A stretch of 64,000 nucleotides of DNA, from positions 152,713 through 216,712 of the IMG/VR virus record IMGVR_UViG_3300030102_006934; one strand, 5' to 3'. Of the stretch, positions 1-64,000 are shown piece after piece. A program made the translations under genes and the position numbers. The stretch is from a virus. A model generated the notes under the pieces. The model saw only the letters and a list, made by a program, of their open reading frames with translations. It made no database searches and was not told the origin of the DNA. The stretch's first letter is position 1; every line of letters starts with the position of its first letter.

Positions 1-2
1 CG

Positions 3-203
3 GATAACCCAAAAGATGTTGAGATGTTCTTAGACGCTATGAAAAAGTATTTTATGGACAAATACCCAAGGTTCGCTAATAAAATAAATACTAGAAAAGA
101 AAAAGCGATGTTGTTAGCTGCCTTAGCTGAAGAATTGGGTGTAGATACTAATTTGATTAATATGGCTAAAGGAGAATTGAAGAAAGCTGGTTTAGGCAAG
201 TAA
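3..203 (+). CDS. C-terminal end of a hypothetical protein (partial)
   Basis: An open frame runs in from the left window edge and stops with TAA at 201-203, one base before the next start. The visible 66 residues are charged and helical (DNPKDVEMFLDAMKKYF at the left, ending KKAGLGK). No family is recognised. The tight junction with the next gene suggests one transcript. The start lies outside the window, so neither the N-terminus nor the function can be judged. Confidence 0.6.
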   Translation, partial: DNPKDVEMFLDAMKKYFMDKYPRFANKINTRKEKAMLLAALAEELGVDTNLINMAKGELKKAGLGK

Positions 204-204
204 T

Positions 205-726
205 ATGAATATCCGTAAAATCATAAAAGAAGAACTCCTTAAAGAGGTTGGTGGTTATGATGATTTAAGTGTTATGGGTCAACATGCTGGAGCTAGTATG
301 GGAGTATTAACTAGTAGTTACCAAATTTTAATAGATCTATTAACAGATATAGCAAACTCACTTTTAGATAGTGAAAAAGGTTATAGTAAATTCTCTTTAT
401 CTAATTCAGTTATAGGTGATTTAGACAAAGTTACATCTGTAGTGATTAGTGATACTGAAAAAATTTTACAGGATTTTACGGAAGACGATGTTATAAAAGA
501 AGGTAAAAGATTTATTGCCCACCTTAAATCATTAGTAAAAAGAATTAGGTTAATATCTAACATGGTTTCTACTTACACAAAATCTGAATACGAAGAAGAA
601 CTAAGAAAATTAGTGATGGAGTTTTTACCTAAAGCTAAAAAATATGGTGATACTTTGATAAAAAGTAATAACATGTTTAAAGGTAGATTTTCTAGAGCAA
701 CTGGAGGAAATACTTTTTTCAATTAA
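205..726 (+). CDS. Leader-tagged hypothetical protein, possible packaged protein
   Basis: This 173-residue protein begins MNIRKIIKEELLKEV, a short basic amphipathic leader with an I-K-E site at residues 7-9 that fits the (I/L)xE rule of T4-type prohead proteases. The rest is predicted helical and charged (about residues 40-150), with no motif I recognise. It starts one base after the stop of the previous gene. By analogy with T4 internal proteins, I infer that the leader is a capsid-targeting sequence; the body is of unknown function. Confidence 0.7.
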   Translation: MNIRKIIKEELLKEVGGYDDLSVMGQHAGASMGVLTSSYQILIDLLTDIANSLLDSEKGYSKFSLSNSVIGDLDKVTSVVISDTEKILQDFTEDDVIKEGKRFIAHLKSLVKRIRLISNMVSTYTKSEYEEELRKLVMEFLPKAKKYGDTLIKSNNMFKGRFSRATGGNTFFN

Positions 727-798
727 AACTATTCACAACTAAATTTATTTTCCATATTATTGAACTAATAATTATTAATTTTAAAAAAGTTTAAAAAA

Positions 799-1032
799 AT
801 GGATGACCAAATTACAAATTACTTTTTAGTAAAAGTACAGTTTGAGACTATTAACGAATCAAACGGAAAAACAAAAAAAATAAAAACACAGTACTTGGTA
901 GATTCGATGAGTTGTACTGAAGCAGAAACTAGGACACACCAATACTTAGAAGGTACTGTTTTAGATTATGAAATTGTATCAGCAGTTAAATCACCAATCG
1001 AGGATGTTATTAAAGTTGCTGTTCCAGCATAA
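799..1032 (+). CDS. DUF4494-like small protein
   Basis: The 77-residue protein has the pattern of DUF4494, a small family common in Bacteroidetes and their phages: an N-terminal strand (YFLVKVQFETINE), a lysine-rich turn, then YLVDSMSCTEAETRTHQYL near residues 32-50. Its function is not known. The start is preceded by an A-rich stretch rather than a Shine-Dalgarno site, as in the other genes here. A terminator hairpin follows at 1056-1079. Confidence 0.65.
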   Translation: MDDQITNYFLVKVQFETINESNGKTKKIKTQYLVDSMSCTEAETRTHQYLEGTVLDYEIVSAVKSPIEDVIKVAVPA

Positions 1033-1055
1033 CAAATAAAAATCTTTAAACTATT

Positions 1056-1079
1056 AAAAGACTCAGAAATGGGTCTTTT
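1056..1079. terminator. Bidirectional intrinsic terminator between convergent genes
   Basis: AAAAGACTC at 1056-1064 pairs with GGGTCTTTT at 1071-1079 (one G-T wobble) around a six-base loop. It is followed by a long T run, and its own A run gives a T run on the other strand. It sits between the DUF4494-like gene (+) and the metallopeptidase gene (-). Confidence 0.75.
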
Positions 1080-1083
1080 TTTT

Positions 1084-1488
1084 TTAATCCCAATATTCTT
1101 TAGGTAAACCAATCTTCTCAGCTAATTTCTTAAATAAACCTTCATGTTCTTCTGATTTGGGTAAGTCCTTACCAACTGCAGCATGTATAAGTTCATGGGT
1201 TATAACCCATTTTAAGTATTCTACATCCTCTAAAGCTTTGGATTTAATACCCATTTTACCATTCTCACCATTTTTTGGGTGGTTAAATCCCGCTATCTTA
1301 CCATCTTTTATAGTATCATCTATTTTAATATCTATTGGTGGTAGTACTAGTTTATCACCTGTGACATCTAGGTAAACCCTTCCCAAATCGTCCACAACAT
1401 TATTTTTTATTTTAGATATCAAATAATTTGGGTTTTCAACACTTGGTACATCAGCTTCTCTCAGTACTTTTTTAATTAAACTTCTCAT
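1084..1488 (-). CDS. Leader-tagged SprT-like zinc metallopeptidase
   Basis: This 134-residue protein starts at the ATG whose leader is MRSLIKKVLREADV; an upstream in-frame ATG (1506) would add only six residues and overlap the promoter-like element. The zinc motif THELIHAAVG lies at residues 97-106, and a possible third ligand, His115, sits in SEEHEGLFKKL. This is the usual layout of short SprT/WLM-type metallopeptidases. The leader contains L-R-E|A at residues 9-12, a good prohead-protease site. I infer that it may be packaged in the capsid and act in the infected cell or during head maturation. The substrate is unknown. Confidence 0.7.
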   Translation of the reverse strand: MRSLIKKVLREADVPSVENPNYLISKIKNNVVDDLGRVYLDVTGDKLVLPPIDIKIDDTIKDGKIAGFNHPKNGENGKMGIKSKALEDVEYLKWVITHELIHAAVGKDLPKSEEHEGLFKKLAEKIGLPKEYWD

Positions 1489-1494
1489 ACAAAA

Positions 1495-1503
1495 AATAAA
1501 TAT
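1495..1503 (-). promoter_or_regulatory. Late-promoter-like element ATATTTATT
   Basis: On the minus strand ATATTTATT lies only six bases before the metallopeptidase start, so a transcript from it would be nearly leaderless. It is one of the copies of the recurring element. Confidence 0.45.
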
Positions 1504-1556
1504 CACTCTTTTTTAACAAGAGAAATAAAAAAATAAAACTTTTCCACACTTTTAAC

Positions 1557-1565
1557 ATATTTATT
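1557..1565 (+). promoter_or_regulatory. Late-promoter-like element before scaffold and capsid genes
   Basis: ATATTTATT lies 60 bases upstream of the scaffold start, with a long A/T-rich leader between. It should drive the scaffold-capsid unit if the element is the late promoter. Confidence 0.5.
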
Positions 1566-1573
1566 GAGAAACA

Positions 1574-1587
1574 CGCAACGAGTTGCG
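1574..1587 (+). other. Hairpin in the scaffold/capsid mRNA leader
   Basis: CGCAACGAGTTGCG forms a five-pair stem (CGCAA/TTGCG) with a CGAG tetraloop. It is much more GC-rich than the surrounding A/T leader and lies just after the promoter-like element, so it would sit at the 5' end of the capsid transcript. It may stabilise the mRNA; this is inference. Confidence 0.4.
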
Positions 1588-1625
1588 CTGTTTTAAATAA
1601 TAATTTTTTTAAAAAAAAATAAAAA

Positions 1626-2864
1626 ATGGCAAATGAAAGAAAGTCTATCATCGATGAAGCCCTTTTAGAAAGCGCTCAAATTGAGAAAGCTTTTGAAGCC
1701 AACGCAAAAGAAATACTGACTCGTACAATGAGTTCAGAAATTGAAGAAATGGTAAAGGAATCTTTAGAAGGTTCGATTGGTTTAACGGAGGATGAAGATG
1801 AAGAGAAAGATGAGTTAGAGTTAGATCTAGAATTAGGTGACTCTGATGAAATGGATGCCAGCGGTGCTGGTGAAGAAGTTGACCTAGAAATGGGTGAACT
1901 AGAAATGGATGATGAACCAATGGATGGTGAAATCGAAATGGATGATGTTGAAAGTATTGACTTAACAACAACAGAAATGCCTGAAGTAATTAACGTATTC
2001 AAGAAAATGAGTGACGATGATGAAATAGAGGTTGTAACTGATGGTGGTAATGTTGAGATTAAAGACACAGAAACTGGTGCTGAGTACAGAATAGAACTTG
2101 GTGGTGAAGAAAGTGAAATGGAGGACATGGAAGCAGATATGGTTGACATGGAACCAGAAATGGGAGATATGGACCCTATGGAACTTGATAACGAAGATGA
2201 GTCTGAAGAAGAAGAAGTCGAATACCAAGTGGTACTAGATGATGAAGATGAAGATGATGAAGATGGAATGGAAGACGAAATGTCTGGAGGTGATTACATG
2301 GATGACATGGAAGAGGGTAAATCCCCAAGAACACTTTCTAAGGCAAGTAAGCAACCTAATAGAAAATCTGCTGATATCAATAGTAATCGTATGAAAATGG
2401 GTGAGTCTAAAAAACCAAAGTTCTTAAAATTAATTAACGAAAACAAAGATCTTAAAAATAAAGTAGGTTCTATCACTAGTGAAAATGAAACATTAAAAGA
2501 AGACTACAACAAAATGGTTGATGCTTTAAAACAATTTAGAGATAAACTTAATGAAGTAGCCGTTTTCAATAGTAATTTAACTTATTCAGTTAGATTGTTC
2601 ACAGAGAACACAACTACAAAAGAAGAAAAATTAGAAATAATCAAGAGATTTGATGACGTTAAAACTTTGAAGGAATCTAAAGCTACCTATAAAGGTTTAG
2701 TAAAAGAGATTTCTAAAAAAGAACCTATCAAAGAATCTGTTGAGGAAAAATTAAATGAAACTAAAACAAGTGGTTCATCAACAGAAATTAATGAATCACA
2801 AGTGTATGTTAATCCAGAGTTAGAAAAAATGAAGAAACTTTGGGATTACCAATATAAGCACTAA
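1626..2864 (+). CDS. Acidic prohead core/scaffold-like protein
   Basis: This 412-residue protein is immediately upstream of the capsid gene, where T4-like phages keep the core (gp22) gene. Its centre (about residues 55-225) is extremely rich in Asp, Glu and Met, followed by a basic hinge (about 232-262) and a coiled-coil segment with KLINENKDLKNKVGSITSEN near residue 265. The N-terminus MANERKSIIDEALLESAQIE carries I-D-E|A at 9-12 and L-L-E|S at 13-16, and more such sites occur later, as expected of a core protein cut up during head maturation. The role is inferred from position and composition, not from clear homology. Confidence 0.6.
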   Translation: MANERKSIIDEALLESAQIEKAFEANAKEILTRTMSSEIEEMVKESLEGSIGLTEDEDEEKDELELDLELGDSDEMDASGAGEEVDLEMGELEMDDEPMDGEIEMDDVESIDLTTTEMPEVINVFKKMSDDDEIEVVTDGGNVEIKDTETGAEYRIELGGEESEMEDMEADMVDMEPEMGDMDPMELDNEDESEEEEVEYQVVLDDEDEDDEDGMEDEMSGGDYMDDMEEGKSPRTLSKASKQPNRKSADINSNRMKMGESKKPKFLKLINENKDLKNKVGSITSENETLKEDYNKMVDALKQFRDKLNEVAVFNSNLTYSVRLFTENTTTKEEKLEIIKRFDDVKTLKESKATYKGLVKEISKKEPIKESVEEKLNETKTSGSSTEINESQVYVNPELEKMKKLWDYQYKH

Positions 2865-2891
2865 TAACAAAAAATTAAAAAACCTAAAAAA

Positions 2892-4694
2892 ATGGGATAT
2901 TTATTAAAATCAGGAGAAGTTGGTAACATCGGACTTAAGCACCAAAAAGCTGTTCGTGAAGCGACTGTCTCTAAATGGAATGACTTAGGGTTCTTAGAAG
3001 GACTTAATGGTCACACAAGAGAAAACATTGCTTTGTTATATGAAAACACTGCATCTTCTCTAATTAGCGAAACTACTGACGCGGGGAACTCTGGTTCTTT
3101 CGAAACTGTAGTTTTCCCAATCGTTAGAAGAGTATTTTCTAAATTATTAGCTAACGATATCGTATCTGTACAAGCTATGAACTTACCAATCGGTAAATTG
3201 TTCTACTTCGTACCTAAAACATCTGACAGAATTTTCGAAAATGGATGGCCAGCATCAGGTGGTACAGCAAAACATGGTGAACCAATCGTTACTACTTGTT
3301 TAACAGGTGGTGACTGTGACCCAACTACTTACTCTGAATGTGCTAAAAATCTATATGATAGATTCTACAATGACGGAATGTTTGACCAATCAAAAGGTAA
3401 AATTACTGTTGTTGCGACTAACGCTGACCCAGTTGTTTGGACGGCTTGTACTGACGGTCAAGCTGGTAATGAATTTACTGGTGGTGTTTCTGCATTTGCT
3501 GGTGACGGTTCGGTTAGAACTCAAATCCTTAAAATGTGTGAATTCAATGACGCTGGAGCTGGTAGATTAACTGGTCCTAACGGAAACGAAATGGATACTG
3601 AGGAATTCTTAGCATCTTTAATGGTTACTGTTGATGGTCCTATCGTTGATAAAGATAACCAAGTTATTTTTGAATCTGGTGACCAAGTACCAGTAAGAGT
3701 TGTTACTCAAAAATACGGAAGAGGTATCGTTGATTACGGTGATATCTGTGACGCTGATGGATGTATATACTTAGAGGCTGATTTAACTCACCCAGTATGT
3801 GCAACTTGTGAAAGTGGTACTTTAGATGGTTACATCGGAGCTACTTCTGGAACAACAGCTATCGTTCCTGGTGTTGCTTCAACTGACTTAGGTGGAACTA
3901 ACTTCGTAGTTACTTTCAGACAGTACGCAAACTTAGAACTTGAATCTCAAATGGGAGAAGTTTCTTTCGAATTAGAATCTGTAACTGTTTCTGTAACAGA
4001 AAGAAAACTAAGAGCTACTTGGACTCCTGAGTTAGCACAAGATGTATCAGCATTCCATAACATTGATGCTGAAGCTGAATTAACAGCATTATTATCTGAA
4101 CAAGTTGCGGCGGAAATTGACCGTGAAATCTTAAGAGACTTAAGAACAGGTGCGGCTTGGACATTAAGATGGGATTATGACGGATGGAAGAGATTACCTT
4201 CTGGTCAAGCTGCTTACACTCAAAAAGATTGGAACCAGACTTTGATTACGGCAATCAACCAAATTTCAGCACAAATCCATAAGTCTACTTTAAGAGGTGG
4301 GGCTAACTTTATCGTGGTTTCTTCTGAGGTATCAGCTATTTTTGATGACTTAGAGTACTTCCACGTATCTAACGCTTCTCCAGAACAAGATAACTATAAC
4401 ATGGGTATTGAGAGAGTAGGTTCTTTATCAGGTAGATATACTGTATATAGAGACCCATACGCTCCAGCTAACACCGTGTTACTTGGACATAAAGGTCAAT
4501 CATTATTGGATACTGGGTACATTTACGCACCTTACGTTCCATTACAATTGACACCTACAATGTATAACCCATTCAACTTCGTACCTGTTAAAGGTATCAT
4601 GACTCGTTACGCTAAGAAAATGGTTAATAACCGTTTCTACGGAACAATCAACGTTGATGGTATTCGTACATTTGATGTTAGAGAATTAAGATAA
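2892..4694 (+). CDS. Major capsid protein, T4 gp23-like
   Basis: This 600-residue protein has the gp23 signature FPIVRRVFSKLLANDIVSVQAM at about residues 75-96, then PIGKLFYF, and a C-terminal part ending in a pattern typical of gp23 (NRFYGTINVDGIRTFDVREL). T4 gp23 is cut at E65; here I-S-E60|T61 is the matching processing site, leaving a mature protein of about 540 residues. Compared with T4 (521 residues) there is extra sequence with several Cys residues near 140-160 and 285-310, perhaps a surface insertion. It lies 27 bases after the scaffold gene and is followed by a strong terminator. Confidence 0.93.
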   Translation: MGYLLKSGEVGNIGLKHQKAVREATVSKWNDLGFLEGLNGHTRENIALLYENTASSLISETTDAGNSGSFETVVFPIVRRVFSKLLANDIVSVQAMNLPIGKLFYFVPKTSDRIFENGWPASGGTAKHGEPIVTTCLTGGDCDPTTYSECAKNLYDRFYNDGMFDQSKGKITVVATNADPVVWTACTDGQAGNEFTGGVSAFAGDGSVRTQILKMCEFNDAGAGRLTGPNGNEMDTEEFLASLMVTVDGPIVDKDNQVIFESGDQVPVRVVTQKYGRGIVDYGDICDADGCIYLEADLTHPVCATCESGTLDGYIGATSGTTAIVPGVASTDLGGTNFVVTFRQYANLELESQMGEVSFELESVTVSVTERKLRATWTPELAQDVSAFHNIDAEAELTALLSEQVAAEIDREILRDLRTGAAWTLRWDYDGWKRLPSGQAAYTQKDWNQTLITAINQISAQIHKSTLRGGANFIVVSSEVSAIFDDLEYFHVSNASPEQDNYNMGIERVGSLSGRYTVYRDPYAPANTVLLGHKGQSLLDTGYIYAPYVPLQLTPTMYNPFNFVPVKGIMTRYAKKMVNNRFYGTINVDGIRTFDVRELR

Positions 4695-4716
4695 TATAAA
4701 TCTTAAATAATAACTG

Positions 4717-4743
4717 AAGGGGGAACTAAATTAGTTCCCCCTT
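4717..4743 (+). terminator. Intrinsic terminator of the capsid gene
   Basis: A near-perfect stem AAGGGGGAACTAA/TTAGTTCCCCCTT (4717-4729 with 4731-4743) is followed by a T run. The practical stem is 12 pairs with an AAT loop. It is 22 bases after the capsid stop. Confidence 0.85.
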
Positions 4744-4766
4744 TTTTATTTTAACTAAATTACTAG

Positions 4767-4775
4767 ATATTTATT
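4767..4775 (+). promoter_or_regulatory. Late-promoter-like element with no gene downstream
   Basis: ATATTTATT in plus orientation, 23 bases after the capsid terminator. No plausible ORF follows before the terminator at 4925-4953, so it may drive a noncoding RNA. Confidence 0.45.
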
Positions 4776-4781
4776 TAATGA

Positions 4782-4953
4782 GATAATAATAAAATTAAAA
4801 AAATACAAAACGGTATAATAATTACCGATTCGGTGTATAAAATTACTGATGAACTAAGTTAGACCCTAACACATCGATTTCTTTTGAAGTTTTCAGTTAG
4901 TAGTTGATAACTTGAATATATAAAAAAAAGGGAATCATTTAGATTCCCTTTTT
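4782..4953 (+). ncRNA. Candidate structured small RNA behind the capsid gene
   Basis: About 170 bases between a promoter-like element (4767) and an intrinsic terminator hold no ORF of note but several local inverted repeats: CGGTA...TACCG (4811-4827), TCGGT...ACTGA (about 4830-4849, one wobble), GTTAG-ACCC-TAAC (about 4858-4870) and AAGTT...AACTT (about 4888-4913). The run of stems suggests a folded RNA. It resembles no RNA family I know. The boundaries are inferred from the promoter-like element and the terminator. Confidence 0.4.
4925..4953. terminator. Strong bidirectional terminator
   Basis: A perfect 12-pair stem AAAAAGGGAATC/GATTCCCTTTTT with an ATTTA loop (4937-4941). The A and T runs on the two sides allow it to end both the candidate RNA (+) and the gene at 4973-5713 (-). 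Confidence 0.85.
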
Positions 4954-4972
4954 GAATAATAAAGAACTTAGG

Positions 4973-5713
4973 TTATTCCCTAACACCCCTTTTTTGAGCC
5001 TGTTCTTTATTTGTTAAACCACTCTCTAACCTTTTGTTAATAATATCCATAGCTTCACTAGGTAACATGGAGTAGACTTTCATGGCGTTACTAACTCCCA
5101 TTTGTGAATCTTTCACATCCCAAAGGGTAATCCCATCTGATTTCTTTAGGTCATTATGAAAGGCTATTTTAGCGAAGTCGTTGGTTCGAGATTCGGCGTC
5201 AGTGACTTTTTTATCAATTACAAAAACTAAAATACCATTATCAGTGTATTGTTTATAGTATTTACCGTAGTTATGGTCTTCACTAGAAACACACCATTTA
5301 GTCCCTTTACCATATAAGTTAGAACTTCTAACACTTAATGGGAATAAAACCAACCATCTATCATCTTCATATAGTACTTCTGTTTCTTTCTTTTTAACTT
5401 CAGAACGTGTAATTTTTTCTTTAGCTACTTTAACAGCGTTGATAATATCTTGATTGGATTCGTAGGAGTAAATATCTTTATTATCTAACAAATTTCTTTC
5501 AGATAAATCTTCGAAGTCTTTGATTACCTCAAACATTTCTTTAAAAGTTTCGTTTTTAAGTTCAGTATTAATCCACTTGACCCAATCTGAGGTACACTTT
5601 ATCATAAAGGGTAGGTACTTATTTGTTTTAGTTGGGTCCATCTCCGCTAGAACACCAATAACATCAATAAGGTAGGTTGGGTTTTTTTCTTTTAGTTCCT
5701 TAATTTTTGCCAT
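4973..5713 (-). CDS. Hypothetical protein with GKGTKWCVSS motif
   Basis: I start this 246-residue protein at the ATG at 5713 (MAKIKELKEKNPTYLID), nine residues inside the longest frame, because the host-like promoter ends about 30 bases upstream of it. The second half holds WLVLFPLS, then GKGTKWCVSS, ILVFVIDK, AKIAFHND and ITLWDVKD. This series of motifs is shared by many large-phage proteins of unknown function. The first half is helical. There is no leader of the packaged type. The promoter suggests early expression, unlike its neighbours. Confidence 0.7.
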   Translation of the reverse strand: MAKIKELKEKNPTYLIDVIGVLAEMDPTKTNKYLPFMIKCTSDWVKWINTELKNETFKEMFEVIKDFEDLSERNLLDNKDIYSYESNQDIINAVKVAKEKITRSEVKKKETEVLYEDDRWLVLFPLSVRSSNLYGKGTKWCVSSEDHNYGKYYKQYTDNGILVFVIDKKVTDAESRTNDFAKIAFHNDLKKSDGITLWDVKDSQMGVSNAMKVYSMLPSEAMDIINKRLESGLTNKEQAQKRGVRE

Positions 5714-5742
5714 TTTTTTATCTTTTTTGATTATTAACAATA

Positions 5743-5772
5743 CAAATATAGTTATTTTTTATAAACTAACAA
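5743..5772 (-). promoter_or_regulatory. Bacteroidetes-type housekeeping promoter
   Basis: On the minus strand TTG (5772-5770) is followed after 19 bases by TATATTTG (5750-5743), matching the Bacteroidetes consensus TTG-N17-23-TAnnTTTG. It lies about 30 bases before the start at 5713. It is the best host-type promoter I found, and the main sequence support for a Bacteroidetes host and early transcription of this gene. Confidence 0.65.
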
Positions 5773-5804
5773 ACATTTTATTAAAAATTTTTATAAAAAC
5801 TTAG

Positions 5805-5813
5805 ATATTTATA
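5805..5813 (+). promoter_or_regulatory. Late-promoter-like element ATATTTATA
   Basis: Lies 17 bases before the ATG at 5831, in plus orientation, at the head of a five-gene run of leader-tagged proteins (5831-8529). Confidence 0.6.
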
Positions 5814-5830
5814 TAAAAAACAAATTTGTA

Positions 5831-6238
5831 ATGAAAAAAGTAATAAAAATAAACGAGTCTCAATTAGAGTACCTAGTTAAGAAAGTTATAAAAGAAGAAG
5901 AAAAAGAAACTAAAAAAACTACAGTAACTAAACATCCAGCTTATCCAGCCGTGGATAAATTAGAAAGAGCTTTAGAAGATTTAAAGATGGAGTTTAAAGA
6001 TAGTATTGCTAATGCAGTATCTGGTTCTGATGGTTATCACAGTGAAATAGATAAGTTTTCTGAAGATTTTGGTAAATTTATTACTAAGGTTTCTAAAATG
6101 AAAAGTAAAATCAATGATTATCAAATAGCGAATAAAGATAAGGAGGTGGCTGAAGCTAAGAAACGGAAAGAAAAACAGCGTCAGTACCAAAATTATATGA
6201 GAGAAAAGGCTAGAAATGAAGGTCGTAACTATTATTAA
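5831..6238 (+). CDS. Leader-tagged coiled-coil protein, possible packaged protein
   Basis: This 135-residue protein opens with MKKVIKINESQLEYLVKKV, a leader of the (I/V)-(T/N)-E-x-Q-L kind also seen at 61511, 62301 and 63713. Possible processing sites are I-N-E|S (7-10) and I-K-E (20-22). The remainder is a lysine- and glutamate-rich helix, probably coiled coil, with a basic C-terminus (EAKKRKEKQRQYQNYMREKA). No enzyme motif is visible. A DNA-associated internal head protein is a reasonable guess. Confidence 0.7.
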   Translation: MKKVIKINESQLEYLVKKVIKEEEKETKKTTVTKHPAYPAVDKLERALEDLKMEFKDSIANAVSGSDGYHSEIDKFSEDFGKFITKVSKMKSKINDYQIANKDKEVAEAKKRKEKQRQYQNYMREKARNEGRNYY

Positions 6239-6249
6239 AATAAATTGTT

Positions 6250-6789
6250 ATGAGAAGATTTGACAAAAGAAATATTATTACAGAAGCTAATCAAAGATTA
6301 GAAAGAGAATACATAAAAAGTAAAACACTTATAAAAGAAGATATTTTAGAATTAAAACAAATGTCTAAACAAATCTATTCTTACCTAAAAAAGAAAGGTT
6401 ACGAGGTTAAAATGAAAACTGAAAAAGGTGAGTCTAGAAAGTCTTTTGATACTAATTTAGATTTAAATGATACTATTCAGTTAGTGATACAAGAAGGAAC
6501 TGAAGTAGTCATGATAGCTTTACCAGTTCGTGCTGTCGTTAAGAAGTTAACCGGTGATAAGGACCTTAATTCAAGTACGGAAGCTGATAAATACGGTAAA
6601 GATTTTCAAGATTGGTATGTAAATAAAGAGGTGACTAACTACGTTGATAAATTAGGTGATGAATTAGTTTCACAGTTAAAATCTAAATACCCAACTATGA
6701 GACATGGTTTTGATAAAGATGATTCTAGAATGTTTTATTTTATGAGATTTGGTTACGGTAGAAATAAAAAGGGTGGTGATATAAAATAA
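6250..6789 (+). CDS. Leader-tagged hypothetical protein (MRRxDKR leader)
   Basis: This 179-residue protein has the leader MRRFDKRNIITEANQRLERE, closely matching those at 7079 and 7543; I-T-E12|A is the predicted processing site. The body has a short hydrophobic strand (VVMIALPVRAVVKKL, about residues 90-104) but no recognised domain. It sits 11 bases after the previous gene. The leader is better conserved than the body, which fits a shared targeting role. Confidence 0.7.
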   Translation: MRRFDKRNIITEANQRLEREYIKSKTLIKEDILELKQMSKQIYSYLKKKGYEVKMKTEKGESRKSFDTNLDLNDTIQLVIQEGTEVVMIALPVRAVVKKLTGDKDLNSSTEADKYGKDFQDWYVNKEVTNYVDKLGDELVSQLKSKYPTMRHGFDKDDSRMFYFMRFGYGRNKKGGDIK

Positions 6790-6790
6790 A

Positions 6791-7069
6791 GTGAGAAACT
6801 TAATCCGTAAAATATTAAAAGAAGAATCAGATAAGCAAACTGATTTAGCCAACTCTAATAGTACTGAACGTAATATATGTGATGATTTTAGTGTTGATAC
6901 TTACGAGGAATTGATTGATTTGATTAATAAAGCACACGTCTCAAAAGAAGATGACCCAAAAATAGAAAAATTACTAATTCAGTTGAAGAAGGATAATGAC
7001 CGATTGGGTAATGATTTGGATAACTTAAACACCTATCAACATAAGATAGCTAATTTACTGTGTAAATAA
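6791..7069 (+). CDS. Small leader-tagged protein with GTG start
   Basis: This 92-residue protein starts with GTG one base after the previous stop. The leader MRNLIRKILKEES has L-K-E at 9-11, the same type as at 205 and 1488. The body is acidic and helical with DDFSVDTYEELIDLINKAH and a C-terminal Cys. The GTG is supported by the leader match and the tight spacing. Function is unknown. Confidence 0.65.
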   Translation: MRNLIRKILKEESDKQTDLANSNSTERNICDDFSVDTYEELIDLINKAHVSKEDDPKIEKLLIQLKKDNDRLGNDLDNLNTYQHKIANLLCK

Positions 7070-7078
7070 AAAATAAAA

Positions 7079-7537
7079 ATGAGAAGACAGGATAAAAGAA
7101 TGGTTATTAAGGAAGCTAATCAAAGATTAGAATTAAACCATGTTTTAAAAACAAAACATTTCTTAACAGAAGAAGAAATACAAAATTTAGATGAGGGTAT
7201 CAAAGATTGGATAGCTAAAGGTTTAATAGCCATTACATTATTGGGTGGGGGTATGAAATTATACCACATGGACCAACAAGCAGCACAAGATAAACATGAT
7301 AGGACTGAGTATTATGAAAAAGCTTTAAAAGACCAAGTGACTAAAACAGAGACTAGGGACTTAGCTAAGTTAGGTTTAGAGATAAATAAAGAAACTAATA
7401 AAGTTAAATTAGCTTACGGTACTTCATCCGAAGATGCTGATGGATTGTTTAAGTCTTACGCTGAGTCTTACATGAAACAACACCCACATGAATTTGGTAT
7501 TGGTACTGACGGTACTATCTATTGGTTACAAAAGTAA
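7079..7537 (+). CDS. Leader-tagged protein with one membrane-type segment
   Basis: This 152-residue protein has leader MRRQDKRMVIKEANQRLE with I-K-E12|A. A hydrophobic segment GLIAITLLGGGMKLY lies near residues 47-62, followed by a long charged helix and a C-terminal part rich in aromatic residues. It might sit in the membrane after ejection. No family is recognised. Confidence 0.65.
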   Translation: MRRQDKRMVIKEANQRLELNHVLKTKHFLTEEEIQNLDEGIKDWIAKGLIAITLLGGGMKLYHMDQQAAQDKHDRTEYYEKALKDQVTKTETRDLAKLGLEINKETNKVKLAYGTSSEDADGLFKSYAESYMKQHPHEFGIGTDGTIYWLQK

Positions 7538-7542
7538 TTGAC

Positions 7543-8529
7543 ATGAGAAGGTATGATAAGCGAAGGAATATTATGGAATCTAACTTAAGGTTAGAGAGGG
7601 AATTTATTGCCAGTAAATCTATAACAGTAAATGATTTTATTTTAGAAAATATATCCGAAAGTCAATATATTTCTATGTTAAAAGAATCATGTGATGAGCT
7701 AGGGATAGAATACGATAATCAACTTAATGAAGAAAGGGGTTTAATAACTGAAGAAGGCTTTACTTTAATGGCAATAAGTGCGGCGTTAGCGTCTGGTAAA
7801 TTGTTCGATTTAATTGGTTCATTTTTTAGAAAAGCTTGGAATTTTATTAGTAAACAAATAGCTAAAAAAAGTAAAACATGCAAAGAGGTATCAAAGGATG
7901 AAAGAGGTAAGTGTGCTGAAGCTTTGTTAGCTTCAGGTAAAGGCCCTAAAATTTTAGGTAAGACTTGGTTTGAAAAGGCTGGTGAGTGGATACATGAAAA
8001 TATAATAATGACTTTATTTAGGGTTGTCGCTATTGTTTTGTTAGATACCGCACAAGGGATTTTTAGTTCTGGTAAAAAATCTGATGAAGTACAACAAGAC
8101 TATTACGGTGGGCCGAAAGGTACCTTTATTGAGGGTGGTAAGTGGGTTGATGATGATAAATTAGTCGATATGGTTGCAAATACTTTATTTTATGCAACAA
8201 TTACTATTGTTGGTTATTTTGGCTTAAAAGAACTATATGCTCTTGGAAAGGATGGTATTGCCACTTTTACTGGTGTAGTAGAGATTGTTACTTCGGTAAC
8301 TAAAGGTTATGAATTAATATTACTAGTTATAGCAACAGTAGTAATAAAAAGAGGTTTAGTTAAGTCTTCAGACACTTCTGGTGTTGCTCATACATTGGGT
8401 GAGTGTTTAGAGGGTGGTGGTAAAATAGGTAAAATATTTAAACAGGTAAAAAAGATGAAAAAGGATGATAGTTATAGTCAGGAGGTTCTAGCTTGTTTAA
8501 ATAAAAGTTTAGAATTAGCTCATCATTAA
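7543..8529 (+). CDS. Leader-tagged multi-pass membrane protein
   Basis: I start at the ATG of MRRYDKRRNIMESNLRLERE (7543); a start seven codons upstream would overlap the previous gene and break the leader match. Predicted processing site I-M-E12|S. The 328-residue body has hydrophobic stretches near residues 75-95, 155-170, 210-230 and 245-275. A packaged membrane protein could act in DNA entry or block superinfection, but nothing here proves this. Confidence 0.65.
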   Translation: MRRYDKRRNIMESNLRLEREFIASKSITVNDFILENISESQYISMLKESCDELGIEYDNQLNEERGLITEEGFTLMAISAALASGKLFDLIGSFFRKAWNFISKQIAKKSKTCKEVSKDERGKCAEALLASGKGPKILGKTWFEKAGEWIHENIIMTLFRVVAIVLLDTAQGIFSSGKKSDEVQQDYYGGPKGTFIEGGKWVDDDKLVDMVANTLFYATITIVGYFGLKELYALGKDGIATFTGVVEIVTSVTKGYELILLVIATVVIKRGLVKSSDTSGVAHTLGECLEGGGKIGKIFKQVKKMKKDDSYSQEVLACLNKSLELAHH

Positions 8530-8682
8530 TTTTTTTAAGAAAAAATTATAATAAAATAAAAAATGGGGCGGGATATGAAATTAAAGATATCACGTATTAT
8601 GAAATGGGGTCTAAAGAACCTTCTTTAGTAAAAGTATTGGTTACAAAAATAAAATTGCGAACAAACTATATCGATAGTTAGG
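8530..8682 (+). other. Gap with a short unassigned coding-like stretch
   Basis: No convincing gene. One frame (8562-8682) reads GYEIKDITYYEMGSKEPSLV and continues to a stop next to the terminator, with no good start upstream. It may be a degraded C-terminus or a short peptide using the ATG at about 8607. Confidence 0.3.
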
Positions 8683-8704
8683 AAGGTCTGAGAAATCAGA
8701 CCTT
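8683..8704. terminator. Bidirectional terminator with GAAA tetraloop
   Basis: AAGGTCTGA (8683-8691) pairs perfectly with TCAGACCTT (8696-8704) around a GAAA loop and is followed by T runs. It separates the convergent tagged-protein operon and baseplate genes. Confidence 0.85.
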
Positions 8705-8714
8705 TTTATTTTTT

Positions 8715-10223
8715 TTAACACCAATCTTTTTCAGAAACTATTTCAAATGGTATAATGTCTTGGTAGGTTCTTACCTCATTACCAGAGGTTATTTTAAACT
8801 CCATGTAATAGTCGTTGGGAATTAACCAAGATGTATCAATAAAGAAGAAATTACCGTCTGGGGTTCTACTAACTTCATTCCATTCAACGTAAGGTATTTC
8901 TATTTCACCCTCTTTAATGTATATTCTGTAAAATATACCGTCTAAAGCTTGTGATTGGTCGTATGTGAAAGGTATTCTAGCAATCACATTAACTCTTCTA
9001 GTATCACCTCTTTTAATTTTTTCCCTTCTTTGGATTCCATTAAAGGCGAATTCATAATCAAATATAGATAGGTTGTTGGAATCACCCACACCTAGTCCAG
9101 AAGCTCCAGCACTATTGTTAGAACCTATGTTATAATAAGAATCTTGTTCTTTAACAATAAAGTCTAATTCTATATCACCCAAATTATTACCATCTATTGT
9201 AACACCACTCCAAGTATCATAGAATTGTATATTACCACAATAATTAGATGTCTTTGGCACATTTACTGAAACACAATAAACACCAGTACTGACTTGTGTG
9301 ATACCAGATGGTGATATCACCTCATAAATTTCATCTTCATGGTCATATATGGTAACACCTGAGATATCAGCATTTACTCTCTCACCACCAGCATTTACAT
9401 ATAGACATAAATTGTTGCTCTTATTGATTATAAAGTTGTCTCTGTCATCTTTTATAGTATCATCGTATAAAGTCTCCATAAACGGTTCGTATACGGTCTG
9501 AGTGTCTTTTGTGAAGAATCCTACATAAAATGTATCTTCAGATAACACATTTTCTTCAATATATTCAAAAGCTACACCTAAATTAGCTTCGGTTACACCA
9601 CTACTAATTAATCCATTGATGTAATCAGATACGTCTATACATAAATTTTCACTACCCCTATCAAAATGTTGTGTTCCTTTAATTAGGTTCACAGTGGTTC
9701 CAGTATAACCAGATGTAGAACCAGAATACCAAGCTGATGGAATGGTGTATACACCTAGTTGAGACCATGGGGTATTAAATTCCCTATCTTCCCAATTGGC
9801 AGCTCCCTCACAATATGGTTTGTCACCATCATCACAAGTAACGACACTAGATTCGATATAGTCATAACCATTACCTTCATCCCACGACTCAGGTATTTCA
9901 AATAATATTAAATTAAATGAGGTTGCTCTTTTAACGTGACCACAAGAACTAGACACAGTTTTACAATAAGTTTCTTTATCGAAACAAGAAGTGTTAGTAA
10001 TTTTAATTTCATGAGTCATTTTGTCTGTAAACAACTCTTTATTATCTTTTTTTTGTATTAAATCAGTTAGGTCTATGTTAAAAAGGTATCTAGAATATGT
10101 TAATCTATTACCATCCAAAGAACCACCGTGAAATATCTCAGCTATTGGGTTTCTACCTGTATTAGCACAAGAGTTTTTGACTATTACAGTATCTTTATTA
10201 AAATATGTTCTATAAACACTCAT
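8715..10223 (-). CDS. Large beta-rich virion structural protein
   Basis: This 502-residue protein is rich in Thr, Ser, Asn, Tyr and Cys and appears all-beta. It follows the spike gene on the same strand, so it probably belongs to the baseplate or a short fibre. The C-terminal part (about 390-502) looks like a beta-sandwich (RRVNVIARIPFTYDQS, YYMEFKITSGNEVRTYQD). The many Cys residues, some in pairs, suggest disulphides or metal sites. Its own late-promoter-like element is 13 bases before the start. The exact role is not identifiable. Confidence 0.65.
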   Translation of the reverse strand: MSVYRTYFNKDTVIVKNSCANTGRNPIAEIFHGGSLDGNRLTYSRYLFNIDLTDLIQKKDNKELFTDKMTHEIKITNTSCFDKETYCKTVSSSCGHVKRATSFNLILFEIPESWDEGNGYDYIESSVVTCDDGDKPYCEGAANWEDREFNTPWSQLGVYTIPSAWYSGSTSGYTGTTVNLIKGTQHFDRGSENLCIDVSDYINGLISSGVTEANLGVAFEYIEENVLSEDTFYVGFFTKDTQTVYEPFMETLYDDTIKDDRDNFIINKSNNLCLYVNAGGERVNADISGVTIYDHEDEIYEVISPSGITQVSTGVYCVSVNVPKTSNYCGNIQFYDTWSGVTIDGNNLGDIELDFIVKEQDSYYNIGSNNSAGASGLGVGDSNNLSIFDYEFAFNGIQRREKIKRGDTRRVNVIARIPFTYDQSQALDGIFYRIYIKEGEIEIPYVEWNEVSRTPDGNFFFIDTSWLIPNDYYMEFKITSGNEVRTYQDIIPFEIVSEKDWC

Positions 10224-10236
10224 CTGTTTCTTTTAC

Positions 10237-10245
10237 TATAAATAT
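10237..10245 (-). promoter_or_regulatory. Late-promoter-like element ATATTTATA
   Basis: Minus-strand copy in the 23-base gap between the spike gene and the 502-residue structural gene, 13 bases before the latter's ATG. Confidence 0.6.
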
Positions 10246-10246
10246 C

Positions 10247-11401
10247 TTAATTAATTCTAATGTTTGGTGATACTATAGAATTTAAATCAAACTTCTCTAT
10301 CTCAACCTTAGAATTTGCGTTAGTGGATGGTTTTTGGTGGTACGGGTGGTTGTGTTTTTTAACATAATCTTTAATTAGATTTAAGAATGATATTAAACGG
10401 TCACCCCTAACTAATGGGGATAATGAATTATGAAAGTTTACTATGTCCTTATCTTGTTCAATAATTGGGTTTACATTAAACACTTTGGCGTAATCACTAG
10501 AACCATCACTGTTTTTGTAAGAAACTAAACTTATAAAATCAGAATACATCATGGTGTGTGTTTCGTTTTTATTAACCACCTTTAATCTTAAATAACCTGG
10601 ATTTTTTTTATTTAAAGATAGGTCATTAACACTACTGTCAAACGAAAATTTACCAGCTCTTATTAAAACCTCACCACCACTATTTACAGAACCCCCATCG
10701 GTAGATAGGGTAGGCATGACAATGTCGGCATTATTTCTAGACATTAAAGAAACATCTAGTTTTTCTGGAAAACCTCCAGTGAATTCACCCCTCTTAATTA
10801 ACTTTTCGGATTTTGTGATATTTTTTGAACTAGACGGTACTACAGCAGTATTTAAATTGTCAGCACCTGTCGTATAATCATTGTAAGAAAGATCTTTTTT
10901 ACTAGATATCATAGGAGCTAACCAACCCCTATTACCCTGTTCTTTACCGTCCTGAAAAATCAAGACAGTACACATCTCACCAACTTTTGGCATTACTTGA
11001 AAATGTTTAGGTAACAATGGTACACACCATGGTATATTAGACCCCCCTTGGTTGTTGACTTCTTCGTTGTTAATTGTTTTTTTGTTTCTATCAATACTTA
11101 TCGGTGTATTACCAAAAGTACCAGATTCATTAGAGATGATACTATTTTTAGGGTTGTTAGGGACTCCTTGAACTCTTTTACCCTTTTTTTTATTACCCTT
11201 CTTTTCTTTGGTTTCTTTTGTATCACTTTGTCGGTCTAAAGCTGGTATATCTACTTTTATACGACCCTCGTCTAATGGATCTTCAATATCAACAACTTTA
11301 CCAATAAATATATTAAACTTATTAGTATTATTATTTTTATTTTTTCCAGGTTTGTCACCTGTTTTAACTCTACCAGTAGACCTATCTCTAAAATTAGCCA
11401 T
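10247..11401 (-). CDS. Baseplate central spike protein with gp5-type OB fold
   Basis: The 384-residue protein has a basic N-terminus and then an OB-fold region like T4 gp5/VgrG: FIGKVVDIEDPLDEGRIKVD (about residues 31-50) and, after a long charged insertion, PWCVPLLPKHFQVMPKVGEM and CTVLIFQDG. Near the C-terminus DYVKKHNHPYH (about residue 345) matches the conserved end of gp5-like proteins. No lysozyme domain is seen, unlike T4 gp5. It would sit on the tail axis and start membrane puncture. It overlaps the next upstream gene by eight bases. Confidence 0.75.
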   Translation of the reverse strand: MANFRDRSTGRVKTGDKPGKNKNNNTNKFNIFIGKVVDIEDPLDEGRIKVDIPALDRQSDTKETKEKKGNKKKGKRVQGVPNNPKNSIISNESGTFGNTPISIDRNKKTINNEEVNNQGGSNIPWCVPLLPKHFQVMPKVGEMCTVLIFQDGKEQGNRGWLAPMISSKKDLSYNDYTTGADNLNTAVVPSSSKNITKSEKLIKRGEFTGGFPEKLDVSLMSRNNADIVMPTLSTDGGSVNSGGEVLIRAGKFSFDSSVNDLSLNKKNPGYLRLKVVNKNETHTMMYSDFISLVSYKNSDGSSDYAKVFNVNPIIEQDKDIVNFHNSLSPLVRGDRLISFLNLIKDYVKKHNHPYHQKPSTNANSKVEIEKFDLNSIVSPNIRIN

Positions 11402-11579
11402 TTATATTTCTTTTATTAAGTTCTTCCTGTATATCTAGATAGTCACTTTCTATTGAACGCCAATGGTCAAACATTTTAACTATTTTAAATCTTACTGACT
11501 CGAACTCGTCTTTTTTCTGTTTTTTTAACAATTCTAATTCTGAATTAGTTAAATTATTTACTTTTCTTATATCACCCAT
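11394..11579 (-). CDS. Small helical protein of the baseplate cluster
   Basis: A 61-residue charged helical protein (LTNSELELLKKQKKDEFESV). It overlaps the spike gene start by eight bases and lies four bases after the gene upstream, so it is translated with the baseplate set. It may be a chaperone or small structural part; no homology is recognised. Confidence 0.55.
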   Translation of the reverse strand: MGDIRKVNNLTNSELELLKKQKKDEFESVRFKIVKMFDHWRSIESDYLDIQEELNKRNING

Positions 11580-11583
11580 AATT

Positions 11584-12015
11584 CTAAGACATTACACCAT
11601 AACCAGTACTGGTTGTTAGTGAGGTACCATATACTTGAACGGGTCCACCAGCATTACCACCTGTGGCCGTTATTTGTTGTCCAGGTAAATTAATAATTGT
11701 TATTCTAGCGTCAGATATTATAGCCTCACAAATCGCCTTAACTCTTATAAACTCCATTTTTTCACTAATATTATCAGAACCATCGTCATTTTCACCAATA
11801 ATTACCCCCACTTTACTGGATTCTGAAATTATATTTGCGGCTATTTTATTATAATCTAAACCAGGTCTAAGAACAGCACTAAGTGCTACTTGTTTGGAAA
11901 CTGGTGGTGCTGGTGTTGAGGGTACTTTAAATAAATTTATTAAAGCTCTAATAACCTCCTTTGCTTTACTGAAATCTATATTAGATTCTGATGTGTTTGA
12001 TTCTACTTTTGCCAT
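11584..12015 (-). CDS. Hypothetical structural protein of the baseplate cluster
   Basis: This 143-residue protein has a low-complexity N-terminus, a Pro-rich turn (VPSTPAPPVSKQ), a helical centre and a Gly/Thr-rich C-terminus (GQQITATGGNAGGPVQVYG). The layout fits a small virion component. It lies between genes for the spike and a large unknown protein. Function is unknown. Confidence 0.6.
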   Translation of the reverse strand: MAKVESNTSESNIDFSKAKEVIRALINLFKVPSTPAPPVSKQVALSAVLRPGLDYNKIAANIISESSKVGVIIGENDDGSDNISEKMEFIRVKAICEAIISDARITIINLPGQQITATGGNAGGPVQVYGTSLTTSTGYGVMS

Positions 12016-12025
12016 TTTTATTTTT

Positions 12026-13549
12026 TTAACTACCTAAATTATTTATAAAAGAGAGTAAATTTTTAACATTCTTTAATAACTCTTTAGCTTTTTCTATATG
12101 TAATCTATAATTTTGAAATTGTGTACTCAAAAGAATTTGGACCCTAACTTTAAGTAAAATTAATACCTCTTTTTTAATTATATCGAATAAAAACTCTATT
12201 ATCGTGGAGTAAATATCTTTTATTATACAAGTATTTAAGGATTTAAATTTTTGAAAATAATCTTCTACTGGACTTTTATTTAAATCACTGGTTTTAATTT
12301 CAACACCTGGTGCACCAATATTGGTTGTTGGGTTAACACTTCCATTATTCATCAAACCTTCACCTATCTGTTGTAATATAACATTAAATGGTTTCATTGT
12401 TTGACTAAATATTATAGTGGTTAAGTTATCGAATATTTCAGATATTATATTTAATTCAACAGTCTTTTTGTTATCTTCATCTAACCCATTGGTGGAGTTT
12501 TTTAATATTTTATCGGTAGATTCAGTCAAACCCCTTTTAACAGAAGAAGGTGAAGAATCTTCTAATAATTTAAAAGCATTGTCAAACTCAGCTAAATCTA
12601 TTGAATTTTCAACAATACCACAACCTAAATCAGCTAAATTATTACCCCTAGCTAAAGCATTAGTAGCAGCATTTATTCTTTTTTTCTCTTCTTCATTGAA
12701 ATTAAAAAACTCATTGTCATAAACAACTGGTTCACCCCTTTTAGATAAACCCTCTTTATCTACCACTTTATCTACCAATTCCTTCAGTTTCATTTTATTT
12801 TCCAACCATTCAGCACCAGCATCCGTTAAAGATGATATAGCACCAAATAAAGAATCTAATATAGTACTTAGTAGTAACCCAAGGTCCAATATTTTAACAC
12901 TATCTAAAAACTCTGTTAAAAAGTTTTCAAAACTTTTGGACCCATCTTGGTAACTTTGATCTAAATTTACTTTAATTTCTTCACTACCAGAAGGCCACTC
13001 TATATTTAAAATATTTTTCCAATTACCAGAACCATTTTTTTTGACATCTGATAAAAATCTTGTAAAATCTCCACCAGGTTCTGTAGATACGTTAACTGAG
13101 GGTTCGTTTGGTAAGGAGGGTACTGTTTTAGCCGCTTTACCATAATAAAATTTACCTACGTCAGTATCTGGGTCTATTTTTAATGTACCTTCAATGTCTA
13201 TGTTTTTAACTTTCGTCTCTAGTATGGGATTTTGTATTGATTGTAAATTAAAATCTTTTTTCTTAGAAGTATTTTTCATTACGGTTGATACGATGCCTTT
13301 TTTTACTTTGGTTTCTATTTTATCGGTTTTCAGTAACAAGTCGTCAAAAGTACCTTTTAAATTACTACCTATTAATTGTTTCAGTAAATCTAATAACAGG
13401 GGGACTATATTACCAGATTTAGATTTTACGGAATCAGCACCACTAGTTAAATCTTTTTGTATATCACCAAAACCAGGAAATAATTCTTCCATTGTTTTTG
13501 TAATATTAACTTCATTAAAAAGATCTTGTTTATCACTAATAAAACCCAT
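12026..13549 (-). CDS. Large hypothetical baseplate-cluster protein
   Basis: This 507-residue protein is mostly helical with amphipathic leucine-rich segments (LLLDLLKQLIGSNL near residue 50; LGLLLSTILDSLFGAISSL near 217) and a C-terminal helical region (KEVLILLKVRVQILLS). It could be a baseplate hub or a tape-like component, but it has no motif I can name. It is separated from neighbours by about 10 bases on each side. Confidence 0.6.
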   Translation of the reverse strand: MGFISDKQDLFNEVNITKTMEELFPGFGDIQKDLTSGADSVKSKSGNIVPLLLDLLKQLIGSNLKGTFDDLLLKTDKIETKVKKGIVSTVMKNTSKKKDFNLQSIQNPILETKVKNIDIEGTLKIDPDTDVGKFYYGKAAKTVPSLPNEPSVNVSTEPGGDFTRFLSDVKKNGSGNWKNILNIEWPSGSEEIKVNLDQSYQDGSKSFENFLTEFLDSVKILDLGLLLSTILDSLFGAISSLTDAGAEWLENKMKLKELVDKVVDKEGLSKRGEPVVYDNEFFNFNEEEKKRINAATNALARGNNLADLGCGIVENSIDLAEFDNAFKLLEDSSPSSVKRGLTESTDKILKNSTNGLDEDNKKTVELNIISEIFDNLTTIIFSQTMKPFNVILQQIGEGLMNNGSVNPTTNIGAPGVEIKTSDLNKSPVEDYFQKFKSLNTCIIKDIYSTIIEFLFDIIKKEVLILLKVRVQILLSTQFQNYRLHIEKAKELLKNVKNLLSFINNLGS

Positions 13550-13557
13550 TTTAGTAT

Positions 13558-13917
13558 TTATTTTTCGTCATCTTTATCGTTAAACATGGTTTTTAATAAT
13601 TCTATATCCTCTGGTAATAATTTTTCATCAGATTTACCATTACTAACACCTTCACCTTTGAATACTAATTGACTAATTAATTTAACCAAAGATAGTTTTT
13701 TATCTATTGTAACATCCACTAACTTTAATAAGTCAGTGTTGGCTTTATTAATGTTAACTAAATCATGAACATCATCTATCTCAACCTTTTTTTTGTTCTC
13801 ATTGATTTGTCTAATAGCTGTTGTTCTTTGTTCAACAAGTTCATTATAAGCTTCTTGTGCTATTGATAAAAAACTATCTGTATTTAGTTTAACCTCTTTT
13901 TTCTTTGGTCTAGCCAT
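13558..13917 (-). CDS. Hypothetical helical protein heading the baseplate unit
   Basis: This 119-residue protein begins with a basic tail (MARPKKKEVKLN), then a coiled-coil-like helix (AYNELVEQRTTAIRQINENKKK) and an acidic end (LFKGEGVSNGKSDEKLLPED...). It is the first gene after a late-promoter-like element and probably heads the unit running to 10247. Function is unknown. Confidence 0.6.
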   Translation of the reverse strand: MARPKKKEVKLNTDSFLSIAQEAYNELVEQRTTAIRQINENKKKVEIDDVHDLVNINKANTDLLKLVDVTIDKKLSLVKLISQLVFKGEGVSNGKSDEKLLPEDIELLKTMFNDKDDEK

Positions 13918-13931
13918 TATATCTTTTATTT

Positions 13932-13940
13932 AATAAATAT
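13932..13940 (-). promoter_or_regulatory. Late-promoter-like element ATATTTATT
   Basis: Minus-strand copy 14 bases before the start at 13917, in the gap behind the sigma-factor gene. It would give late expression to the baseplate genes. Confidence 0.55.
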
Positions 13941-13954
13941 TGTGGTGTTGTATT

Positions 13955-14728
13955 TTATATGTCGTCTTTAAGAACTTGATATATTACTTTATACCTTTTC
14001 ATGGCGTTTCTAATATCTTTTGTGGTTAGTGATGTCATATTTCTCATGTACAAAAGAATTAGGTTTTTATTATATTTTTTATTTTTACCAGATTCATCAC
14101 TGAATATATTATCCCACTCATCCAGTATTCTAACTAAAGAAGAACCCACTTTAAATTCGTTTTCCGTTAATATCTTAGTTTCCATCTCTTCCTTTATAGT
14201 ATCTGATATTTTTTTTATAAAAACAGTTAAATCCAAATCATCCTCATCTATTGTATAACTTTTATCTTCGTCATTTTCTATTGATGTAGAATAATCTTCA
14301 TAGGGTAATATGGATTTCATTTTTTTATCTTCTTTTATTAATTTACCTAATAAGTAATGTTTACAAACGGTACCGTAATATGAATAAGATTTTTTGTTTT
14401 TATCTGGTTTAAATTTATGGAATTTTATCATTAAAAATGATAGTGCGTCTGAATGAGCGTCCTCATAGGTTAATGACTTTGGGTATAACTTGTACTTTCT
14501 AATAATACTTTCAACCATTTTATTTAATGGTGCTCTTAAATATTCTCTATAAATTCTTTCTCTTTTTACAACGTCTTCTGTTGAACCAGTCCATCTATAT
14601 CCGTCTTGTGTATTTTCATCTTCTACTAAACCACCTAGGGATAAAAATTCTCTTACAGCCTCTTCTTGTTCTTGACCAAAGTAAGGTTTCGTCTTGGGTT
14701 TTCTACCCCTAGTTTTTTTCTCGGACAT
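13955..14728 (-). CDS. gp55-like late-transcription sigma factor
   Basis: This 257-residue protein has a sigma-region-2-like core: LRAPLNKMVESIIRKY, then YEDAHSDALSFLMIKFHKF, PDKNKKSYSYYGTVCKHYL and LGKLIKEDKK (about residues 65-140), similar in layout to T4 gp55. The N-terminus is basic (RGRKPKTKPYFG) and the C-terminus (KNLILLYMRNMTSLTTKDIRNAMKRYKVIYQVL) could be a helix-turn-helix or clamp-binding part; the protein is longer than T4 gp55 (185 residues). It would direct host RNA polymerase to late promoters, here presumably ATATTTAT(A/T). It sits four bases after a glycosyltransferase gene. Confidence 0.65.
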   Translation of the reverse strand: MSEKKTRGRKPKTKPYFGQEQEEAVREFLSLGGLVEDENTQDGYRWTGSTEDVVKRERIYREYLRAPLNKMVESIIRKYKLYPKSLTYEDAHSDALSFLMIKFHKFKPDKNKKSYSYYGTVCKHYLLGKLIKEDKKMKSILPYEDYSTSIENDEDKSYTIDEDDLDLTVFIKKISDTIKEEMETKILTENEFKVGSSLVRILDEWDNIFSDESGKNKKYNKNLILLYMRNMTSLTTKDIRNAMKRYKVIYQVLKDDI

Positions 14729-14732
14729 CTCT

Positions 14733-15545
14733 TTACTCCACGTTTTCCCCTGCGTATTTTATTCCTCTATCGTTTTTAAAATAACATTCTTTCTTTGAGG
14801 TATTGTACCAAAACTTGGATTCTAGTGGGTCCATGAAGTACTCTTTATCGTTTTTATATTTCCAAAATAAAGAATTCTCTCTCATATTATATTTTTTATA
14901 CCCTATTTTGGGTATAGTCATCATTGTTTTATCATAATAAGACATCCTTAGTAGGAATTCATAATTAAAGAACATTTTTACACTAGACTTTAAACCACCC
15001 ACCGAATTAAATGCTTCTGTTTTGATTATAGAACCACAAACTTGAAAGTTGGGGAAATTTAATAATGAGTCATAGTCTACGTAACCCATTTTTTCACTAA
15101 AATCTCTTGCCCAGACAGGTTCATTACTAAAGTGTAAGAATTGATTTTCTTCATTCACATCTAACACTATAGGTAAGAATAAATCAACATTTTGATAGTG
15201 TTCTCTGTACTCGATGAAATTATCGAACCATATAGAAGAGTAAATATCATCCACTTCTAGAATTGAGAACCATTCGGTTTTACAATTTTCTACACCTAAA
15301 TTTACTTGGCTAGAAAAATCTGTATCACCTTCATTTTCTAATACTGTTGTTATAGATTTAATTTCATCTGAAAAATCATAAGAGTCTAAAGTTTTTTTAG
15401 CGTCACTATTTTTAGGTACAACGATTAATAATTTTTCTACACCAACCTTTTGGTCCTCAATACTTTTTACGGCGTTAGCAAATAAATCTTTTTCTTTTTC
15501 ATCCAATGTTAATATTGGCATTATTACTGTTAAATTAGTTTCCAT
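14733..15545 (-). CDS. Family 2-like glycosyltransferase
   Basis: This 270-residue protein has a GT-A fold: N-terminal strand LTVIMPILT, then KSIEDQKVGVEKLLIVVPKN, a nucleotide-sugar region, and an acidic metal motif in WFSILEVDDIY (about residue 100). After this, FPNFQVCGSIIKTEAFNSVGG matches the acceptor-side motif of GT2 enzymes. It is cotranscribed with the GT4 gene upstream and the sigma gene downstream. The sugar and acceptor cannot be told. Confidence 0.75.
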   Translation of the reverse strand: METNLTVIMPILTLDEKEKDLFANAVKSIEDQKVGVEKLLIVVPKNSDAKKTLDSYDFSDEIKSITTVLENEGDTDFSSQVNLGVENCKTEWFSILEVDDIYSSIWFDNFIEYREHYQNVDLFLPIVLDVNEENQFLHFSNEPVWARDFSEKMGYVDYDSLLNFPNFQVCGSIIKTEAFNSVGGLKSSVKMFFNYEFLLRMSYYDKTMMTIPKIGYKKYNMRENSLFWKYKNDKEYFMDPLESKFWYNTSKKECYFKNDRGIKYAGENVE

Positions 15546-15548
15546 TTT

Positions 15549-16652
15549 TTAATTATTTTTTTCTTCTAAATTATTAACCTCATATTTGGCTAAAGTTTCT
15601 TTTATTTCTTTTTCTCTATTACTAAAAAGTTCACCATAAACAGATTCTACAGAACTTTTCATAATTGTTTCAGAGTAATCATCTACAGTTGTATCCATCT
15701 CCGAGAATATATCAGAAGGAACTGCGTCCTCCAACCAAGATTGTAGATATTGTGATAGTAATTCTGGGATAATGACTGTATTATCTACCCATATACCATT
15801 TTTTTCGGTAATCCACCCATTTGATAGGTTAGGTAACTTACCAATGACAGGAGTTCCACAAGCCATTGATTCGATTGGAAATGTTCCGAATCCAGCTATA
15901 TCATCAACCCATATAGAAACACACGACTCTTTTAAAGCTTCTGAAAAAACATCTTTTGTCATTCCACGCATATCTCTAAATGTAATCCACTTTAAATGTG
16001 GATACTTAATATAAAAGTTTTTAAATATCTTAACAGTATCTCTTTGGTCTCTAGTCATTATAGCTACTATTGGTTTTTTTGGTTCGGTATTTTTAACAAA
16101 CCTTTTGTCGATACCCACTGGTACTACATTAGTGGTTACTTTACCATTAAAAAGATTGTCTATATACTCTTTTTGTTTTTCTGTTGTAGTCACACAATCA
16201 GTAATACCGTAATCTAACCAAGTCTTACCTGGTTGTAATGTTTCTGTTATATAATCATATGATTGGCAAAACACAACTCTTTTACCTGGTAAATTAACTG
16301 TCTGTTCCATAACATTAGCAAATAATTCTGGTACCATAATAATATCCGTCATATTTATTTTAACTTCTTTATCTTCTATCGATACGTGTGACAAAGAAGA
16401 GTATTCTTCACCTAACCAAGATTTAACATACTCTAGTTGTTTAGTTGAGTATTCATTTTTTTCATGTAATATATGTGCTTGGTAACCTAGTTCTGTTAAC
16501 ATTTTGACATGTTCATATATGTTAGCCACAGCACCAGTCGGTGCACCATTTGTGTCAATTACGAAGAAGTAGATTGAAAAATCTTTTTCTTCCATTTTCT
16601 TTAAATTTGTTTTTAATGTTTCTACAATTTCTTGTGTGTTTAATTTATCCAT
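15549..16652 (-). CDS. GT4-like glycosyltransferase
   Basis: The 367-residue protein has two Rossmann-like halves: IYFFVIDTNGAPTGAVANIY near residue 28, then a C-terminal donor-binding part with IVAIMTRDQRD, WITFRDMRG and the GT4 signature FGTFPIESMACGTPVIG (about residues 258-274). The C-terminal tail is helical and charged. It overlaps the upstream gene by eight bases. The acceptor is unknown; the surrounding genes suggest a phage or host glycan. Confidence 0.8.
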   Translation of the reverse strand: MDKLNTQEIVETLKTNLKKMEEKDFSIYFFVIDTNGAPTGAVANIYEHVKMLTELGYQAHILHEKNEYSTKQLEYVKSWLGEEYSSLSHVSIEDKEVKINMTDIIMVPELFANVMEQTVNLPGKRVVFCQSYDYITETLQPGKTWLDYGITDCVTTTEKQKEYIDNLFNGKVTTNVVPVGIDKRFVKNTEPKKPIVAIMTRDQRDTVKIFKNFYIKYPHLKWITFRDMRGMTKDVFSEALKESCVSIWVDDIAGFGTFPIESMACGTPVIGKLPNLSNGWITEKNGIWVDNTVIIPELLSQYLQSWLEDAVPSDIFSEMDTTVDDYSETIMKSSVESVYGELFSNREKEIKETLAKYEVNNLEEKNN

Positions 16653-16998
16653 TTTTCTTTATTAATTTGTTTTTTAGTAATGTATTAAAGGCTAACCTAA
16701 AAGGTATTGATAGTTGGCTTTCCAACTTTCTAAAACCCATTGACTCGTCTATAATACCATTTTCTTGTAAAAGTGATTCTATTAACGCTCTAACTGTTTC
16801 CCATTTTACAACATCAATCATTTGACCACCACTATCTGGGTTTGGGATCATATATTCAATTTCAGTATTACCAGACAATACATTTATTTCTCTCCTCTCC
16901 AATATCTCATCTATTGTCGGTTCCATTTTTATGAAATTAGATATTTTATCTAAATCTAGATAATACTCTTCGTCAGCTATATTAAATAATTTACCCAT
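16645..16998 (-). CDS. Hypothetical protein between HAD and GT genes
   Basis: This 117-residue acidic protein contains MEPTIDEILERREINVLSGN and a helical C-terminus with FRKLESQLSIPFRLAFNTLL. It overlaps the GT4 gene by eight bases, so it is translated with it. No family is recognised and no membrane segment or enzyme motif is visible. Confidence 0.6.
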   Translation of the reverse strand: MGKLFNIADEEYYLDLDKISNFIKMEPTIDEILERREINVLSGNTEIEYMIPNPDSGGQMIDVVKWETVRALIESLLQENGIIDESMGFRKLESQLSIPFRLAFNTLLKNKLIKKNG

Positions 16999-17038
16999 AT
17001 TTTATATTTAATTAATTTTTATCATATGTAAACAGTTT

Positions 17039-17737
17039 TTATCGTAAATAAAGGTTGGGATCAGCTCCGCCGAGTACTAACTCAAAATTATCTAAAAGTT
17101 CTCCATTTATTTCTTTAATTGTTTTTACCCTATAACCTGATTGTACTATTTTTTTATTATAATCTTTATCGATAACGATATTGAATTTATCTAGTGGTTT
17201 AGTGTTTATAATTTTTGGGTGGTCAGTAATCATAATGTCTACATAGTCCCAAACCTTTTTATATTCGGTCACAAATTTTATGTTAGGACAACTAGATTTT
17301 GTTTTAGCTAAAAAGAAGTGGGTAGAAGGTATTGCCATACCACCTTCTCTACTGATTATAATAAATTCATGTTGTGGATTATCTATAATTAATCTGTTTA
17401 AAGATTCCACAGCAGAACTAACAGATTCTTCCGCATAACCAAAAACTTCTACGGTACATTTTTCATATAAAAACTCTTCTATAGTTACTCTTGTTTTTTT
17501 TGTTTCTAATTTAATATCTTCTTTTTCTTTAACCAACTCCTCCTCGAAGTCTAAATCAAACTCAATTTCGTTTTGTTTAACCTCTTCTTCTGGGAAAGTT
17601 AACCATTTCTCTAAATCGTAATCTAAAACTTCTACAGTATCCTCCCCTTCCAAAGGTGGGAAGTATTTAGTGTGGGTCTCCTCTATTTTACCTAATAAGT
17701 CTCTTAATACACCATCTATTGATACACCTATTTTCAT
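17039..17737 (-). CDS. HAD-like protein with altered nucleophile position
   Basis: This 232-residue protein has the shape of a phage 5'-nucleotidase-type HAD protein: MKIGVSIDGVLRDL at the start, HEFIIISREGG as motif II and DIMITDHPKIINTK as motif IV. The first Asp of the DxDG motif is Ser6, while Asp8 remains, so phosphotransfer through an aspartyl intermediate would be lost. An acidic insert (about residues 45-85) separates motif I from the rest. It may bind a ligand without catalysis. It lies two bases after phoH. Confidence 0.65.
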   Translation of the reverse strand: MKIGVSIDGVLRDLLGKIEETHTKYFPPLEGEDTVEVLDYDLEKWLTFPEEEVKQNEIEFDLDFEEELVKEKEDIKLETKKTRVTIEEFLYEKCTVEVFGYAEESVSSAVESLNRLIIDNPQHEFIIISREGGMAIPSTHFFLAKTKSSCPNIKFVTEYKKVWDYVDIMITDHPKIINTKPLDKFNIVIDKDYNKKIVQSGYRVKTIKEINGELLDNFELVLGGADPNLYLR

Positions 17738-17739
17738 AA

Positions 17740-18522
17740 TTAACTTTTTAACAATACTTTATTATTATCAGTAGATTCGTCCAAATCATCAAACACAGCC
17801 TCAATGGTTTTGATGATAGGGTTTCTAACCACGTCATTTGGGTCTCTAAGTTCTACACAACCAAAGTTGTCTATGTTATTAAACTTATCTATAATCACCT
17901 CCAAAGAACTATCCTTTTTATTTCTTATGTCTTTTTGTTTAACATCACCTAAAATAACCATCTTCGAGTCATCACCTATACGTGTCATTAAAGTCCTCAT
18001 ATTGTCTAATGTGATATTTTGTGCCTCATCAACAATTATAATAGTATTGTCAATACTCCTACCTCTAATGAATGCTAGGGGTTGAACATTTATTAAACCT
18101 AGTTCTCTGAATTTACGAGTTAATGACTCACCAATTATCTTCTCAAAGTTATCTATAAAAGAACCTAAAAAAGGATCAAATTTTTCGTTTAAATCACCTG
18201 GTAAAGAACCTAACTCTTCATGTCTTAACTGAGTAATTGATTTAACTAAAAGTACTTTTTTATATTTAGGTTTTGATTTTATTAGCTTAAGTGCTTCAGC
18301 ACAAGCGATGTAAGTTTTTCCAGTACCTGGTAAACCAGAAACAATGGTTATCTCATTGTTTCTTATTGAATCCCTAACTTTTCCTTGATTTTCATTTTTA
18401 CACTTATAGTGTACTGACATTGAGGTTAAGAACTTATCCTCTTCTTGGTTTTTTCTATATACGAATTCTTCTATTTGTTGTAAGTCTTCGTCTGATAGAT
18501 TTTTATTTCTTCTTCTTGCCAT
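17740..18522 (-). CDS. phoH: PhoH-like ATPase
   Basis: This 260-residue protein is a PhoH-type P-loop ATPase: Walker A GLPGTGKT at residues 63-70, Walker B IIIVDEAQN at 161-169, and VILGDVKQKD further on, with the PhoH pattern LGSLPGDLNEKFDPFL at about 104-119. PhoH proteins are common in marine phages and are linked to RNA or phosphate metabolism; the exact phage role is unsettled. The gap upstream has palindromes (18531-18552 and 18571-18583) that may control it. Confidence 0.88.
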   Translation of the reverse strand: MARRRNKNLSDEDLQQIEEFVYRKNQEEDKFLTSMSVHYKCKNENQGKVRDSIRNNEITIVSGLPGTGKTYIACAEALKLIKSKPKYKKVLLVKSITQLRHEELGSLPGDLNEKFDPFLGSFIDNFEKIIGESLTRKFRELGLINVQPLAFIRGRSIDNTIIIVDEAQNITLDNMRTLMTRIGDDSKMVILGDVKQKDIRNKKDSSLEVIIDKFNNIDNFGCVELRDPNDVVRNPIIKTIEAVFDDLDESTDNNKVLLKS

Positions 18523-18530
18523 AAAATTTT

Positions 18531-18552
18531 ATTATTAAATTAATTTAATAAT
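18531..18552. promoter_or_regulatory. 22-base perfect palindrome upstream of phoH
   Basis: The sequence from 18531 to 18552 (ATTATTAAATT and its exact reverse complement) is a perfect palindrome just before the phoH start. Its A/T content makes chance more likely than for a mixed sequence, but the length suggests an operator. Confidence 0.4.
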
Positions 18553-18570
18553 GAAAATATACTAACATTA

Positions 18571-18583
18571 TGTACAATGTACA
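18571..18583. promoter_or_regulatory. TGTACA-type inverted repeat upstream of phoH
   Basis: TGTACAATGTACA is an inverted repeat of TGTAC around AAT, with two TGTACA units sharing the site. It is in the 64-base gap between the HAD gene and phoH and could be bound by a dimeric repressor. Confidence 0.35.
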
Positions 18584-18586
18584 CAG

Positions 18587-18901
18587 TTATTTAATAAAGG
18601 ATTTTGGATCGTCAAAGAAATCTAGACTGTTAAATGTTTTGTCATCGACAAAAATATCAAAAAATGGTTTATCTAACCTTAATTCATGGTATTTCACACC
18701 AAAGTCTTTTAATTGTTGTTCAGTTAGTACCCTCCAATCAATACCACTAACTGCTCCTCTAGCAGTCCACATTGTTATATGATGGCCCTCATCATATAAT
18801 TTATTCACTATATCTATATTTTTTTTTATCGGTTTAGATGAGTTGTAATCCGTTTTTTTAGTGTTGAAAATGGTTTCATCTATATCTACGAATATTTTCA
18901 T
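18587..18901 (-). CDS. Small HAD phosphatase of the glycan operon
   Basis: This 104-residue protein has a complete HAD motif I FVDIDETIF (residues 4-12), motif II TMWTARG (about residue 43) and an acidic motif near IFVDDKTF (about residue 88). It is the size and type of the small phosphatases found in capsule and glycan loci, and probably removes phosphate from a sugar intermediate. It overlaps the methyltransferase gene by four bases. Confidence 0.75.
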   Translation of the reverse strand: MKIFVDIDETIFNTKKTDYNSSKPIKKNIDIVNKLYDEGHHITMWTARGAVSGIDWRVLTEQQLKDFGVKYHELRLDKPFFDIFVDDKTFNSLDFFDDPKSFIK

Positions 18902-19545
18902 TTCTTTATATTTGTGAATTTCATTATTTTATTATTGATAGTAATGTTCACATCACCAAATAGATTAGTTATGGAATCTTCGGTGAAAAAACTATAATGA
19001 GGGTTAGTTGAACTTTCCACAATACGATCTTTAGTTTTACAATAAGGAACTTCAAACACGAAGTATTTACTAACATTTTTAACAAATTGTACGAAGTCTT
19101 TTAATTGGTTTGTTGGTATGTGTTCTAAAGTGTGTATACAAAATAAAATATCAATATCTTTAGTTAATAGTGTTTCTTTATTTTCGTGAAATTCTATATA
19201 ATTAGGTAATTCGTTTTTGATTATATCATGTGAATACAATGATATTTTTGGAAAATTTTTATTTACCTTCTTGAGGAAATCATAATTAGGTGGGGTACCT
19301 ATCTCCAATAAGTTATTAATACTTATGTTTATTTTAGATAAATATTTAATATATGAATCGTTCCTAATTAAATTATTACCAAAACCACTGACATGACTTT
19401 TTTGATGTTGGCTAATTTCTTCGTGTGAATAACCTTCGCAATCAACAAAAGTAAAATAACAATTAGAACATTTTAAAATATCACAATCAATTAGTTTATG
19501 TTTTAAAATATTATTTGTTACTGATTCACATATTGGGCATTTCAT
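18898..19545 (-). CDS. SAM methyltransferase with N-terminal zinc-binding motif
   Basis: This 215-residue protein starts MKCPICESVTNN and has CSNCYFTF further on, giving a four-Cys zinc site. A class I methyltransferase fold follows with NLLEIGTPPNYDFL (SAM-binding motif, about residue 76) and DILFCIHTLEHI (about 130). This zinc-plus-methyltransferase layout is typical of sugar C- or O-methyltransferases in polysaccharide loci. It overlaps its neighbours by four bases on both sides. Confidence 0.75.
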   Translation of the reverse strand: MKCPICESVTNNILKHKLIDCDILKCSNCYFTFVDCEGYSHEEISQHQKSHVSGFGNNLIRNDSYIKYLSKINISINNLLEIGTPPNYDFLKKVNKNFPKISLYSHDIIKNELPNYIEFHENKETLLTKDIDILFCIHTLEHIPTNQLKDFVQFVKNVSKYFVFEVPYCKTKDRIVESSTNPHYSFFTEDSITNLFGDVNITINNKIMKFTNIKK

Positions 19546-20555
19546 ATCAATTCCATCAACTTATCAAATACATTATGTGTCTCATTTATTTCAATAAAAT
19601 TATTATTATTTGTATCATCACAGAAATACCTTAATTTGGGGTGAGAGACTAAACTAATCGTTTTAATACCTAAACCATGAGACATCATTTGACTATGTCC
19701 AGCACTACACAGTATTGTTTTCACTTTGGAATAGTTTTCTTTTATTTTAGTCTCATTACCACTAGAATTGTCTAATAATGGTATGTTAATATTTGACGAC
19801 CTTAAGTGGTTATAGAAATTTTTACTACCATCGTGGGACATATAAGCCACAGGTATATTTTTAGTGATACAATATTTAACTAATTTTGTTAATTCACTGT
19901 AAAATTTTGACTTACCTATTTTACCATATCTCCTCCATTCACGGTCATCTTTAATCTCTATAGTAATAAATTTTTTATTTTCTTCATCCATACTTGACGA
20001 CCAAAACTCTTTTACATACCATATACTTGGGCAAAATTCAAATTTTACTTTATCAGAAAAATCAGAACCAATAATACCTAATAAACTATTTCTATCACCA
20101 TTATGTCTCATGGAGAAATGTTCGGCTTTATTTATCAATTTCTTAATGTTTTCTTTAAACAATGGTAATTTACTCTCTGTTTTAATTGAATTCTCTCTAG
20201 AAGACATAGTCATATCTTGCCCATAAAATAGGTTATAACCAATCGATATAACGTAAATTGGTTTATCAATCTTATCGTACATATCTTTAGGTATTACCCA
20301 CTGCCAACCCGAAACATTGTTTGGTGCTGAATCAGGTAATATTAAACCACCCCCTCCAACTAATATGTAGTCAAACTTATTTAGTGAATTTATTTTAGTT
20401 TCATTAAATGTGACTCTACAATCGAAATCAGTAAACTCACAATCAACACCGTCTAAGTATTTTTCTTGAAAATATTTCTTAGTTGACTTCCCTAGTATTA
20501 GGTCACCACTGTTGAATTTGGCTTGTGAGGCATATATATGTGCTATTTTTATCAT
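19542..20555 (-). CDS. Polysaccharide pyruvyltransferase-family protein
   Basis: This 337-residue protein matches the polysaccharide pyruvyltransferase family (PF04230): SGDLILGKSTKKYF near residue 16, DYILVGGGGLILPDSA near 63, HFSMRHNGDRNSLLG near 147, and a C-terminal CSAGHSQMMSHGLGIKTISL. Such enzymes add pyruvate ketals to sugars and make glycans more acidic. It lies directly downstream of neuB with a four-base overlap. Some family members use other donors, so the reaction is a best guess. Confidence 0.75.
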   Translation of the reverse strand: MIKIAHIYASQAKFNSGDLILGKSTKKYFQEKYLDGVDCEFTDFDCRVTFNETKINSLNKFDYILVGGGGLILPDSAPNNVSGWQWVIPKDMYDKIDKPIYVISIGYNLFYGQDMTMSSRENSIKTESKLPLFKENIKKLINKAEHFSMRHNGDRNSLLGIIGSDFSDKVKFEFCPSIWYVKEFWSSSMDEENKKFITIEIKDDREWRRYGKIGKSKFYSELTKLVKYCITKNIPVAYMSHDGSKNFYNHLRSSNINIPLLDNSSGNETKIKENYSKVKTILCSAGHSQMMSHGLGIKTISLVSHPKLRYFCDDTNNNNFIEINETHNVFDKLMELI

Positions 20556-21403
20556 TTTCTAAGTGATTTTTGTTTTAATAATTCACCACCCATTACTTTT
20601 CTTGGTCCATAACCTCCCATAGCTTTTTCAATATCCCTAATTGATTTAACTAATTTTATTAAACCTTGTGGTTCTACTGAAGCCATTTGGTCTGACCCCC
20701 ATAAAGTTCTATCTGTTGTTATATGACGTTCAACCCACGTAGAGCCCAATAATATTGTGGAAACAGTTGTCATTAGACCAAACTCATGTCCTGAATAACC
20801 TACATCGACATTGGGTTTAGCTATAACATCTTTTATCCACTTTATATACTCTAAATTTAATTCATCTACTTGGGATGGGTATGTAGAGTTTGTATGCATT
20901 ATTAAGTTTGGGTTACATGTATCTACACACTTAACAATCTCTTCTTCAGTACTCATACCAGTACTAATAATTAGGTATCTACATTTTTCTCTAGCATAAG
21001 AACATAAATCTAAATCAGTAATTAGAGCTGAGGGTATTTTCATTATGTCAGTAAATTTAGACATAAAGTCAACAGAATCTTTATCCCAAACTGAAGCAAA
21101 CCATTTAATACCTTTTAACTTACAATAATTATCAATGTTAACATAATCACTATGTGTTAACTCTATATCTTTTTTATAATCTAAGTAAGTTATTTCTTCA
21201 TCCCTCCATGGAACATTTTTAGGTTTATTTTTTTGTTCTTCTGGTACGCACACAATGGGGTTTCTTTTTTGAAACTTAACGTAATCACAACCAGAAATGT
21301 AAGCTACATCAATTAATTTTTTAATGTTATCTAAAAAACCACTCTTATCTTTACCGTAAGCAAAATTAATACCAATCTCACCTATTATTTTTGTCCTTTC
21401 CAT
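20552..21403 (-). CDS. neuB: NeuB-type nonulosonate (sialic-like acid) synthase
   Basis: This 283-residue protein has the NeuB TIM-barrel motifs: EIGINFAYG at 9-17, YVKFQKRNP at 41-49, STGM at 147-150, GYSGHE at 202-207, ERHIT at 225-229 and DQMAS at 238-242. The enzyme joins phosphoenolpyruvate to an N-acetyl hexosamine to give a nine-carbon acid. Family members usually have about 340-350 residues with a C-terminal SAF (antifreeze-like) domain; this one stops at KVMGGELLKQKSLRK, so the SAF domain is missing. It overlaps neuA by 19 bases. Confidence 0.88.
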   Translation of the reverse strand: MERTKIIGEIGINFAYGKDKSGFLDNIKKLIDVAYISGCDYVKFQKRNPIVCVPEEQKNKPKNVPWRDEEITYLDYKKDIELTHSDYVNIDNYCKLKGIKWFASVWDKDSVDFMSKFTDIMKIPSALITDLDLCSYAREKCRYLIISTGMSTEEEIVKCVDTCNPNLIMHTNSTYPSQVDELNLEYIKWIKDVIAKPNVDVGYSGHEFGLMTTVSTILLGSTWVERHITTDRTLWGSDQMASVEPQGLIKLVKSIRDIEKAMGGYGPRKVMGGELLKQKSLRK

Positions 21404-22029
21404 TTTAAAACGTCTTTTTTTGTATCAATGTCTATAATATCGTCATTATTTATGGTAAAATAAATAGTATCTTCATTATATAAGTTATTATTTAGTCTAG
21501 GTAGTTCTTCGATATTAAAAATAGTTACGTAATGTGTTAATTCGAATACTTTAGGGTAATCCTGTCTTCTATATAAATTATGTGGTGTTATTTGTTTACC
21601 ATTAATACCATCCTCTACCATTAAAAGATATGGGTGGATACCATCATAAGGTTTTTTACATAATAATGATTTAGCTTCATTATCAATAAAGTATTCATAA
21701 CTGTCAACAACATCACCCCATTTTCTAGTTGGGTATACAACGTATAACATAATACAATTACCCTTAGTTACACCTAAACTATTAAAAAATGATAACATAG
21801 TGTCTTTAGTTGATGTCTTATCACCAGAATATTTGGGGGGTCTTGGTACGTGTTTGTAATTTTTGTATTTATCTATGATAAATTCATCGTCACTGTAAAT
21901 GTAAACATTATCTTTATATTTCGATGGTATAGTTCTTAATGTTTGTTCTATTAGTAACCTATTTTTGAAGGGTACCCCCTTGGACCCCTTTCTAGCGGGA
22001 ATAACTATAATATCATCCTTTGTAAACAT
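21385..22029 (-). CDS. neuA: NeuA-type CMP-nonulosonate cytidylyltransferase
   Basis: This 214-residue protein has the CMP-sugar-acid synthetase signature IPARKGSKGVPFKN (residues 10-23), then RPPKYSGDKTSTKDTM, YRRQDYPKVFE (near 150) and DIDTKKDVLKWK at the end. It activates the acid made by the adjacent NeuB as a CMP sugar for transfer. The genes overlap, so both proteins should be made together. Which nonulosonic acid is used cannot be told from sequence. Confidence 0.85.
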   Translation of the reverse strand: MFTKDDIIVIPARKGSKGVPFKNRLLIEQTLRTIPSKYKDNVYIYSDDEFIIDKYKNYKHVPRPPKYSGDKTSTKDTMLSFFNSLGVTKGNCIMLYVVYPTRKWGDVVDSYEYFIDNEAKSLLCKKPYDGIHPYLLMVEDGINGKQITPHNLYRRQDYPKVFELTHYVTIFNIEELPRLNNNLYNEDTIYFTINNDDIIDIDTKKDVLKWKGQK

Positions 22030-22663
22030 GACCCTCTAGTTTGAAATTAATAAATGGGTTTATACTATAAACATTAACACCCAAAGACTTTAATTTTTCT
22101 TTTAATATAACAGTATCCCTATCTAATTTATTCAACCATTCCTTATATTGTGACCAATCACTCCAAGGGGTTTCACTAATATTTTTATAATAGTTTTTGA
22201 ATGTGTGTTGCCCATCTAAAATACCGTGGTCAACTCCTATCAAAATAATGTTTTTAGCACCTAAATGATATGCGAAATGTATAGAAGATGTTATAGTGGA
22301 ATCACTAACAACTAAATGGTTGGGTTTATCGAAAGCTTTCAAATTTATTCTACTAACGTTAACTAAGTGGTCAAAATAATATAGTTTATTTATATTATTA
22401 TTTACATCTAAGGGTACCCCAGAGCCACAATTAAGTCTAGCCACTATTATATCAGAATTAGAATTTTTTAAAGTATCTCGTATTAGAGAATGTTCCTTCC
22501 TAACAATATAACTAGTATCAAATTTTCTGTAAGTTTGATTAGTTCCTACAGAAATTTTATTTTCTAAGAATGAGGGGTCTATAAAATCACAAGATGGACC
22601 AGAACCAATAACATATATATCCTCCCCCTTATGTATGTTTTTAAATTTATTTATATCCTCCAT
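22013..22663 (-). CDS. DUF115/MptE-like protein, possible glycosyltransferase
   Basis: This 216-residue protein has VIGSGPSCDF at residues 18-27, a dinucleotide/nucleotide-binding-like loop seen in DUF115 (MptE-like) proteins, plus SVGTNQTYR and KNIILIGVDHGI (about residue 138). DUF115 domains are part of Maf-type nonulosonate transferases of flagellin, and its place directly upstream of neuA supports a role in transferring the CMP-activated acid. This is inference from fold and neighbours. Confidence 0.55.
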   Translation of the reverse strand: MEDINKFKNIHKGEDIYVIGSGPSCDFIDPSFLENKISVGTNQTYRKFDTSYIVRKEHSLIRDTLKNSNSDIIVARLNCGSGVPLDVNNNINKLYYFDHLVNVSRINLKAFDKPNHLVVSDSTITSSIHFAYHLGAKNIILIGVDHGILDGQHTFKNYYKNISETPWSDWSQYKEWLNKLDRDTVILKEKLKSLGVNVYSINPFINFKLEGHVYKG

Positions 22664-22682
22664 TTATAGTTCTAATTTAGTT

Positions 22683-23360
22683 TTACCCCCATTTTTTATT
22701 AAAATTTTTACTTAAACCATGTGTCATTTCATTTTGTTTTTTAGGGTCAACTAATCCATGACTTTTACTTAAATGATGTAAAACTATAGAGTTTTTTATT
22801 AACCCATGTTTAATTTTATACTTTTGTAGATTCATAGAGTAGTCATTGTCTTGATACCAAAAAGAAAATTGTTCATCAAAATTACCTATAATATCAATAA
22901 CTTTTCTATTTAGTAAAATAGACCAGCCAGTCAATTCGTATGAAGTTCTATAACCATAAAAAACTTCTTTCTTCTCTTTAAAATTACTTTTATGGACATT
23001 CCATATTGGACAATAGGGGGACATTGATAATAATTCGTTGTCCTTTTCAAACTGTTTTAACATTTCTGAAAACCAACCACCAACGTACTCAGTGTCATTA
23101 TTAGATATCAATATCCATTCGTTTGTACAATAATTTAAACCTATATTTAAGAATTTATTATAATTAAATTCTCCTTTAGGTACGATGGTTTCGACCTCAT
23201 CATAGTCGTACTTATATTTACCTGTTTTTTCTGTTTCTATAAGTTTTATACTAAAATTATGATTTTTTTCAGAGTTTAAGATACTCTCAACACACTGTTT
23301 AGTCATATTGTAAATTCTATCATCTTTTGTGTAAGTCAATAAAATAACATCTATTTTCAT
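22683..23360 (-). CDS. Family 2 glycosyltransferase
   Basis: This 225-residue protein is a single GT-A domain: MKIDVILLTYTKDDRIYNMT, then CVESILNSEKNHNFSIKLIE, and the metal-binding motif in WILISNNDTEYVGGW (about residue 90). The second half has SPYCPIWN and a membrane-free end QKNEMTHGLSKNFNKKWG. Its start abuts the stop of the double GT gene upstream. Donor and acceptor are unknown. Confidence 0.8.
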   Translation of the reverse strand: MKIDVILLTYTKDDRIYNMTKQCVESILNSEKNHNFSIKLIETEKTGKYKYDYDEVETIVPKGEFNYNKFLNIGLNYCTNEWILISNNDTEYVGGWFSEMLKQFEKDNELLSMSPYCPIWNVHKSNFKEKKEVFYGYRTSYELTGWSILLNRKVIDIIGNFDEQFSFWYQDNDYSMNLQKYKIKHGLIKNSIVLHHLSKSHGLVDPKKQNEMTHGLSKNFNKKWG

Positions 23361-24904
23361 TATCCTCTGTTTTGATATATTGCTTGTAATTGTTTTTGTA
23401 CCATCTCTTGTGGTGTTAAAGGTGTTTCTGTTGGGGTAACACCATGTTTCTTTTTATACCACATAGTACCTTTCCTAAAGTTGTCATTCCATGTTGGTGT
23501 TCTAGCTATTGTGCTCTCTTCTATTGAATTGGGTATATCTGTCAAATACTCCCAACTTTTATCAATATCAGCGAAGTACCAAAAAGCTGGGTGATAACCC
23601 TTTTTAATCGTTTGATAGGTATGTTCTACATGTTCCCATGCGTTTTTAAAGTTAGGGTCAAAACCACCTATATCTTCTAGAACTGGTCTGTAATAATAAG
23701 AAAAGGCACCAACACAATTTGGGTATAAAGCGATACTTAACCTTGTTTGGTCACCTTCACTATCCTTATAAGGTACTAACATCCTAGGATTAGGTTCCCC
23801 CTCACTATCTTCCCTATCTTCTAAACTTGTAAAACCTTTACTACCTTTTTTATTGGCTGGTCCATGTAAGGCAAAATTTAAATGTTTAATACCAGAAACA
23901 AGAGAGTGTTTTATATACTCTTCAAATACCTTCTCATCTTTTATTAGAATATCATCTTCCATGATGAATATATGTTCACAATCAGTATTTTCCAATAAGT
24001 AATTAATGGCTGTAGTTTTAGCCGCTCCTACTGATTTATTTACTTCGTGTTGTATTATCTTTGCGTGTTTAGGGTAAGAGTCTTCATTGTATGGTGTACC
24101 ATCGTTCACAATTACAAAATTTTCTATCCAATCTGGAATAGTAAAGGCACTTTGTTTTATTCTATGTTCCGCATTGTAAGTTACCATACCAAAACCAACA
24201 GATTTTGGGTCGAATTCTAACTTCTCCTCAAAGGTTTTATTTTTTGTTAACCTAATCGGTAATTTGTCTTTATACTTTTCTTCAAACCTTACTTTATGAC
24301 CTTCCCATTGTTGGTTTGTCTGACCAATAGATAAATGTGTAATTCTTATCTGTGTTGTTAAACCTATTTTAACACCATCTAAGTAGTTTGGGAAACAAAA
24401 AGAAATATCATAGAAATGGAAACCATGAAACTCCTCATCGAAATTATGTTTTATTTTAGTTTTATCAACCCCAAAGAATAAACCATCTAAAACAACCATA
24501 TCGGTTATTTTTTTACCTTGGTCTTTTGAGTAATAATTAGTCCATTTTTTACCTTCGTTTTGGTGAGACACTATCCCATTCATGGATTCTTTGATTGTCC
24601 ACCATCTACCATCGACTAAATCTGTTGTACCCGCTATACCGATAATACCATATTTAGGGTTTTTTTCAAATAAGGATTTTAATTTCCTACCCCAGTTTTT
24701 AGTATCGAAAATAATGTCATCATGACAAAAAACCACAATATCATTTGTGGTTTGTTCTAAACCTTTGTTATAGGCTTGTGTTAATGACATCTCGCCATCA
24801 TTAATGATTTGTATCACCTCTATTTTATGAACACCAGAGGTTTTTTTAATATCTTCAATAAAATTGGGTTTATCTCTTTTTGTTGAATATACTACACTAA
24901 TCAT
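23360..24904 (-). CDS. Two-domain glycosyltransferase
   Basis: The 514-residue protein seems to hold two GT-A-like domains. The first (about 1-225) has MISVVYSTKRDKPNF, QAYNKGLEQTTNDIVVFCHDDIIF and a glycine-rich IIGIAGTTDL. The second (about 235-500) has GFGMVTYNAEHRIKQSAF, FVIVNDGTPYN, NKSVGAAKTTAINYLL and IFIMEDDILI. Such paired domains can add two sugars in turn. It overlaps the small upstream gene by eight bases. Confidence 0.75.
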   Translation of the reverse strand: MISVVYSTKRDKPNFIEDIKKTSGVHKIEVIQIINDGEMSLTQAYNKGLEQTTNDIVVFCHDDIIFDTKNWGRKLKSLFEKNPKYGIIGIAGTTDLVDGRWWTIKESMNGIVSHQNEGKKWTNYYSKDQGKKITDMVVLDGLFFGVDKTKIKHNFDEEFHGFHFYDISFCFPNYLDGVKIGLTTQIRITHLSIGQTNQQWEGHKVRFEEKYKDKLPIRLTKNKTFEEKLEFDPKSVGFGMVTYNAEHRIKQSAFTIPDWIENFVIVNDGTPYNEDSYPKHAKIIQHEVNKSVGAAKTTAINYLLENTDCEHIFIMEDDILIKDEKVFEEYIKHSLVSGIKHLNFALHGPANKKGSKGFTSLEDREDSEGEPNPRMLVPYKDSEGDQTRLSIALYPNCVGAFSYYYRPVLEDIGGFDPNFKNAWEHVEHTYQTIKKGYHPAFWYFADIDKSWEYLTDIPNSIEESTIARTPTWNDNFRKGTMWYKKKHGVTPTETPLTPQEMVQKQLQAIYQNRG

Positions 24905-25073
24905 TTTTAAATTTATGTTTTTTAATTTTACCTAACTTGGTTTCGATGTCAATTATTTTTTGTTTTAACCATTCTATGGTCCATCCATCTAACCTATCCC
25001 TCATTGAAAACTCTATTTTAATTTTTTTTAAATAAGTCTCTAACCTATTTTTTTCTGTCTCTGAAAAAATCAT
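24897..25073 (-). CDS. Small coupled protein between peptidase and GT genes
   Basis: A 58-residue ORF with start at 25073 overlaps the stop of the HslV-like gene as ATGA and overlaps the start of the GT gene at its end. This exact fit into the operon supports it as real. The protein is basic and helical (SETEKNRLETYLKKIKIEFS; EWLKQKIIDIETKLGKIKK). It could be a small partner of the peptidase or of the glycosyltransferase. No homolog is recognised. Confidence 0.65.
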   Translation of the reverse strand: MIFSETEKNRLETYLKKIKIEFSMRDRLDGWTIEWLKQKIIDIETKLGKIKKHKFKND

Positions 25074-25564
25074 TTTTTAACTTCCATTATATTGATAGGT
25101 TCTTCACAATAAACAGATAGATGACAAGCGGCTTTTATTGACTCTTTAACGGAGTTACCTAAATAAAGTGCTGCTAATGAAAAATCCATTCCTGCTCCAA
25201 TGGCGGTATAATCTGTTATTTCTTTAACAAAAAATCCCTCAACTAAGAAGGCTTTCTTTTCTAAAACTAAAACATACTCATTCCTTAATTTACTTTCATC
25301 TGTTTTGTTCTTCATCCATTCTTGGAACTCGGACATAAATTCTATTAAAGCCTCAACAGAAGCCTCTCTAGGTTTACGTGTTTTACAAAACATAAGAAAT
25401 AAACCACCTTCTTGTGCATCACCCACATCACCGATTATAATATCATTTACCTTATTTAATTTAGCAAATTTATCTTTTTCTTGTGTGGTACCATGGGATA
25501 CTAATATACTATCAGCTCCAATGGTTATTTTTTTATCCGTTACTTTAATTGCTACAACACTCAT
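25070..25564 (-). CDS. HslV/proteasome-like Ntn hydrolase with Ser in place of Thr1
   Basis: This 164-residue protein aligns by eye with HslV: VVAIKVTDKKITIGADS at the start, KLNKVNDIIIGDVGDA, and AIGAGMDFSLAALYLG with a C-terminal helix before PINIMEV. In HslV the Thr after Met1 is the nucleophile; here that residue is Ser2. Asp18 and Lys32 fall near the positions of Asp17 and Lys33 of HslV. It could be a virus-coded self-compartmentalising peptidase or an inactive relative. No HslU ATPase is in the window. It is coupled to dut upstream. Confidence 0.65.
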   Translation of the reverse strand: MSVVAIKVTDKKITIGADSILVSHGTTQEKDKFAKLNKVNDIIIGDVGDAQEGGLFLMFCKTRKPREASVEALIEFMSEFQEWMKNKTDESKLRNEYVLVLEKKAFLVEGFFVKEITDYTAIGAGMDFSLAALYLGNSVKESIKAACHLSVYCEEPINIMEVKK

Positions 25565-26142
25565 TACATTCTACCAGTTGAACCAAAACCACCTAAACCT
25601 CTTTCAGACTCAGTTAACTCTTTAACTTCCTCTAACTCACCAAAATCCGTACTAACTCTAGATGTTATTACTCCTTGAGCTATTCTCTCACCTATATCCC
25701 AAGTAAAATCTTCATCACTCAAATTAACTAAAAGTACTTTTATTTCACCTCTATAACCAGTGTCTACTGTACCTGGTGAATTTAATACTGTTATACCATT
25801 TTTATAGGCTAAACCACTTCGAGGTCTAATTTGTAATTCGTAACCCTCTTGTAACTCAAAATAAAGTCCTGTAGGAACTAATTTCCTTTCTAAAGACTTT
25901 AGTGTACCACCTTCATTAGCTCTTAAGTCAAAACCAGAATCACCTTCTTTGGCATAAGTTGGGTTTTTGTTTTCTGATTTATTAATAAATTTAGTTTTTA
26001 TTTTGTTAGACTCTTGTTTATAGTGACTAACTTCTCTCATTAAAGACAAAGCTTGTTCTATTTCCGCTTTTTGTTCATCATGTAATAAGTCTAAAGTTAG
26101 TAACCTCTCTAACTCTTCTATTTGTTCTTTAATTTCAGCCAT
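25564..26142 (-). CDS. dut: dUTPase with N-terminal helical extension
   Basis: The 192-residue protein has all five trimeric dUTPase motifs: GDSGFDLRA (67-75), RPRSG (106-110), VDTGYRGE (126-133), RIAQ (153-156) and RGLGGFGSTG (181-190). It hydrolyses dUTP to dUMP, which keeps uracil out of DNA and feeds dTMP synthesis. A roughly 55-residue charged helix precedes the catalytic core and is not usual for the family. It is coupled to the exonuclease and peptidase genes through single-base overlaps. Confidence 0.92.
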   Translation of the reverse strand: MAEIKEQIEELERLLTLDLLHDEQKAEIEQALSLMREVSHYKQESNKIKTKFINKSENKNPTYAKEGDSGFDLRANEGGTLKSLERKLVPTGLYFELQEGYELQIRPRSGLAYKNGITVLNSPGTVDTGYRGEIKVLLVNLSDEDFTWDIGERIAQGVITSRVSTDFGELEEVKELTESERGLGGFGSTGRM

Positions 26143-26852
26143 TATTTTAAATCATTAATTTTAGTAATTATATCAACTAAAGCCTTAACATCACGTTCAC
26201 AATATTCTTTAATTTCTTCGTGTTTACCTTCCCAATAACCAGTGGTTACACTATCACCTTTAACATCACCGTTTTTAGGTGAGTCTATGTCTAAAGCTGA
26301 ACATACTAAATCTAAAGAACTTAGTGACCAATTATTACCAAATTGCCAAACTTCTTTGGTGTCCACAACTTTAATTTCCCAAGGTTTTGTCTCATGTGTG
26401 GGAAATATTTTTGGTGTTTTAAGACCGTTTATGAAAAACCTTTTACCTAAAAATGGTATGTCAAACATTTTTATACTTTGGCCACATAGGTCGAAACCAA
26501 GTGACTCTACTTTATCAAAAACTTTTCTAGTATTTAACAATATCTCCATTTCATCTTCCCCATAAAATGATTCATATCTAACTTCACCTTCTTTAGTAAC
26601 AAAGGCCATAGAAACACAAGCTACCTTACCAAATTCTGGGAAAAAAGCTGCTGTTTGTCTATACACTTCTTGGAATATCTCTTTATCCCCCATATCTAAT
26701 TTTATTTTAGACTCTTCTGTAACCCTCTTCCGAAATGAGTTATAATATCTCATCCACATTTGAAAGTCTCTTTCTGGTAAATCGTACAAATCTTTATACT
26801 GACTCACCGTTTCTATATCAAAAAATAATAATTTATCTACTTTAAACTGCAT
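26142..26852 (-). CDS. 3'-5' exonuclease related to PolB proofreading domains
   Basis: This 236-residue protein has DnaQ-like motifs in order: FFDIETVSQ (ExoI, about residues 10-18), FDLCGQSIKMFDIPFLGKRF (ExoII) and EYCERDVKALVDI (ExoIII, near the C-terminus), matching the predicted 3'-5' exonucleases related to family B polymerase exonuclease domains. Since the phage polymerase has its own exonuclease domain, this is a second one, perhaps for recombination or repair. It overlaps the GT gene start upstream by 11 bases. Confidence 0.8.
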   Translation of the reverse strand: MQFKVDKLLFFDIETVSQYKDLYDLPERDFQMWMRYYNSFRKRVTEESKIKLDMGDKEIFQEVYRQTAAFFPEFGKVACVSMAFVTKEGEVRYESFYGEDEMEILLNTRKVFDKVESLGFDLCGQSIKMFDIPFLGKRFFINGLKTPKIFPTHETKPWEIKVVDTKEVWQFGNNWSLSSLDLVCSALDIDSPKNGDVKGDSVTTGYWEGKHEEIKEYCERDVKALVDIITKINDLK

Positions 26853-28161
26853 TTGTTTCTTCTATTAATTGTTTTACTTCTTTTTTATTGTTTTCTAGTA
26901 TTTTCTTATAGAATTCAGCTCTTTTTTTAGTTACTGTGTCTATATGATACTTGTCTTTCACGGTATTATACAAATTATTTTGTAATAAATCAACTAATTC
27001 TGGATTTTCTATCAATTTTTTCATTGATTTAAACCAATCTTTATGGTTTTTGTGTTTTTCTATTAAAATAGCGTTACCATTTTCATTTATAGTACCACCT
27101 CGTTCTATTAGATTAATACAATCTATTTGATATGGCCCAAAGTCTTGTGCTATTAAAGCTTTTTTATGGAATCCAGCTTCAATTACTTTTAACTGTGACT
27201 TCATTAAATTAAAAGTATGATCTTTAAGTGGTGCCATCGATACATCAAATAAATTATAGTTTGAAGCAAAAGTGGTTATTGGTTGTGTCCAAACTCTTCT
27301 GTACAAATCATCTTTAATACCCATTTTCTCTTCATTTTCTCTATCATATTTAACTAAAACATTAGAGTATTCAGAATTAACTAATTTTAAGTTATTTGTG
27401 AACATATCTTCATATCTAGACCACACACTTTCTCTTGGTGTAATCGGTCTGGTTTTTTGTTGTCCAGTATTTCTATCTATTTCTGTTATATTACCTCTAG
27501 TATCAAAACCACATAAAACAAACTGAGTTTTATCTTTATAGGTTTTTAAAAATTGTGAAACACCAGAACTCATTAATTTTAAATCATGTTCATGTGAAGA
27601 ACCACCTAACCAGCCAAATCTAAGTTCTTTGTTAGTTTTTTCAGGGTTTGGTGTAAATTGTTTCTCAGAAGGGTCAATAGCATTTGGTAAGACTACAACA
27701 TTTTTATTGTACTTACCTATTTCTTTGGCGAAAATAGGTGTAGTTGTTGTTACAAAATCAGCTCTTTTTAAATTTTCTTTTATTTTATGTGGTAAATTTT
27801 CCCTAACCATTAACTGATAGGCTGGGTGTTCCTTAGTTGGTGACCAATAATCATCTAAATCCATTACGGTTAAGATGTTTAATGATTTTAATTTATCTAA
27901 AATTTTAAAAGAATCCTCTAAATAGGTTTGTTTTACTTGATTATTTTCTCTTTTTGGAATCGTCCTATGAAAATGTACAATATCATAGTTTTTATAAACT
28001 GACTCATCTTCCCAATCAAATTCTATCGTACCAGCAGTTATTATATCTACATGGAAATCCTCACCATATAATTCTTGTAATTTTGTGTGTGGCTCTACTG
28101 AACGAAATTTAGAGACACCAGTCCTATCTGATGGTAGGACTAAAACTTTGATTTTACTCAT
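26842..28161 (-). CDS. GT4/GT1-like glycosyltransferase
   Basis: The 439-residue protein has KVLVLPSDRTGVSKFRSVEP at the start, DIVHFHRTIPKRENN, TVMDLDDYW and VVVLPNAIDP, then a donor half with LRFGWLGGSSHEHD and a conserved end MKSQLKVIEAGFHKKALIAQD. This is the layout of GT-B enzymes. It is the first gene of the long glycan/nucleotide operon. Confidence 0.75.
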   Translation of the reverse strand: MSKIKVLVLPSDRTGVSKFRSVEPHTKLQELYGEDFHVDIITAGTIEFDWEDESVYKNYDIVHFHRTIPKRENNQVKQTYLEDSFKILDKLKSLNILTVMDLDDYWSPTKEHPAYQLMVRENLPHKIKENLKRADFVTTTTPIFAKEIGKYNKNVVVLPNAIDPSEKQFTPNPEKTNKELRFGWLGGSSHEHDLKLMSSGVSQFLKTYKDKTQFVLCGFDTRGNITEIDRNTGQQKTRPITPRESVWSRYEDMFTNNLKLVNSEYSNVLVKYDRENEEKMGIKDDLYRRVWTQPITTFASNYNLFDVSMAPLKDHTFNLMKSQLKVIEAGFHKKALIAQDFGPYQIDCINLIERGGTINENGNAILIEKHKNHKDWFKSMKKLIENPELVDLLQNNLYNTVKDKYHIDTVTKKRAEFYKKILENNKKEVKQLIEETNAV

Positions 28162-28223
28162 ACTATATATTTTTTAAAAATATAGTTAAATATGAGTTTT
28201 AGTAAATAATAAACTTAAAGTTA

Positions 28224-28277
28224 TTATTTTTTGGTTTTACCTTTATTGCCTTTACAGCCACATCCCTTTGTTCTCAT
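28224..28277 (-). CDS. Candidate 17-residue Cys-rich basic peptide
   Basis: A minimal frame encodes MRTKGCGCKGNKGKTKK, with an A-rich pre-start context like that of the other genes, in the 122-base gap between the 181-residue gene and the GT gene. It may be a real micropeptide, as the Cys-Gly-Cys and regular Lys/Gly spacing is not what random A/T-rich sequence would give. Without comparative data the call stays weak. Confidence 0.35.
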   Translation of the reverse strand: MRTKGCGCKGNKGKTKK

Positions 28278-28283
28278 TTTTTT

Positions 28284-28829
28284 TTATTTTTTAATCGGTT
28301 TTATTTTTAATGATTTTAATGTTCTAATATTTTCTTGTATCATTTTTTTGTCAAAGTACTTTTCTACAATACTAGGTAAAGCTTTAGCTATTTCTTCAGC
28401 TATCATTTTTCTAATTTCACTGTTATTCACAGTAACACTACTCTTAGTGGTTGTTGAAGGAATTGAAGCTTCTGTTATTGTCTCACCATAGTTAGGGTTA
28501 ACTTCTTTTATCATTTCCTCACTCATAGAAAAAGTACCAGGTGAGTCCGCTTGTTGAATTGGGTTATCTAACATGGCTTTACGTATTTCTGGTGGTAAAT
28601 TAGATTCTTCAACCCTTTGTCTATAGGCCTCACTATTTACATCAATCTTTGGTTGTGGTCTACTACTTGGTAACCCCATTTGTGATGTTGTGTTTGGTTG
28701 CATTGTCATTGACTCTGTTAATGTTGGTGTCATGGTGTTATCACCAGTGATTTTACCCCTATCTATTTGACTAGCTCTTTTATCTACAGCTTTAGCTTTT
28801 TTTAATATTTCTGTTAACTTTGGATTCAT
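28284..28829 (-). CDS. Hypothetical protein of the polymerase-adjacent late cluster
   Basis: This 181-residue protein has a basic N-terminus (LTEILKKAKAVDKRASQIDR), a long low-complexity Thr/Ser/Pro/Gln-rich middle and a helical end (IRKMIAEEIAKALPSIVEKYF). The disordered middle with a C-terminal helix suggests a scaffold or adaptor. It is three bases downstream of the WYL-like gene. Function is unknown. Confidence 0.55.
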   Translation of the reverse strand: MNPKLTEILKKAKAVDKRASQIDRGKITGDNTMTPTLTESMTMQPNTTSQMGLPSSRPQPKIDVNSEAYRQRVEESNLPPEIRKAMLDNPIQQADSPGTFSMSEEMIKEVNPNYGETITEASIPSTTTKSSVTVNNSEIRKMIAEEIAKALPSIVEKYFDKKMIQENIRTLKSLKIKPIKK

Positions 28830-28832
28830 AAT

Positions 28833-29198
28833 TTAAAATTGTGTTATTTTATAAACTCTACTCATACTTTTATCACCTTCTGGATTAAAAAGTTCTCTAG
28901 GTTGGTTAAAAGTACCACCAAGAATTCTGAACCCATTTATCCTATCAGTTCTAAATGTTTTCCAACCAGGTTGTATTGTTTTTGTATCACCGCCTAATTG
29001 ATATACTCTTATAATGTCGTTATCTACTAATGAAGAGCCGTAACAATAAACTTCTACCCATCTTTGTCCTTTTCCACCAGGATCTTCTTCATCGTCATAA
29101 CGTAAAGTAACGATTCTACGTTTGTTCATCGCTTCCTCTATTTCATTCTTATTAGCAACCTCTAATATAAGGTCTTTAAATAAAGAGTAAAGTTTCAT
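28833..29198 (-). CDS. Leader-tagged WYL-like domain protein
   Basis: I start at the ATG at 29198 (MKLYSLFKDLILEVANKNEI), which directly follows the stop of the upstream gene; the longer frame from 29240 would overlap it. The leader contains I-L-E13|V14, a prohead-protease-like site. The 121-residue body resembles a WYL domain: RRIVTLRYDD, a turn, WVEVYCYGSSLVDNDIIRVY and KTFRTDRINGFRIL. WYL domains bind nucleic acids or ligands and regulate defence systems in bacteria. The match is by eye and only moderate. Confidence 0.55.
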   Translation of the reverse strand: MKLYSLFKDLILEVANKNEIEEAMNKRRIVTLRYDDEEDPGGKGQRWVEVYCYGSSLVDNDIIRVYQLGGDTKTIQPGWKTFRTDRINGFRILGGTFNQPRELFNPEGDKSMSRVYKITQF

Positions 29199-29199
29199 T

Positions 29200-29550
29200 T
29201 TACCAATATTGTTGGTTGTAATCAATATTGTTGTAACCACTACCTGGTTTGTACTTATTACCAGAAGAATAAAGTAAAGTTTTTACTTTTTGTTTATCCG
29301 TTTTTGTACCAACACCTTTTCCAGAATCACCTCTACCATATTCATCACCATCACTAACCGCGTTTGGGTGAGTACTATCGTACCTATCACTATCAACGTC
29401 TGTGTACTGATTGAACTTTATGTTATCTTTTCTAATGGTTTCAGCAGTTTCTTTAAGTGATGGTAGTTGGTTTAACAATCCACCTGGTCCAAAATCCTCT
29501 ACTGATGAGTTGTCAGTTAGGATTGGGGATATTTTTTGTCCTTGTGCCAT
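29200..29550 (-). CDS. Hypothetical low-complexity protein
   Basis: This 116-residue protein is polar, with Gly, Asp, Tyr and Lys (SDGDEYGRGDSGKGVGTKTD; NKYKPGSGYNNIDYNQQYW). It is likely disordered and looks like a small structural or assembly protein. It overlaps the upstream gene by 34 bases and ends one base before the WYL-like start. No family is recognised. Confidence 0.55.
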   Translation of the reverse strand: MAQGQKISPILTDNSSVEDFGPGGLLNQLPSLKETAETIRKDNIKFNQYTDVDSDRYDSTHPNAVSDGDEYGRGDSGKGVGTKTDKQKVKTLLYSSGNKYKPGSGYNNIDYNQQYW

Positions 29551-30023
29551 GATTTTTTATTTTTATATATCTCATTTATTAATGAATCTACGATTCCTAT
29601 ATTATAAATACCCTCTTGTCTCAAAATTTTATTAACGTCTGAGTCATGTTGGTCTATTTTAATACCGTCTTTAGTATGTGTTTTTATGTATTGGTTGGGC
29701 ATTCCTATGGAACTCATCGCTTTTTTCTTACCTTCTATATCCATCCTTAAGTCATTCAGACTTATATTAACCCAATCCTTCATTTTACTACCACCATTTA
29801 GTAAGTAGGGAGTATCGTTTCTGTTACCCTCAAAGTTGTCAAAGAAGTTTTTTATTCTTTTAAGTTGTTCATAACTTATTTCATCCGAATCACATAAATT
29901 TTTTAATCTACTAAAACCTTCTTTTTTTTGGTCACCTCTATAGGCGTTATATATTTTAAGTAAGTGTTTTTTTAATTCACTATCTATCTTTATGCATTTA
30001 CCCTTAAGTGAACTATTAGCCAT
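29517..30023 (-). CDS. Hypothetical helical protein
   Basis: This 168-residue protein is basic and helical (IDSELKKHLLKIYNAYRGDQ; GFSRLKNLCDSDEISYEQLK) with a central polar part DTPYLLNGGSKMKDWVNISL and a C-terminal lysine-rich tail. Such sequences occur as unknowns in large marine phages. It is coupled by a one-base overlap to the upstream gene. Confidence 0.6.
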   Translation of the reverse strand: MANSSLKGKCIKIDSELKKHLLKIYNAYRGDQKKEGFSRLKNLCDSDEISYEQLKRIKNFFDNFEGNRNDTPYLLNGGSKMKDWVNISLNDLRMDIEGKKKAMSSIGMPNQYIKTHTKDGIKIDQHDSDVNKILRQEGIYNIGIVDSLINEIYKNKKSWHKDKKYPQS

Positions 30024-30583
30024 TATTTTATTTTATTTTTTAAAATATTTTTATATTCAGAAGGAACATCACTCAAATCTAAGTCTAGTAAGTAGTTTAT
30101 AACTACCGCTATTTCCTCACCAGAAGAAATATTCTTTTCTATAATATCTTTTAAGGCACTAACTTTTCTTATTAAGATTGGATTGGTTTCTCTGATAAAT
30201 TCAAGATTAGGTATTTTATCTAATTTAATACTAGAATCCTTTTTTTCAACAAATTCTTTATCGAAATCTTTTTTTGTGAAGATACCCTCTAATACAGATT
30301 TAGATTCTTTTATTTTTTTCTTTTTAGATTTCTTTTTACCCTTTTTCTTTTTAGTGTCCTCTTTTGGTTCTTTAACATCAGCATTTGTCTCATCATCTTC
30401 AGTATAAAAGGACCTAAACATATATAAACTTTTTCCCTGTTTAGTGGCTTTCATGTAATCATCAGTTGTAACTGGTGGTTCTGAAGGTGAGGTAGTCATG
30501 GAATTTATTTGGTCTATCTTATAGTCACCCCCTATTTTAGAGCCATTTTTATTCACTAATTCAGATAATAAAATGATATTCAT
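30023..30583 (-). CDS. Hypothetical protein with lysine-rich centre, first of late unit
   Basis: This 186-residue protein has an N-terminal hydrophobic start (MNIILLSELVNKNGSKIGGD), a lysine run near residues 78-92 (KKKKGKKKSKKKKIKESK), and a helical C-terminal part (IIEKNISSGEEIAVVINYLL). A late-promoter-like element lies 12 bases upstream, so it heads a unit that reaches the WYL-like gene. Function is unknown; the basic stretch may contact DNA. Confidence 0.6.
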   Translation of the reverse strand: MNIILLSELVNKNGSKIGGDYKIDQINSMTTSPSEPPVTTDDYMKATKQGKSLYMFRSFYTEDDETNADVKEPKEDTKKKKGKKKSKKKKIKESKSVLEGIFTKKDFDKEFVEKKDSSIKLDKIPNLEFIRETNPILIRKVSALKDIIEKNISSGEEIAVVINYLLDLDLSDVPSEYKNILKNKIK

Positions 30584-30595
30584 AATATTTTTATC

Positions 30596-30604
30596 TATAA
30601 ATAT
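30596..30604 (-). promoter_or_regulatory. Late-promoter-like element ATATTTATA
   Basis: Minus-strand copy 12 bases before the start at 30583, in the 52-base gap downstream of the polymerase gene. It would uncouple the unknown late genes from polymerase expression. Confidence 0.6.
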
Positions 30605-30635
30605 CTTTTATTTATTAATAAATTAACTTTTTTAT

Positions 30636-33509
30636 TTAAAAATACTCTTTTTCTTCCTTAGATTGTATCTTACCACTAAGTCTATCATTAATCATGTAGT
30701 TAGAATCTACTGATTGATTAGACCAAAACACCAATTCTTCCTCGCTAGGTGTTAGTAGTTCATTTAAATCGTCTTGGTCCCCTGGTTTACTAGATATACC
30801 ATTAACCAACTCTAACTCACTTCTAGTAAAAAATTGTTTTTCGGATGGGTCGGTTATTAGTAAAGATTCTCTAATATGTGTTCTAAAAACAACTAACAAA
30901 GGTTCTACTTTTTTATTAAAAGCTTCAACATATTTAGGTACATTATACTCCCCTTTTAGATTTGGGTTTTTATCCATCTGTTCTGAAGTAATTAGATAAG
31001 AGTTAAAGATTAAAGTTCCTTCTACTGGGTCAGTTTTTCTTTTTCTAACCTGTATATCACCATGTGATTTTCTAGTACCATTATTAACATAATACACACT
31101 ATCACCTAATTGTGGTTCAATACCTTCTTTAATCAATAACTCCATGTGGGCTTGTCTAGGTAACGGTTGTCCATTTTTGTTGTTACCCCTACGCTTATAT
31201 TGTTTAATAGTTTTTTTGACCTTAGAATTGTTAGCTATCTCAGATAGTGGTATGTCCATATTATATATCCTTTCTAAATATTCATTATAATAATCCACAA
31301 ATTCCTTACCTTGGCCATCTAATAACATTTTAATACCCTTATTTAAAAAGGTTTTTATGTATTTTTGTATAGTCTTACCTTTGATGGTATTACCAGTCAA
31401 TTTAATTTTACCATTTGGTTTTAGTGTTGCATAATTTTTCCTAGATAAATTAATTGTTGCTGGCCAAAGTTCATCAATGTCTAACCCCATCGCTTCGTGC
31501 ATGAATCTGTCATTGTATTCAGCAACGTCAGCCTCAATACCTTCATAAGTTTTACCTTTTTCTACAAATCTATGTAACCCCATACCAACATACTTATGTT
31601 CTCTAACTTTTTGTCCATAGGAAAAGTTAACACCGTCAGTGTCTAAAACTAGTGGGTCATAACCCCTATCAATAAAGAATTGTATCATATGTCTAAGGTA
31701 TTGCCTACCCGTACATGTAATCATTTCCCCAATATTAATATCACCCCAAGGAAATATGTACGGAGCTGAAATAGAACCAAAAGCTGAATTATTAAATATT
31801 TTTATAGGTAACTGTTTTTTGTCGAACTTACTACCTAATTTATTGTTACCATCTTTATAATATTTACCAGCCAAATATTTGTACTCATTACGAGTATCCA
31901 AAAGATAACGTAACATGGCTCTTAAAGCTCCTGATATATCTACTTTTGGAAAAACTTCGTGTGTTAACTGTATCGATGGGTAAAGAGAAGCATAATCAAA
32001 CTTAGCTATATTTTGACTAAATCCTAATTTTAAAAGTCTAGATAACCCCCCAACAAAATCTCTCTTCGGTTGTGTATCGGGTAATGCTAAACCGTTTTCG
32101 TATGACCAAGCCATCATAAGTGTTTTCCACATTGTGGCCGTACCCATAGTAATAGACCTTGTAAAATTAGTTGGTACTAAAGCTGCGGTTAAAAACCCAG
32201 CTTGTGTGTAGGTGTCATCTACTTGTTCTGTCTCTAAAAGATCATCATTTAAGTATTCAGTTAATAAAAACCTACCATCCACTATTTTCCACTCATCTTT
32301 ATAACCATACATTACTTCACCATCTACCATTTTAGGGGAGGGTTTAGTACCATCAAGTGAGTACCACTGACCAGATGTTGGGTTATAGTTATAATCCCTA
32401 TTTTCTTTCCATATTTTACCTAACTGACCACCATCTATGTAGACCCTATTATCTCTTTCTATACCAGCTTCTTTAGCTATATATTTCAAACTACCACTTT
32501 GTAAACTAGAATTTAATGCCATAGCTTGTCTAACCCTATGGTAAGTATCCATAATATTATAACCCCACATGGTGGTTTGATTATACTCCTCTATCTCTGC
32601 ACCCAATTTTAATGTAGAAGGTTTTCTATAACAACCCACTAATGGGTGTTTTGTTTTTATTATCTCATTCTCTATGTTGATAGCTGTTACTCTACCAGTT
32701 TTCTTAGATTTTTTTATTTTACTTTCAGAAATACCCAATAACTCCATTCTACGAAAAATGTAATTCCAGTCAAAATTCTCAGAATTGTAACCGATAATTA
32801 TGGTAGGTTGTATTTCGTGTATAATCTCAAAAAATTCTTCATACATCATTTTTTCATACTCCTGATTGTAATCACCATTAGCGTCATATGCGGTGAGTAT
32901 TTTTTTAAAACCTCTATTGTCTTTAATACCAATCATAAAAGAATGTCCAGTTTCTGGTGTTAAACTAGTGGTTTCGATATCAAAAGTTAGTTTATGTACT
33001 TCCGTATAATCCTCATAACCTTTAAAAAGTCTTTTACCCGTTTGAATCATAAATTGTTCAACTGGTGATAGTATTTGTACCAAATTTTTATCTCTATCCC
33101 AAGGGTTGATCCCACCCCTTTTGAGGAAATCAACTAAATTTCTATAAGTACCAGTAGTTTTTACAATATATTTGTAACCATCTTCTAACCTCTTATTATC
33201 ACCTGTCTGTAATTTTTCGGTATAGATACCAAACTTCTTAGCATTTTCTGTTATTTTATCTAAATCATCATCATAAAATCCACTACCTCTTAATGATTTA
33301 GTCCAACAAAATGGTGTAAATTTTTGTGTTTTTATTTTTTTACCCTTTTTAGGGTCGTCAATAACAATATAAACTCTGTTTGTTTCGTCAATTGACCAAT
33401 CACCTGTTTGGTCTAACTCTATGGATACGATGTACTTTTCATCGTCATGACCCTCTAGAAATTTTTTAATGTCTTCGGGTGTTGCCTGTTTTATTTCTCC
33501 TTCATTCAT
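30636..33509 (-). CDS. Family B DNA polymerase with proofreading domain
   Basis: This 957-residue replicative polymerase has ExoI FDIETTSL (from residue 176), ExoII IIGYNSENFDWNYIF and a matching ExoIII region, then motif A KFDYASLYPSIQ with Asp505, motif B KIFNNSAFGSISAPY, and motif C LDTDGVNFSYG with Asp623 and Asp625. The usual DTDS is DTDG and the usual YPSII is YPSIQ here; the metal ligands are intact. It is comparable in length to T4 gp43 (898). The gene stands alone on the minus strand, divergent from the neck gene. Confidence 0.93.
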   Translation of the reverse strand: MNEGEIKQATPEDIKKFLEGHDDEKYIVSIELDQTGDWSIDETNRVYIVIDDPKKGKKIKTQKFTPFCWTKSLRGSGFYDDDLDKITENAKKFGIYTEKLQTGDNKRLEDGYKYIVKTTGTYRNLVDFLKRGGINPWDRDKNLVQILSPVEQFMIQTGKRLFKGYEDYTEVHKLTFDIETTSLTPETGHSFMIGIKDNRGFKKILTAYDANGDYNQEYEKMMYEEFFEIIHEIQPTIIIGYNSENFDWNYIFRRMELLGISESKIKKSKKTGRVTAINIENEIIKTKHPLVGCYRKPSTLKLGAEIEEYNQTTMWGYNIMDTYHRVRQAMALNSSLQSGSLKYIAKEAGIERDNRVYIDGGQLGKIWKENRDYNYNPTSGQWYSLDGTKPSPKMVDGEVMYGYKDEWKIVDGRFLLTEYLNDDLLETEQVDDTYTQAGFLTAALVPTNFTRSITMGTATMWKTLMMAWSYENGLALPDTQPKRDFVGGLSRLLKLGFSQNIAKFDYASLYPSIQLTHEVFPKVDISGALRAMLRYLLDTRNEYKYLAGKYYKDGNNKLGSKFDKKQLPIKIFNNSAFGSISAPYIFPWGDINIGEMITCTGRQYLRHMIQFFIDRGYDPLVLDTDGVNFSYGQKVREHKYVGMGLHRFVEKGKTYEGIEADVAEYNDRFMHEAMGLDIDELWPATINLSRKNYATLKPNGKIKLTGNTIKGKTIQKYIKTFLNKGIKMLLDGQGKEFVDYYNEYLERIYNMDIPLSEIANNSKVKKTIKQYKRRGNNKNGQPLPRQAHMELLIKEGIEPQLGDSVYYVNNGTRKSHGDIQVRKRKTDPVEGTLIFNSYLITSEQMDKNPNLKGEYNVPKYVEAFNKKVEPLLVVFRTHIRESLLITDPSEKQFFTRSELELVNGISSKPGDQDDLNELLTPSEEELVFWSNQSVDSNYMINDRLSGKIQSKEEKEYF

Positions 33510-33530
33510 AATTTTTGATTTTTTTGGACG

Positions 33531-33545
33531 GGTTAAATCTTAACC
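33531..33545. repeat. Small inverted repeat in the divergent polymerase/neck gap
   Basis: GGTTAA-ATC-TTAACC in the 141-base divergent region upstream of the DNA polymerase gene. It is a possible operator; only six-base arms, so it may be chance. Confidence 0.3.
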
Positions 33546-33628
33546 ACTCGTATTGTTTGATTTTAATTATAGATAAAATAAGATTCATAGTAAAGACACA
33601 TATTTAGAAAGATTAATAAATGTGGTGC

Positions 33629-33637
33629 ATATTTATA
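33629..33637 (+). promoter_or_regulatory. Late-promoter-like element ATATTTATA
   Basis: Plus-strand copy 13 bases before the neck-protein ATG at 33651, heading the neck/fibre unit. Confidence 0.6.
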
Positions 33638-33650
33638 AGAAAAAACAATA

Positions 33651-34799
33651 ATGAGTTTAATTATATCTGATTCTGAAAGAGAAAAATTGTTTAGACAAGT
33701 AAAACACCGATTAGGTGCACCAATAAGAAAAATCGAGTTAGAGGATGAAATGTTGGAAACCTTATTAGAGATTTCAATAGAAGATCATTCGTCTTACATA
33801 AATGAGTGGTTAATAGAATCACAGTGGACTTCTTTATATGGTAAAGATTTGACCACAACAGATTTAACCAAAGCTTTAACAGTTAGAGAAATGGCCTATG
33901 AAGATTCTTTTACTTATGCCTATTCTAAGATTGTTGGGTTACAGGCTAGAGGTCCTTGGGAACTTAAAAAAGATTATGTCACAGTTAAAGCTGGGCAACA
34001 AGTTTATGAAATACCAGCAGGTAGAGAAATAAATGAAGTTTTATGGATTACACCACCTACAATAGATCACGCACTTTATGCTTCATATGGTTTTGGGGAT
34101 GCAGGTTTTGGTGGTGGTTTTGGTCAACTACCCTTCGCTGGTGGGGGTGGAGGTTTGGGATATGGAGGATTCTTTTTAGGTTCTTCTTACGATATTTTAA
34201 GTAGAGACGCCGATTATAGTCTAAAACAAAGAATTATTTCTGGTGATTTAATTTATAAAATAACGGCTGGAGCAAATGGTACTAAATTACTACATCTAAT
34301 ACCACCCCCAGGTTCAAGAATAATCTTTGGTACAATCGGTGGAGGAAGAAATGGTATTGATGTCACAGGTAGTAAGGTTTGGTACCATTATTATGAAACT
34401 AAAGATGACGATGACAGAAAAAGATGTCTTAATGATAATAAGGATATAGTTAAATTACCTTCAGACGTTCCTATTGATGTTGTTGACTTTGATGAATTAA
34501 ATACACCCTCCAAACAATGGGTTAGAGATTATTTTACGGCTATGTGTAAAGAAACCCTAGGTAGAGTTAGAGGTAAATTTAGTGGTTCTTTAGGTATAAC
34601 TGACGCAGATGTTACTATGGATTATGATTCATTATTAAATGAGTCTAAAGAAGATAAAGATAAACTTTGGGAAAGACTGAAAGAAAGATTAGAAAGACTA
34701 AGACCAGACAAGATGTTAGAAAGAAAGGCTTTAGAGGCAGAAAATTTAAACAAGTCATTACAATTTAGACCGTTGGGTCATCATTGGAACGTTATTTAA
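33651..34799 (+). CDS. Neck/head-completion protein, gp13-like
   Basis: This 382-residue protein begins with a helical part (LEDEMLETLLEISIEDHSSY, about 28-47) and then VTVKAGQQVYEIPAGREINEVLWI (about 109-132), the order found in gp13-like neck proteins of T4-like marine phages. A Gly/Phe-rich insert (GFGDAGFGGGFGQLPFAGGG, about 148-167) probably forms a loop. The C-terminus is helical and basic. It would close the head-tail joint. The assignment rests on the pattern, not on clear identity. Confidence 0.5.
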   Translation: MSLIISDSEREKLFRQVKHRLGAPIRKIELEDEMLETLLEISIEDHSSYINEWLIESQWTSLYGKDLTTTDLTKALTVREMAYEDSFTYAYSKIVGLQARGPWELKKDYVTVKAGQQVYEIPAGREINEVLWITPPTIDHALYASYGFGDAGFGGGFGQLPFAGGGGGLGYGGFFLGSSYDILSRDADYSLKQRIISGDLIYKITAGANGTKLLHLIPPPGSRIIFGTIGGGRNGIDVTGSKVWYHYYETKDDDDRKRCLNDNKDIVKLPSDVPIDVVDFDELNTPSKQWVRDYFTAMCKETLGRVRGKFSGSLGITDADVTMDYDSLLNESKEDKDKLWERLKERLERLRPDKMLERKALEAENLNKSLQFRPLGHHWNVI

Positions 34800-34801
34800 T
34801 T

Positions 34802-36442
34802 ATGTCAGGAATTTTTAATACAAGACCTAGGTTTCAAGATAGAGATATGAAACAAATGAGTGGTGACACTATGACACTTTCTGGTGACACCATAATCACA
34901 GGTAATTTAGCGTATAATAATGGCGCTACTATTGGTTATGTTTTAACAGCTATAGACACTAATGGTAATGTTGGTTGGTCACCATTATCATCGGTAACAC
35001 CAGGTATTTTTTGGACTTCTGGTTCAACTAACTTAAGTAATATAATTGCTGACAATGGTACTGGTACGGATGCTACAGGTCAGTTTGCGGTCTCTTGGGG
35101 TAAGGGTAATTTGTCTAGTGGATTTCTTTCTACCTCCATGGGTCAAGATAATTTAGCTTCTGGACCTACTTCTTTAGCTCAAGGTAGGGATACTATAGCT
35201 TCTGGTTTTTATTCACATTCACAAGGTTCTCTAACTAAGGCTAGTGGTGATAGTTCTCACGCGGAAGGTGATAATACTTTAGCTAGTGGTGGTAGTTCTC
35301 ACGCGGAAGGTGATAATACTTTAGCTAGTGGTCAAGCATCACATGCTGAAGGTAATGGTTCAATCGCAGATGGTGAGGCATCACACGCAGAAGGTAGTGG
35401 TTCAACAGCTAGTGGTCCAGGATCACATGCTGAAGGTACATTGACTTTCTCCAAAGGTAGTTATTCTCACGCAGAAGGTATGTCCACAACTGCAGCGACC
35501 CAATACTCACATTCAGAAGGTTTCACCACTTTAGCTACTGGTGAATCTTCTCATGCGGAAGGGGATGGTACTGTATCATCTGGTCAAGCATCACACGCTG
35601 AAGGTGTGGATACTCAAACCAATTCAAATTATTCCCACTCAGAAGGTGATGGTACTGAAACTAATGGTTTAGGTTCTCACACAGAAGGACTTTCTACCGT
35701 AACCTATGGTAATTATGCACACGCAGAAGGGAGTGGTACTAGAGCAGGTATAAGTACTACTGTTGGTATAGCTTCACACGCTAGTGGCCTAGGAACCATA
35801 GCTTATGAGGATTATCAAACCGTTATGGGTAGATATAATACGACTGGTAATACAAATCAGTACTTAGTTGTGGGTAGAGGTACTTCTTCAGCGGCTAGAG
35901 CTAACGCTTTTAGGATTGACTCAGCTGGTGAAATATATGGTGCTGGAGCTACTTACAATTCTGGGGCTGATTACGCTGAATATTTTGAATCTGTAGATGG
36001 TTCTTCCATTCCTTTTGGGACAGTTGTTGAATTAGACAATGGTAAAATTAAAGAATGTGTTGACCCAAATAACGCTATTGGTGTTGTTTCTTCTAAACCT
36101 TCAATCGTTGGTAACTGTGAAGATGGTACTTCTGATGAGTGGGTTGGTAAATATATAAAAGATGTTTGGGGCAATTACATATATGAAGATTACGAGTACG
36201 ATGTTGATGTGTATGTTGGTGAAAACGGAGAAGAGGTATTCGTAACAAAAGAGGGTAAAAGAAGAGTTTTAAATAAAGATTTTAACCCATCGACACCTTA
36301 CCAAACTAGAAAGGAAAGGGATGAGTGGAATGTAGTTGGGTTATTAGGTCAAATAAGAATTTTAAAGAATCAACAAATACCATCTAGGTGGATAAAAATT
36401 AAAGATATTAACAATGATATAGCTATTTATCTTGTTAGATAA
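34802..36442 (+). CDS. SHAEG-repeat fibre with self-cleaving peptidase G2 C-terminus
   Basis: I start at MSGIFNTRP (34802), two bases after the neck gene; the frame is open six codons earlier but overlaps it. The 546-residue protein carries about 14 turns of a 14-residue SHAEG...T.ASG repeat (about residues 110-330), the left-handed helical head repeat of trimeric adhesins. The C-terminus from GADYAEYFES (about residue 388) with GTVVELDNGKIK, GVVSSKPSIVGN and LLGQIRI matches peptidase G2, the domain that cuts itself off after fibre folding. It would be a trimeric receptor-binding or pre-neck fibre. Confidence 0.8.
   Translation: MSGIFNTRPRFQDRDMKQMSGDTMTLSGDTIITGNLAYNNGATIGYVLTAIDTNGNVGWSPLSSVTPGIFWTSGSTNLSNIIADNGTGTDATGQFAVSWGKGNLSSGFLSTSMGQDNLASGPTSLAQGRDTIASGFYSHSQGSLTKASGDSSHAEGDNTLASGGSSHAEGDNTLASGQASHAEGNGSIADGEASHAEGSGSTASGPGSHAEGTLTFSKGSYSHAEGMSTTAATQYSHSEGFTTLATGESSHAEGDGTVSSGQASHAEGVDTQTNSNYSHSEGDGTETNGLGSHTEGLSTVTYGNYAHAEGSGTRAGISTTVGIASHASGLGTIAYEDYQTVMGRYNTTGNTNQYLVVGRGTSSAARANAFRIDSAGEIYGAGATYNSGADYAEYFESVDGSSIPFGTVVELDNGKIKECVDPNNAIGVVSSKPSIVGNCEDGTSDEWVGKYIKDVWGNYIYEDYEYDVDVYVGENGEEVFVTKEGKRRVLNKDFNPSTPYQTRKERDEWNVVGLLGQIRILKNQQIPSRWIKIKDINNDIAIYLVR
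35251..35332 (+). repeat. 42-base tandem repeat within the SHAEG fibre
   Basis: The 40 bases at 35251-35290 recur exactly at 35293-35332, period 42 (14 codons). Many diverged copies follow. The exact pair points to a recent duplication or slippage, a route to length change of the fibre. Confidence 0.7.
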
Positions 36443-36451
36443 AATAATGAT

Positions 36452-39097
36452 ATGGGAATAAGTAGTTACTATTTCAAAAATTTAGAAGGTAGGATAATAC
36501 ATAATAATTATTGGGATGCTCACATTACGTCTGATAATGAAGGTAGGTGTTTAAATTACGCTACTAGTAAAAAAAATATTTCTAATAAAGAGGTTGTATC
36601 AAATGACTTGGTTCTTTGGTTAGACGTTAATAACACAAATACTACCACCAATGGAGATTCACTTACATCTTTAGTTACATGGGATGAGGCGATAATCAAA
36701 CCTTGTTCTGGTTTTACCACCTGTGACTTTGGCTTAACTGGTGTTGATAATGGTAGGTATGATAAACTATCTGGTATTACTGTTAGTTTTACCACAGCCG
36801 ATACTAAAGTTATTCTATACCCTGTTACTGGTTATACAGTAAATGATACTACTTCTGTAGGTACCAAAGGAAAGTATGATTATCCATGGACTTATATAAC
36901 TAATACAACTACTAACCAAAATTCTGGTACTTATTGTACTGAAAAAGATGATTCTGGTAAAACTTGTAATGTAGGTAACGTTATTTGTTTAGATGGTGGT
37001 TTTTATCAAGGATTTTTTAAACTAGACTTTGAAGACCCTAACCCTATAGAAGTTACCGCTACCACTACTGAATGTGATAAAGAAGTTATCATTAATGAAT
37101 ATGTGGAAGTAGACCCAGACGCCACAAAATACGATTTAATACCAACTAACTTTAATATATCTAACAATGATTGTAGTACTGGTACAGGTGGTTGGACAAT
37201 GGAGACTTGGGTGAAGTGGGATAATAGTTCTTGTTCTGGTTTAACAACAAATAATTTAAATAATAATTTTAGTGGTAATACTGGATTTTTCTTTTACATA
37301 GGTACTAGAGCTGAAAATAAATTTAGAAATGTTTTTTCTGGTGAAACAGGTTTATACACTTGTGATGGTATCATCCCACTTTCTCCAGATGGGAAAGAAC
37401 CTATTATATCTAATGAGGGTCAGGATTGGTTTAGTTTAAGTAATTTTAATTTTATTAATAATGATTGTTGTAATCCTTGTAGTGCGGATACTGTTACAAC
37501 AACCGCAACAACTTACTGTGATGAATTATCCGAAAATGCTTTAGGTCTTAGGATAAAACCAGATGGTCGTATAGGTTATAGAAAAATGACTGTATCTGGT
37601 TATGAGTATTGGTGTGATGATGATGGAAATGAAATAGATGGTTGTTTACTAGACGTAAATGGTAATATAACTGGTTCGACAAATGGTGATTGTTCTTATA
37701 GTAGTAATGGTAATAAAAGTTTTTTTATGACTGGCACCACAATGGAAGAGGGTTATTCTAAATACCCTGTTGTTTTAAGTGGTGATAATTGGACACACAT
37801 TACTGTTACTTGGAATCAGAATAGCGTTAAAAATAATTTACCAGCTGGAACTTTAAGGTTTTGGGTTAATGGTAGGATGGTTTATAGAGTAGATAATTTC
37901 ATTGGTTTACAATTAAGGGCTTTAAATGAGTATAGTTCTAAACAGTTAGGGGTACCTTATAATATTTCATGGGGTGGTGGTTCTCAGGGATTATTAGAGT
38001 CACAAACTTTTGGTGGCCCAGACCCTAAAGACCAAAATTTAGATATAGCAAAATATTTTGCTGGTACTTTCGATGGGGAATTATCTCAACTAAGATTTTA
38101 TCAAAGGCCTTTAGATTTATTAGAAATAAGAAACAACATGTATGTAGATTCTAATAGATATTGTGTGAGAGAAACTTTTGGTGGTAGTTTAATTGTACAA
38201 CCAGCCTTGGTGACTTACGGTGGTGTTTGTGTGGATGGTGAATTAATAACTAGTGATACATTGGGTGTTTCTGTTGACTTAACAGCTATTTTAAGTCCTG
38301 GTTCGATTAATGTACAATATATTGCTAAATTAAATAAAGAACTTAAAGAAGACCTTACATACAATTTTGATTTTAATTTAGGGGTGGTAAGTGGTTCCCC
38401 CATAAATGTTGAAGGTATTGAAATAGTAATACCTAAAGGTAGTATTTCCGCTACCACACAGACTTCTATAGAAGAGGATTATGAAAGAATAACTGATGAG
38501 TACAGTATTACTAGAGCACAACACACGTCTTTACAAAAAATAAAAGTAAATAGAAAGGATATTGTTGAACACTTAAAAACACCTAAACCAAGAACTATCT
38601 TTGGTTGTACTGATTCTGAGGCTACTAATTACAATCCATTAGCAGTAGTAGATGATGGTTCTTGTAATTATGTGGTAGTTAGAGGTTGTACTAATCCAGA
38701 CGCCAACAATTATAACCCTAATGCTACCGTAGATGATGGTTCTTGTACTTTCACCCCTACACCACCAGTGGTAAGTAACATTTATTATGGTAAACTATTA
38801 GACGCAACATTTGACACATCTTCTTTAGGTGATTTAACAATTAAAAACAGTTTAAACGCGGTTAGTACTTATATAGGTATTGGTGAAGGTAATGGGTATG
38901 GTTATATTCTAATACCACAATCAATGCAACAACCATCGTTGTTTAGGAATAGTAATGAAGGGTGTGTAGGTTTTGCTATACCAATGATAGATATGGGAGA
39001 TATTTCTCTAACCATTGATAAGGAAGAAACTATTTATAAAATATACAGAACATTTGTCTCTACCCATTCAAACATTGATGTGTGGTTGTGTGATTAA
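36452..39097 (+). CDS. Large LamG-like adhesin/fibre protein with GCTD repeats
   Basis: This 881-residue protein begins MGISSYYFKNLEGRIIHN and holds a concanavalin/LamG-like middle (about 230-560) with WTMETWVKWD, WTHITVTWNQNSV, GTLRFWVNGRMVY and GELSQLRFYQRPLDLLEI. Near the end, two 27-residue units at 718 and 745 read GCTDSEATNYNP and GCTNPDANNYNPNATVDDGS, repeats common in secreted proteins of marine Bacteroidetes. Many Cys residues suggest disulphides. The role is probably binding of a surface glycan; its host-derived repeats may reflect exchange with the host. Confidence 0.7.
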   Translation: MGISSYYFKNLEGRIIHNNYWDAHITSDNEGRCLNYATSKKNISNKEVVSNDLVLWLDVNNTNTTTNGDSLTSLVTWDEAIIKPCSGFTTCDFGLTGVDNGRYDKLSGITVSFTTADTKVILYPVTGYTVNDTTSVGTKGKYDYPWTYITNTTTNQNSGTYCTEKDDSGKTCNVGNVICLDGGFYQGFFKLDFEDPNPIEVTATTTECDKEVIINEYVEVDPDATKYDLIPTNFNISNNDCSTGTGGWTMETWVKWDNSSCSGLTTNNLNNNFSGNTGFFFYIGTRAENKFRNVFSGETGLYTCDGIIPLSPDGKEPIISNEGQDWFSLSNFNFINNDCCNPCSADTVTTTATTYCDELSENALGLRIKPDGRIGYRKMTVSGYEYWCDDDGNEIDGCLLDVNGNITGSTNGDCSYSSNGNKSFFMTGTTMEEGYSKYPVVLSGDNWTHITVTWNQNSVKNNLPAGTLRFWVNGRMVYRVDNFIGLQLRALNEYSSKQLGVPYNISWGGGSQGLLESQTFGGPDPKDQNLDIAKYFAGTFDGELSQLRFYQRPLDLLEIRNNMYVDSNRYCVRETFGGSLIVQPALVTYGGVCVDGELITSDTLGVSVDLTAILSPGSINVQYIAKLNKELKEDLTYNFDFNLGVVSGSPINVEGIEIVIPKGSISATTQTSIEEDYERITDEYSITRAQHTSLQKIKVNRKDIVEHLKTPKPRTIFGCTDSEATNYNPLAVVDDGSCNYVVVRGCTNPDANNYNPNATVDDGSCTFTPTPPVVSNIYYGKLLDATFDTSSLGDLTIKNSLNAVSTYIGIGEGNGYGYILIPQSMQQPSLFRNSNEGCVGFAIPMIDMGDISLTIDKEETIYKIYRTFVSTHSNIDVWLCD

Positions 39098-39109
39098 TCT
39101 TTACGAAAT

Positions 39110-39610
39110 ATGAGTGATTTTAATTTAATAGGTGGTGTTGGTTTATTAGGGTATCTAAGCCCAATGGACACTAGAGATAGTTACGCCGTTATTGACCCTG
39201 TTTATGGAATAGACGGTTTAAGAAATGTCGGTACCGTTGGAGAATTAAATTTAATTACAGCTGAAAGAAGAAGAGCTGGTATGATAGTGGGTGTTAATGG
39301 TGGTGAGACTTACTATAAATTAAAAAATATTAATAATTGGGTTTTTGATATAACTGATTGGGATGAGTTAACCTTCAAACAAGATTATTCGGATAAAGAA
39401 ACACCAATAGGTGTGGTAGACGGTAAAAATACTATTTTTCATATAACTAACGTACCAGAACAAAATAGTGAACATATATATTTAAATGGTTTGTTACAGG
39501 ACATAGGTGAAGATGAAGACTATACATTAGAAGGTAATGAAATTGTTTTTAGTGAAGCACCTGCACCCAAGACTAAGATTAGATGTAGTTATAGGTATAA
39601 AAATTTATAA
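39110..39610 (+). CDS. Small fibre/baseplate-attached protein
   Basis: This 166-residue protein ends in a known tail-fibre module: IGVVDGKNTIFHITNVPEQN, then HIYLNGLLQDIGEDEDYTLE and a final beta hairpin (about residues 100-166). The first part is Gly-rich with LIGGVGLLGYLSPMDTRDSY. It follows the LamG fibre by 12 bases and probably joins the same structure. A related motif recurs near the end of the large coiled-coil fibre. Confidence 0.6.
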   Translation: MSDFNLIGGVGLLGYLSPMDTRDSYAVIDPVYGIDGLRNVGTVGELNLITAERRRAGMIVGVNGGETYYKLKNINNWVFDITDWDELTFKQDYSDKETPIGVVDGKNTIFHITNVPEQNSEHIYLNGLLQDIGEDEDYTLEGNEIVFSEAPAPKTKIRCSYRYKNL

Positions 39611-39638
39611 ATTATTAGTCTTTTTTATAAATTTTAGC

Positions 39639-39646
39639 TATTTATA
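39639..39646 (+). promoter_or_regulatory. Late-promoter-like element TATTTATA
   Basis: Plus-strand copy, 20 bases before the ATG at 39667; here the first base of the element is C rather than A. Confidence 0.5.
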
Positions 39647-39666
39647 ATAGTAAAAAGAAAGAATTA

Positions 39667-39900
39667 ATGGAACAAGATAATAAATACAGAACATCAGACT
39701 TATATTTAACAGCTTATTTAAAATTTAAAGGTTTTAAAATGGAAGTTGAAAAAAATAATAAAAAAGCGACTTTCGTATTTGAAAGAACGGAAGAAATAAT
39801 GAAAGAAGTTACTAATTATTTAAATGAGTCAGGTTCTTGTGAACCTCTTTTATATGCTAATTCTATTAAGAATTTAAAAAATTTATTATATAATTTATAA
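39667..39900 (+). CDS. DUF5659-like small protein
   Basis: This 77-residue protein has YRTSDLYLTAYLKFKGFKME at residues 7-26, the pattern of DUF5659, a small phage/bacterial family of unknown role. A strand KATFVFERTEEIM and a helical end follow. It has its own promoter-like element and sits between two fibre genes. Confidence 0.6.
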   Translation: MEQDNKYRTSDLYLTAYLKFKGFKMEVEKNNKKATFVFERTEEIMKEVTNYLNESGSCEPLLYANSIKNLKNLLYNL

Positions 39901-39939
39901 TTTTTTTCATATTTTTTAGTCTTTTACTAAAAACCTACC

Positions 39940-39947
39940 TATTTATA
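39940..39947 (+). promoter_or_regulatory. Late-promoter-like element before the long fibre leader
   Basis: TATTTATA followed by TAAAAAGA, same layout as the other copies but 226 bases from the fibre ATG, so the fibre transcript would have a long leader. Confidence 0.45.
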
Positions 39948-39956
39948 TAAAAAGAA

Positions 39957-40173
39957 TGGAGTTAAACCATTCGAATATTAATATCAAATATATAATATTT
40001 CCAATTTAAATTTATATTAAAATCTAGTGGGTAGTTTTGTTTTAACTTCAGAAATACCCAACATCAAATATTTTTATTAATCAACAAAATTAAGATTTGA
40101 ATAACAAATAAAAATCTATATTAGATTTTTAACACAAAAGAGTGTTTAATAATTTGTTAAAAAAAAAATAATT
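39957..40173 (+). other. Long leader region of the giant fibre gene
   Basis: About 215 bases with no convincing gene. It holds GAATGG...CCATTC close to its start (39955-39973), GGGTA...TACCC (about 40029-40060), and AAAATCTA-TAT-TAGATTTT (40111-40129), so the RNA should fold. The stems might control translation or stability of the very large fibre mRNA. A 17-codon frame (ATG at 39957) is present but has no support. Confidence 0.35.
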
Positions 40174-43100
40174 ATGGCAAATACTAAAATAGTATTAAAT
40201 AGACAGTCAGATTTAATTTTAAACAACGCTAAAATCGTTGATCCTTCAGGAATCGTAAAAGGAGATTTACCTGGATTAGTAGATGATTTAGCAAACTTAA
40301 ACGCAGCAGACCTTACTGAAGCATCTTTTAGAGTAGCTAAAGATAACTCTTTAGAGGCGAAGATTGATTCTGATGTATCTTCTGCTAGGCAACAACTGAA
40401 TTCAGCTAGAGAAGCTGGAGACAATTCATTAGAGGCTAAGATTAATGCTGATGTATCCACTGAGAAAGCTGCGAGAGAAGCTGGAGACTTATCATTAACT
40501 ACAAAAGTTGATGCTGATGTAGACGCTGAGAAATCTGCGAGAAAATCTGCAGACTTATCATTAGAAACTAAAGTAAATGTTGATATCTCTACTGAGAAAT
40601 TAGCTAGAGAAACTGATGTATCCAATGAGAAAGCTGCTAGAGAAGCTGGAGACTTATCATTAACTACAAAAGTTGATGCTGATGTATCCACTGAGAAAGC
40701 TGCTAGAGAAGCTGCGGACTTATCATTAACAACTTTGGTTGAAACTGAGATGTCTAATGAGGTTGCTGCGAGAGAAGCTGGAGACTTATCATTAACTACA
40801 AAAGTTGATGCTGATGTATCTAGTGAAAAATCAGAAAGAGAAGCAGCTGTTACAGCTGAAGCATCTGCTAGAGTAGCGGGTGACACTCTATTACAATCAA
40901 ACATCGACACTTTTGAGTCAAGACATGACAGTGAAATGTCGTCTGAGATTTCAGCTAGAGAAGCTGCTGACCTTGCGGAAGCATCATCTAGATTAGCTGC
41001 AGATACAATTTTACAGTCTAACCTTGATACTGAAGAGGCTGAACGTCTTGCTGATGTTTCAACACTTCAGTTGAACATTGACAATGAGTCTAGTAGAGCT
41101 CAAGTACAAGAGGTTGCTAACGCTGATGCTATCGCAGCTGAAACATCTAATAGAATTGTAGATGTTAACGCTGAGGAAGCTAGAGCAATTGCTGCTGAAG
41201 GTTCTTTAGATACTAAACTAGGTGTTGAAGAAAACGCTAGAATAGCTGGTGATGCTAACTTACAGTCTAACATCGATGTTGAGAAAGGTAGAATTGACGC
41301 TATCTTAAGTGCTTCAACTGCTGATGCTGATTCATTCGCTGAAATCGTTCAATTAATCAACGCTGTTGATACTGAGAATGACAACGCATTTGCATCGTAT
41401 GTATTATCAAATGACGCGGCATTATCTACCGCTATCGCTAACAGTGAGGACGCTGATGAGGAAATAGAATCATCACTTTCAAGTGAGGTTGCTAGAGCTG
41501 AAGCTGCTGAGTCTTCATTAGACGTAGCTTTAGCTGGTGAGGCATCTGCTAGATTAGCTGCTGACCAAGCACATGACGCAGCAATTTCACAAGAGATTGT
41601 TGATAGAACTGCTGGTGACCAAGCTTTACAAAACAGTTTAAACAACGAAATCTCTGATAGAGTTGTTGCTGACCAAACACAAGCTGCTAACCTATCAACT
41701 GAGGTTGCTAGAGCTGAAGCTGCTGAGTCTTCATTAGACACAGCGTTAGTTAACGAAGTATCTTCAAGGATTGCTGATGTTAACGCTGAGGAAGCTAGAG
41801 CAATTGCTGCTGAAGGTTCTTTAGTTATTAAGATAGATTCAGATATCGCATCTGAAGCATCTACTAGATTAGCTGCTGATATTTCTTTAACAACTAAAGT
41901 TGATACTGAGATGTCATCTGAAGCTTCTTCTAGAGTAGCTGGAGACAATTCATTAGAAGCTAAGATTGATTCTGATATGTCATCTGAAACTTCTTCTAGA
42001 GTAGCTGGAGACAATTCATTAGAAGCTAAGATTGATTCTGATATGTCTACTGAGAAGTTAGCTAGAGAAACTGCTGATTCTGACGAAGCTGCAGCTAGAG
42101 TAGCTGGGGACAATTCATTAGAAGCTAAAGTTAACACTGATATCTCTACTGAGAAGTTAGCTAGAGAAACTGCTGATTCTTCATTAACGACTAAGATTGA
42201 TACAGATATGTCAAACGAAGTTGTAGCTAGAGAAGCTGCTGATTCTTCATTAACGACTAAGATTGATGTGGATATGTCAAACGAAGTTGTAGCTAGAGAA
42301 GCTGCTGATTCTACCGAAGCTGCGGCTAGAGTAGCTGGAGACAATTCATTAGAGGCTAAGATTGACGCCGATATTTCTACTGAGAAATTAGCTAGAGAAA
42401 CTGCGGACAATTCATTAGAGGCTAAGATTGATACAGATATGTCAAACGAAGTTGTAGCTAGAGAAACTGCTGACCAATCATTGGTAACTAAGATTGACAC
42501 AGATATGTCAAACGAAGTTGTAGCTAGAGAAGCTGGAGATAACTCTTTAGAAGCTAAGATTGACGCTGATATGTCAGACGAGGTTGTAGCTAGAGAAGCT
42601 GGAGACAATTCATTAGAGGCTAAGATTGATGTGAGTATATCAAACGAAGTTGTAGCTAGAGAAACTGCTGATTCTTCATTAACAACTAAGATTGATTCTG
42701 ATATCTCTACTGAGAAAGCTGCTAGAGAAACTGCTGATTCTTCATTAGTAACTAAGATTGACACAGATATGTCAAACGAAGTTGTAGCTAGAGAAGCAGA
42801 AGATAAAGCTTTAGAGGCTAAGATTGATTCTGATATCTCTACTGAGAAAGCTGCTAGAGAAGCTGCTGACTTATCATTAACAACTAAGATTGACACTGAT
42901 ATGTCAAACGAAGTTGTGGATAGAAAAGCAGAAGATGACGCTTTAGAGGCTAAGATTAATGTTGAGAAAGGTAGAATTGACACTATCTTAGATGGATCTA
43001 CGGTTGATTTAGATCAATTTAAGGAAGTTGTTAGCTTCGTAGAAGAAATTGATTTAGAAAACGATGCTAATTTATTAGCAGCTGTTAATACAATCAATGA

Positions 43101-44793
43101 TTCGATTACTGATGAAAGAAACAAAAGAACAACGGCAGATAACGCTTTAGAGTCTAAGATTAATTCTGATATCTCTACTGAAAAGTTAGCTAGAGAAACT
43201 GCTGACCAATCATTAGTAACTAAGATTGATTCTGATATCTCTACTGAGAAATTAGCTAGAGAAACTGCGGACAATTCATTAGAAGCTAAGATTGATTCTG
43301 ATATCTCTACTGAGAAATTAGCTAGAGAAACTGCGGACAATTCATTAGTAACTAAGATTGACACAGATATGTCAAACGAAGTTGTAGCTAGAGAAACATT
43401 AGAAAAAACTTTAGATGCTAAGATTGATTCTGAGATCTCTACTGAGAAATTAGCTAGAGAAACTGCTGACCAATCACTAACAACTAAGATTGATACAGAT
43501 ATGTCAAACGAAGTTGTAGCTAGAGAAGCATTAGAAAAGAACTTAGAGTCTAAGATTGACACTGAGATCTCTACTGAGAGATTAGCTAGAGAAACTGCTG
43601 ATGCTGAATTAAATGGTAAAATCACTGATATAATCTCTAACACAGATGTAACAGCTTTAGATTCATTTAGTGAAGTAAACAACCACTTGAATAGACTAGA
43701 AGATAACCACTTACAATCAATCTCTGTAAATACAGTATCTAATGGTAATGGTGATCTAATAGGTTTATATTCTCAAGCTTGTTTAACTGGATTTAAACAA
43801 GGTACAGTACAAGTCTTTTTAAATGGTCAACTTCTTACTGAAGGGGTAGACTGGCAAGAGGCTGTGGCTTACACTGACTTAAATAGCTTACCTGGAGAAG
43901 GTGTAGCTGTAGGAGCTGTAAAATTACTGTATACTGGTAATGTAAACGATTCTCATGTTATCTACGCTGTAAAACATTCTGATGAAATAGTGTATGGTGG
44001 AACACCAGTAGCTGAAGAACCTAAAAAGGATGAAGGTCCAGGTTATGAAACACCAGCAGGTCCAGGTTATGGAGCACCAGTAGAAAAAAATCCCACACCG
44101 GGAGCGGGAGCTGAAGTACCTAAAGGTCCAGGTTATGGAACAATAGTTGAGGAACCTAAAAAGGATGAAGGTCTTGGTTATGGATACGGATATGGATACG
44201 GATACGGATACGATTCAGTAAAACCTAAACTTTCAGCGGAAGAGGAAGTAAATCAGTGGATGTCAACGTCAATTAATGATTATAGTATGAAACATGGTAC
44301 TCTTCAAAGAGAACCTAACGCTAAAACTATGTTTGACGGAATCATCGATGCGGTAAACCAATCTAAAGGTTATGAAAACGCCAAAAGATGGTTTGGATTC
44401 GTAGGTGTTGTACATGAAGCACTATCTGAAGGGTTAGAGCTAGGATACGATTGGGACACTTTCTTTGATTTATTCGCTGAAGCACTAGGACACCAGTGGA
44501 ACGGTAGTTGGAGTAACCCAGGTAAGGCGTTAGCCGCGGATTTCTTTAATGTTGTTAACAATAAGGAAATTTTCAGTCCAAAATACGTGGAACAAGTTGG
44601 ATCGAAGTGGAATGAGCAAGAGTTAATGAAAACAAATGCACAAAGCTACTTCATGATGACTCAACCTACTACTGGATGGTTTACTCAGGAAGGTCTAGAT
44701 TACTGGAAACCAGGTTCGTTATATAAAACTCATATACAAAATACAGAAAGTACATGGGTTGACTTACCGATTCCATTTGATACTAAAGGATAA
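40174..44793 (+). CDS. Giant trimeric coiled-coil tail fibre protein
   Basis: This 1539-residue protein is built mostly (residues about 70-1150) from a 22-residue unit of the type SLEAKIDSDISTEKLARETA, two 11-residue turns each, the pattern of a long coiled coil. Three similar breaks begin near residues 370, 931 and 1150 (EKGRIDxIL...F.E). After the rod come a fibre module (VQVFLNGQLLTEGVDWQ), a Gly/Pro/Tyr linker with YGYG repeats near 1330, and a C-terminal globular domain (about 1350-1539: MFDGIIDAVNQSKGYENAKR, then Trp-rich sequence) that may bind the receptor. A long fibre of the tail is most likely. Confidence 0.8.
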   Translation: MANTKIVLNRQSDLILNNAKIVDPSGIVKGDLPGLVDDLANLNAADLTEASFRVAKDNSLEAKIDSDVSSARQQLNSAREAGDNSLEAKINADVSTEKAAREAGDLSLTTKVDADVDAEKSARKSADLSLETKVNVDISTEKLARETDVSNEKAAREAGDLSLTTKVDADVSTEKAAREAADLSLTTLVETEMSNEVAAREAGDLSLTTKVDADVSSEKSEREAAVTAEASARVAGDTLLQSNIDTFESRHDSEMSSEISAREAADLAEASSRLAADTILQSNLDTEEAERLADVSTLQLNIDNESSRAQVQEVANADAIAAETSNRIVDVNAEEARAIAAEGSLDTKLGVEENARIAGDANLQSNIDVEKGRIDAILSASTADADSFAEIVQLINAVDTENDNAFASYVLSNDAALSTAIANSEDADEEIESSLSSEVARAEAAESSLDVALAGEASARLAADQAHDAAISQEIVDRTAGDQALQNSLNNEISDRVVADQTQAANLSTEVARAEAAESSLDTALVNEVSSRIADVNAEEARAIAAEGSLVIKIDSDIASEASTRLAADISLTTKVDTEMSSEASSRVAGDNSLEAKIDSDMSSETSSRVAGDNSLEAKIDSDMSTEKLARETADSDEAAARVAGDNSLEAKVNTDISTEKLARETADSSLTTKIDTDMSNEVVAREAADSSLTTKIDVDMSNEVVAREAADSTEAAARVAGDNSLEAKIDADISTEKLARETADNSLEAKIDTDMSNEVVARETADQSLVTKIDTDMSNEVVAREAGDNSLEAKIDADMSDEVVAREAGDNSLEAKIDVSISNEVVARETADSSLTTKIDSDISTEKAARETADSSLVTKIDTDMSNEVVAREAEDKALEAKIDSDISTEKAAREAADLSLTTKIDTDMSNEVVDRKAEDDALEAKINVEKGRIDTILDGSTVDLDQFKEVVSFVEEIDLENDANLLAAVNTINDSITDERNKRTTADNALESKINSDISTEKLARETADQSLVTKIDSDISTEKLARETADNSLEAKIDSDISTEKLARETADNSLVTKIDTDMSNEVVARETLEKTLDAKIDSEISTEKLARETADQSLTTKIDTDMSNEVVAREALEKNLESKIDTEISTERLARETADAELNGKITDIISNTDVTALDSFSEVNNHLNRLEDNHLQSISVNTVSNGNGDLIGLYSQACLTGFKQGTVQVFLNGQLLTEGVDWQEAVAYTDLNSLPGEGVAVGAVKLLYTGNVNDSHVIYAVKHSDEIVYGGTPVAEEPKKDEGPGYETPAGPGYGAPVEKNPTPGAGAEVPKGPGYGTIVEEPKKDEGLGYGYGYGYGYGYDSVKPKLSAEEEVNQWMSTSINDYSMKHGTLQREPNAKTMFDGIIDAVNQSKGYENAKRWFGFVGVVHEALSEGLELGYDWDTFFDLFAEALGHQWNGSWSNPGKALAADFFNVVNNKEIFSPKYVEQVGSKWNEQELMKTNAQSYFMMTQPTTGWFTQEGLDYWKPGSLYKTHIQNTESTWVDLPIPFDTKG
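40380..43620 (+). repeat. Array of 66-base repeats in the coiled-coil fibre gene
   Basis: Roughly 45 partly diverged copies of a 66-base unit (22 codons), some nearly exact, such as the blocks with TCAAACGAAGTTGTAGCTAG at several places between 42200 and 43520. The near-identity at DNA level exceeds what protein selection alone needs, so unequal exchange or gene conversion is likely. Confidence 0.75.
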
Positions 44794-44849
44794 GGTAAAT
44801 GAAACGTTAGTTTTTAATGTAATTATATTGTATAATTTACAACAAATGG

Positions 44850-44875
44850 TATGGGGGTGTGTAAACACCCCCATA
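44850..44875 (+). terminator. Strong intrinsic terminator of the giant fibre gene
   Basis: TATGGGGGTGT (44850-44860) and ACACCCCCATA (44865-44875) form an 11-pair stem with a GTAA loop, followed by TTTATTT. It lies 57 bases after the fibre stop. The 3' arm overlaps a further ATATTTATT copy (44873-44881). Confidence 0.85.
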
Positions 44876-44901
44876 TTTATTTACCATTACTAATTTAATA
44901 A

Positions 44902-44910
44902 ATATTTATT
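44902..44910 (+). promoter_or_regulatory. Late-promoter-like element ATATTTATT
   Basis: Plus-strand copy 17 bases before the GT4 start at 44928, after the fibre terminator. A second copy is at 44873-44881. Confidence 0.55.
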
Positions 44911-44927
44911 GTTAAACACTTATAGAT

Positions 44928-46046
44928 ATGTCTACTCAAAAAGAAAATAAAATGAACCTTTTAATATGGACTAGAACTGGGGAAAGTCTAAAAATAATAA
45001 ATGAGTCTTTGGAAAAAGAATTTAAAGAAAAATATAACCTTTTAAATTATACTAAAAGGGGTGATATATTGTTAATGCACCACATTCATTTAGACGATTT
45101 ATCTAAATTCAGTAGAAGAATACTTATTCAACCAATGGACGGAACTGTTATACATCCACATATTATAGAAAAAATTAATAATTTTCATTACATAGTTACA
45201 CCATCTAATATTGGTAAAGAATTATTAGAAAACAATGGAGTTACTAAGCCTATTAAAGTAATACCTAATTATTATGATGATAACTTATTGGGTGATGACA
45301 ATGGTTTCTTTTCTAGTTTATTTAATGAAAAAAAATATACTTTCTATACAGAATCTACTGCTACACATAGAAAGAATATTAATAGGACATTAAGAAATTT
45401 TTTAAAAGAATTTACTGAAAAAGATAATGTTAGGTTAGTGATAAAATTAAATGAGGTATCAAAAAGTAGAGTTTCAGTACTTAAAAAACTATTAAAAAAA
45501 TACCCAAATCACCCAGAAGTAATTATTATAAATAAAAAGTTACCTAAAGAATATCTATACTCAATAAAAAAAGGTATAGATTGTTATATTTGTTTATCGT
45601 ATATGGAAGGATTTTGTATTCCATTATTAGATGCTGTAGTGTTAAAAAAAGATATAATTACTTTAGATACTAAAATCAGTGGTTATAGGGATTTTATAAA
45701 TAAAGATAACTCTATTTTATTACCAGTGAAAGAGATATCTACGTTTTTATCTCCAGGAGATGAATGGATTTATTCGAAAAATTCCAAATGGGAGAACGTT
45801 GATTATGTCGAATATAGAAAAGCTTTAAGGACTGCATTTAATGGTGAATATACTTTCAATAAAAATCAAGACTATAGTCAATATAGTCAAAAAAATGTTA
45901 TGAGCCAATACAATGAACTACTAGATGTTGTTTCCAATGAAGTACTAGAAAGGGAAATGAAAATTAAAGAATTAGCACAACTTAGATATGATGAACATTT
46001 TAGTAAGTTTAGAATGAATCCTAATTTAAATAGAAGAATAGATTAA
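44928..46046 (+). CDS. GT4-like glycosyltransferase
   Basis: This 372-residue protein has a short first half (NLLIWTRTGESLKIINESLE; RGDILLMHHIHLDD; YIVTPSNIGKELL) and a GT-B donor half with YFTYTES-like TFYTESTATHRKNINRTL, LVIKLNEVSKSR, and CYICLSYMEGFCIPLLDAVV (about 223-242), the GT4 signature. The ATG at 44952 (MNLLIWTR) is an alternative start. It converges with the GT32 gene, with a four-base overlap of stops. It opens the second glycan island. Confidence 0.75.
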   Translation: MSTQKENKMNLLIWTRTGESLKIINESLEKEFKEKYNLLNYTKRGDILLMHHIHLDDLSKFSRRILIQPMDGTVIHPHIIEKINNFHYIVTPSNIGKELLENNGVTKPIKVIPNYYDDNLLGDDNGFFSSLFNEKKYTFYTESTATHRKNINRTLRNFLKEFTEKDNVRLVIKLNEVSKSRVSVLKKLLKKYPNHPEVIIINKKLPKEYLYSIKKGIDCYICLSYMEGFCIPLLDAVVLKKDIITLDTKISGYRDFINKDNSILLPVKEISTFLSPGDEWIYSKNSKWENVDYVEYRKALRTAFNGEYTFNKNQDYSQYSQKNVMSQYNELLDVVSNEVLEREMKIKELAQLRYDEHFSKFRMNPNLNRRID

Positions 46047-46861
46047 TTAAACACTCTTTTACCGTACCAAAGTTGGTGGTAGTGTGTATTACCTCCATCG
46101 TATAATAAACTTTGGTGGTTATCAATTTTAGGTTTTCCTATTATTTCACCATTCCTTTCGTCAAAAATCATTTTTCTACCTATTTCATCGAGTCTATAGT
46201 CTAAAATTAAAGAATCATTATTTTCTTTTAATCTAATCTCTTTTGGTGTATTACTTTTGTAAGTTTTAAGATTAATAGTAGTACCTTTAAAAACCCCCAT
46301 AAACGCCTGACCTAAAGCTACTGGACCAGTTATACCCAAAGTAGAGTGAGTATAATTTTCTTCTTCTATATTTTTTTTAGCTATTTCCGTTACTCGATAT
46401 ACTACGGGGTCTAATGGTTTTACACACATTAATGCATTATATAAACCTAATTTATCACTCAAACTATCCCTACATAAAACCCTGTCAAAACCACTACATA
46501 TATTATTATATGGTACATATATTTCTTGTGTCATATCACCATAACATCCCCCATATTTGTAGAGTAATAAGTACCTAAATAAATCGGCTTTGTAAGCAGT
46601 AGGTATTAATTTATTGTAGTGTAGTAAGTAACTGGGGTTAAAATCTTTAATGAAATTATAACAATCATCGTTATCAAAATAAACAAAATCATAATCAGGG
46701 TTTAACTTAATGGTATCTTTGTAAACCCCCATAACTACGTTAGGTATATCTTCTATTGCCCACTTACCAGTTCTAAAAATTATTTTAGGTATCTCGTCAA
46801 CAAATATATCTACTTTGTCATATTTTTTGATGAACTGTCTATATGTTATTAAACCTGACAT
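46043..46861 (-). CDS. GT32-like glycosyltransferase with DxT variant
   Basis: The 272-residue protein has the GT32 layout: IPKIIFRTGKW (about 24-34), LNPDYDFVYFDNDDCYNFI, IPTAYKADLFRYLLLYKYGG and then YGDMTQEIY, where family members usually have DxD. The C-terminal ITGPVALGQAF is also typical. DxT is shared with the enzyme at 49319-50050, so it may be a true subgroup. It overlaps the DUF2827 gene by 13 bases. Confidence 0.75.
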   Translation of the reverse strand: MSGLITYRQFIKKYDKVDIFVDEIPKIIFRTGKWAIEDIPNVVMGVYKDTIKLNPDYDFVYFDNDDCYNFIKDFNPSYLLHYNKLIPTAYKADLFRYLLLYKYGGCYGDMTQEIYVPYNNICSGFDRVLCRDSLSDKLGLYNALMCVKPLDPVVYRVTEIAKKNIEEENYTHSTLGITGPVALGQAFMGVFKGTTINLKTYKSNTPKEIRLKENNDSLILDYRLDEIGRKMIFDERNGEIIGKPKIDNHQSLLYDGGNTHYHQLWYGKRVFN

Positions 46862-48039
46862 TCATCGTACAAATTAGTTTTATAATTATATACCATTTCA
46901 CTATTTCCACCTTTCCATAAATTTTCTATTAAAGTATCGTAAGCTTCTATTATGTTTTCATTTTCAGTGTGGTATCTTTGTAACACTAAATCATTTTTCT
47001 CATTGTATGAATCTAAATTTTTATCATGATTCTCTAATATGTACGATAACATTTTAGCTCCCTCTATTGTGTCAGAACCTTCGTAATAATAACCTAAGTC
47101 AGCACACATATAAGCGTTGTGTAAGACGGGATAACCTAAATAAACGGCATCTAAATAAAGGTAGTTTAATGGGTTTAAAATTTGATGGCATACTAATATA
47201 TCTAGGTGTTGTGTTAGAACATACGCTGTCTGATATCTAGCTTCGGCAGATATTTTATCGTCCTTAAAAAGGTCAAAAGTTTTTATAAATGACATAAAGA
47301 GTTTATCTTCTTTAAGTTTAGTAGCATTTGTTATTCTCAATTTATCTATATAATTCTTACCAACCAGACCACGATAACATTCCTCGACTATCATAGTTGG
47401 TATTAAACAAAATTTTACGATATTTAAATTGGGTTCCATTATACCTATAATTTTCTTTTCTTTAGTATTATCGTATTGCCAACCTTTTTTATATATATTT
47501 TTTCTAAAACCAGACTCTATTTCAACAGTTTTTTCATGTAGGAATTTTTGGTTCCATAAAAAGGGTACCATTAAAGCATTCGTTCTATGTAAAGTTTTAT
47601 AATAACCGTTATTAACTTCATGTTGTTGCGGTACATACCATAATTCATCTAATTCTTGTTCAAACTCACCAGTATTACTACCTTCACTAAATAATATTTC
47701 TTCCATGGATAAAACATAGTTATTACCACATTTATATGAAACAACCTTTTTGTCACCACTTTCTCTGAATTTTTTTAAATCACTATCCAACATTTGGCCA
47801 CCCATAGATATAATTAAATCCATTTCCATAAATTTGTTTTTAACATAAAAAATATCAATATCTTTTAAGTAGTATGGTTTTTTCGTGAAATCAACGTCAA
47901 ATATGTTCAATATACATATTTCATATTTTTTTTTGGATCTTTTAAGTAGGTCCACTAACATTAGGACATTCTGTTTGATTCCGTTTGTCCAAATTGATTC
48001 GTCATTAGTTTTTAATCCTAAAGTTATACCTATTTTCAT
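46849..48039 (-). CDS. DUF2827 glycosyltransferase-like protein
   Basis: This 396-residue protein starts MKIGITLGLKTNDESIWTNG and contains QNVLMLVDLLKRS, DLIISMGGQMLDS, ELWYVPQQHE and NALMVPFLWN, the markers of DUF2827, a family found in capsule and O-antigen loci and thought to be GT-B glycosyltransferases. The C-terminal half has LNPLNYLYLDAVYLGYPVLH, a donor-site-like motif. Its partner gene is the GT32 downstream. Confidence 0.75.
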   Translation of the reverse strand: MKIGITLGLKTNDESIWTNGIKQNVLMLVDLLKRSKKKYEICILNIFDVDFTKKPYYLKDIDIFYVKNKFMEMDLIISMGGQMLDSDLKKFRESGDKKVVSYKCGNNYVLSMEEILFSEGSNTGEFEQELDELWYVPQQHEVNNGYYKTLHRTNALMVPFLWNQKFLHEKTVEIESGFRKNIYKKGWQYDNTKEKKIIGIMEPNLNIVKFCLIPTMIVEECYRGLVGKNYIDKLRITNATKLKEDKLFMSFIKTFDLFKDDKISAEARYQTAYVLTQHLDILVCHQILNPLNYLYLDAVYLGYPVLHNAYMCADLGYYYEGSDTIEGAKMLSYILENHDKNLDSYNEKNDLVLQRYHTENENIIEAYDTLIENLWKGGNSEMVYNYKTNLYDECQV

Positions 48040-48062
48040 TTTTTAAATATTATTTTATTTGG

Positions 48063-48614
48063 TTATCTATTATTATTGCAAAATCTTATAAATCTATCTA
48101 CTATTTCTTTTTTCTCCCCCTCTGTTTTTGAATTTATCCAAATCCATATAAAAGATTCTTCTATCTTCTTAATTTCAGACTTTTTAATTTCTATAAGTTT
48201 GTTGAACAAATCTAGTTCTAAATCAGATACCTCGACATCGATATCCAATTTTTCACAAATGATATATAACTCCAAAACATCATTTAAATTATTAGCTCTC
48301 GTAGCTTCTAAATAATAATTATTTAATACCCCTGAATTTACTTTATCGGGGTGAGTTTGTTTAACAATTTCTCTATATATTTTTTTTATTTTACTTTTGG
48401 TTTGGTTTGGTATATTTTCGTTTTTTATTTTAACCTCTTCTTTCTTAATAGGACCATTCTCCTGATTATCTTTTTTTTCCTTAGTGAAAGTTTCCTTTAG
48501 GAATTCTTCTCGATACTCATCTACCATATTATTCTTTAATTCATAATCGGTATTTAACAAGTTATACTCTTGTATTATTCTTTGTATTTGTAATTTTTTT
48601 ATTTTATAGTTCAC
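48063..48614 (-). CDS. J-domain-like helical protein
   Basis: This 183-residue protein has KIKKIYREIVKQTHPDKVNS near residue 80, with the HPD tripeptide of J domains between two helices, and NNYYLEATRANNLNDVLELY afterwards. It has no Gly/Phe or zinc part, so it could recruit the host Hsp70 (DnaK) in virion assembly. The start is GTG only three bases after a promoter-like element, which is suspiciously close; a later ATG (about residue 26) is possible. Confidence 0.6.
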   Translation of the reverse strand: MNYKIKKLQIQRIIQEYNLLNTDYELKNNMVDEYREEFLKETFTKEKKDNQENGPIKKEEVKIKNENIPNQTKSKIKKIYREIVKQTHPDKVNSGVLNNYYLEATRANNLNDVLELYIICEKLDIDVEVSDLELDLFNKLIEIKKSEIKKIEESFIWIWINSKTEGEKKEIVDRFIRFCNNNR

Positions 48615-48617
48615 GTC

Positions 48618-48626
48618 TATAAATAT
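48618..48626 (-). promoter_or_regulatory. Late-promoter-like element ATATTTATA
   Basis: Minus-strand copy three bases before the GTG at 48614. Transcripts would be leaderless or would start inside the called gene, so the true start may be later. Confidence 0.45.
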
Positions 48627-48658
48627 TTTAATAAAACTGAATATTCATTTTTTTTTAG

Positions 48659-48667
48659 ATATTTATA
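48659..48667 (+). promoter_or_regulatory. Late-promoter-like element ATATTTATA
   Basis: Plus-strand copy 22 bases before the ATG at 48690, back to back with the minus-strand copy at 48618; together they make a divergent promoter pair for the second glycan island. Confidence 0.6.
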
Positions 48668-48689
48668 GTATATATAAAAACAAATTAAA

Positions 48690-49322
48690 ATGGTAGAATT
48701 TAAATACGCTTGTCCCATAGGTAATTATTGTTTTTCAGCGGCTTTACTTAACATGATAAAGTCTAGGGAGATGGCCCTCCCCTTTGATTGGTTATTTACT
48801 ACACCAAAATTTACTACAGAAATATTAAAAAATGACTTCCAAGATTTTTTAGATCCTAAATATTATACAGATATAGCATTAAACGAACCAGATAATGAAA
48901 GACAAGCGGGTCACACTTTGTATCATGAAAACTTTTTTAACCACAAAGATCCAAGACAAAAATTAGACTATGATTACTATGTTAGATGTGTTGATAGGTT
49001 TAGGGAATTCATAAAATTAAAGGGTAAAAAGTTATTTATATGTTCTTACAAAAATTTAGAAAGTAAGATGGATGATTCGGTAATGTCTGAGATTTTCGAA
49101 TTAAACAAAACATTATCAGATATAACTCAAGATCACCACCTTTTATGTCATATTAATTACCCAAATAATGAAGATTTAAAACATGAAATAACAAAAATGG
49201 GTAATATTACTTTTTTTGAATTGTACACAAAAGAGAATAATCATGGTTTAGGGTACGCTAACAATGAAGATAACGAATGCTTTTTTGAAGTATTTAATAG
49301 TTTGTTTAAACATAAAAAATGA
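48690..49322 (+). CDS. DUF1796-like putative papain-fold protein
   Basis: This 210-residue protein shows the DUF1796 pattern: YCFSAALLNMIKSREMALPFDWLFTTP (Cys15 after GNYC, Pro-Phe-Asp-Trp motif), HENFFNHKD (His near residue 78) and YVRCVDRFREFIKLKGKKLFI. The family is annotated as putative papain-like cysteine peptidase and is often found in polysaccharide loci, where a role in sugar modification is possible. It overlaps the GT32 gene by four bases. Confidence 0.65.
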   Translation: MVEFKYACPIGNYCFSAALLNMIKSREMALPFDWLFTTPKFTTEILKNDFQDFLDPKYYTDIALNEPDNERQAGHTLYHENFFNHKDPRQKLDYDYYVRCVDRFREFIKLKGKKLFICSYKNLESKMDDSVMSEIFELNKTLSDITQDHHLLCHINYPNNEDLKHEITKMGNITFFELYTKENNHGLGYANNEDNECFFEVFNSLFKHKK

Positions 49323-50050
49323 TACCAAAAATAATATATAAAACTGGTCCTTTTGAAAAATCAAATTTACCCAATGAAATAGAAACTATTTTCAATAAAA
49401 CCATAAAAGACAATCCAGAATGTGAATTAGTTTATTTTGATGACGTACAGTGTTTGGAATTTATTACAAAAAATTTTAATAGTAGAATTTTAAAAACTTA
49501 TAATTCATTAGTACCTACAGCTTACAAAGCAGATTTATTTAGATATTGTGTGCTTTACCAAAAAGGTGGGATTTGGAGTGACTTAACTCAGACATTTATT
49601 GAACCTATAAATAGTTTTATAGACTTTGAAAAAGATGATTTTATACTAGTTGAGGGTGGTTACATTCCTTGTGCTGAAAAAAGGGGGGTTGAGATAGCTT
49701 TTATGGCCTCTAAACCTAAAAATGAAATTTATTTAAAAGCAATAGAACAAATAATAAAAAACGTAGAATCTAATTATTATGGGTGTAGTTCATTTAACCC
49801 AACGGGACCCATTATGTTTAGGGAATTAATAGAGTCTGGTGGTGTCACTTATAAATTAGGTTTTAAATTTGAGAGACTTGATGATAACTCTAGTAACAAT
49901 GACTTTATTTGTTACGAAAATAGGTTTAACGGTGATAAGAAAATAATCATAAAAACTAGAACTATTAACCATAGTAAATATCTATATTACGAAGCAAATA
50001 AACCACACTACTCTGAATTACATAGAGATAAAAAAATATACAAAAAATGA
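49319..50050 (+). CDS. GT32-like glycosyltransferase with DxT variant
   Basis: The 243-residue protein has IPKIIYKTGPFEKSNLPNEI at the start, CELVYFDDVQCLEFI, LVPTAYKADLFRYCVLYQKG and GIWSDLTQTFIEP, in which the usual DxD is DLT. SFNPTGPIMFRELI is the conserved C-terminal motif. It is closely similar in layout to 46043-46861 on the other strand and the two are probably paralogs. It overlaps both neighbours by four bases. Confidence 0.75.
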   Translation: MIPKIIYKTGPFEKSNLPNEIETIFNKTIKDNPECELVYFDDVQCLEFITKNFNSRILKTYNSLVPTAYKADLFRYCVLYQKGGIWSDLTQTFIEPINSFIDFEKDDFILVEGGYIPCAEKRGVEIAFMASKPKNEIYLKAIEQIIKNVESNYYGCSSFNPTGPIMFRELIESGGVTYKLGFKFERLDDNSSNNDFICYENRFNGDKKIIIKTRTINHSKYLYYEANKPHYSELHRDKKIYKK

Positions 50051-50790
50051 TACCAAAAACAATATTTCAAACACATAAATCCATGACTTATGTTATGGAT
50101 AATAATAGGTTATTCGATTGCTACCAATCTTGGGATGTAAAAGGTTATACCCATAAGTTTTTTGATGATAAAAAAGCTGATGATTTTATGAAGGAAAATT
50201 TTAATGATATATATGAAATTTACCATAATCTACCTCTACCAGTGATGAAAGCTGATCTATGGAGGTATTGTGTTATATACCATTATGGGGGTATATATGC
50301 TGATATGGATACTATATTTATAGGGGATGACTTAGATTCCCTATTTCAAAAAGAATCAGATTTAATTTTAACACCAGAATATCCACGTAATGAGGCTTTA
50401 TGTCAGTGGGTTTTTGCGGCACCTAAAGGAAGTCCTTTATTAAAAAGTGTGATTGATGAGTCTGTTAAAAGAATTAAAGAGTGTAATGATTTCAAATATG
50501 AACACATGGTACATAACTTAACTGGACCTAAAGTTTTTACAGAGTCTATAGAAAACTATTTAAAAGAAAATAATTTAACGGTTTTTGATGGAACTGATAA
50601 AAATCAGTATGTTAATGAGTATAAAAATAAAGTTATGTATGTACATGACTCTCATTGGTTGTATAATAATCATGTTGAACATGTCTACAGTGGCCAATGG
50701 GAAGGTGGTTGGATAACTGATGTAAATGAATTTACTGGTATAGAACATATAAAAATAACCTTGGATAAAGAAGGCAAATCTAAAGAATAG
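50047..50790 (+). CDS. GT32 glycosyltransferase with intact DxD
   Basis: This 247-residue protein opens MIPKTIFQTHKSMTYVMDNN, has LPVMKADLWRYCVIYHYGG and GIYADMDTIF, a standard DxD, then LTGPKVFTESIENYL. Near the end HDSHWLYNNHVEHVYSGQWE fits a conserved GT32 C-terminal region. It is part of a row of three GT32 genes whose starts and stops overlap or nearly touch, probably acting one after another on one glycan. Confidence 0.8.
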   Translation: MIPKTIFQTHKSMTYVMDNNRLFDCYQSWDVKGYTHKFFDDKKADDFMKENFNDIYEIYHNLPLPVMKADLWRYCVIYHYGGIYADMDTIFIGDDLDSLFQKESDLILTPEYPRNEALCQWVFAAPKGSPLLKSVIDESVKRIKECNDFKYEHMVHNLTGPKVFTESIENYLKENNLTVFDGTDKNQYVNEYKNKVMYVHDSHWLYNNHVEHVYSGQWEGGWITDVNEFTGIEHIKITLDKEGKSKE

Positions 50791-50794
50791 AAAA

Positions 50795-51700
50795 ATGGAG
50801 TTACCCAAAAAGATACATTTAACATGTCCTAATAAGAATAAAATAGAAAACCCTATATGGGTGGAGTGTTTAAATAAGTATTATGAACTTTATGATGACT
50901 ATGAAATAATTTTATATGATGACTCTGATATCTATGACATAATTGATGAGTATTACCCACTATTTTTAGAAAAAATTAAAAAAATAAGTGTCGGAGCTGT
51001 TTTATCAGATTTATTTAGATATCTAATACTTTATTTAGAAGGTGGTATTTATTCTGATTTAGATTGTTTACCACTAAAAAAAATAGACCCTTTACTAGAC
51101 GTAAATTATAGATACTTTCATGGAGATGAAAATAGGGGTAATAATTTATTTGTTTATGAAAATAATGAAAACATCATAGATAGTAGGTGGGATTTTTGTA
51201 GTAATGTATGTGATAATAGTGTTGAGTTAGATTATGACCATTATTTAGGGATGAAAACATTAAAATGTTTGGGTCATAATATAGACATTAAAAATACATC
51301 GACTATTTTATCTTATGAAGTACATAATGATTGGCATCAAGTTGATCAAAATTTACTAAAAAATCAAAAAATTTGTTATAAAAATTTAGGAATAGCACAA
51401 TGGTTTATTATAACAGAACCTAAACAAGAAATATTTTTAAAAATGTTTATGTCCTGCATGGATAATTTAGATGACCTAGTAGATATAAAAAAAAACATGG
51501 TTAACGTTAATAGAGATGATTATCATTACAATATTATATCTAAAACTGGTCCACTAGCTTTCACTAAAATGGTGGTTGATAATATGCATGATAAAATTAA
51601 AATATTACCTTCTGATTTTTTTTGTGGGGGTTCTTGGAAGAAAGTTCCTTTTACAAAAAACTCTTACATATCACATAAATTCACATCTAGTTGGTTATAA
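50795..51700 (+). CDS. GT32 glycosyltransferase with intact DxD
   Basis: This 301-residue protein begins ELPKKIHLTCPNKNKIENPI and has YDDYEIILYDDSDIYDII, VGAVLSDLFRYLILYLEGG and GIYSDLDCLPL with the DxD metal site. ISKTGPLAFTKMVVDNM is the C-terminal motif. It is longer than the other three through a Cys/Asn-rich insert (about 110-160). It follows the previous gene by four bases. Confidence 0.8.
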   Translation: MELPKKIHLTCPNKNKIENPIWVECLNKYYELYDDYEIILYDDSDIYDIIDEYYPLFLEKIKKISVGAVLSDLFRYLILYLEGGIYSDLDCLPLKKIDPLLDVNYRYFHGDENRGNNLFVYENNENIIDSRWDFCSNVCDNSVELDYDHYLGMKTLKCLGHNIDIKNTSTILSYEVHNDWHQVDQNLLKNQKICYKNLGIAQWFIITEPKQEIFLKMFMSCMDNLDDLVDIKKNMVNVNRDDYHYNIISKTGPLAFTKMVVDNMHDKIKILPSDFFCGGSWKKVPFTKNSYISHKFTSSWL

Positions 51701-51715
51701 CACTTAATAAAAAAA

Positions 51716-52414
51716 ATGAAAAAAGAAGTGGGTAATAGGGTTATAATTGTTGGTGATAGTCACGCTTTACATGGTTGGGTTGATTTCCAATCTGATACAA
51801 ATAAACACACTTATGATGAAAGTAGTGGGTTAGACTTAAATGAACAGTGGGTGGATAATGTATTTATAAAATCACATTCTTTCGCTGGTACTTTATGTTA
51901 TACTTTTAATAAAGAAGATTTTGATAGGTTTGATATTCGTAAGTTTGCTATATCTGACGGTGATATTTTAATTTTTAGTTTTGGTGAGATAGATTGTAGG
52001 TCTCACATACACAAATATATTAATAATGAAAAATCTTACAAAGAAATTATTACACCTATTGTTACTAATTATTTTTCCACTATAAAAAGAGAAGTAAATA
52101 AATTAAATAAAAATTTAAAGAAGATTTGTGTATATAATATTATACCACCGACAGAAAAAAAATATTTAGATATTGCTGGTCATGTGTCTTGTATTGGTTC
52201 GGATGAAGAGAGGAAAAATTACTACCAATACTTTAATAAATTAATTAAAAATAAATGTTTAGAAAATAATTTTATTTTTATTGATGTTTATAAAGAACAT
52301 TCAAATGTGAAAGGTTATTTGGATAGGAAATATTCTGATGGTGGTGATTTTGGTGATTTTCACCTAAAAAAATCAGAACATATTTTTAATTTTTTAAAAA
52401 ATAATATACTTTAA
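51716..52414 (+). CDS. SGNH-like hydrolase or acyl-modifying protein
   Basis: The 232-residue protein starts with basic residues and then RVIIVGDSHALHGWVDF (GDSH block with the probable nucleophile Ser14), followed by GDILIFSFGEIDCRSHIHKY (Gly/Asp block) and DFGDFHLKKSEHIFNFL near the end (His block). This is the SGNH layout. In glycan loci such enzymes often transfer or remove acetyl groups. It follows the GT32 row by 15 bases. Confidence 0.7.
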   Translation: MKKEVGNRVIIVGDSHALHGWVDFQSDTNKHTYDESSGLDLNEQWVDNVFIKSHSFAGTLCYTFNKEDFDRFDIRKFAISDGDILIFSFGEIDCRSHIHKYINNEKSYKEIITPIVTNYFSTIKREVNKLNKNLKKICVYNIIPPTEKKYLDIAGHVSCIGSDEERKNYYQYFNKLIKNKCLENNFIFIDVYKEHSNVKGYLDRKYSDGGDFGDFHLKKSEHIFNFLKNNIL

Positions 52415-52424
52415 ATAAAAAAAA

Positions 52425-52856
52425 ATGAGAAAAGTAGTTATAGTTAGTGGGTACTTTAACCCAATTCATAAAGGACATTTAGAACTTTTAAGAAAGGCAA
52501 AAGAATTTAGTGATGATTATGTCATAGCCATAGTTAATTCAGACTTACAGAGAGAACTTAAGGGTTCAAAAGAATTCCAAGAAGAGAACGAAAGACTAGA
52601 AATAGTTAGTTCAATAAAATACGTTGGCCACGCTTTAATTTCTATTGATAAAGATAGAACACAAATAGAAACTTTAAAACATATTCACAATGAATATGGT
52701 AAGGTATGGGAACTTTATTTCGCGAATGGTGGGGACCAAGATAATAATTCAATACCAGAAAGCTCAATTTGTGGTGAACTAGGGATAAATCTTTTAGATG
52801 GCCTTGGTGATAAAATACAATCTAGTAGTTGGTTACTAAAAAATAAAAACAAATAA
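52425..52856 (+). CDS. Nucleotidyltransferase, cytidylyltransferase-like
   Basis: The 143-residue protein has the HIGH-type motif GYFNPIHKGHLELLRKA (residues 9-25), IAIVNSDLQRELKG and YFANGGDQDNNSIPE, as in the TagD/RfaE cytidylyl- or adenylyltransferases of sugar-alcohol and heptose pathways. It likely activates a polyol or sugar phosphate for the glycan. The substrate cannot be told. It precedes the cupin gene by one base. Confidence 0.75.
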   Translation: MRKVVIVSGYFNPIHKGHLELLRKAKEFSDDYVIAIVNSDLQRELKGSKEFQEENERLEIVSSIKYVGHALISIDKDRTQIETLKHIHNEYGKVWELYFANGGDQDNNSIPESSICGELGINLLDGLGDKIQSSSWLLKNKNK

Positions 52857-52857
52857 A

Positions 52858-53202
52858 ATGGAACAAAACGAGAGTAGACCTTGGGGTAAGTATGAGATAC
52901 TTCTATCAAGTGATAATTGTAAAGTAAAAAAAATAACAGTAAGTCCAGGTGGTAGACTTAGTTATCAATACCACCATAAAAGAAGTGAAGTTTGGACAAT
53001 AACTTCTGGTGTTGCCACAATAACTTTAGATGATGATGTTCAAGACTACAATTATGGAGAAACGGTTTTAATTCCTCAAGGAACAAAACATAGGGTTGAA
53101 AATAGGGGAGAAGAAGATTTAAACTTCATAGAAGTTCAGTATGGGTCTTACTTTGGTGAGGACGACATAGTTAGAATTGAAGATGATTATGATAGAAAAT
53201 AA
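52858..53202 (+). CDS. Type II mannose-6-phosphate isomerase-like cupin
   Basis: This 114-residue protein matches the cupin part of bifunctional ManC enzymes: RPWGKYEILL, VKKITVSPGGRLSYQYHHKR, SEVWTITSGVATITLDD, VLIPQGTKHRVENRG and FIEVQYGSYFGEDDIVRIED. It has the metal-binding His pair HH near residue 40 and His at about 80. It may interconvert mannose- and fructose-6-phosphate or act on another sugar of the island. It is a stand-alone cupin, with no GDP-mannose pyrophosphorylase domain. Confidence 0.8.
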   Translation: MEQNESRPWGKYEILLSSDNCKVKKITVSPGGRLSYQYHHKRSEVWTITSGVATITLDDDVQDYNYGETVLIPQGTKHRVENRGEEDLNFIEVQYGSYFGEDDIVRIEDDYDRK

Positions 53203-53223
53203 CACACTGTAAATAAAATAAGA

Positions 53224-53586
53224 ATGAAAAAAGAAAGAATTGAAAGATTATTGGTCAAACACCCAAGTGGGTATAAAAAAATAAGAAGAATATTATTTAA
53301 TTTATACAGACCTATTGTACACCCAAAAAAAAATAAAAAATTTTTTATGTTTAAATTACACCCAATAACTTATATTATGGTAATTGCGTTTATAACATCT
53401 TTTATTTTATATTCAGTGGGTAATGAAAATTGGGCCGTACCTTTTATTACTTGTTGGGCTTTTATACCTACTACTTGGATTTATTTTAAAATAACCCCAC
53501 AAACTTGGGATGAGATGGACGATTATGAAAAAGAAATTTTTAGAGGTTTAAATAATAAATCTAGGGATTGGGAACCTATTTTATAG
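53224..53586 (+). CDS. Small membrane protein
   Basis: This 120-residue protein has a basic start, then two membrane segments, ITYIMVIAFITSFILYSVG (about 48-67) and AVPFITCWAFIPTTWIYF (about 71-88), and an acidic end with TWDEMDDYEKEIF. No family is recognised. It follows the cupin gene and may be part of the same late unit. Confidence 0.6.
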   Translation: MKKERIERLLVKHPSGYKKIRRILFNLYRPIVHPKKNKKFFMFKLHPITYIMVIAFITSFILYSVGNENWAVPFITCWAFIPTTWIYFKITPQTWDEMDDYEKEIFRGLNNKSRDWEPIL

Positions 53587-53623
53587 GTTTATTAATCACA
53601 TTAATATTTATAATAAAAAGGTT

Positions 53624-54007
53624 ATGATATACATTGGATTTATATTGTTTTTAATTTCTGGGATTTGTGAAGCGGTTATGGATAAAATACAGTTCCATTA
53701 CGATAGTTCTATATTTAAAAGAAAAAAGAATCAGCTATTTTGGGACCCTAGGGAGTCTTGGAGAAATAAGTATAAAAATGGTGACCCTTTAGCTGGTGAA
53801 AAATTTTTTTTATCTAAGAGCCTTCTTGTTGGGTTTACCGATGCTTGGCATCTATTTAAACTATTAAGAACTTTTTGTATGTTCTCTGGTATATTTTTTT
53901 TATTTATACCTTGTAACACTAAAATGACTTGTTTAATGTTTGTTATCATAGCTAGGGTTGTGTTTGGTTTATCTTTCACATTCTTCTTTAATAAGTTCGA
54001 TAATTAA
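53624..54007 (+). CDS. Small multi-pass membrane protein
   Basis: This 127-residue protein has hydrophobic segments at the start (IYIGFILFLISGICEAVM), near 75-100 (FCMFSGIFFLFIPCN) and at the end (CLMFVIIARVVFGLSFTFFF). A Trp/Arg-rich loop (LFWDPRESWRNKY) lies between. It has no known family. Its neighbour at 53224 is also membrane-bound, so the two may act together. Confidence 0.6.
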   Translation: MIYIGFILFLISGICEAVMDKIQFHYDSSIFKRKKNQLFWDPRESWRNKYKNGDPLAGEKFFLSKSLLVGFTDAWHLFKLLRTFCMFSGIFFLFIPCNTKMTCLMFVIIARVVFGLSFTFFFNKFDN

Positions 54008-54017
54008 TATTTGAAAC

Positions 54018-54026
54018 ATATTTATA
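54018..54026 (+). promoter_or_regulatory. Late-promoter-like element ATATTTATA
   Basis: Plus-strand copy 12 bases before the ATG at 54039, inside the 31-base gap after the membrane-protein gene. Confidence 0.6.
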
Positions 54027-54038
54027 TAAAAACAATAA

Positions 54039-54434
54039 ATGGCACAAAACTTCTTTATTAGAAAAAACTCACAACTACCAGTACTACAAATGAAAATCAT
54101 TAACGATGGTAGAAACGACTATAAGAAAATATTCGAGGAACTAGAGAATGCGGCTATAACATTTTCAATGTTAAACATAGAAACAGGTAGGTATAAGGTT
54201 TTTAATCAACCCGCTCTAATAATACCAGTTGAAAATGATAATTGTTTAACAATACAACAAGAATATTATTTAGGGTACCAATTTAAAAAAAGAGAGGTAA
54301 ATACGGCTGGTGTATATAAAGGTGAATTTAAAATAGATACTTTCAGTGATGGTTGTTCATTGATATTGCCAATATACGAGGAACTATTTATAAACGTAAT
54401 AGATAGTTTTGTTAATTCTAAGATAGTTTGTTAA
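54039..54434 (+). CDS. Hypothetical structural-type protein
   Basis: This 131-residue beta-rich protein (NFFIRKNSQLPVLQMKIIND; ITFSMLNIETGRYKVFNQPA; YYLGYQFKKREVNTAGVYKG) resembles small virion proteins of large marine phages that I cannot name. It has its own late-promoter-like element and ends directly against the convergent helicase gene. A tail or fibre part is possible. Confidence 0.6.
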   Translation: MAQNFFIRKNSQLPVLQMKIINDGRNDYKKIFEELENAAITFSMLNIETGRYKVFNQPALIIPVENDNCLTIQQEYYLGYQFKKREVNTAGVYKGEFKIDTFSDGCSLILPIYEELFINVIDSFVNSKIVC

Positions 54435-56258
54435 TTAAAAATAACCACTAAGTAATTCACCAAACAAATCATTTTCTATATCCATAGATACGTGTTCATC
54501 ACCTATTACAGTGTCTATTATTTTTCTTTTCTTTTCTAGTATTTTAAACATCATCTCATCAATAGTACCTACGGCTATAGGGTAATACACATTGGTTGTT
54601 GACGTACTACCTATCCTATGAGCTCTATCTTCCGCTTGTGAGTGGTTTGAGGGTACAAAATCTAAATCATTCATAATAACTGTTTCAGCTTTGGTTAGGG
54701 TTATGGCTGTACCAGCTGAAATAAGATTACCAACAAAAACTTTAACATTATCGTCTTCTTGAAATCTATCTATCGAATTTTGTTTACTGTTTGCATTCAT
54801 TTTACCGTTATGACCAACCGCTAACCCACCAAAATGGTTCATTAAATAATCAAAGGAGTGGGTAAAGTTAGTGAATATAATAACTTTTTGACCATTTTCT
54901 ACCGCTTGTTCAGCTAATTCAATGGTTAATTTAGTTTTTTCTAGAGAGAGGTACTTTCTTAAAACTATTAACTCTACCATATGTCTACCCGAACCTAATT
55001 TTTTACCCTCTGATTTGGCCCAAGCCAAGTACTCATCAAAAACTTTATGATACTGATTCATATCCTCTATTTCTACGTAGTATGGTGCCACTATTTTAGG
55101 TGGTAAATCTAAATGGTCTTCTTTTTTTCTTCTAAGTATTAAGTTTTTAGTTCTATCATGTAGTTCTTCTAAGTTAGAAGCCCCATCAGTTATCCATATA
55201 TCTTTATATGCACCAGACTTCAACCTCTTTTTAAATTTTTTACCATCACAATATCTAAACGCGAATTGTTTCCAACTAGCTGTAACTGGTGAATCACATA
55301 TATTTAATAGGTTAAAGAAGTCCATGGGTCTATTTGCTATGGGGGTACCCGTTAGTAACCAACGTTTTTTAATTTTCTCCGTTACTTGATTCATTATTTT
55401 AGTTCTATTAGCTTTTGGGTTTTTCACCATGTGTGCTTCATCCATTATAACTAAATCGAAACCTTCTTCTACTAGTTCTCTACGTATTTCATGTTCTTTA
55501 TATTTTTTTCTACCATCTGTGATGGTGTGAAAATTTTTTAGAATATCATAATTTATGATAGTATACTTTTTAGGGTTCCAATGTCCAGACTTGATAATTG
55601 ATATCTCATCCTCTGGTATATAAGCATTGATTTCACGAAACCAATTTATTTTAGCATTAGCTGGACAAACGATTAATATTTTCTCCGATTTAGATTCTAT
55701 AGAAGCTATAGTAGACATTAATGTCTTACCCAAACCCATATCATCCCCTAAAATACGATTATTCTTACTTAACAAAAACTTAATACCAGATTCTTGGTGT
55801 GGGAAAACACGCCAACCTCTTTTATCTAACTTTTGGTATTTATCGAAATCTACCTCAACCTCTACCTCAACATCTAGTAAATTTTCATAAACTTGTGTTT
55901 TAGATAAATAAAAGGTTGGTGAATACTTTTGATTTTTAAATAATTTTCCTTTGACGTGATAACTTTTTTCAGTTTCACCTAAAACCCATTCTACCAAAAC
56001 TTTTTGTGGTATGTGACTTAGTTCGAACTTAGTTTGTAATTGTTTACCCTGAAATTCGTTTATATCTACGACTTTGTTTATTTCTACTGGGTCTCTATCG
56101 AAATTTAATTCTATATATTCTGCTGTACTGGGTGATATTGGAAAGTCTCCTTCTTTTTCTATTCTATCTCTTAGAGATAATAAATATTCATTAATGCCAC
56201 TATAACTCTTAAGTTTAACCAGAGCTTTTCTGTTTTTCAACTTACTAATATCTAACAT
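54435..56258 (-). CDS. SNF2-family helicase
   Basis: This 607-residue protein has the SF2/SNF2 motifs: GDDMGLGKT (171-179), IVCPANAKINWFREI, DEAH at 273-276, LTGTPIANRPMDFFNLL, and the C-terminal lobe with VIIFTNFTHSFDYL, NLISAGTAITLTKAETVI and QAEDRAHRIGSTS. It is close in type to SMARCAL1-like annealing helicases and to T4 UvsW in role, so it may remodel forks or recombination intermediates. It is alone on the minus strand between two plus-strand units. Confidence 0.88.
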   Translation of the reverse strand: MLDISKLKNRKALVKLKSYSGINEYLLSLRDRIEKEGDFPISPSTAEYIELNFDRDPVEINKVVDINEFQGKQLQTKFELSHIPQKVLVEWVLGETEKSYHVKGKLFKNQKYSPTFYLSKTQVYENLLDVEVEVEVDFDKYQKLDKRGWRVFPHQESGIKFLLSKNNRILGDDMGLGKTLMSTIASIESKSEKILIVCPANAKINWFREINAYIPEDEISIIKSGHWNPKKYTIINYDILKNFHTITDGRKKYKEHEIRRELVEEGFDLVIMDEAHMVKNPKANRTKIMNQVTEKIKKRWLLTGTPIANRPMDFFNLLNICDSPVTASWKQFAFRYCDGKKFKKRLKSGAYKDIWITDGASNLEELHDRTKNLILRRKKEDHLDLPPKIVAPYYVEIEDMNQYHKVFDEYLAWAKSEGKKLGSGRHMVELIVLRKYLSLEKTKLTIELAEQAVENGQKVIIFTNFTHSFDYLMNHFGGLAVGHNGKMNANSKQNSIDRFQEDDNVKVFVGNLISAGTAITLTKAETVIMNDLDFVPSNHSQAEDRAHRIGSTSTTNVYYPIAVGTIDEMMFKILEKKRKIIDTVIGDEHVSMDIENDLFGELLSGYF

Positions 56259-56313
56259 AACTTATTAAATATACAAACATTTTTAATAAAATAAATGAAA
56301 TGGTATTTAATAG

Positions 56314-56322
56314 ATATTTATA
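56314..56322 (+). promoter_or_regulatory. Late-promoter-like element ATATTTATA
   Basis: Plus-strand copy 13 bases before the ATG at 56336. Its position shows that the longer frame from 56300, which would read through the element, is not the real start. Confidence 0.6.
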
Positions 56323-56335
56323 TAAAAAAACATTT

Positions 56336-56854
56336 ATGAGTAAAAAGAAATTCCCTATTTCAAGATTACATAGATTCTATGACTACACTGATTTTAATCT
56401 AGAGGATGAGATGGCTCGTGAATTCGTTGAGGGTGATTTAAATTTTACTGTGGTCTTATTTAGAGTTGATAGGATTAAAAGTCAAACAGATGATGTTTAT
56501 GGTGAATCTAGTACTCAAGAAATAAGGTTTAAACCACCTATTGAAATAAAAGTTAGACCACTATTAGAAAAATCAGAGTCAAAAGCCTATTCTGAAGGTT
56601 TTGGTAGAATAGAAGAGTATGGTAATTTTACTTTTACTGTGTTCGTTACCCATTTAGAAGAACTCAATGTGGATATAACCTATGGTGACTATATAGGTTA
56701 CTCAGATAGAGAAGATAATATTAAGTATTTTACTGTTGTAGATGATGGTAAAATATTTTCAGATAACCAACATACTAGACTTGGGTATAAAGGTTATTAT
56801 AGAACTGTTGTTTGTACTACAGCTGATGAAAATGAATTTAATCCAAACTACTAA
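56336..56854 (+). CDS. Neck/tail-connector structural protein, possibly gp14-like
   Basis: I start at MSKKKFPISRLHRFYDYTDF; the frame extends 12 codons upstream through the promoter-like element. The 172-residue protein is beta-rich with charged loops (FTVVLFRVDRIKSQTDDVYG; ITYGDYIGYSDREDN). It lies just before the tail-terminator-like gene and one kilobase before the tail sheath, where T4-like phages keep neck and tail-completion genes. The overlap ATG-TAATG with the next gene supports one unit. Confidence 0.5.
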   Translation: MSKKKFPISRLHRFYDYTDFNLEDEMAREFVEGDLNFTVVLFRVDRIKSQTDDVYGESSTQEIRFKPPIEIKVRPLLEKSESKAYSEGFGRIEEYGNFTFTVFVTHLEELNVDITYGDYIGYSDREDNIKYFTVVDDGKIFSDNQHTRLGYKGYYRTVVCTTADENEFNPNY

Positions 56855-57894
56855 TGTCTTTACCTAAAAAAATAAAAAAAGATATAGATATAAAGGTTAC
56901 AGACCCATATGATGGTCCTCAAAATTGGTCTGAACAGTTTTTAGAACAAAACAAACAGTTTTTACCTAGGGAAGTTGCTATTGATGATCTGGATAAAGGT
57001 TTTGTTGATTTTGTAAATAATGATTTAGAAATAACAATAGAGGGTAAGAAAATACCAATACACTTTTTGACATTACAAAGATGGAATGAGTTCGCTAAAA
57101 CTTGGAGAACCAGTGATAAGTATAAAAACATAAAAATACCATTCATGTCCATTGTTAGAAGACCTAACCCAGAACAAGGTACTAATCCAGCCGATTTCAA
57201 GATACCTGTCAGAAAAGAGTTCCCTTATATGCAAATACCTATTTGGGATGGTAACCGAAAGGGAGCTGACATATACGGGATACCCAACCCAGTTGGTGTG
57301 GATATGTATTACACTGTTAGGTTTTTTACTTTTAGAATGAGAGAGTTAAATAAATTAACTAAAAAAATATTACAAACCTTTGCTTCGGCTCAAGCTTATG
57401 TTAATATTAAAGGACACTATTTCCCAATAATGTTGGAGAGTATAGGTGATGAAAGTCAGGTTGATGATATAAACGGTAAGAGATATTATGTTCAAAGTTA
57501 CGAAATGAAGTTAATGGGTTATTTGGTTGATACTGAAGAGTTCGAGGTTAAACCAGCTATTAGTAGAGTGTTTTTAACTACAGAGTTAGATTCTAAAAAA
57601 CCTAAAAATATAACTAAGTTTATTAAAGATGATACATCTGATAACCAAAGTTTAAAATGTGTGATACAATTTTTACCTGGAGCAGGTACTAGTATAAAAT
57701 TTAATGTTGATAATAAAACTGATTTTACAACTATAGATACTAATAATATAACTACTTACACTATTTATAAAAACGGTTCGGTAGTTAACGTACCTTTTAG
57801 TGTAGAACCTAGTGACGTTATTGAGATAACTGTGGTAAAGGTAGATTCCAATAAAACGGCTGAAATAATAATAAATGGTTTAATAACGGTATAA
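56854..57894 (+). CDS. Tail-completion/terminator-like protein
   Basis: The 346-residue protein has LNKLTKKILQTFASAQAYVNIKG (about 167-189), YYVQSYEMKLMGYLVDTEEF and an N-terminal PKKIKKDIDIKVTDPYDG, resembling proteins that cap the tail tube in large myophages (T4 gp15 role). A separate beta domain (about 255-346) follows. It sits two genes upstream of the sheath. The assignment is by position and weak pattern. Confidence 0.45.
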   Translation: MSLPKKIKKDIDIKVTDPYDGPQNWSEQFLEQNKQFLPREVAIDDLDKGFVDFVNNDLEITIEGKKIPIHFLTLQRWNEFAKTWRTSDKYKNIKIPFMSIVRRPNPEQGTNPADFKIPVRKEFPYMQIPIWDGNRKGADIYGIPNPVGVDMYYTVRFFTFRMRELNKLTKKILQTFASAQAYVNIKGHYFPIMLESIGDESQVDDINGKRYYVQSYEMKLMGYLVDTEEFEVKPAISRVFLTTELDSKKPKNITKFIKDDTSDNQSLKCVIQFLPGAGTSIKFNVDNKTDFTTIDTNNITTYTIYKNGSVVNVPFSVEPSDVIEITVVKVDSNKTAEIIINGLITV

Positions 57895-58313
57895 TGAATA
57901 AGAATTGTGGTCCTGATATTATAAAATATTTTATTGTAGAAAGTGGTTCTACAAATTCTAACTTTACTACTGTAAGTTACACATCAACCAATATATTAAA
58001 CAATGATTTGGTAACCGTTCTACCAACCCCAAACCCAAATGAATATTACCAAATCTTAGGAGTTTTTAAATATGTATATGGTACTACACCCTATATTGTT
58101 GGTGGTATGGATTTTTTAAGGTTAAATAATGTTGCTGGTGGTACGATGGTTACCGCTCCAATACCAACGGGTAGTAGTAATGAGGTAATAACAGGTTTTA
58201 ATGCTGTAACAGAATTAGGTCAACCTTTAACTATGGATTTAAGGATTGGTGTAATTACTGGTGGAGATGGTTTTGTAAATGTTGATGTGACTTATGAATT
58301 GTTAACTTTTTAA
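57894..58313 (+). CDS. Hypothetical beta-rich structural protein
   Basis: This 139-residue protein is rich in Thr, Asn, Val and Gly (VSYTSTNILNNDLVTVLPTP; NVAGGTMVTAPIPTGSSNEV), as in small virion decoration or fibre proteins. It overlaps the tail-completion gene by one base and ends near the convergent RHH gene. No family is recognised. Confidence 0.6.
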   Translation: MNKNCGPDIIKYFIVESGSTNSNFTTVSYTSTNILNNDLVTVLPTPNPNEYYQILGVFKYVYGTTPYIVGGMDFLRLNNVAGGTMVTAPIPTGSSNEVITGFNAVTELGQPLTMDLRIGVITGGDGFVNVDVTYELLTF

Positions 58314-58318
58314 AATAT

Positions 58319-58480
58319 TTATTGTAATATTTCATCACCGTATATATCTATTTTAGTTTTACATTTATCTTTTATTAACTTTTCGACAAAAGCGAACATT
58401 TTTAAACCATTTTTGTCACAATAGTCTTTTAATATTTTATGTGTTTGAGGTGTAATTTTCAAGTTTTTATCTCTTTTCAT
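58319..58480 (-). CDS. Small RHH-like DNA-binding protein
   Basis: A 53-residue ORF from ATG at 58480 to TAA at 58321-58319 reads MKRDKNLKITPQTHKILKDY and CDKNGLKMFAFVEKLIKDKC. A basic first strand followed by two helices is the ribbon-helix-helix pattern of CopG/Arc-type repressors. Its upstream region holds two inverted repeats (58494-58530 and 58527-58554), so it probably represses itself and perhaps the tail-sheath promoter. The gene is too short for standard ORF cut-offs. Confidence 0.65.
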   Translation of the reverse strand: MKRDKNLKITPQTHKILKDYCDKNGLKMFAFVEKLIKDKCKTKIDIYGDEILQ

Positions 58481-58493
58481 ATGGCTTTTCTCT

Positions 58494-58530
58494 ATAAGTA
58501 TGATAAAAGTATCTTTTTTTTCATACTTAT
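58494..58530. promoter_or_regulatory. Inverted repeat with 10-base arms upstream of RHH gene
   Basis: ATAAGTATGA (58494-58503) and TCATACTTAT (58521-58530) are exact reverse complements separated by 17 bases. It lies 14 bases upstream of the RHH start and adjoins a second palindrome. Confidence 0.55.
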
Positions 58531-58554
58531 TTTATGGTATATACCATAAAATAA
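58527..58554. promoter_or_regulatory. 28-base perfect palindrome, likely operator
   Basis: Positions 58527-58540 are exactly mirrored as reverse complement by 58541-58554, centred on GGTATATACC. A perfect 28-base palindrome between the RHH gene and the tail sheath gene is a good candidate operator for the RHH protein, which binds as dimers or tetramers. Confidence 0.6.
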
Positions 58555-58574
58555 ATTTTTTGAGTTTTTATCTA

Positions 58575-58583
58575 ATATTTATT
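58575..58583 (+). promoter_or_regulatory. Late-promoter-like element of the tail sheath gene
   Basis: ATATTTATT 36 bases before the sheath ATG; the surrounding CTAATA...TATTAG adds partial symmetry. It is close to the operator palindrome. Confidence 0.55.
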
Positions 58584-58619
58584 ATTAGAAAATAACATAA
58601 AAAGAAAAAACATTTTTCA

Positions 58620-61436
58620 ATGGCAGACAATAAAGTATATGTATCACCAGGTGTGTTTACATCAGAAAAAGATTTAACATTTGTAGCACAACAAGTTGGT
58701 GTTACAACATTAGGTATAGTTGGTGAGACTGTTAAAGGTCCAGCTTTCGAACCTATTTTTATAACAAATTATGAAGAGTATACCACAATATTCGGTGGAC
58801 TAAATCCTAGAATATTTTTAAATGGTAAACCTCAGTTTGAAGCTTCTTATATAGCTAAACAGTATTTAACAGAATCTAATCAATTATTTGTAACTAGAAT
58901 ATTAGGTTTAACTGGTTATGATGCTGGAGCGGCTTGGGCAATTGTAGCTGATGCTGATTACGACCCTAGTACAATAGTAACTGCTTCTACTGGTACGTTC
59001 ACAGCTTCTTTCTCAGGAGCGGGAGCTACATTAGAGTTCTTTGGATTTGCTGGAGCGGGAGCTACTGAAGCCGAAAACTTAATAGACGATAACGCTGGTA
59101 TCAACGTAAATCCTTACACAGGTGTTGGTACTGATTTTTCATTACCAGGTGGTGGTGAGATATCATTCACTAAAAATGTTGGTGGTGGTTTTGATGGTTC
59201 TGCTATTGTAGGTGAGGTTACATCAGCTAACTCAACAGGACTTACTGGTACAATAAGTGGTGTAACAAGTACATTTACGGCGGACGCTTATGATTGTGAG
59301 AACAAAGTATTAGCGATGGTAAGGTCTAGAGCTGACGTTATTAGTGACATTCTTTATTGGAGAACGGACCAATCAGCAACTGGTTTAGTGGGTGACTTTA
59401 GTTTAACATCAACCGATCCTTTAGGTAATTTTACTCTATCAGCTTCTAGTTCTGGATTTACTAGTGTAGAAACTTATGAAGCTTCTTTAGATTCCACTAA
59501 AAGAAATTATTTACCTAGGGTTATTGGTCAGAATTGTTCTGATAGAGATACTAGAGTATGGGTGGAAGAAATTTACCCTAACATGTTATCTGATTTGATT
59601 ACTAACGGTAAAATTTTAGGTTTAAAATCACAATTATTACATTTTGATAGTTTTGATAATTATCAACAACAATGGCAAACACCTGAGACTCCTTGGATTG
59701 TTTCAGAATTACGAGGTAACCAAGTAGATAAACTATTTAAGTTTATTTCTATTTCAGACGGTAGTGGAGCAAATAAAGAAATAAAAATATCAATACAAAG
59801 AATTAATTTAGAAGATAAGACTTTTGATGTTGTTGTTAGAGAATTCTACGATTTAGATTCTAGACCACAAATATTAGAAAGATTCTCTAGATGTTCGTTA
59901 GACCCTAACGATAATTCATTTATCGGTGAAAGAATAGGTACAGCAGATGGTGAGTATCCACTTAGAAGTAGATTTATCATGTTAGTACTTAATCCTGACG
60001 CACCAACAGACGCTTTCCCATCAGGATTTGAGGGGTATAGAGTTAGGGATTATGTAACTAGTGATTCTTTAACTACGGCTTTAGCACCAGAATTAGAGTA
60101 CAAAAGTTCTTATGACTTAACTAATGATAAATTAAGAAAAGTTTATTTAGGTATATCTAACACTGTAGGAATCGACCAAGACATGTTTGATTGGAAGGGT
60201 TATACTAATGATTCATCACCAAATCCATGGACAGCCACTACTAAAGGTTTCCATATGGACAGTGGAGCTACTGTAGCTGGTGAGTTTATTGTTGGTTGTT
60301 GTCCATTTACTGACGCTTTAGCGATACAAGATACTGTTTATGAAAGTGTTAACGCTAGAAAATTCACATTAGTACCTTACTTAGGTTTTGATGGTTGGAA
60401 TTGCCATAGAGAGTCTGGTACTACACCAAGAACAAACACTGATAGATATAGAATAGGTAAGGCTGGTTTTACAGCTGGTTTAACATCATCTGAATTTAGT
60501 CAATTAAGTAATACTATTGGTACTTCAGATTACTACGCTTATTTAGAGGCTATACAAACTTTCCAAAATCCAGAGAGTGTTAATATAAATGTGTTTACAA
60601 CACCAGGTATAGATTATCAATCTAACTTAAGTTTAGTTGAGGAGACTATTGATATGATAGAGGAAGATAGAGCTGACTCAATCTATTTAGTTACTTCTCC
60701 AGACGGAGCTGTTCAAGAAGATTCTTCATTTGACTTAAATGGTTTAGGTTTTAACACAATAGATAAGTTATCACCAGATGCTATAGTAGACATCTTAAGT
60801 GACGCTGATTTAGATTCTAACTATACAGCCACTTACTGGCCTTGGATTCAAATGAAAGATAGTGAGAACTCTGTAAACATATTTTTACCACCAACACTAG
60901 AAGTGGTAAAAGATATAGCACTTACGGATAATATATCTTTCCCATGGTACGCAACAGCAGGTTATACAAGAGGTAGAACTGTAGCTATTCAACCAAGAAC
61001 TAAATTAACTGAATCACAAAGAGATACACTTTATGAAGGTAGAATTAACCCAATGGCGTTCTATTCTGATGAAGGTACTTTAATTTGGGGTAACAAGAAC
61101 CTACAAGTTGCTGATTCAGCATTAGATAGATTAAATATTAGAAGATTGTTACTACAAACTAGAAAATTAATTTCAGCAGTAGCGGTAAGATTGTTATTTG
61201 AACAAAACGACCAAATAGTTAGAAATCAATTCTTAAACTTAGTAAATCCAATTTTAGATAATATTAGAAGAGAAAGAGGTTTATCAGACTTTAGAGTTCA
61301 ACTTTCTAGTGACCCTGAAGAAATTGATAGAAATGAAATGAGAGGTAAGATATTCTTAAAACCAATTCCTACCTTAGAATTTATAATCTTAGAGTTTAAT
61401 GTAACTCCTACTGGAGCGTCATTCGATGATATCTAA
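58620..61436 (+). CDS. Tail sheath protein, gp18-like
   Basis: The 938-residue protein starts MADNKVYVSPGVFTSEKDLT and continues VGVTTLGIVGETVKGPAFEPIFITNYEEY, the typical sheath N-terminus. The C-terminal domain (about 780-938) has FPWYATAGYTRGRTVAIQPR, RINPMAFYSDEGTLIWGNKN, NIRRLLLQTRKLI and FLNLVNPILDNIRRERGL, conserved in contractile tail sheaths. It is about 280 residues longer than T4 gp18 (659), with extra domains in the middle that would face outward. It is followed by a hairpin terminator. Confidence 0.92.
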   Translation: MADNKVYVSPGVFTSEKDLTFVAQQVGVTTLGIVGETVKGPAFEPIFITNYEEYTTIFGGLNPRIFLNGKPQFEASYIAKQYLTESNQLFVTRILGLTGYDAGAAWAIVADADYDPSTIVTASTGTFTASFSGAGATLEFFGFAGAGATEAENLIDDNAGINVNPYTGVGTDFSLPGGGEISFTKNVGGGFDGSAIVGEVTSANSTGLTGTISGVTSTFTADAYDCENKVLAMVRSRADVISDILYWRTDQSATGLVGDFSLTSTDPLGNFTLSASSSGFTSVETYEASLDSTKRNYLPRVIGQNCSDRDTRVWVEEIYPNMLSDLITNGKILGLKSQLLHFDSFDNYQQQWQTPETPWIVSELRGNQVDKLFKFISISDGSGANKEIKISIQRINLEDKTFDVVVREFYDLDSRPQILERFSRCSLDPNDNSFIGERIGTADGEYPLRSRFIMLVLNPDAPTDAFPSGFEGYRVRDYVTSDSLTTALAPELEYKSSYDLTNDKLRKVYLGISNTVGIDQDMFDWKGYTNDSSPNPWTATTKGFHMDSGATVAGEFIVGCCPFTDALAIQDTVYESVNARKFTLVPYLGFDGWNCHRESGTTPRTNTDRYRIGKAGFTAGLTSSEFSQLSNTIGTSDYYAYLEAIQTFQNPESVNINVFTTPGIDYQSNLSLVEETIDMIEEDRADSIYLVTSPDGAVQEDSSFDLNGLGFNTIDKLSPDAIVDILSDADLDSNYTATYWPWIQMKDSENSVNIFLPPTLEVVKDIALTDNISFPWYATAGYTRGRTVAIQPRTKLTESQRDTLYEGRINPMAFYSDEGTLIWGNKNLQVADSALDRLNIRRLLLQTRKLISAVAVRLLFEQNDQIVRNQFLNLVNPILDNIRRERGLSDFRVQLSSDPEEIDRNEMRGKIFLKPIPTLEFIILEFNVTPTGASFDDI

Positions 61437-61450
61437 GATGTGAAATTAAT

Positions 61451-61482
61451 AAATGGGGATTACTAAACAGTTTTCCCCATTT
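61451..61482 (+). terminator. Hairpin terminator of the tail sheath gene
   Basis: AAATGGGGA (61451-61459) pairs with TCCCCATTT (61474-61482) around a 14-base loop, followed by a weak T context; it ends just before the next promoter-like element. Confidence 0.6.
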
Positions 61483-61486
61483 TAAC

Positions 61487-61495
61487 ATATTTATA
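61487..61495 (+). promoter_or_regulatory. Late-promoter-like element ATATTTATA
   Basis: Plus-strand copy 15 bases before the ATG at 61511, directly after the sheath terminator. Confidence 0.6.
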
Positions 61496-61510
61496 TTAAA
61501 AAAGAATATT

Positions 61511-62293
61511 ATGTCAAAAATTGTAACAAAAAAACAACTAGACTTAGTTATGGAAAATACCATGAGTGAAATGAATAATGTGGTAGAGTCTAAAGAAGAA
61601 ATGAAAATCACCAAAGATCAAATGGATGAACTACATAAAGAAGGTCATTGTATGTGTGGTGATAAGTGTTTAGTATACACCGAAGATATTAAAGGTGATG
61701 ATAAAAAAATGACTGAACTATTAGAAAAATTAGCTTCAGAGAAAATGGACTGTGTCGTTGTTTCTAAAGAACAAATGGATATGTTACATAAAGATGGTAA
61801 ATGTGATTGTAACAATAATGTTACCCTTTCTTACGAAGATGAGATGAAGGAAGGTGATTATATGAACGATATGAGTGACCATATGGGTGATGATATGAAG
61901 TCTGAAGGCGACCATATGGATGACCATATGACCGAAGAAATGTGTAACGAATGTGGTGGTACTATGAAAGAAGGAATTTGTGAAGGTTGTGGTAGTATGA
62001 AAGAAGGAGATGTGGATGAAAATTTTGTTTTAGCCGCTGACGAAGCTAAAGACAAGGGAGATGATGAATTTGAATATCCTAAAGGTAGTGGTAAGATGCA
62101 TCCCGTAACAATTAAAGCCGATATAAAAAATGAAGAAAAAGAAGTAACTGAAATTACTGTGGGTGAAAAAAAATATAAAGTTGTGGAAGAGTCAGTAAAT
62201 AAATTAACTGAAGCTTTATCTAACACAACTAATAAAGAAATTATAAAAGAAGATATGGATTTCTTTAATAAAATGGTAAATTATAAAAAATAA
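61511..62293 (+). CDS. Leader-tagged Cys/Met/acid-rich protein with duplicated module
   Basis: The 260-residue protein has leader MSKIVTKKQLDLVMENTMSE (V-M-E15|N). A module of about 30 residues is duplicated: ITKDQMDELHKEGHCMCGDK at 33-52 and VSKEQMDMLHKDGKCDCNNN at 84-103. Next come a Met/Asp/His-rich stretch (about 110-142) and CNECGGTMKEGICEGCG (145-161), a small zinc-ribbon-like site. The C-terminal part is acidic. It may bind metal in the capsid or during ejection. No homolog is known to me. Confidence 0.65.
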   Translation: MSKIVTKKQLDLVMENTMSEMNNVVESKEEMKITKDQMDELHKEGHCMCGDKCLVYTEDIKGDDKKMTELLEKLASEKMDCVVVSKEQMDMLHKDGKCDCNNNVTLSYEDEMKEGDYMNDMSDHMGDDMKSEGDHMDDHMTEEMCNECGGTMKEGICEGCGSMKEGDVDENFVLAADEAKDKGDDEFEYPKGSGKMHPVTIKADIKNEEKEVTEITVGEKKYKVVEESVNKLTEALSNTTNKEIIKEDMDFFNKMVNYKK

Positions 62294-62300
62294 TATTAAA

Positions 62301-62885
62301 ATGAAAAGAAGGTATAAAGTAACAAAAGAACAATTAGAGATGGTAGTTGAGTCTCTAGTATCTGACAATTCTTTAGTGGAAAACAAAGAAGGTGTTTTGG
62401 AAGAAGGTATTTTTGACAGACTTAGAATGAAATTTAAAGCTAAAGTAGAAGCATTTTTAGATAAATTAAGTCAATCTGACGACCCAGAAGTACAAGATGC
62501 TTTAGCTACTGTTAAAGCAACAGCTTCTAAAGTAGATGCAGAAGATGTACCTACTGAAGAAATAGAGGCCAATAATGAAGTTATGGAAGCCATTTTAAGT
62601 ATGGGTAACTTAATTAACGAATCTGTAAAAGGTAAAATGAGTAAGGTGGATAGAGCTATCAATAGAGTTAAAGAGATTGGTGGATGGGGTACTGCTGGTG
62701 CAGCCTTTGTAACTGCGGTAGGTGTTTTACTTAAAGCGGCTATAGGAGCAGGTATGTATACACTTGGTTTACCAGTTGGTTTAGTGGTTATGATAATGTT
62801 AGCTATATTAGTACCTGGGGCTGTTATAGGTGGTTCAGCTACTAATAAAAGAACAAGAGATAAAACTGGTGATATTAGGTATTAA
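62301..62885 (+). CDS. Leader-tagged membrane protein
   Basis: This 194-residue protein has leader MKRRYKVTKEQLEMVVESLV (V-V-E17|S), a charged helical middle and two hydrophobic segments (GTAGAAFVTAVGVLLKAAIG and VGLVVMIMLAILVPGAVIGG, about residues 131-180), then a basic tail. Its leader is like that of the previous gene, eight bases upstream. It may enter the host membrane on ejection. Confidence 0.65.
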   Translation: MKRRYKVTKEQLEMVVESLVSDNSLVENKEGVLEEGIFDRLRMKFKAKVEAFLDKLSQSDDPEVQDALATVKATASKVDAEDVPTEEIEANNEVMEAILSMGNLINESVKGKMSKVDRAINRVKEIGGWGTAGAAFVTAVGVLLKAAIGAGMYTLGLPVGLVVMIMLAILVPGAVIGGSATNKRTRDKTGDIRY

Positions 62886-62906
62886 TAAAAACCTTAAATA
62901 TTAATT

Positions 62907-62932
62907 AAACCCTCACAGTAATGTGGGGGTTT
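62907..62932. terminator. Bidirectional terminator with GTAA tetraloop
   Basis: AAACCCTCACA (62907-62917) pairs with TGTGGGGGTTT (62922-62932), one G-T wobble, loop GTAA, followed by T runs. It lies between convergent genes ending at 62885 and 62933. Confidence 0.85.
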
Positions 62933-63199
62933 TTATTTTTTAATCTCTTCTGATAATGATTTTATCATTAGTGTAATTTCACTATTTTCTTCTTTCATTT
63001 CATTTTTATTGATGAACTTATCACTAATAAAAATCCATATTAAGTAGTGCCCTACTAATTGAAATATCGGTGGGTTGTCTACTAAGTAACCAAAAAACAA
63101 AGTTAAACTTAGGGTTAAAATAAAGAAAAATATTTCAGTATTAAAAAATCTGATTAGTTTTAGAAATAATATTTTTTTTATGATTTGGGTTTTTTTCAT
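62933..63199 (-). CDS. Small membrane protein
   Basis: This 88-residue protein has a basic N-terminus and two hydrophobic stretches (FFFILTLSLTLFFGYLV, about 24-40, and PIFQLVGHYLIWIFISD) with a charged C-terminal helix. A TATATTTG box (63230-63223 on the minus strand) lies about 24 bases upstream, so it could be early. Function unknown. Confidence 0.55.
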   Translation of the reverse strand: MKKTQIIKKILFLKLIRFFNTEIFFFILTLSLTLFFGYLVDNPPIFQLVGHYLIWIFISDKFINKNEMKEENSEITLMIKSLSEEIKK

Positions 63200-63239
63200 T
63201 TTTTTCTTTAGTGTTTAATTACAAATATAATAATTATTT

Positions 63240-63608
63240 TTAATCATACAGTGGATCTATTACAAAATTTTCTATTTTATGTAAATTATCCTTGTTTAAG
63301 ACACCTTGTTCCTTGTATTTTAGAACTGAAAACCAATAATTAGATATTCCCTCCCTTCTTTTGTTAGCGTGATACCCAGAAGAAAGGAAAGAGAAAAAAG
63401 AAGCTACACCAAATAATAATGGTATTAAATAGTATAAACCAAAAAAGAAAGTGATTAAAGTACCTAAAATTTGTAGTTTAAAATGTGTTATGTTTTTTTT
63501 AACTTTCTTACTAGATAGGTTTATGTCTTCCACTAAATTAGATATATTTTTTATCATTTCTTCTTCAGTAAATCCTCTATCTTCTACTATGTATCTTAAA
63601 TCTGACAT
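63240..63608 (-). CDS. Membrane protein with SLATT-like layout
   Basis: This 122-residue protein has an N-terminal helical part, two hydrophobic segments (LQILGTLITFFFGLYYLIPL and FGVASFFSFLSSGYHANKR, about 47-85) and a soluble C-terminal half with NYWFSVLKYKEQGVLNKDNL. The layout recalls two-helix SLATT-type proteins, but the match is not firm. A TATATTTG box (63627-63620) precedes the start by about 11 bases, pointing to early expression. Confidence 0.55.
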   Translation of the reverse strand: MSDLRYIVEDRGFTEEEMIKNISNLVEDINLSSKKVKKNITHFKLQILGTLITFFFGLYYLIPLLFGVASFFSFLSSGYHANKRREGISNYWFSVLKYKEQGVLNKDNLHKIENFVIDPLYD

Positions 63609-63682
63609 AATGTTTTTTACAAATATAAAAAATTATCACAAAAAAACCTAATAATAGTGATTTTTTTTTATTAAAAGCGGTG

Positions 63683-63691
63683 ATATTTATA
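63683..63691 (+). promoter_or_regulatory. Late-promoter-like element ATATTTATA
   Basis: Plus-strand copy 21 bases before the ATG at 63713. Confidence 0.6.
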
Positions 63692-63712
63692 TAATAAATA
63701 TAAATATTTTAC

Positions 63713-64000
63713 ATGAAAAAGTACATTATCACTGAACCTCAACTAAATTTAATTAAAACTAAGTTAAATGAGAGTAATCTTAGATCATACGTATTTGATT
63801 GGGATGATAATATACTTTACATGCCTACCACCATTAAAATGGATGTTAAAACCTCTGGTGGTTGGGAACCTATTGATGTATCTACGGAGGATTACTCTAA
63901 GGTTAGAACTGATTCTAATTATAGACTTAGGGATAACGACCCTAATATAGCTTTCAAGGATTTTAGAGATTCTAAATCATTTATCAGAGATATTAAAAAA
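63713..64000 (+). CDS. Leader-tagged HAD-like protein (partial)
   Basis: The gene starts MKKYIITEPQLNLIKTKLNE and runs off the window. The leader has I-T-E at 6-8 and L-N-E20|S, as in the other tagged proteins. It is followed immediately by SYVFDWDDNILYMPTTI (about residues 25-41), a HAD-type motif I with two Asp. If the leader is cut, the HAD domain would be released into the capsid interior. Only 96 residues are visible. Confidence 0.65.
   Translation, partial: MKKYIITEPQLNLIKTKLNESNLRSYVFDWDDNILYMPTTIKMDVKTSGGWEPIDVSTEDYSKVRTDSNYRLRDNDPNIAFKDFRDSKSFIRDIKK

Follow-up and report, generated by a model that had tools for sequence, protein, structure and literature searches.

Three adjacent genes of a far-T4-like phage begin with the same type of N-terminal leader (leader A), behind which lie proteins that are otherwise unrelated. 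The genes start at positions 6250, 7079 and 7543 of the window, which is the whole 64,000-nt stretch analysed here and corresponds to bases 152713-216712 of a 380,343-base viral record (G000). Leader A also precedes unrelated bodies in other viral contigs, is exchanged with other leaders on the same bodies, and in one near relative has been copied as DNA separately from the body. The phage encodes a gp23 capsid protein together with a prohead protease of the gp21 family, and we consider it very probable that leader A is a capsid-targeting sequence of the T4 kind, which would be removed by the prohead protease, with the cargo being ejected together with the DNA. The features are listed below, with arrows at predicted cut sites.

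Record 151810-152367, just outside the window and directly upstream of it: S77 (gp21-family) prohead protease (PF03420, E 4.5e-29)
205..237, plus strand: leader B-like start (MNIRKIIKEEL) of a 173-aa protein, next to the head genes
1456..1488, minus strand: leader B (MRSLIKKVLRE↓A) on a SprT-like metalloprotease (ORF 1084-1506)
1626..2864, plus strand: acidic 412-aa protein directly 5' of the capsid gene, a probable scaffold judging from position and composition
2892..4694, plus strand: gp23-family major capsid protein, with maturation predicted at L-I-S-E60↓T61
5831..5899, plus strand: leader C-like N-terminus (MKKVIKINESQLEYLVKKVIKEE) of a 135-aa protein, adjoining the leader A genes
6250..6339, plus strand: leader A copy 1, codons 1-30 (MRRFDKRNIITEANQRLEREYIKSKTLIKE); the alignment with 54 distinct leaders predicts a cut after Glu30 (I-K-E↓D)
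6340..6789, plus strand: body 1, the remainder of the 179-aa protein, which matches no known family; its orthologs in L075 and L042 have the same leader
6791..6823, plus strand: leader B (MRNLIRKILKE) of a 92-aa protein
6824..7069, plus strand: body of the 92-aa protein; the L048 homolog carries leader A, not B
7079..7171, plus strand: leader A copy 2, codons 1-31, ending F-L-T-E↓E, from the alignment with the distinct leaders
7172..7537, plus strand: body 2, the remainder of the 152-aa protein; in L025-L027 its homologs are preceded by leader D and flanked by prohead protease and scaffold genes
7543..7647, plus strand: leader A copy 3, conserved to residue 25; the next hydrophobic-x-Glu is the I-L-E at residue 35
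7648..8529, plus strand: body 3, the remainder of the 328-aa protein, containing hydrophobic stretches; the ortholog in L054 has the same leader

Extent of leader A and the bodies behind it

The N-termini of ORFs 6250 (179 aa; MRRFDKRNIITEANQRLE), 7079 (152 aa; MRRQDKRMVIKEANQRLE) and 7543 (328 aa; MRRYDKRRNIMESNLRLE; its ATG lies inside a longer TTG-started ORF at 7522) share the MRRxDKR start given in a preliminary description of this DNA. That description called the leaders near-identical; the similarity is clear (z = 8 to 14 over shuffles for the three window proteins), but any two of them agree at just 12-17 of their first 30 positions. The record holds five copies rather than three, all within its first 162 kb, the additional ones being at record 71859 (252 aa, AAA_33/polynucleotide-kinase-like) and 72614 (276 aa, with a body that has no assigned family). 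Starts of the form M[RK][RK]x[DE][KR][RKS] are found in 5 of 439 selected record genes, against 0.075 expected from shuffled N-termini, and 290 N-terminal pairs genome-wide score at least 45, against 25 with shuffled N-termini. The shared start is thus far beyond chance.

Further carriers were sought in viral contigs with a loose DNA pattern over residues 1-18, and positions 1-18 are thereby biased. The pattern matched 57 contig stretches, with all 66 matches being open reading frames, and gave 58 unique proteins in 41 unrelated body clusters; several contigs hold 2-5 copies on different bodies. Leader A was not found in 50,697 cultured-phage records. The 54 distinct leaders have the consensus MRRFDKKxNIxKANLLAEQRYLxSKGLIxE, in which R20, L22, K25, hydrophobic 28 and E30 are 80-89% conserved, even though the pattern left positions 19-30 free. 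Specifically, Glu30 occurs in 89% and a hydrophobic residue 28 in 82%, neither of which the pattern required (carriers without Glu30 include L039, L046 and L079), and conservation collapses after Glu30. Glu12, after which the preliminary description placed the cut in every case, is found in just 22% of these leaders, Lys taking its place in 67%, and is missing from the two additional copies of the record; we therefore reject a cut at that position. Because conservation extends to Glu30 and then collapses, and Glu12 is rare, the module spans about 30 residues rather than 12 or 18, and the same alignment leaves hydrophobic-x-Glu30 as the sole widely kept protease-like site, at the end of the leader. 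With exceptions, this end matches the prohead protease consensus (hydrophobic-x-Glu). The 7079 body has a second conserved candidate site, (L or I)-D-E↓G, at residues 37-40.

Behind the leader, the three window proteins are dissimilar. From residue 31 on, their bodies score z = -1.2 to 0.1 against shuffles, and profile-profile probabilities among the three body families are 0.1-0.5%, so that the homology across bodies that would have reduced the leader to ordinary paralogy is absent. One apparent resemblance, between the 6250 body and a 165-aa protein of L020 (z 3.8; single-pair BLAST E 6e-4), disappeared in profile comparison (probability 1.2%). The idea that the leader is more strongly conserved than its cargo holds between paralogs, but among orthologs the difference goes either way: relative to the 6250 protein, the L075 ortholog has 67% identity in the leader and 87% in the body, and the L042 ortholog 60% and 52%, respectively. 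The AlphaFold model of the 7079 family is mediocre (pLDDT 66.6) and gave no significant fold match. Protein-based scans found no homolog of the 328-aa protein, for which L054 surfaced solely through the leader pattern.

Where bodies belong to known families, the domains begin right after the leader, at residues 29-41 for the polynucleotide-kinase-like (PNK-like) kinase and at residue 29 for the Dps-like protein, and so both bodies are complete without it. The latter example (L070:3350-3811, plus strand) is a Dps/ferritin-like protein (phrog_858, E 7.4e-20; DUF5856), possibly a DNA-protecting cargo. Another leader A protein (L052:6914-7576, minus strand) may be an ADP-ribosyltransferase, an assignment that rests on a sub-threshold Pfam match (ART-PolyVal, E 4.9e-5), the model having a pLDDT of 33; it has a relative without leader A in L071. 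This ART-like cargo is reminiscent of T4 Alt. The injected head proteins of T4 include anti-restriction factors and an ADP-ribosyltransferase.

Exchange and copying of leaders

The suggestion that a modular leader is fused to different bodies is borne out both by the 41 body clusters and by two window bodies that have exchanged leaders between phages. The 7079 body occurs in another phage behind a different leader (MNKEFLHMQKLAGLITE); its L025-L027 homologs (46-49% identity) have MNKEFLHMQKLAGLITES in place of leader A, and the homolog gene has the protease gene on one side and the scaffold/capsid genes on the other. The 92-aa product of the gene at 6791 has leader B in the window phage and leader A in L048 (38% identity, E 1.7e-9). 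These A-D and A-B exchanges on the same bodies indicate that the leaders concerned are equivalent in function, and leaders A, B and D all terminate in hydrophobic-x-Glu.

Leader A is one of several such families. Leader B (MKNLIKKILKE) is found on 62 unique proteins in 29 body clusters, single members of which match phage lysozyme, PAP2, GP88, SprT and L5 gp82, and roughly 25-35 proteins of the window's record have leader B-like starts, many followed by DFDWV. Leader D (MQKLAGLITE; MNKEFLKMQKLAGLITE) is found on at least 53 unique proteins in at least 34 body clusters. In the cultured Flavobacterium phage immuto_3-5A, leader D stands on two proteins (at 25470 and 111631), and four unrelated proteins (at 1803, 103762, 117587 and 118588) begin with a further leader, E (MENFDLKKFLVENKLTxNSKLLxE); leaders C and E probably do the same job as A, B and D.

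Related N-termini are seen elsewhere in the record. Dozens of its proteins share an MxxxxIxKEE...DFDWVxD N-terminus on otherwise different bodies (e.g., at 93203, 108340, 113578, 217282, 328534, 345456 and 370527). Two adjacent plus-strand proteins of the window (61511-62290 and 62301-62882) have leader C-like starts ((I/V)TKxQLxxV(M/V)E); the second continues with VLEEGIFDRL, which resembles NEGIFDRF in the L020 165-aa protein and DEGIKDWI in the 7079 protein.

How a leader spreads can be seen in L020, a near relative with a 97% identical capsid protein. Its stretch lacks the 6250 and 7543 genes and has a new 165-aa gene adjoining the 7079 ortholog; these two neighbors share 107 identical nucleotides, from 3 nt before the ATG to codon 35, and nothing else. 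Such an identical block is what one would expect if the leader acted at the nucleic-acid level, as a promoter, translation enhancer or recombination site, and were translated by chance. We regard this as highly improbable since older pairs use synonymous codons at the rate that codon usage predicts (9 of 17 identical residues for 6250 vs 7543), which indicates that selection acts on the protein, and since the DNA upstream of the leaders is not conserved. Taken together, the leader-only identity in L020 and the synonymous changes indicate that the leader is passed on as DNA and retained because of the protein sequence it encodes. The exchanges and the leader-only duplication suggest how new cargo may be recruited.

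The same observations bear on simple paralogy, in which a single ancestral gene was duplicated and the bodies diverged past recognition while the N-terminus was retained. The genes are indeed adjacent, and the 6250 and 7079 leaders use the same codon at 13 of 14 identical residues. Against this, BLAST, shuffles and profile comparison find no similarity between the bodies, different known families are represented among the bodies (AAA_33/PNK-like kinase, Dps-like and, weakly, ART), homologs of two window bodies bear other leaders, and the L020 leader was copied alone. Paralogy is extremely improbable, and we reject it on the basis of the body shuffles and profile comparisons.

Head genes and proposed capsid targeting

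The gp23 homolog of the window phage is distant from that of T4 and nearest to the RM378/immuto type, as expected of a far-T4 phage; its best matches are LR756508 (a 484-kb phage), Microcystis phage Mel-JY01, Flavobacterium phage immuto and RM378. All six far-T4 capsid proteins compared have a conserved L-[ILV]-x-E↓[AT]-type motif just before the aligned shell domain, the position at which T4 gp23 undergoes maturation, after its residue 65. After the capsid cluster come, in order, the genes at 5831 (leader C), 6250 (A), 6791 (B), 7079 (A) and 7543 (A), and in three contigs a 232-aa leader A gene is directly 3' of gp23. Both gp23 and S77 are present in four of six other leader-bearing contigs above 120 kb, and neither was found in the leader-carrying contigs G016 and G025 (187-194 kb), which may be incomplete or use other genes. 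Across 39 searched records, many of whose contigs are fragments, S77 was found in 16 and gp23 in 19; carriers with neither gene include short fragments.

Based on these genes, we propose that the leader would bind to the scaffold core of the assembling head and take whatever body follows into the prohead, where the S77 protease would cut after Glu30 of the hydrophobic-x-Glu site; the freed bodies would remain in the head and be ejected with the DNA. New bodies would acquire the leader by DNA copying or recombination, and the equivalent families (A, B, D and probably C and E), exchanged on the same bodies, would do the same job. Capsid entry, cleavage, ejection and an anti-host function of the cargo are all inferred. 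A point on the other side is that the lysozyme, PAP2 and SprT bodies behind leader B are not classic internal head proteins. The leader might instead be a localisation tag for a site other than the capsid interior (host membrane, replication compartment or tail), as the hydrophobic stretches of the 7543 body could suggest. This is unlikely, given that the leader ends in the type of motif found at the capsid protein's own maturation site, that the 7079 homologs and the 232-aa gene are in a head-gene context, and that leader A is functionally equivalent to leader D, which is found in such a context.

Beyond capsid targeting itself, we are evenly divided on a broader proposal, namely that far-T4 phages run an open-ended protein delivery system, in which several leader families that can replace one another send dozens to hundreds of unrelated cargos to the head (tens of them in one 380-kb record) and cargo is recruited by copying the leader DNA only. 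If capsid targeting is true, the 30-residue motif predicts which hypothetical proteins of large uncultivated phages enter the host inside the virion. It would also be a sequence handle for injected anti-defence proteins in environmental phages, and the leaders would be new modular tags to load proteins into phage heads.

Two features of the record may be mentioned here. Regions 1-83 kb and 226-308 kb of G000, both outside the window, share ~40 gene pairs in near-identical order (~25-72% identity), which points either to a block duplicated long ago or to two related phages joined in one record; the 380-kb record may thus be composite, and gp23 and S77 are single-copy in it. A 255-aa protein of the window (4973-5740, minus strand; phrog_28193/17056) has at least five distant paralogs in the record (125380, 217815, 325102, 343991 and 369117; 28-33% identity), several of which have leader-like starts.

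Comparison with known systems

The internal proteins of T4, which have only a leader in common, are the direct precedent. Their N-terminal propeptides of 10-19 residues lead them into the scaffold core and are removed by gp21, after which the proteins are injected (PMC9026906, PMC9958956). The T4 leader alone is enough to bring foreign proteins into the head, and it is processed in a manner dependent on its positions 8 and 10 (PMC9026906); Ip1-3 share only the leader and inhibit different restriction enzymes (PMC12373910). Like the T4 capsid-targeting sequence (CTS; IPI-III and Alt, gp21-processed), leader A is a short N-terminal sequence on otherwise unrelated proteins, with a hydrophobic-x-Glu cut site (predicted here), a gp21-family protease and gp23 in the phage, and variable gene content around the leader genes. 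Unlike it, leader A is ~30 residues long, and its sequence is apparently unrelated; compared by eye, only the I-x-E end is common to the two, and therefore we do not claim common descent of the leader itself. In addition, there are at least 41 body clusters here, as opposed to about ten reported Ips in T4, several leader families are exchanged on the same bodies, and packaging and cleavage, which are demonstrated in T4, are here predicted. What is new is thus the different leader, the several equivalent families and the larger cargo range, which includes polynucleotide-kinase-like and Dps-like proteins. Searches of open-licence papers turned up no account of these leaders for far-T4 phages.

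Two other systems have partial similarity. About 30 N-terminal residues of P1 DarB, a length similar to that of leader A, suffice for capsid entry of a reporter (PMC9024508); this signal is known for one P1 protein, in a different phage lineage. In phiKZ/SPN3US, the prohead protease cleaves x-x-E motifs behind the Glu, and gp53 and gp54, which are true paralogs, have an identical 15-residue N-terminus (PMC5694885, PMC10052503). These head propeptides resemble leader A in the x-x-E site (predicted here) and in an N-terminus common to two proteins, but they differ from it in the A-x-E motif, in being mostly long, and in the paralogy of gp53 and gp54.
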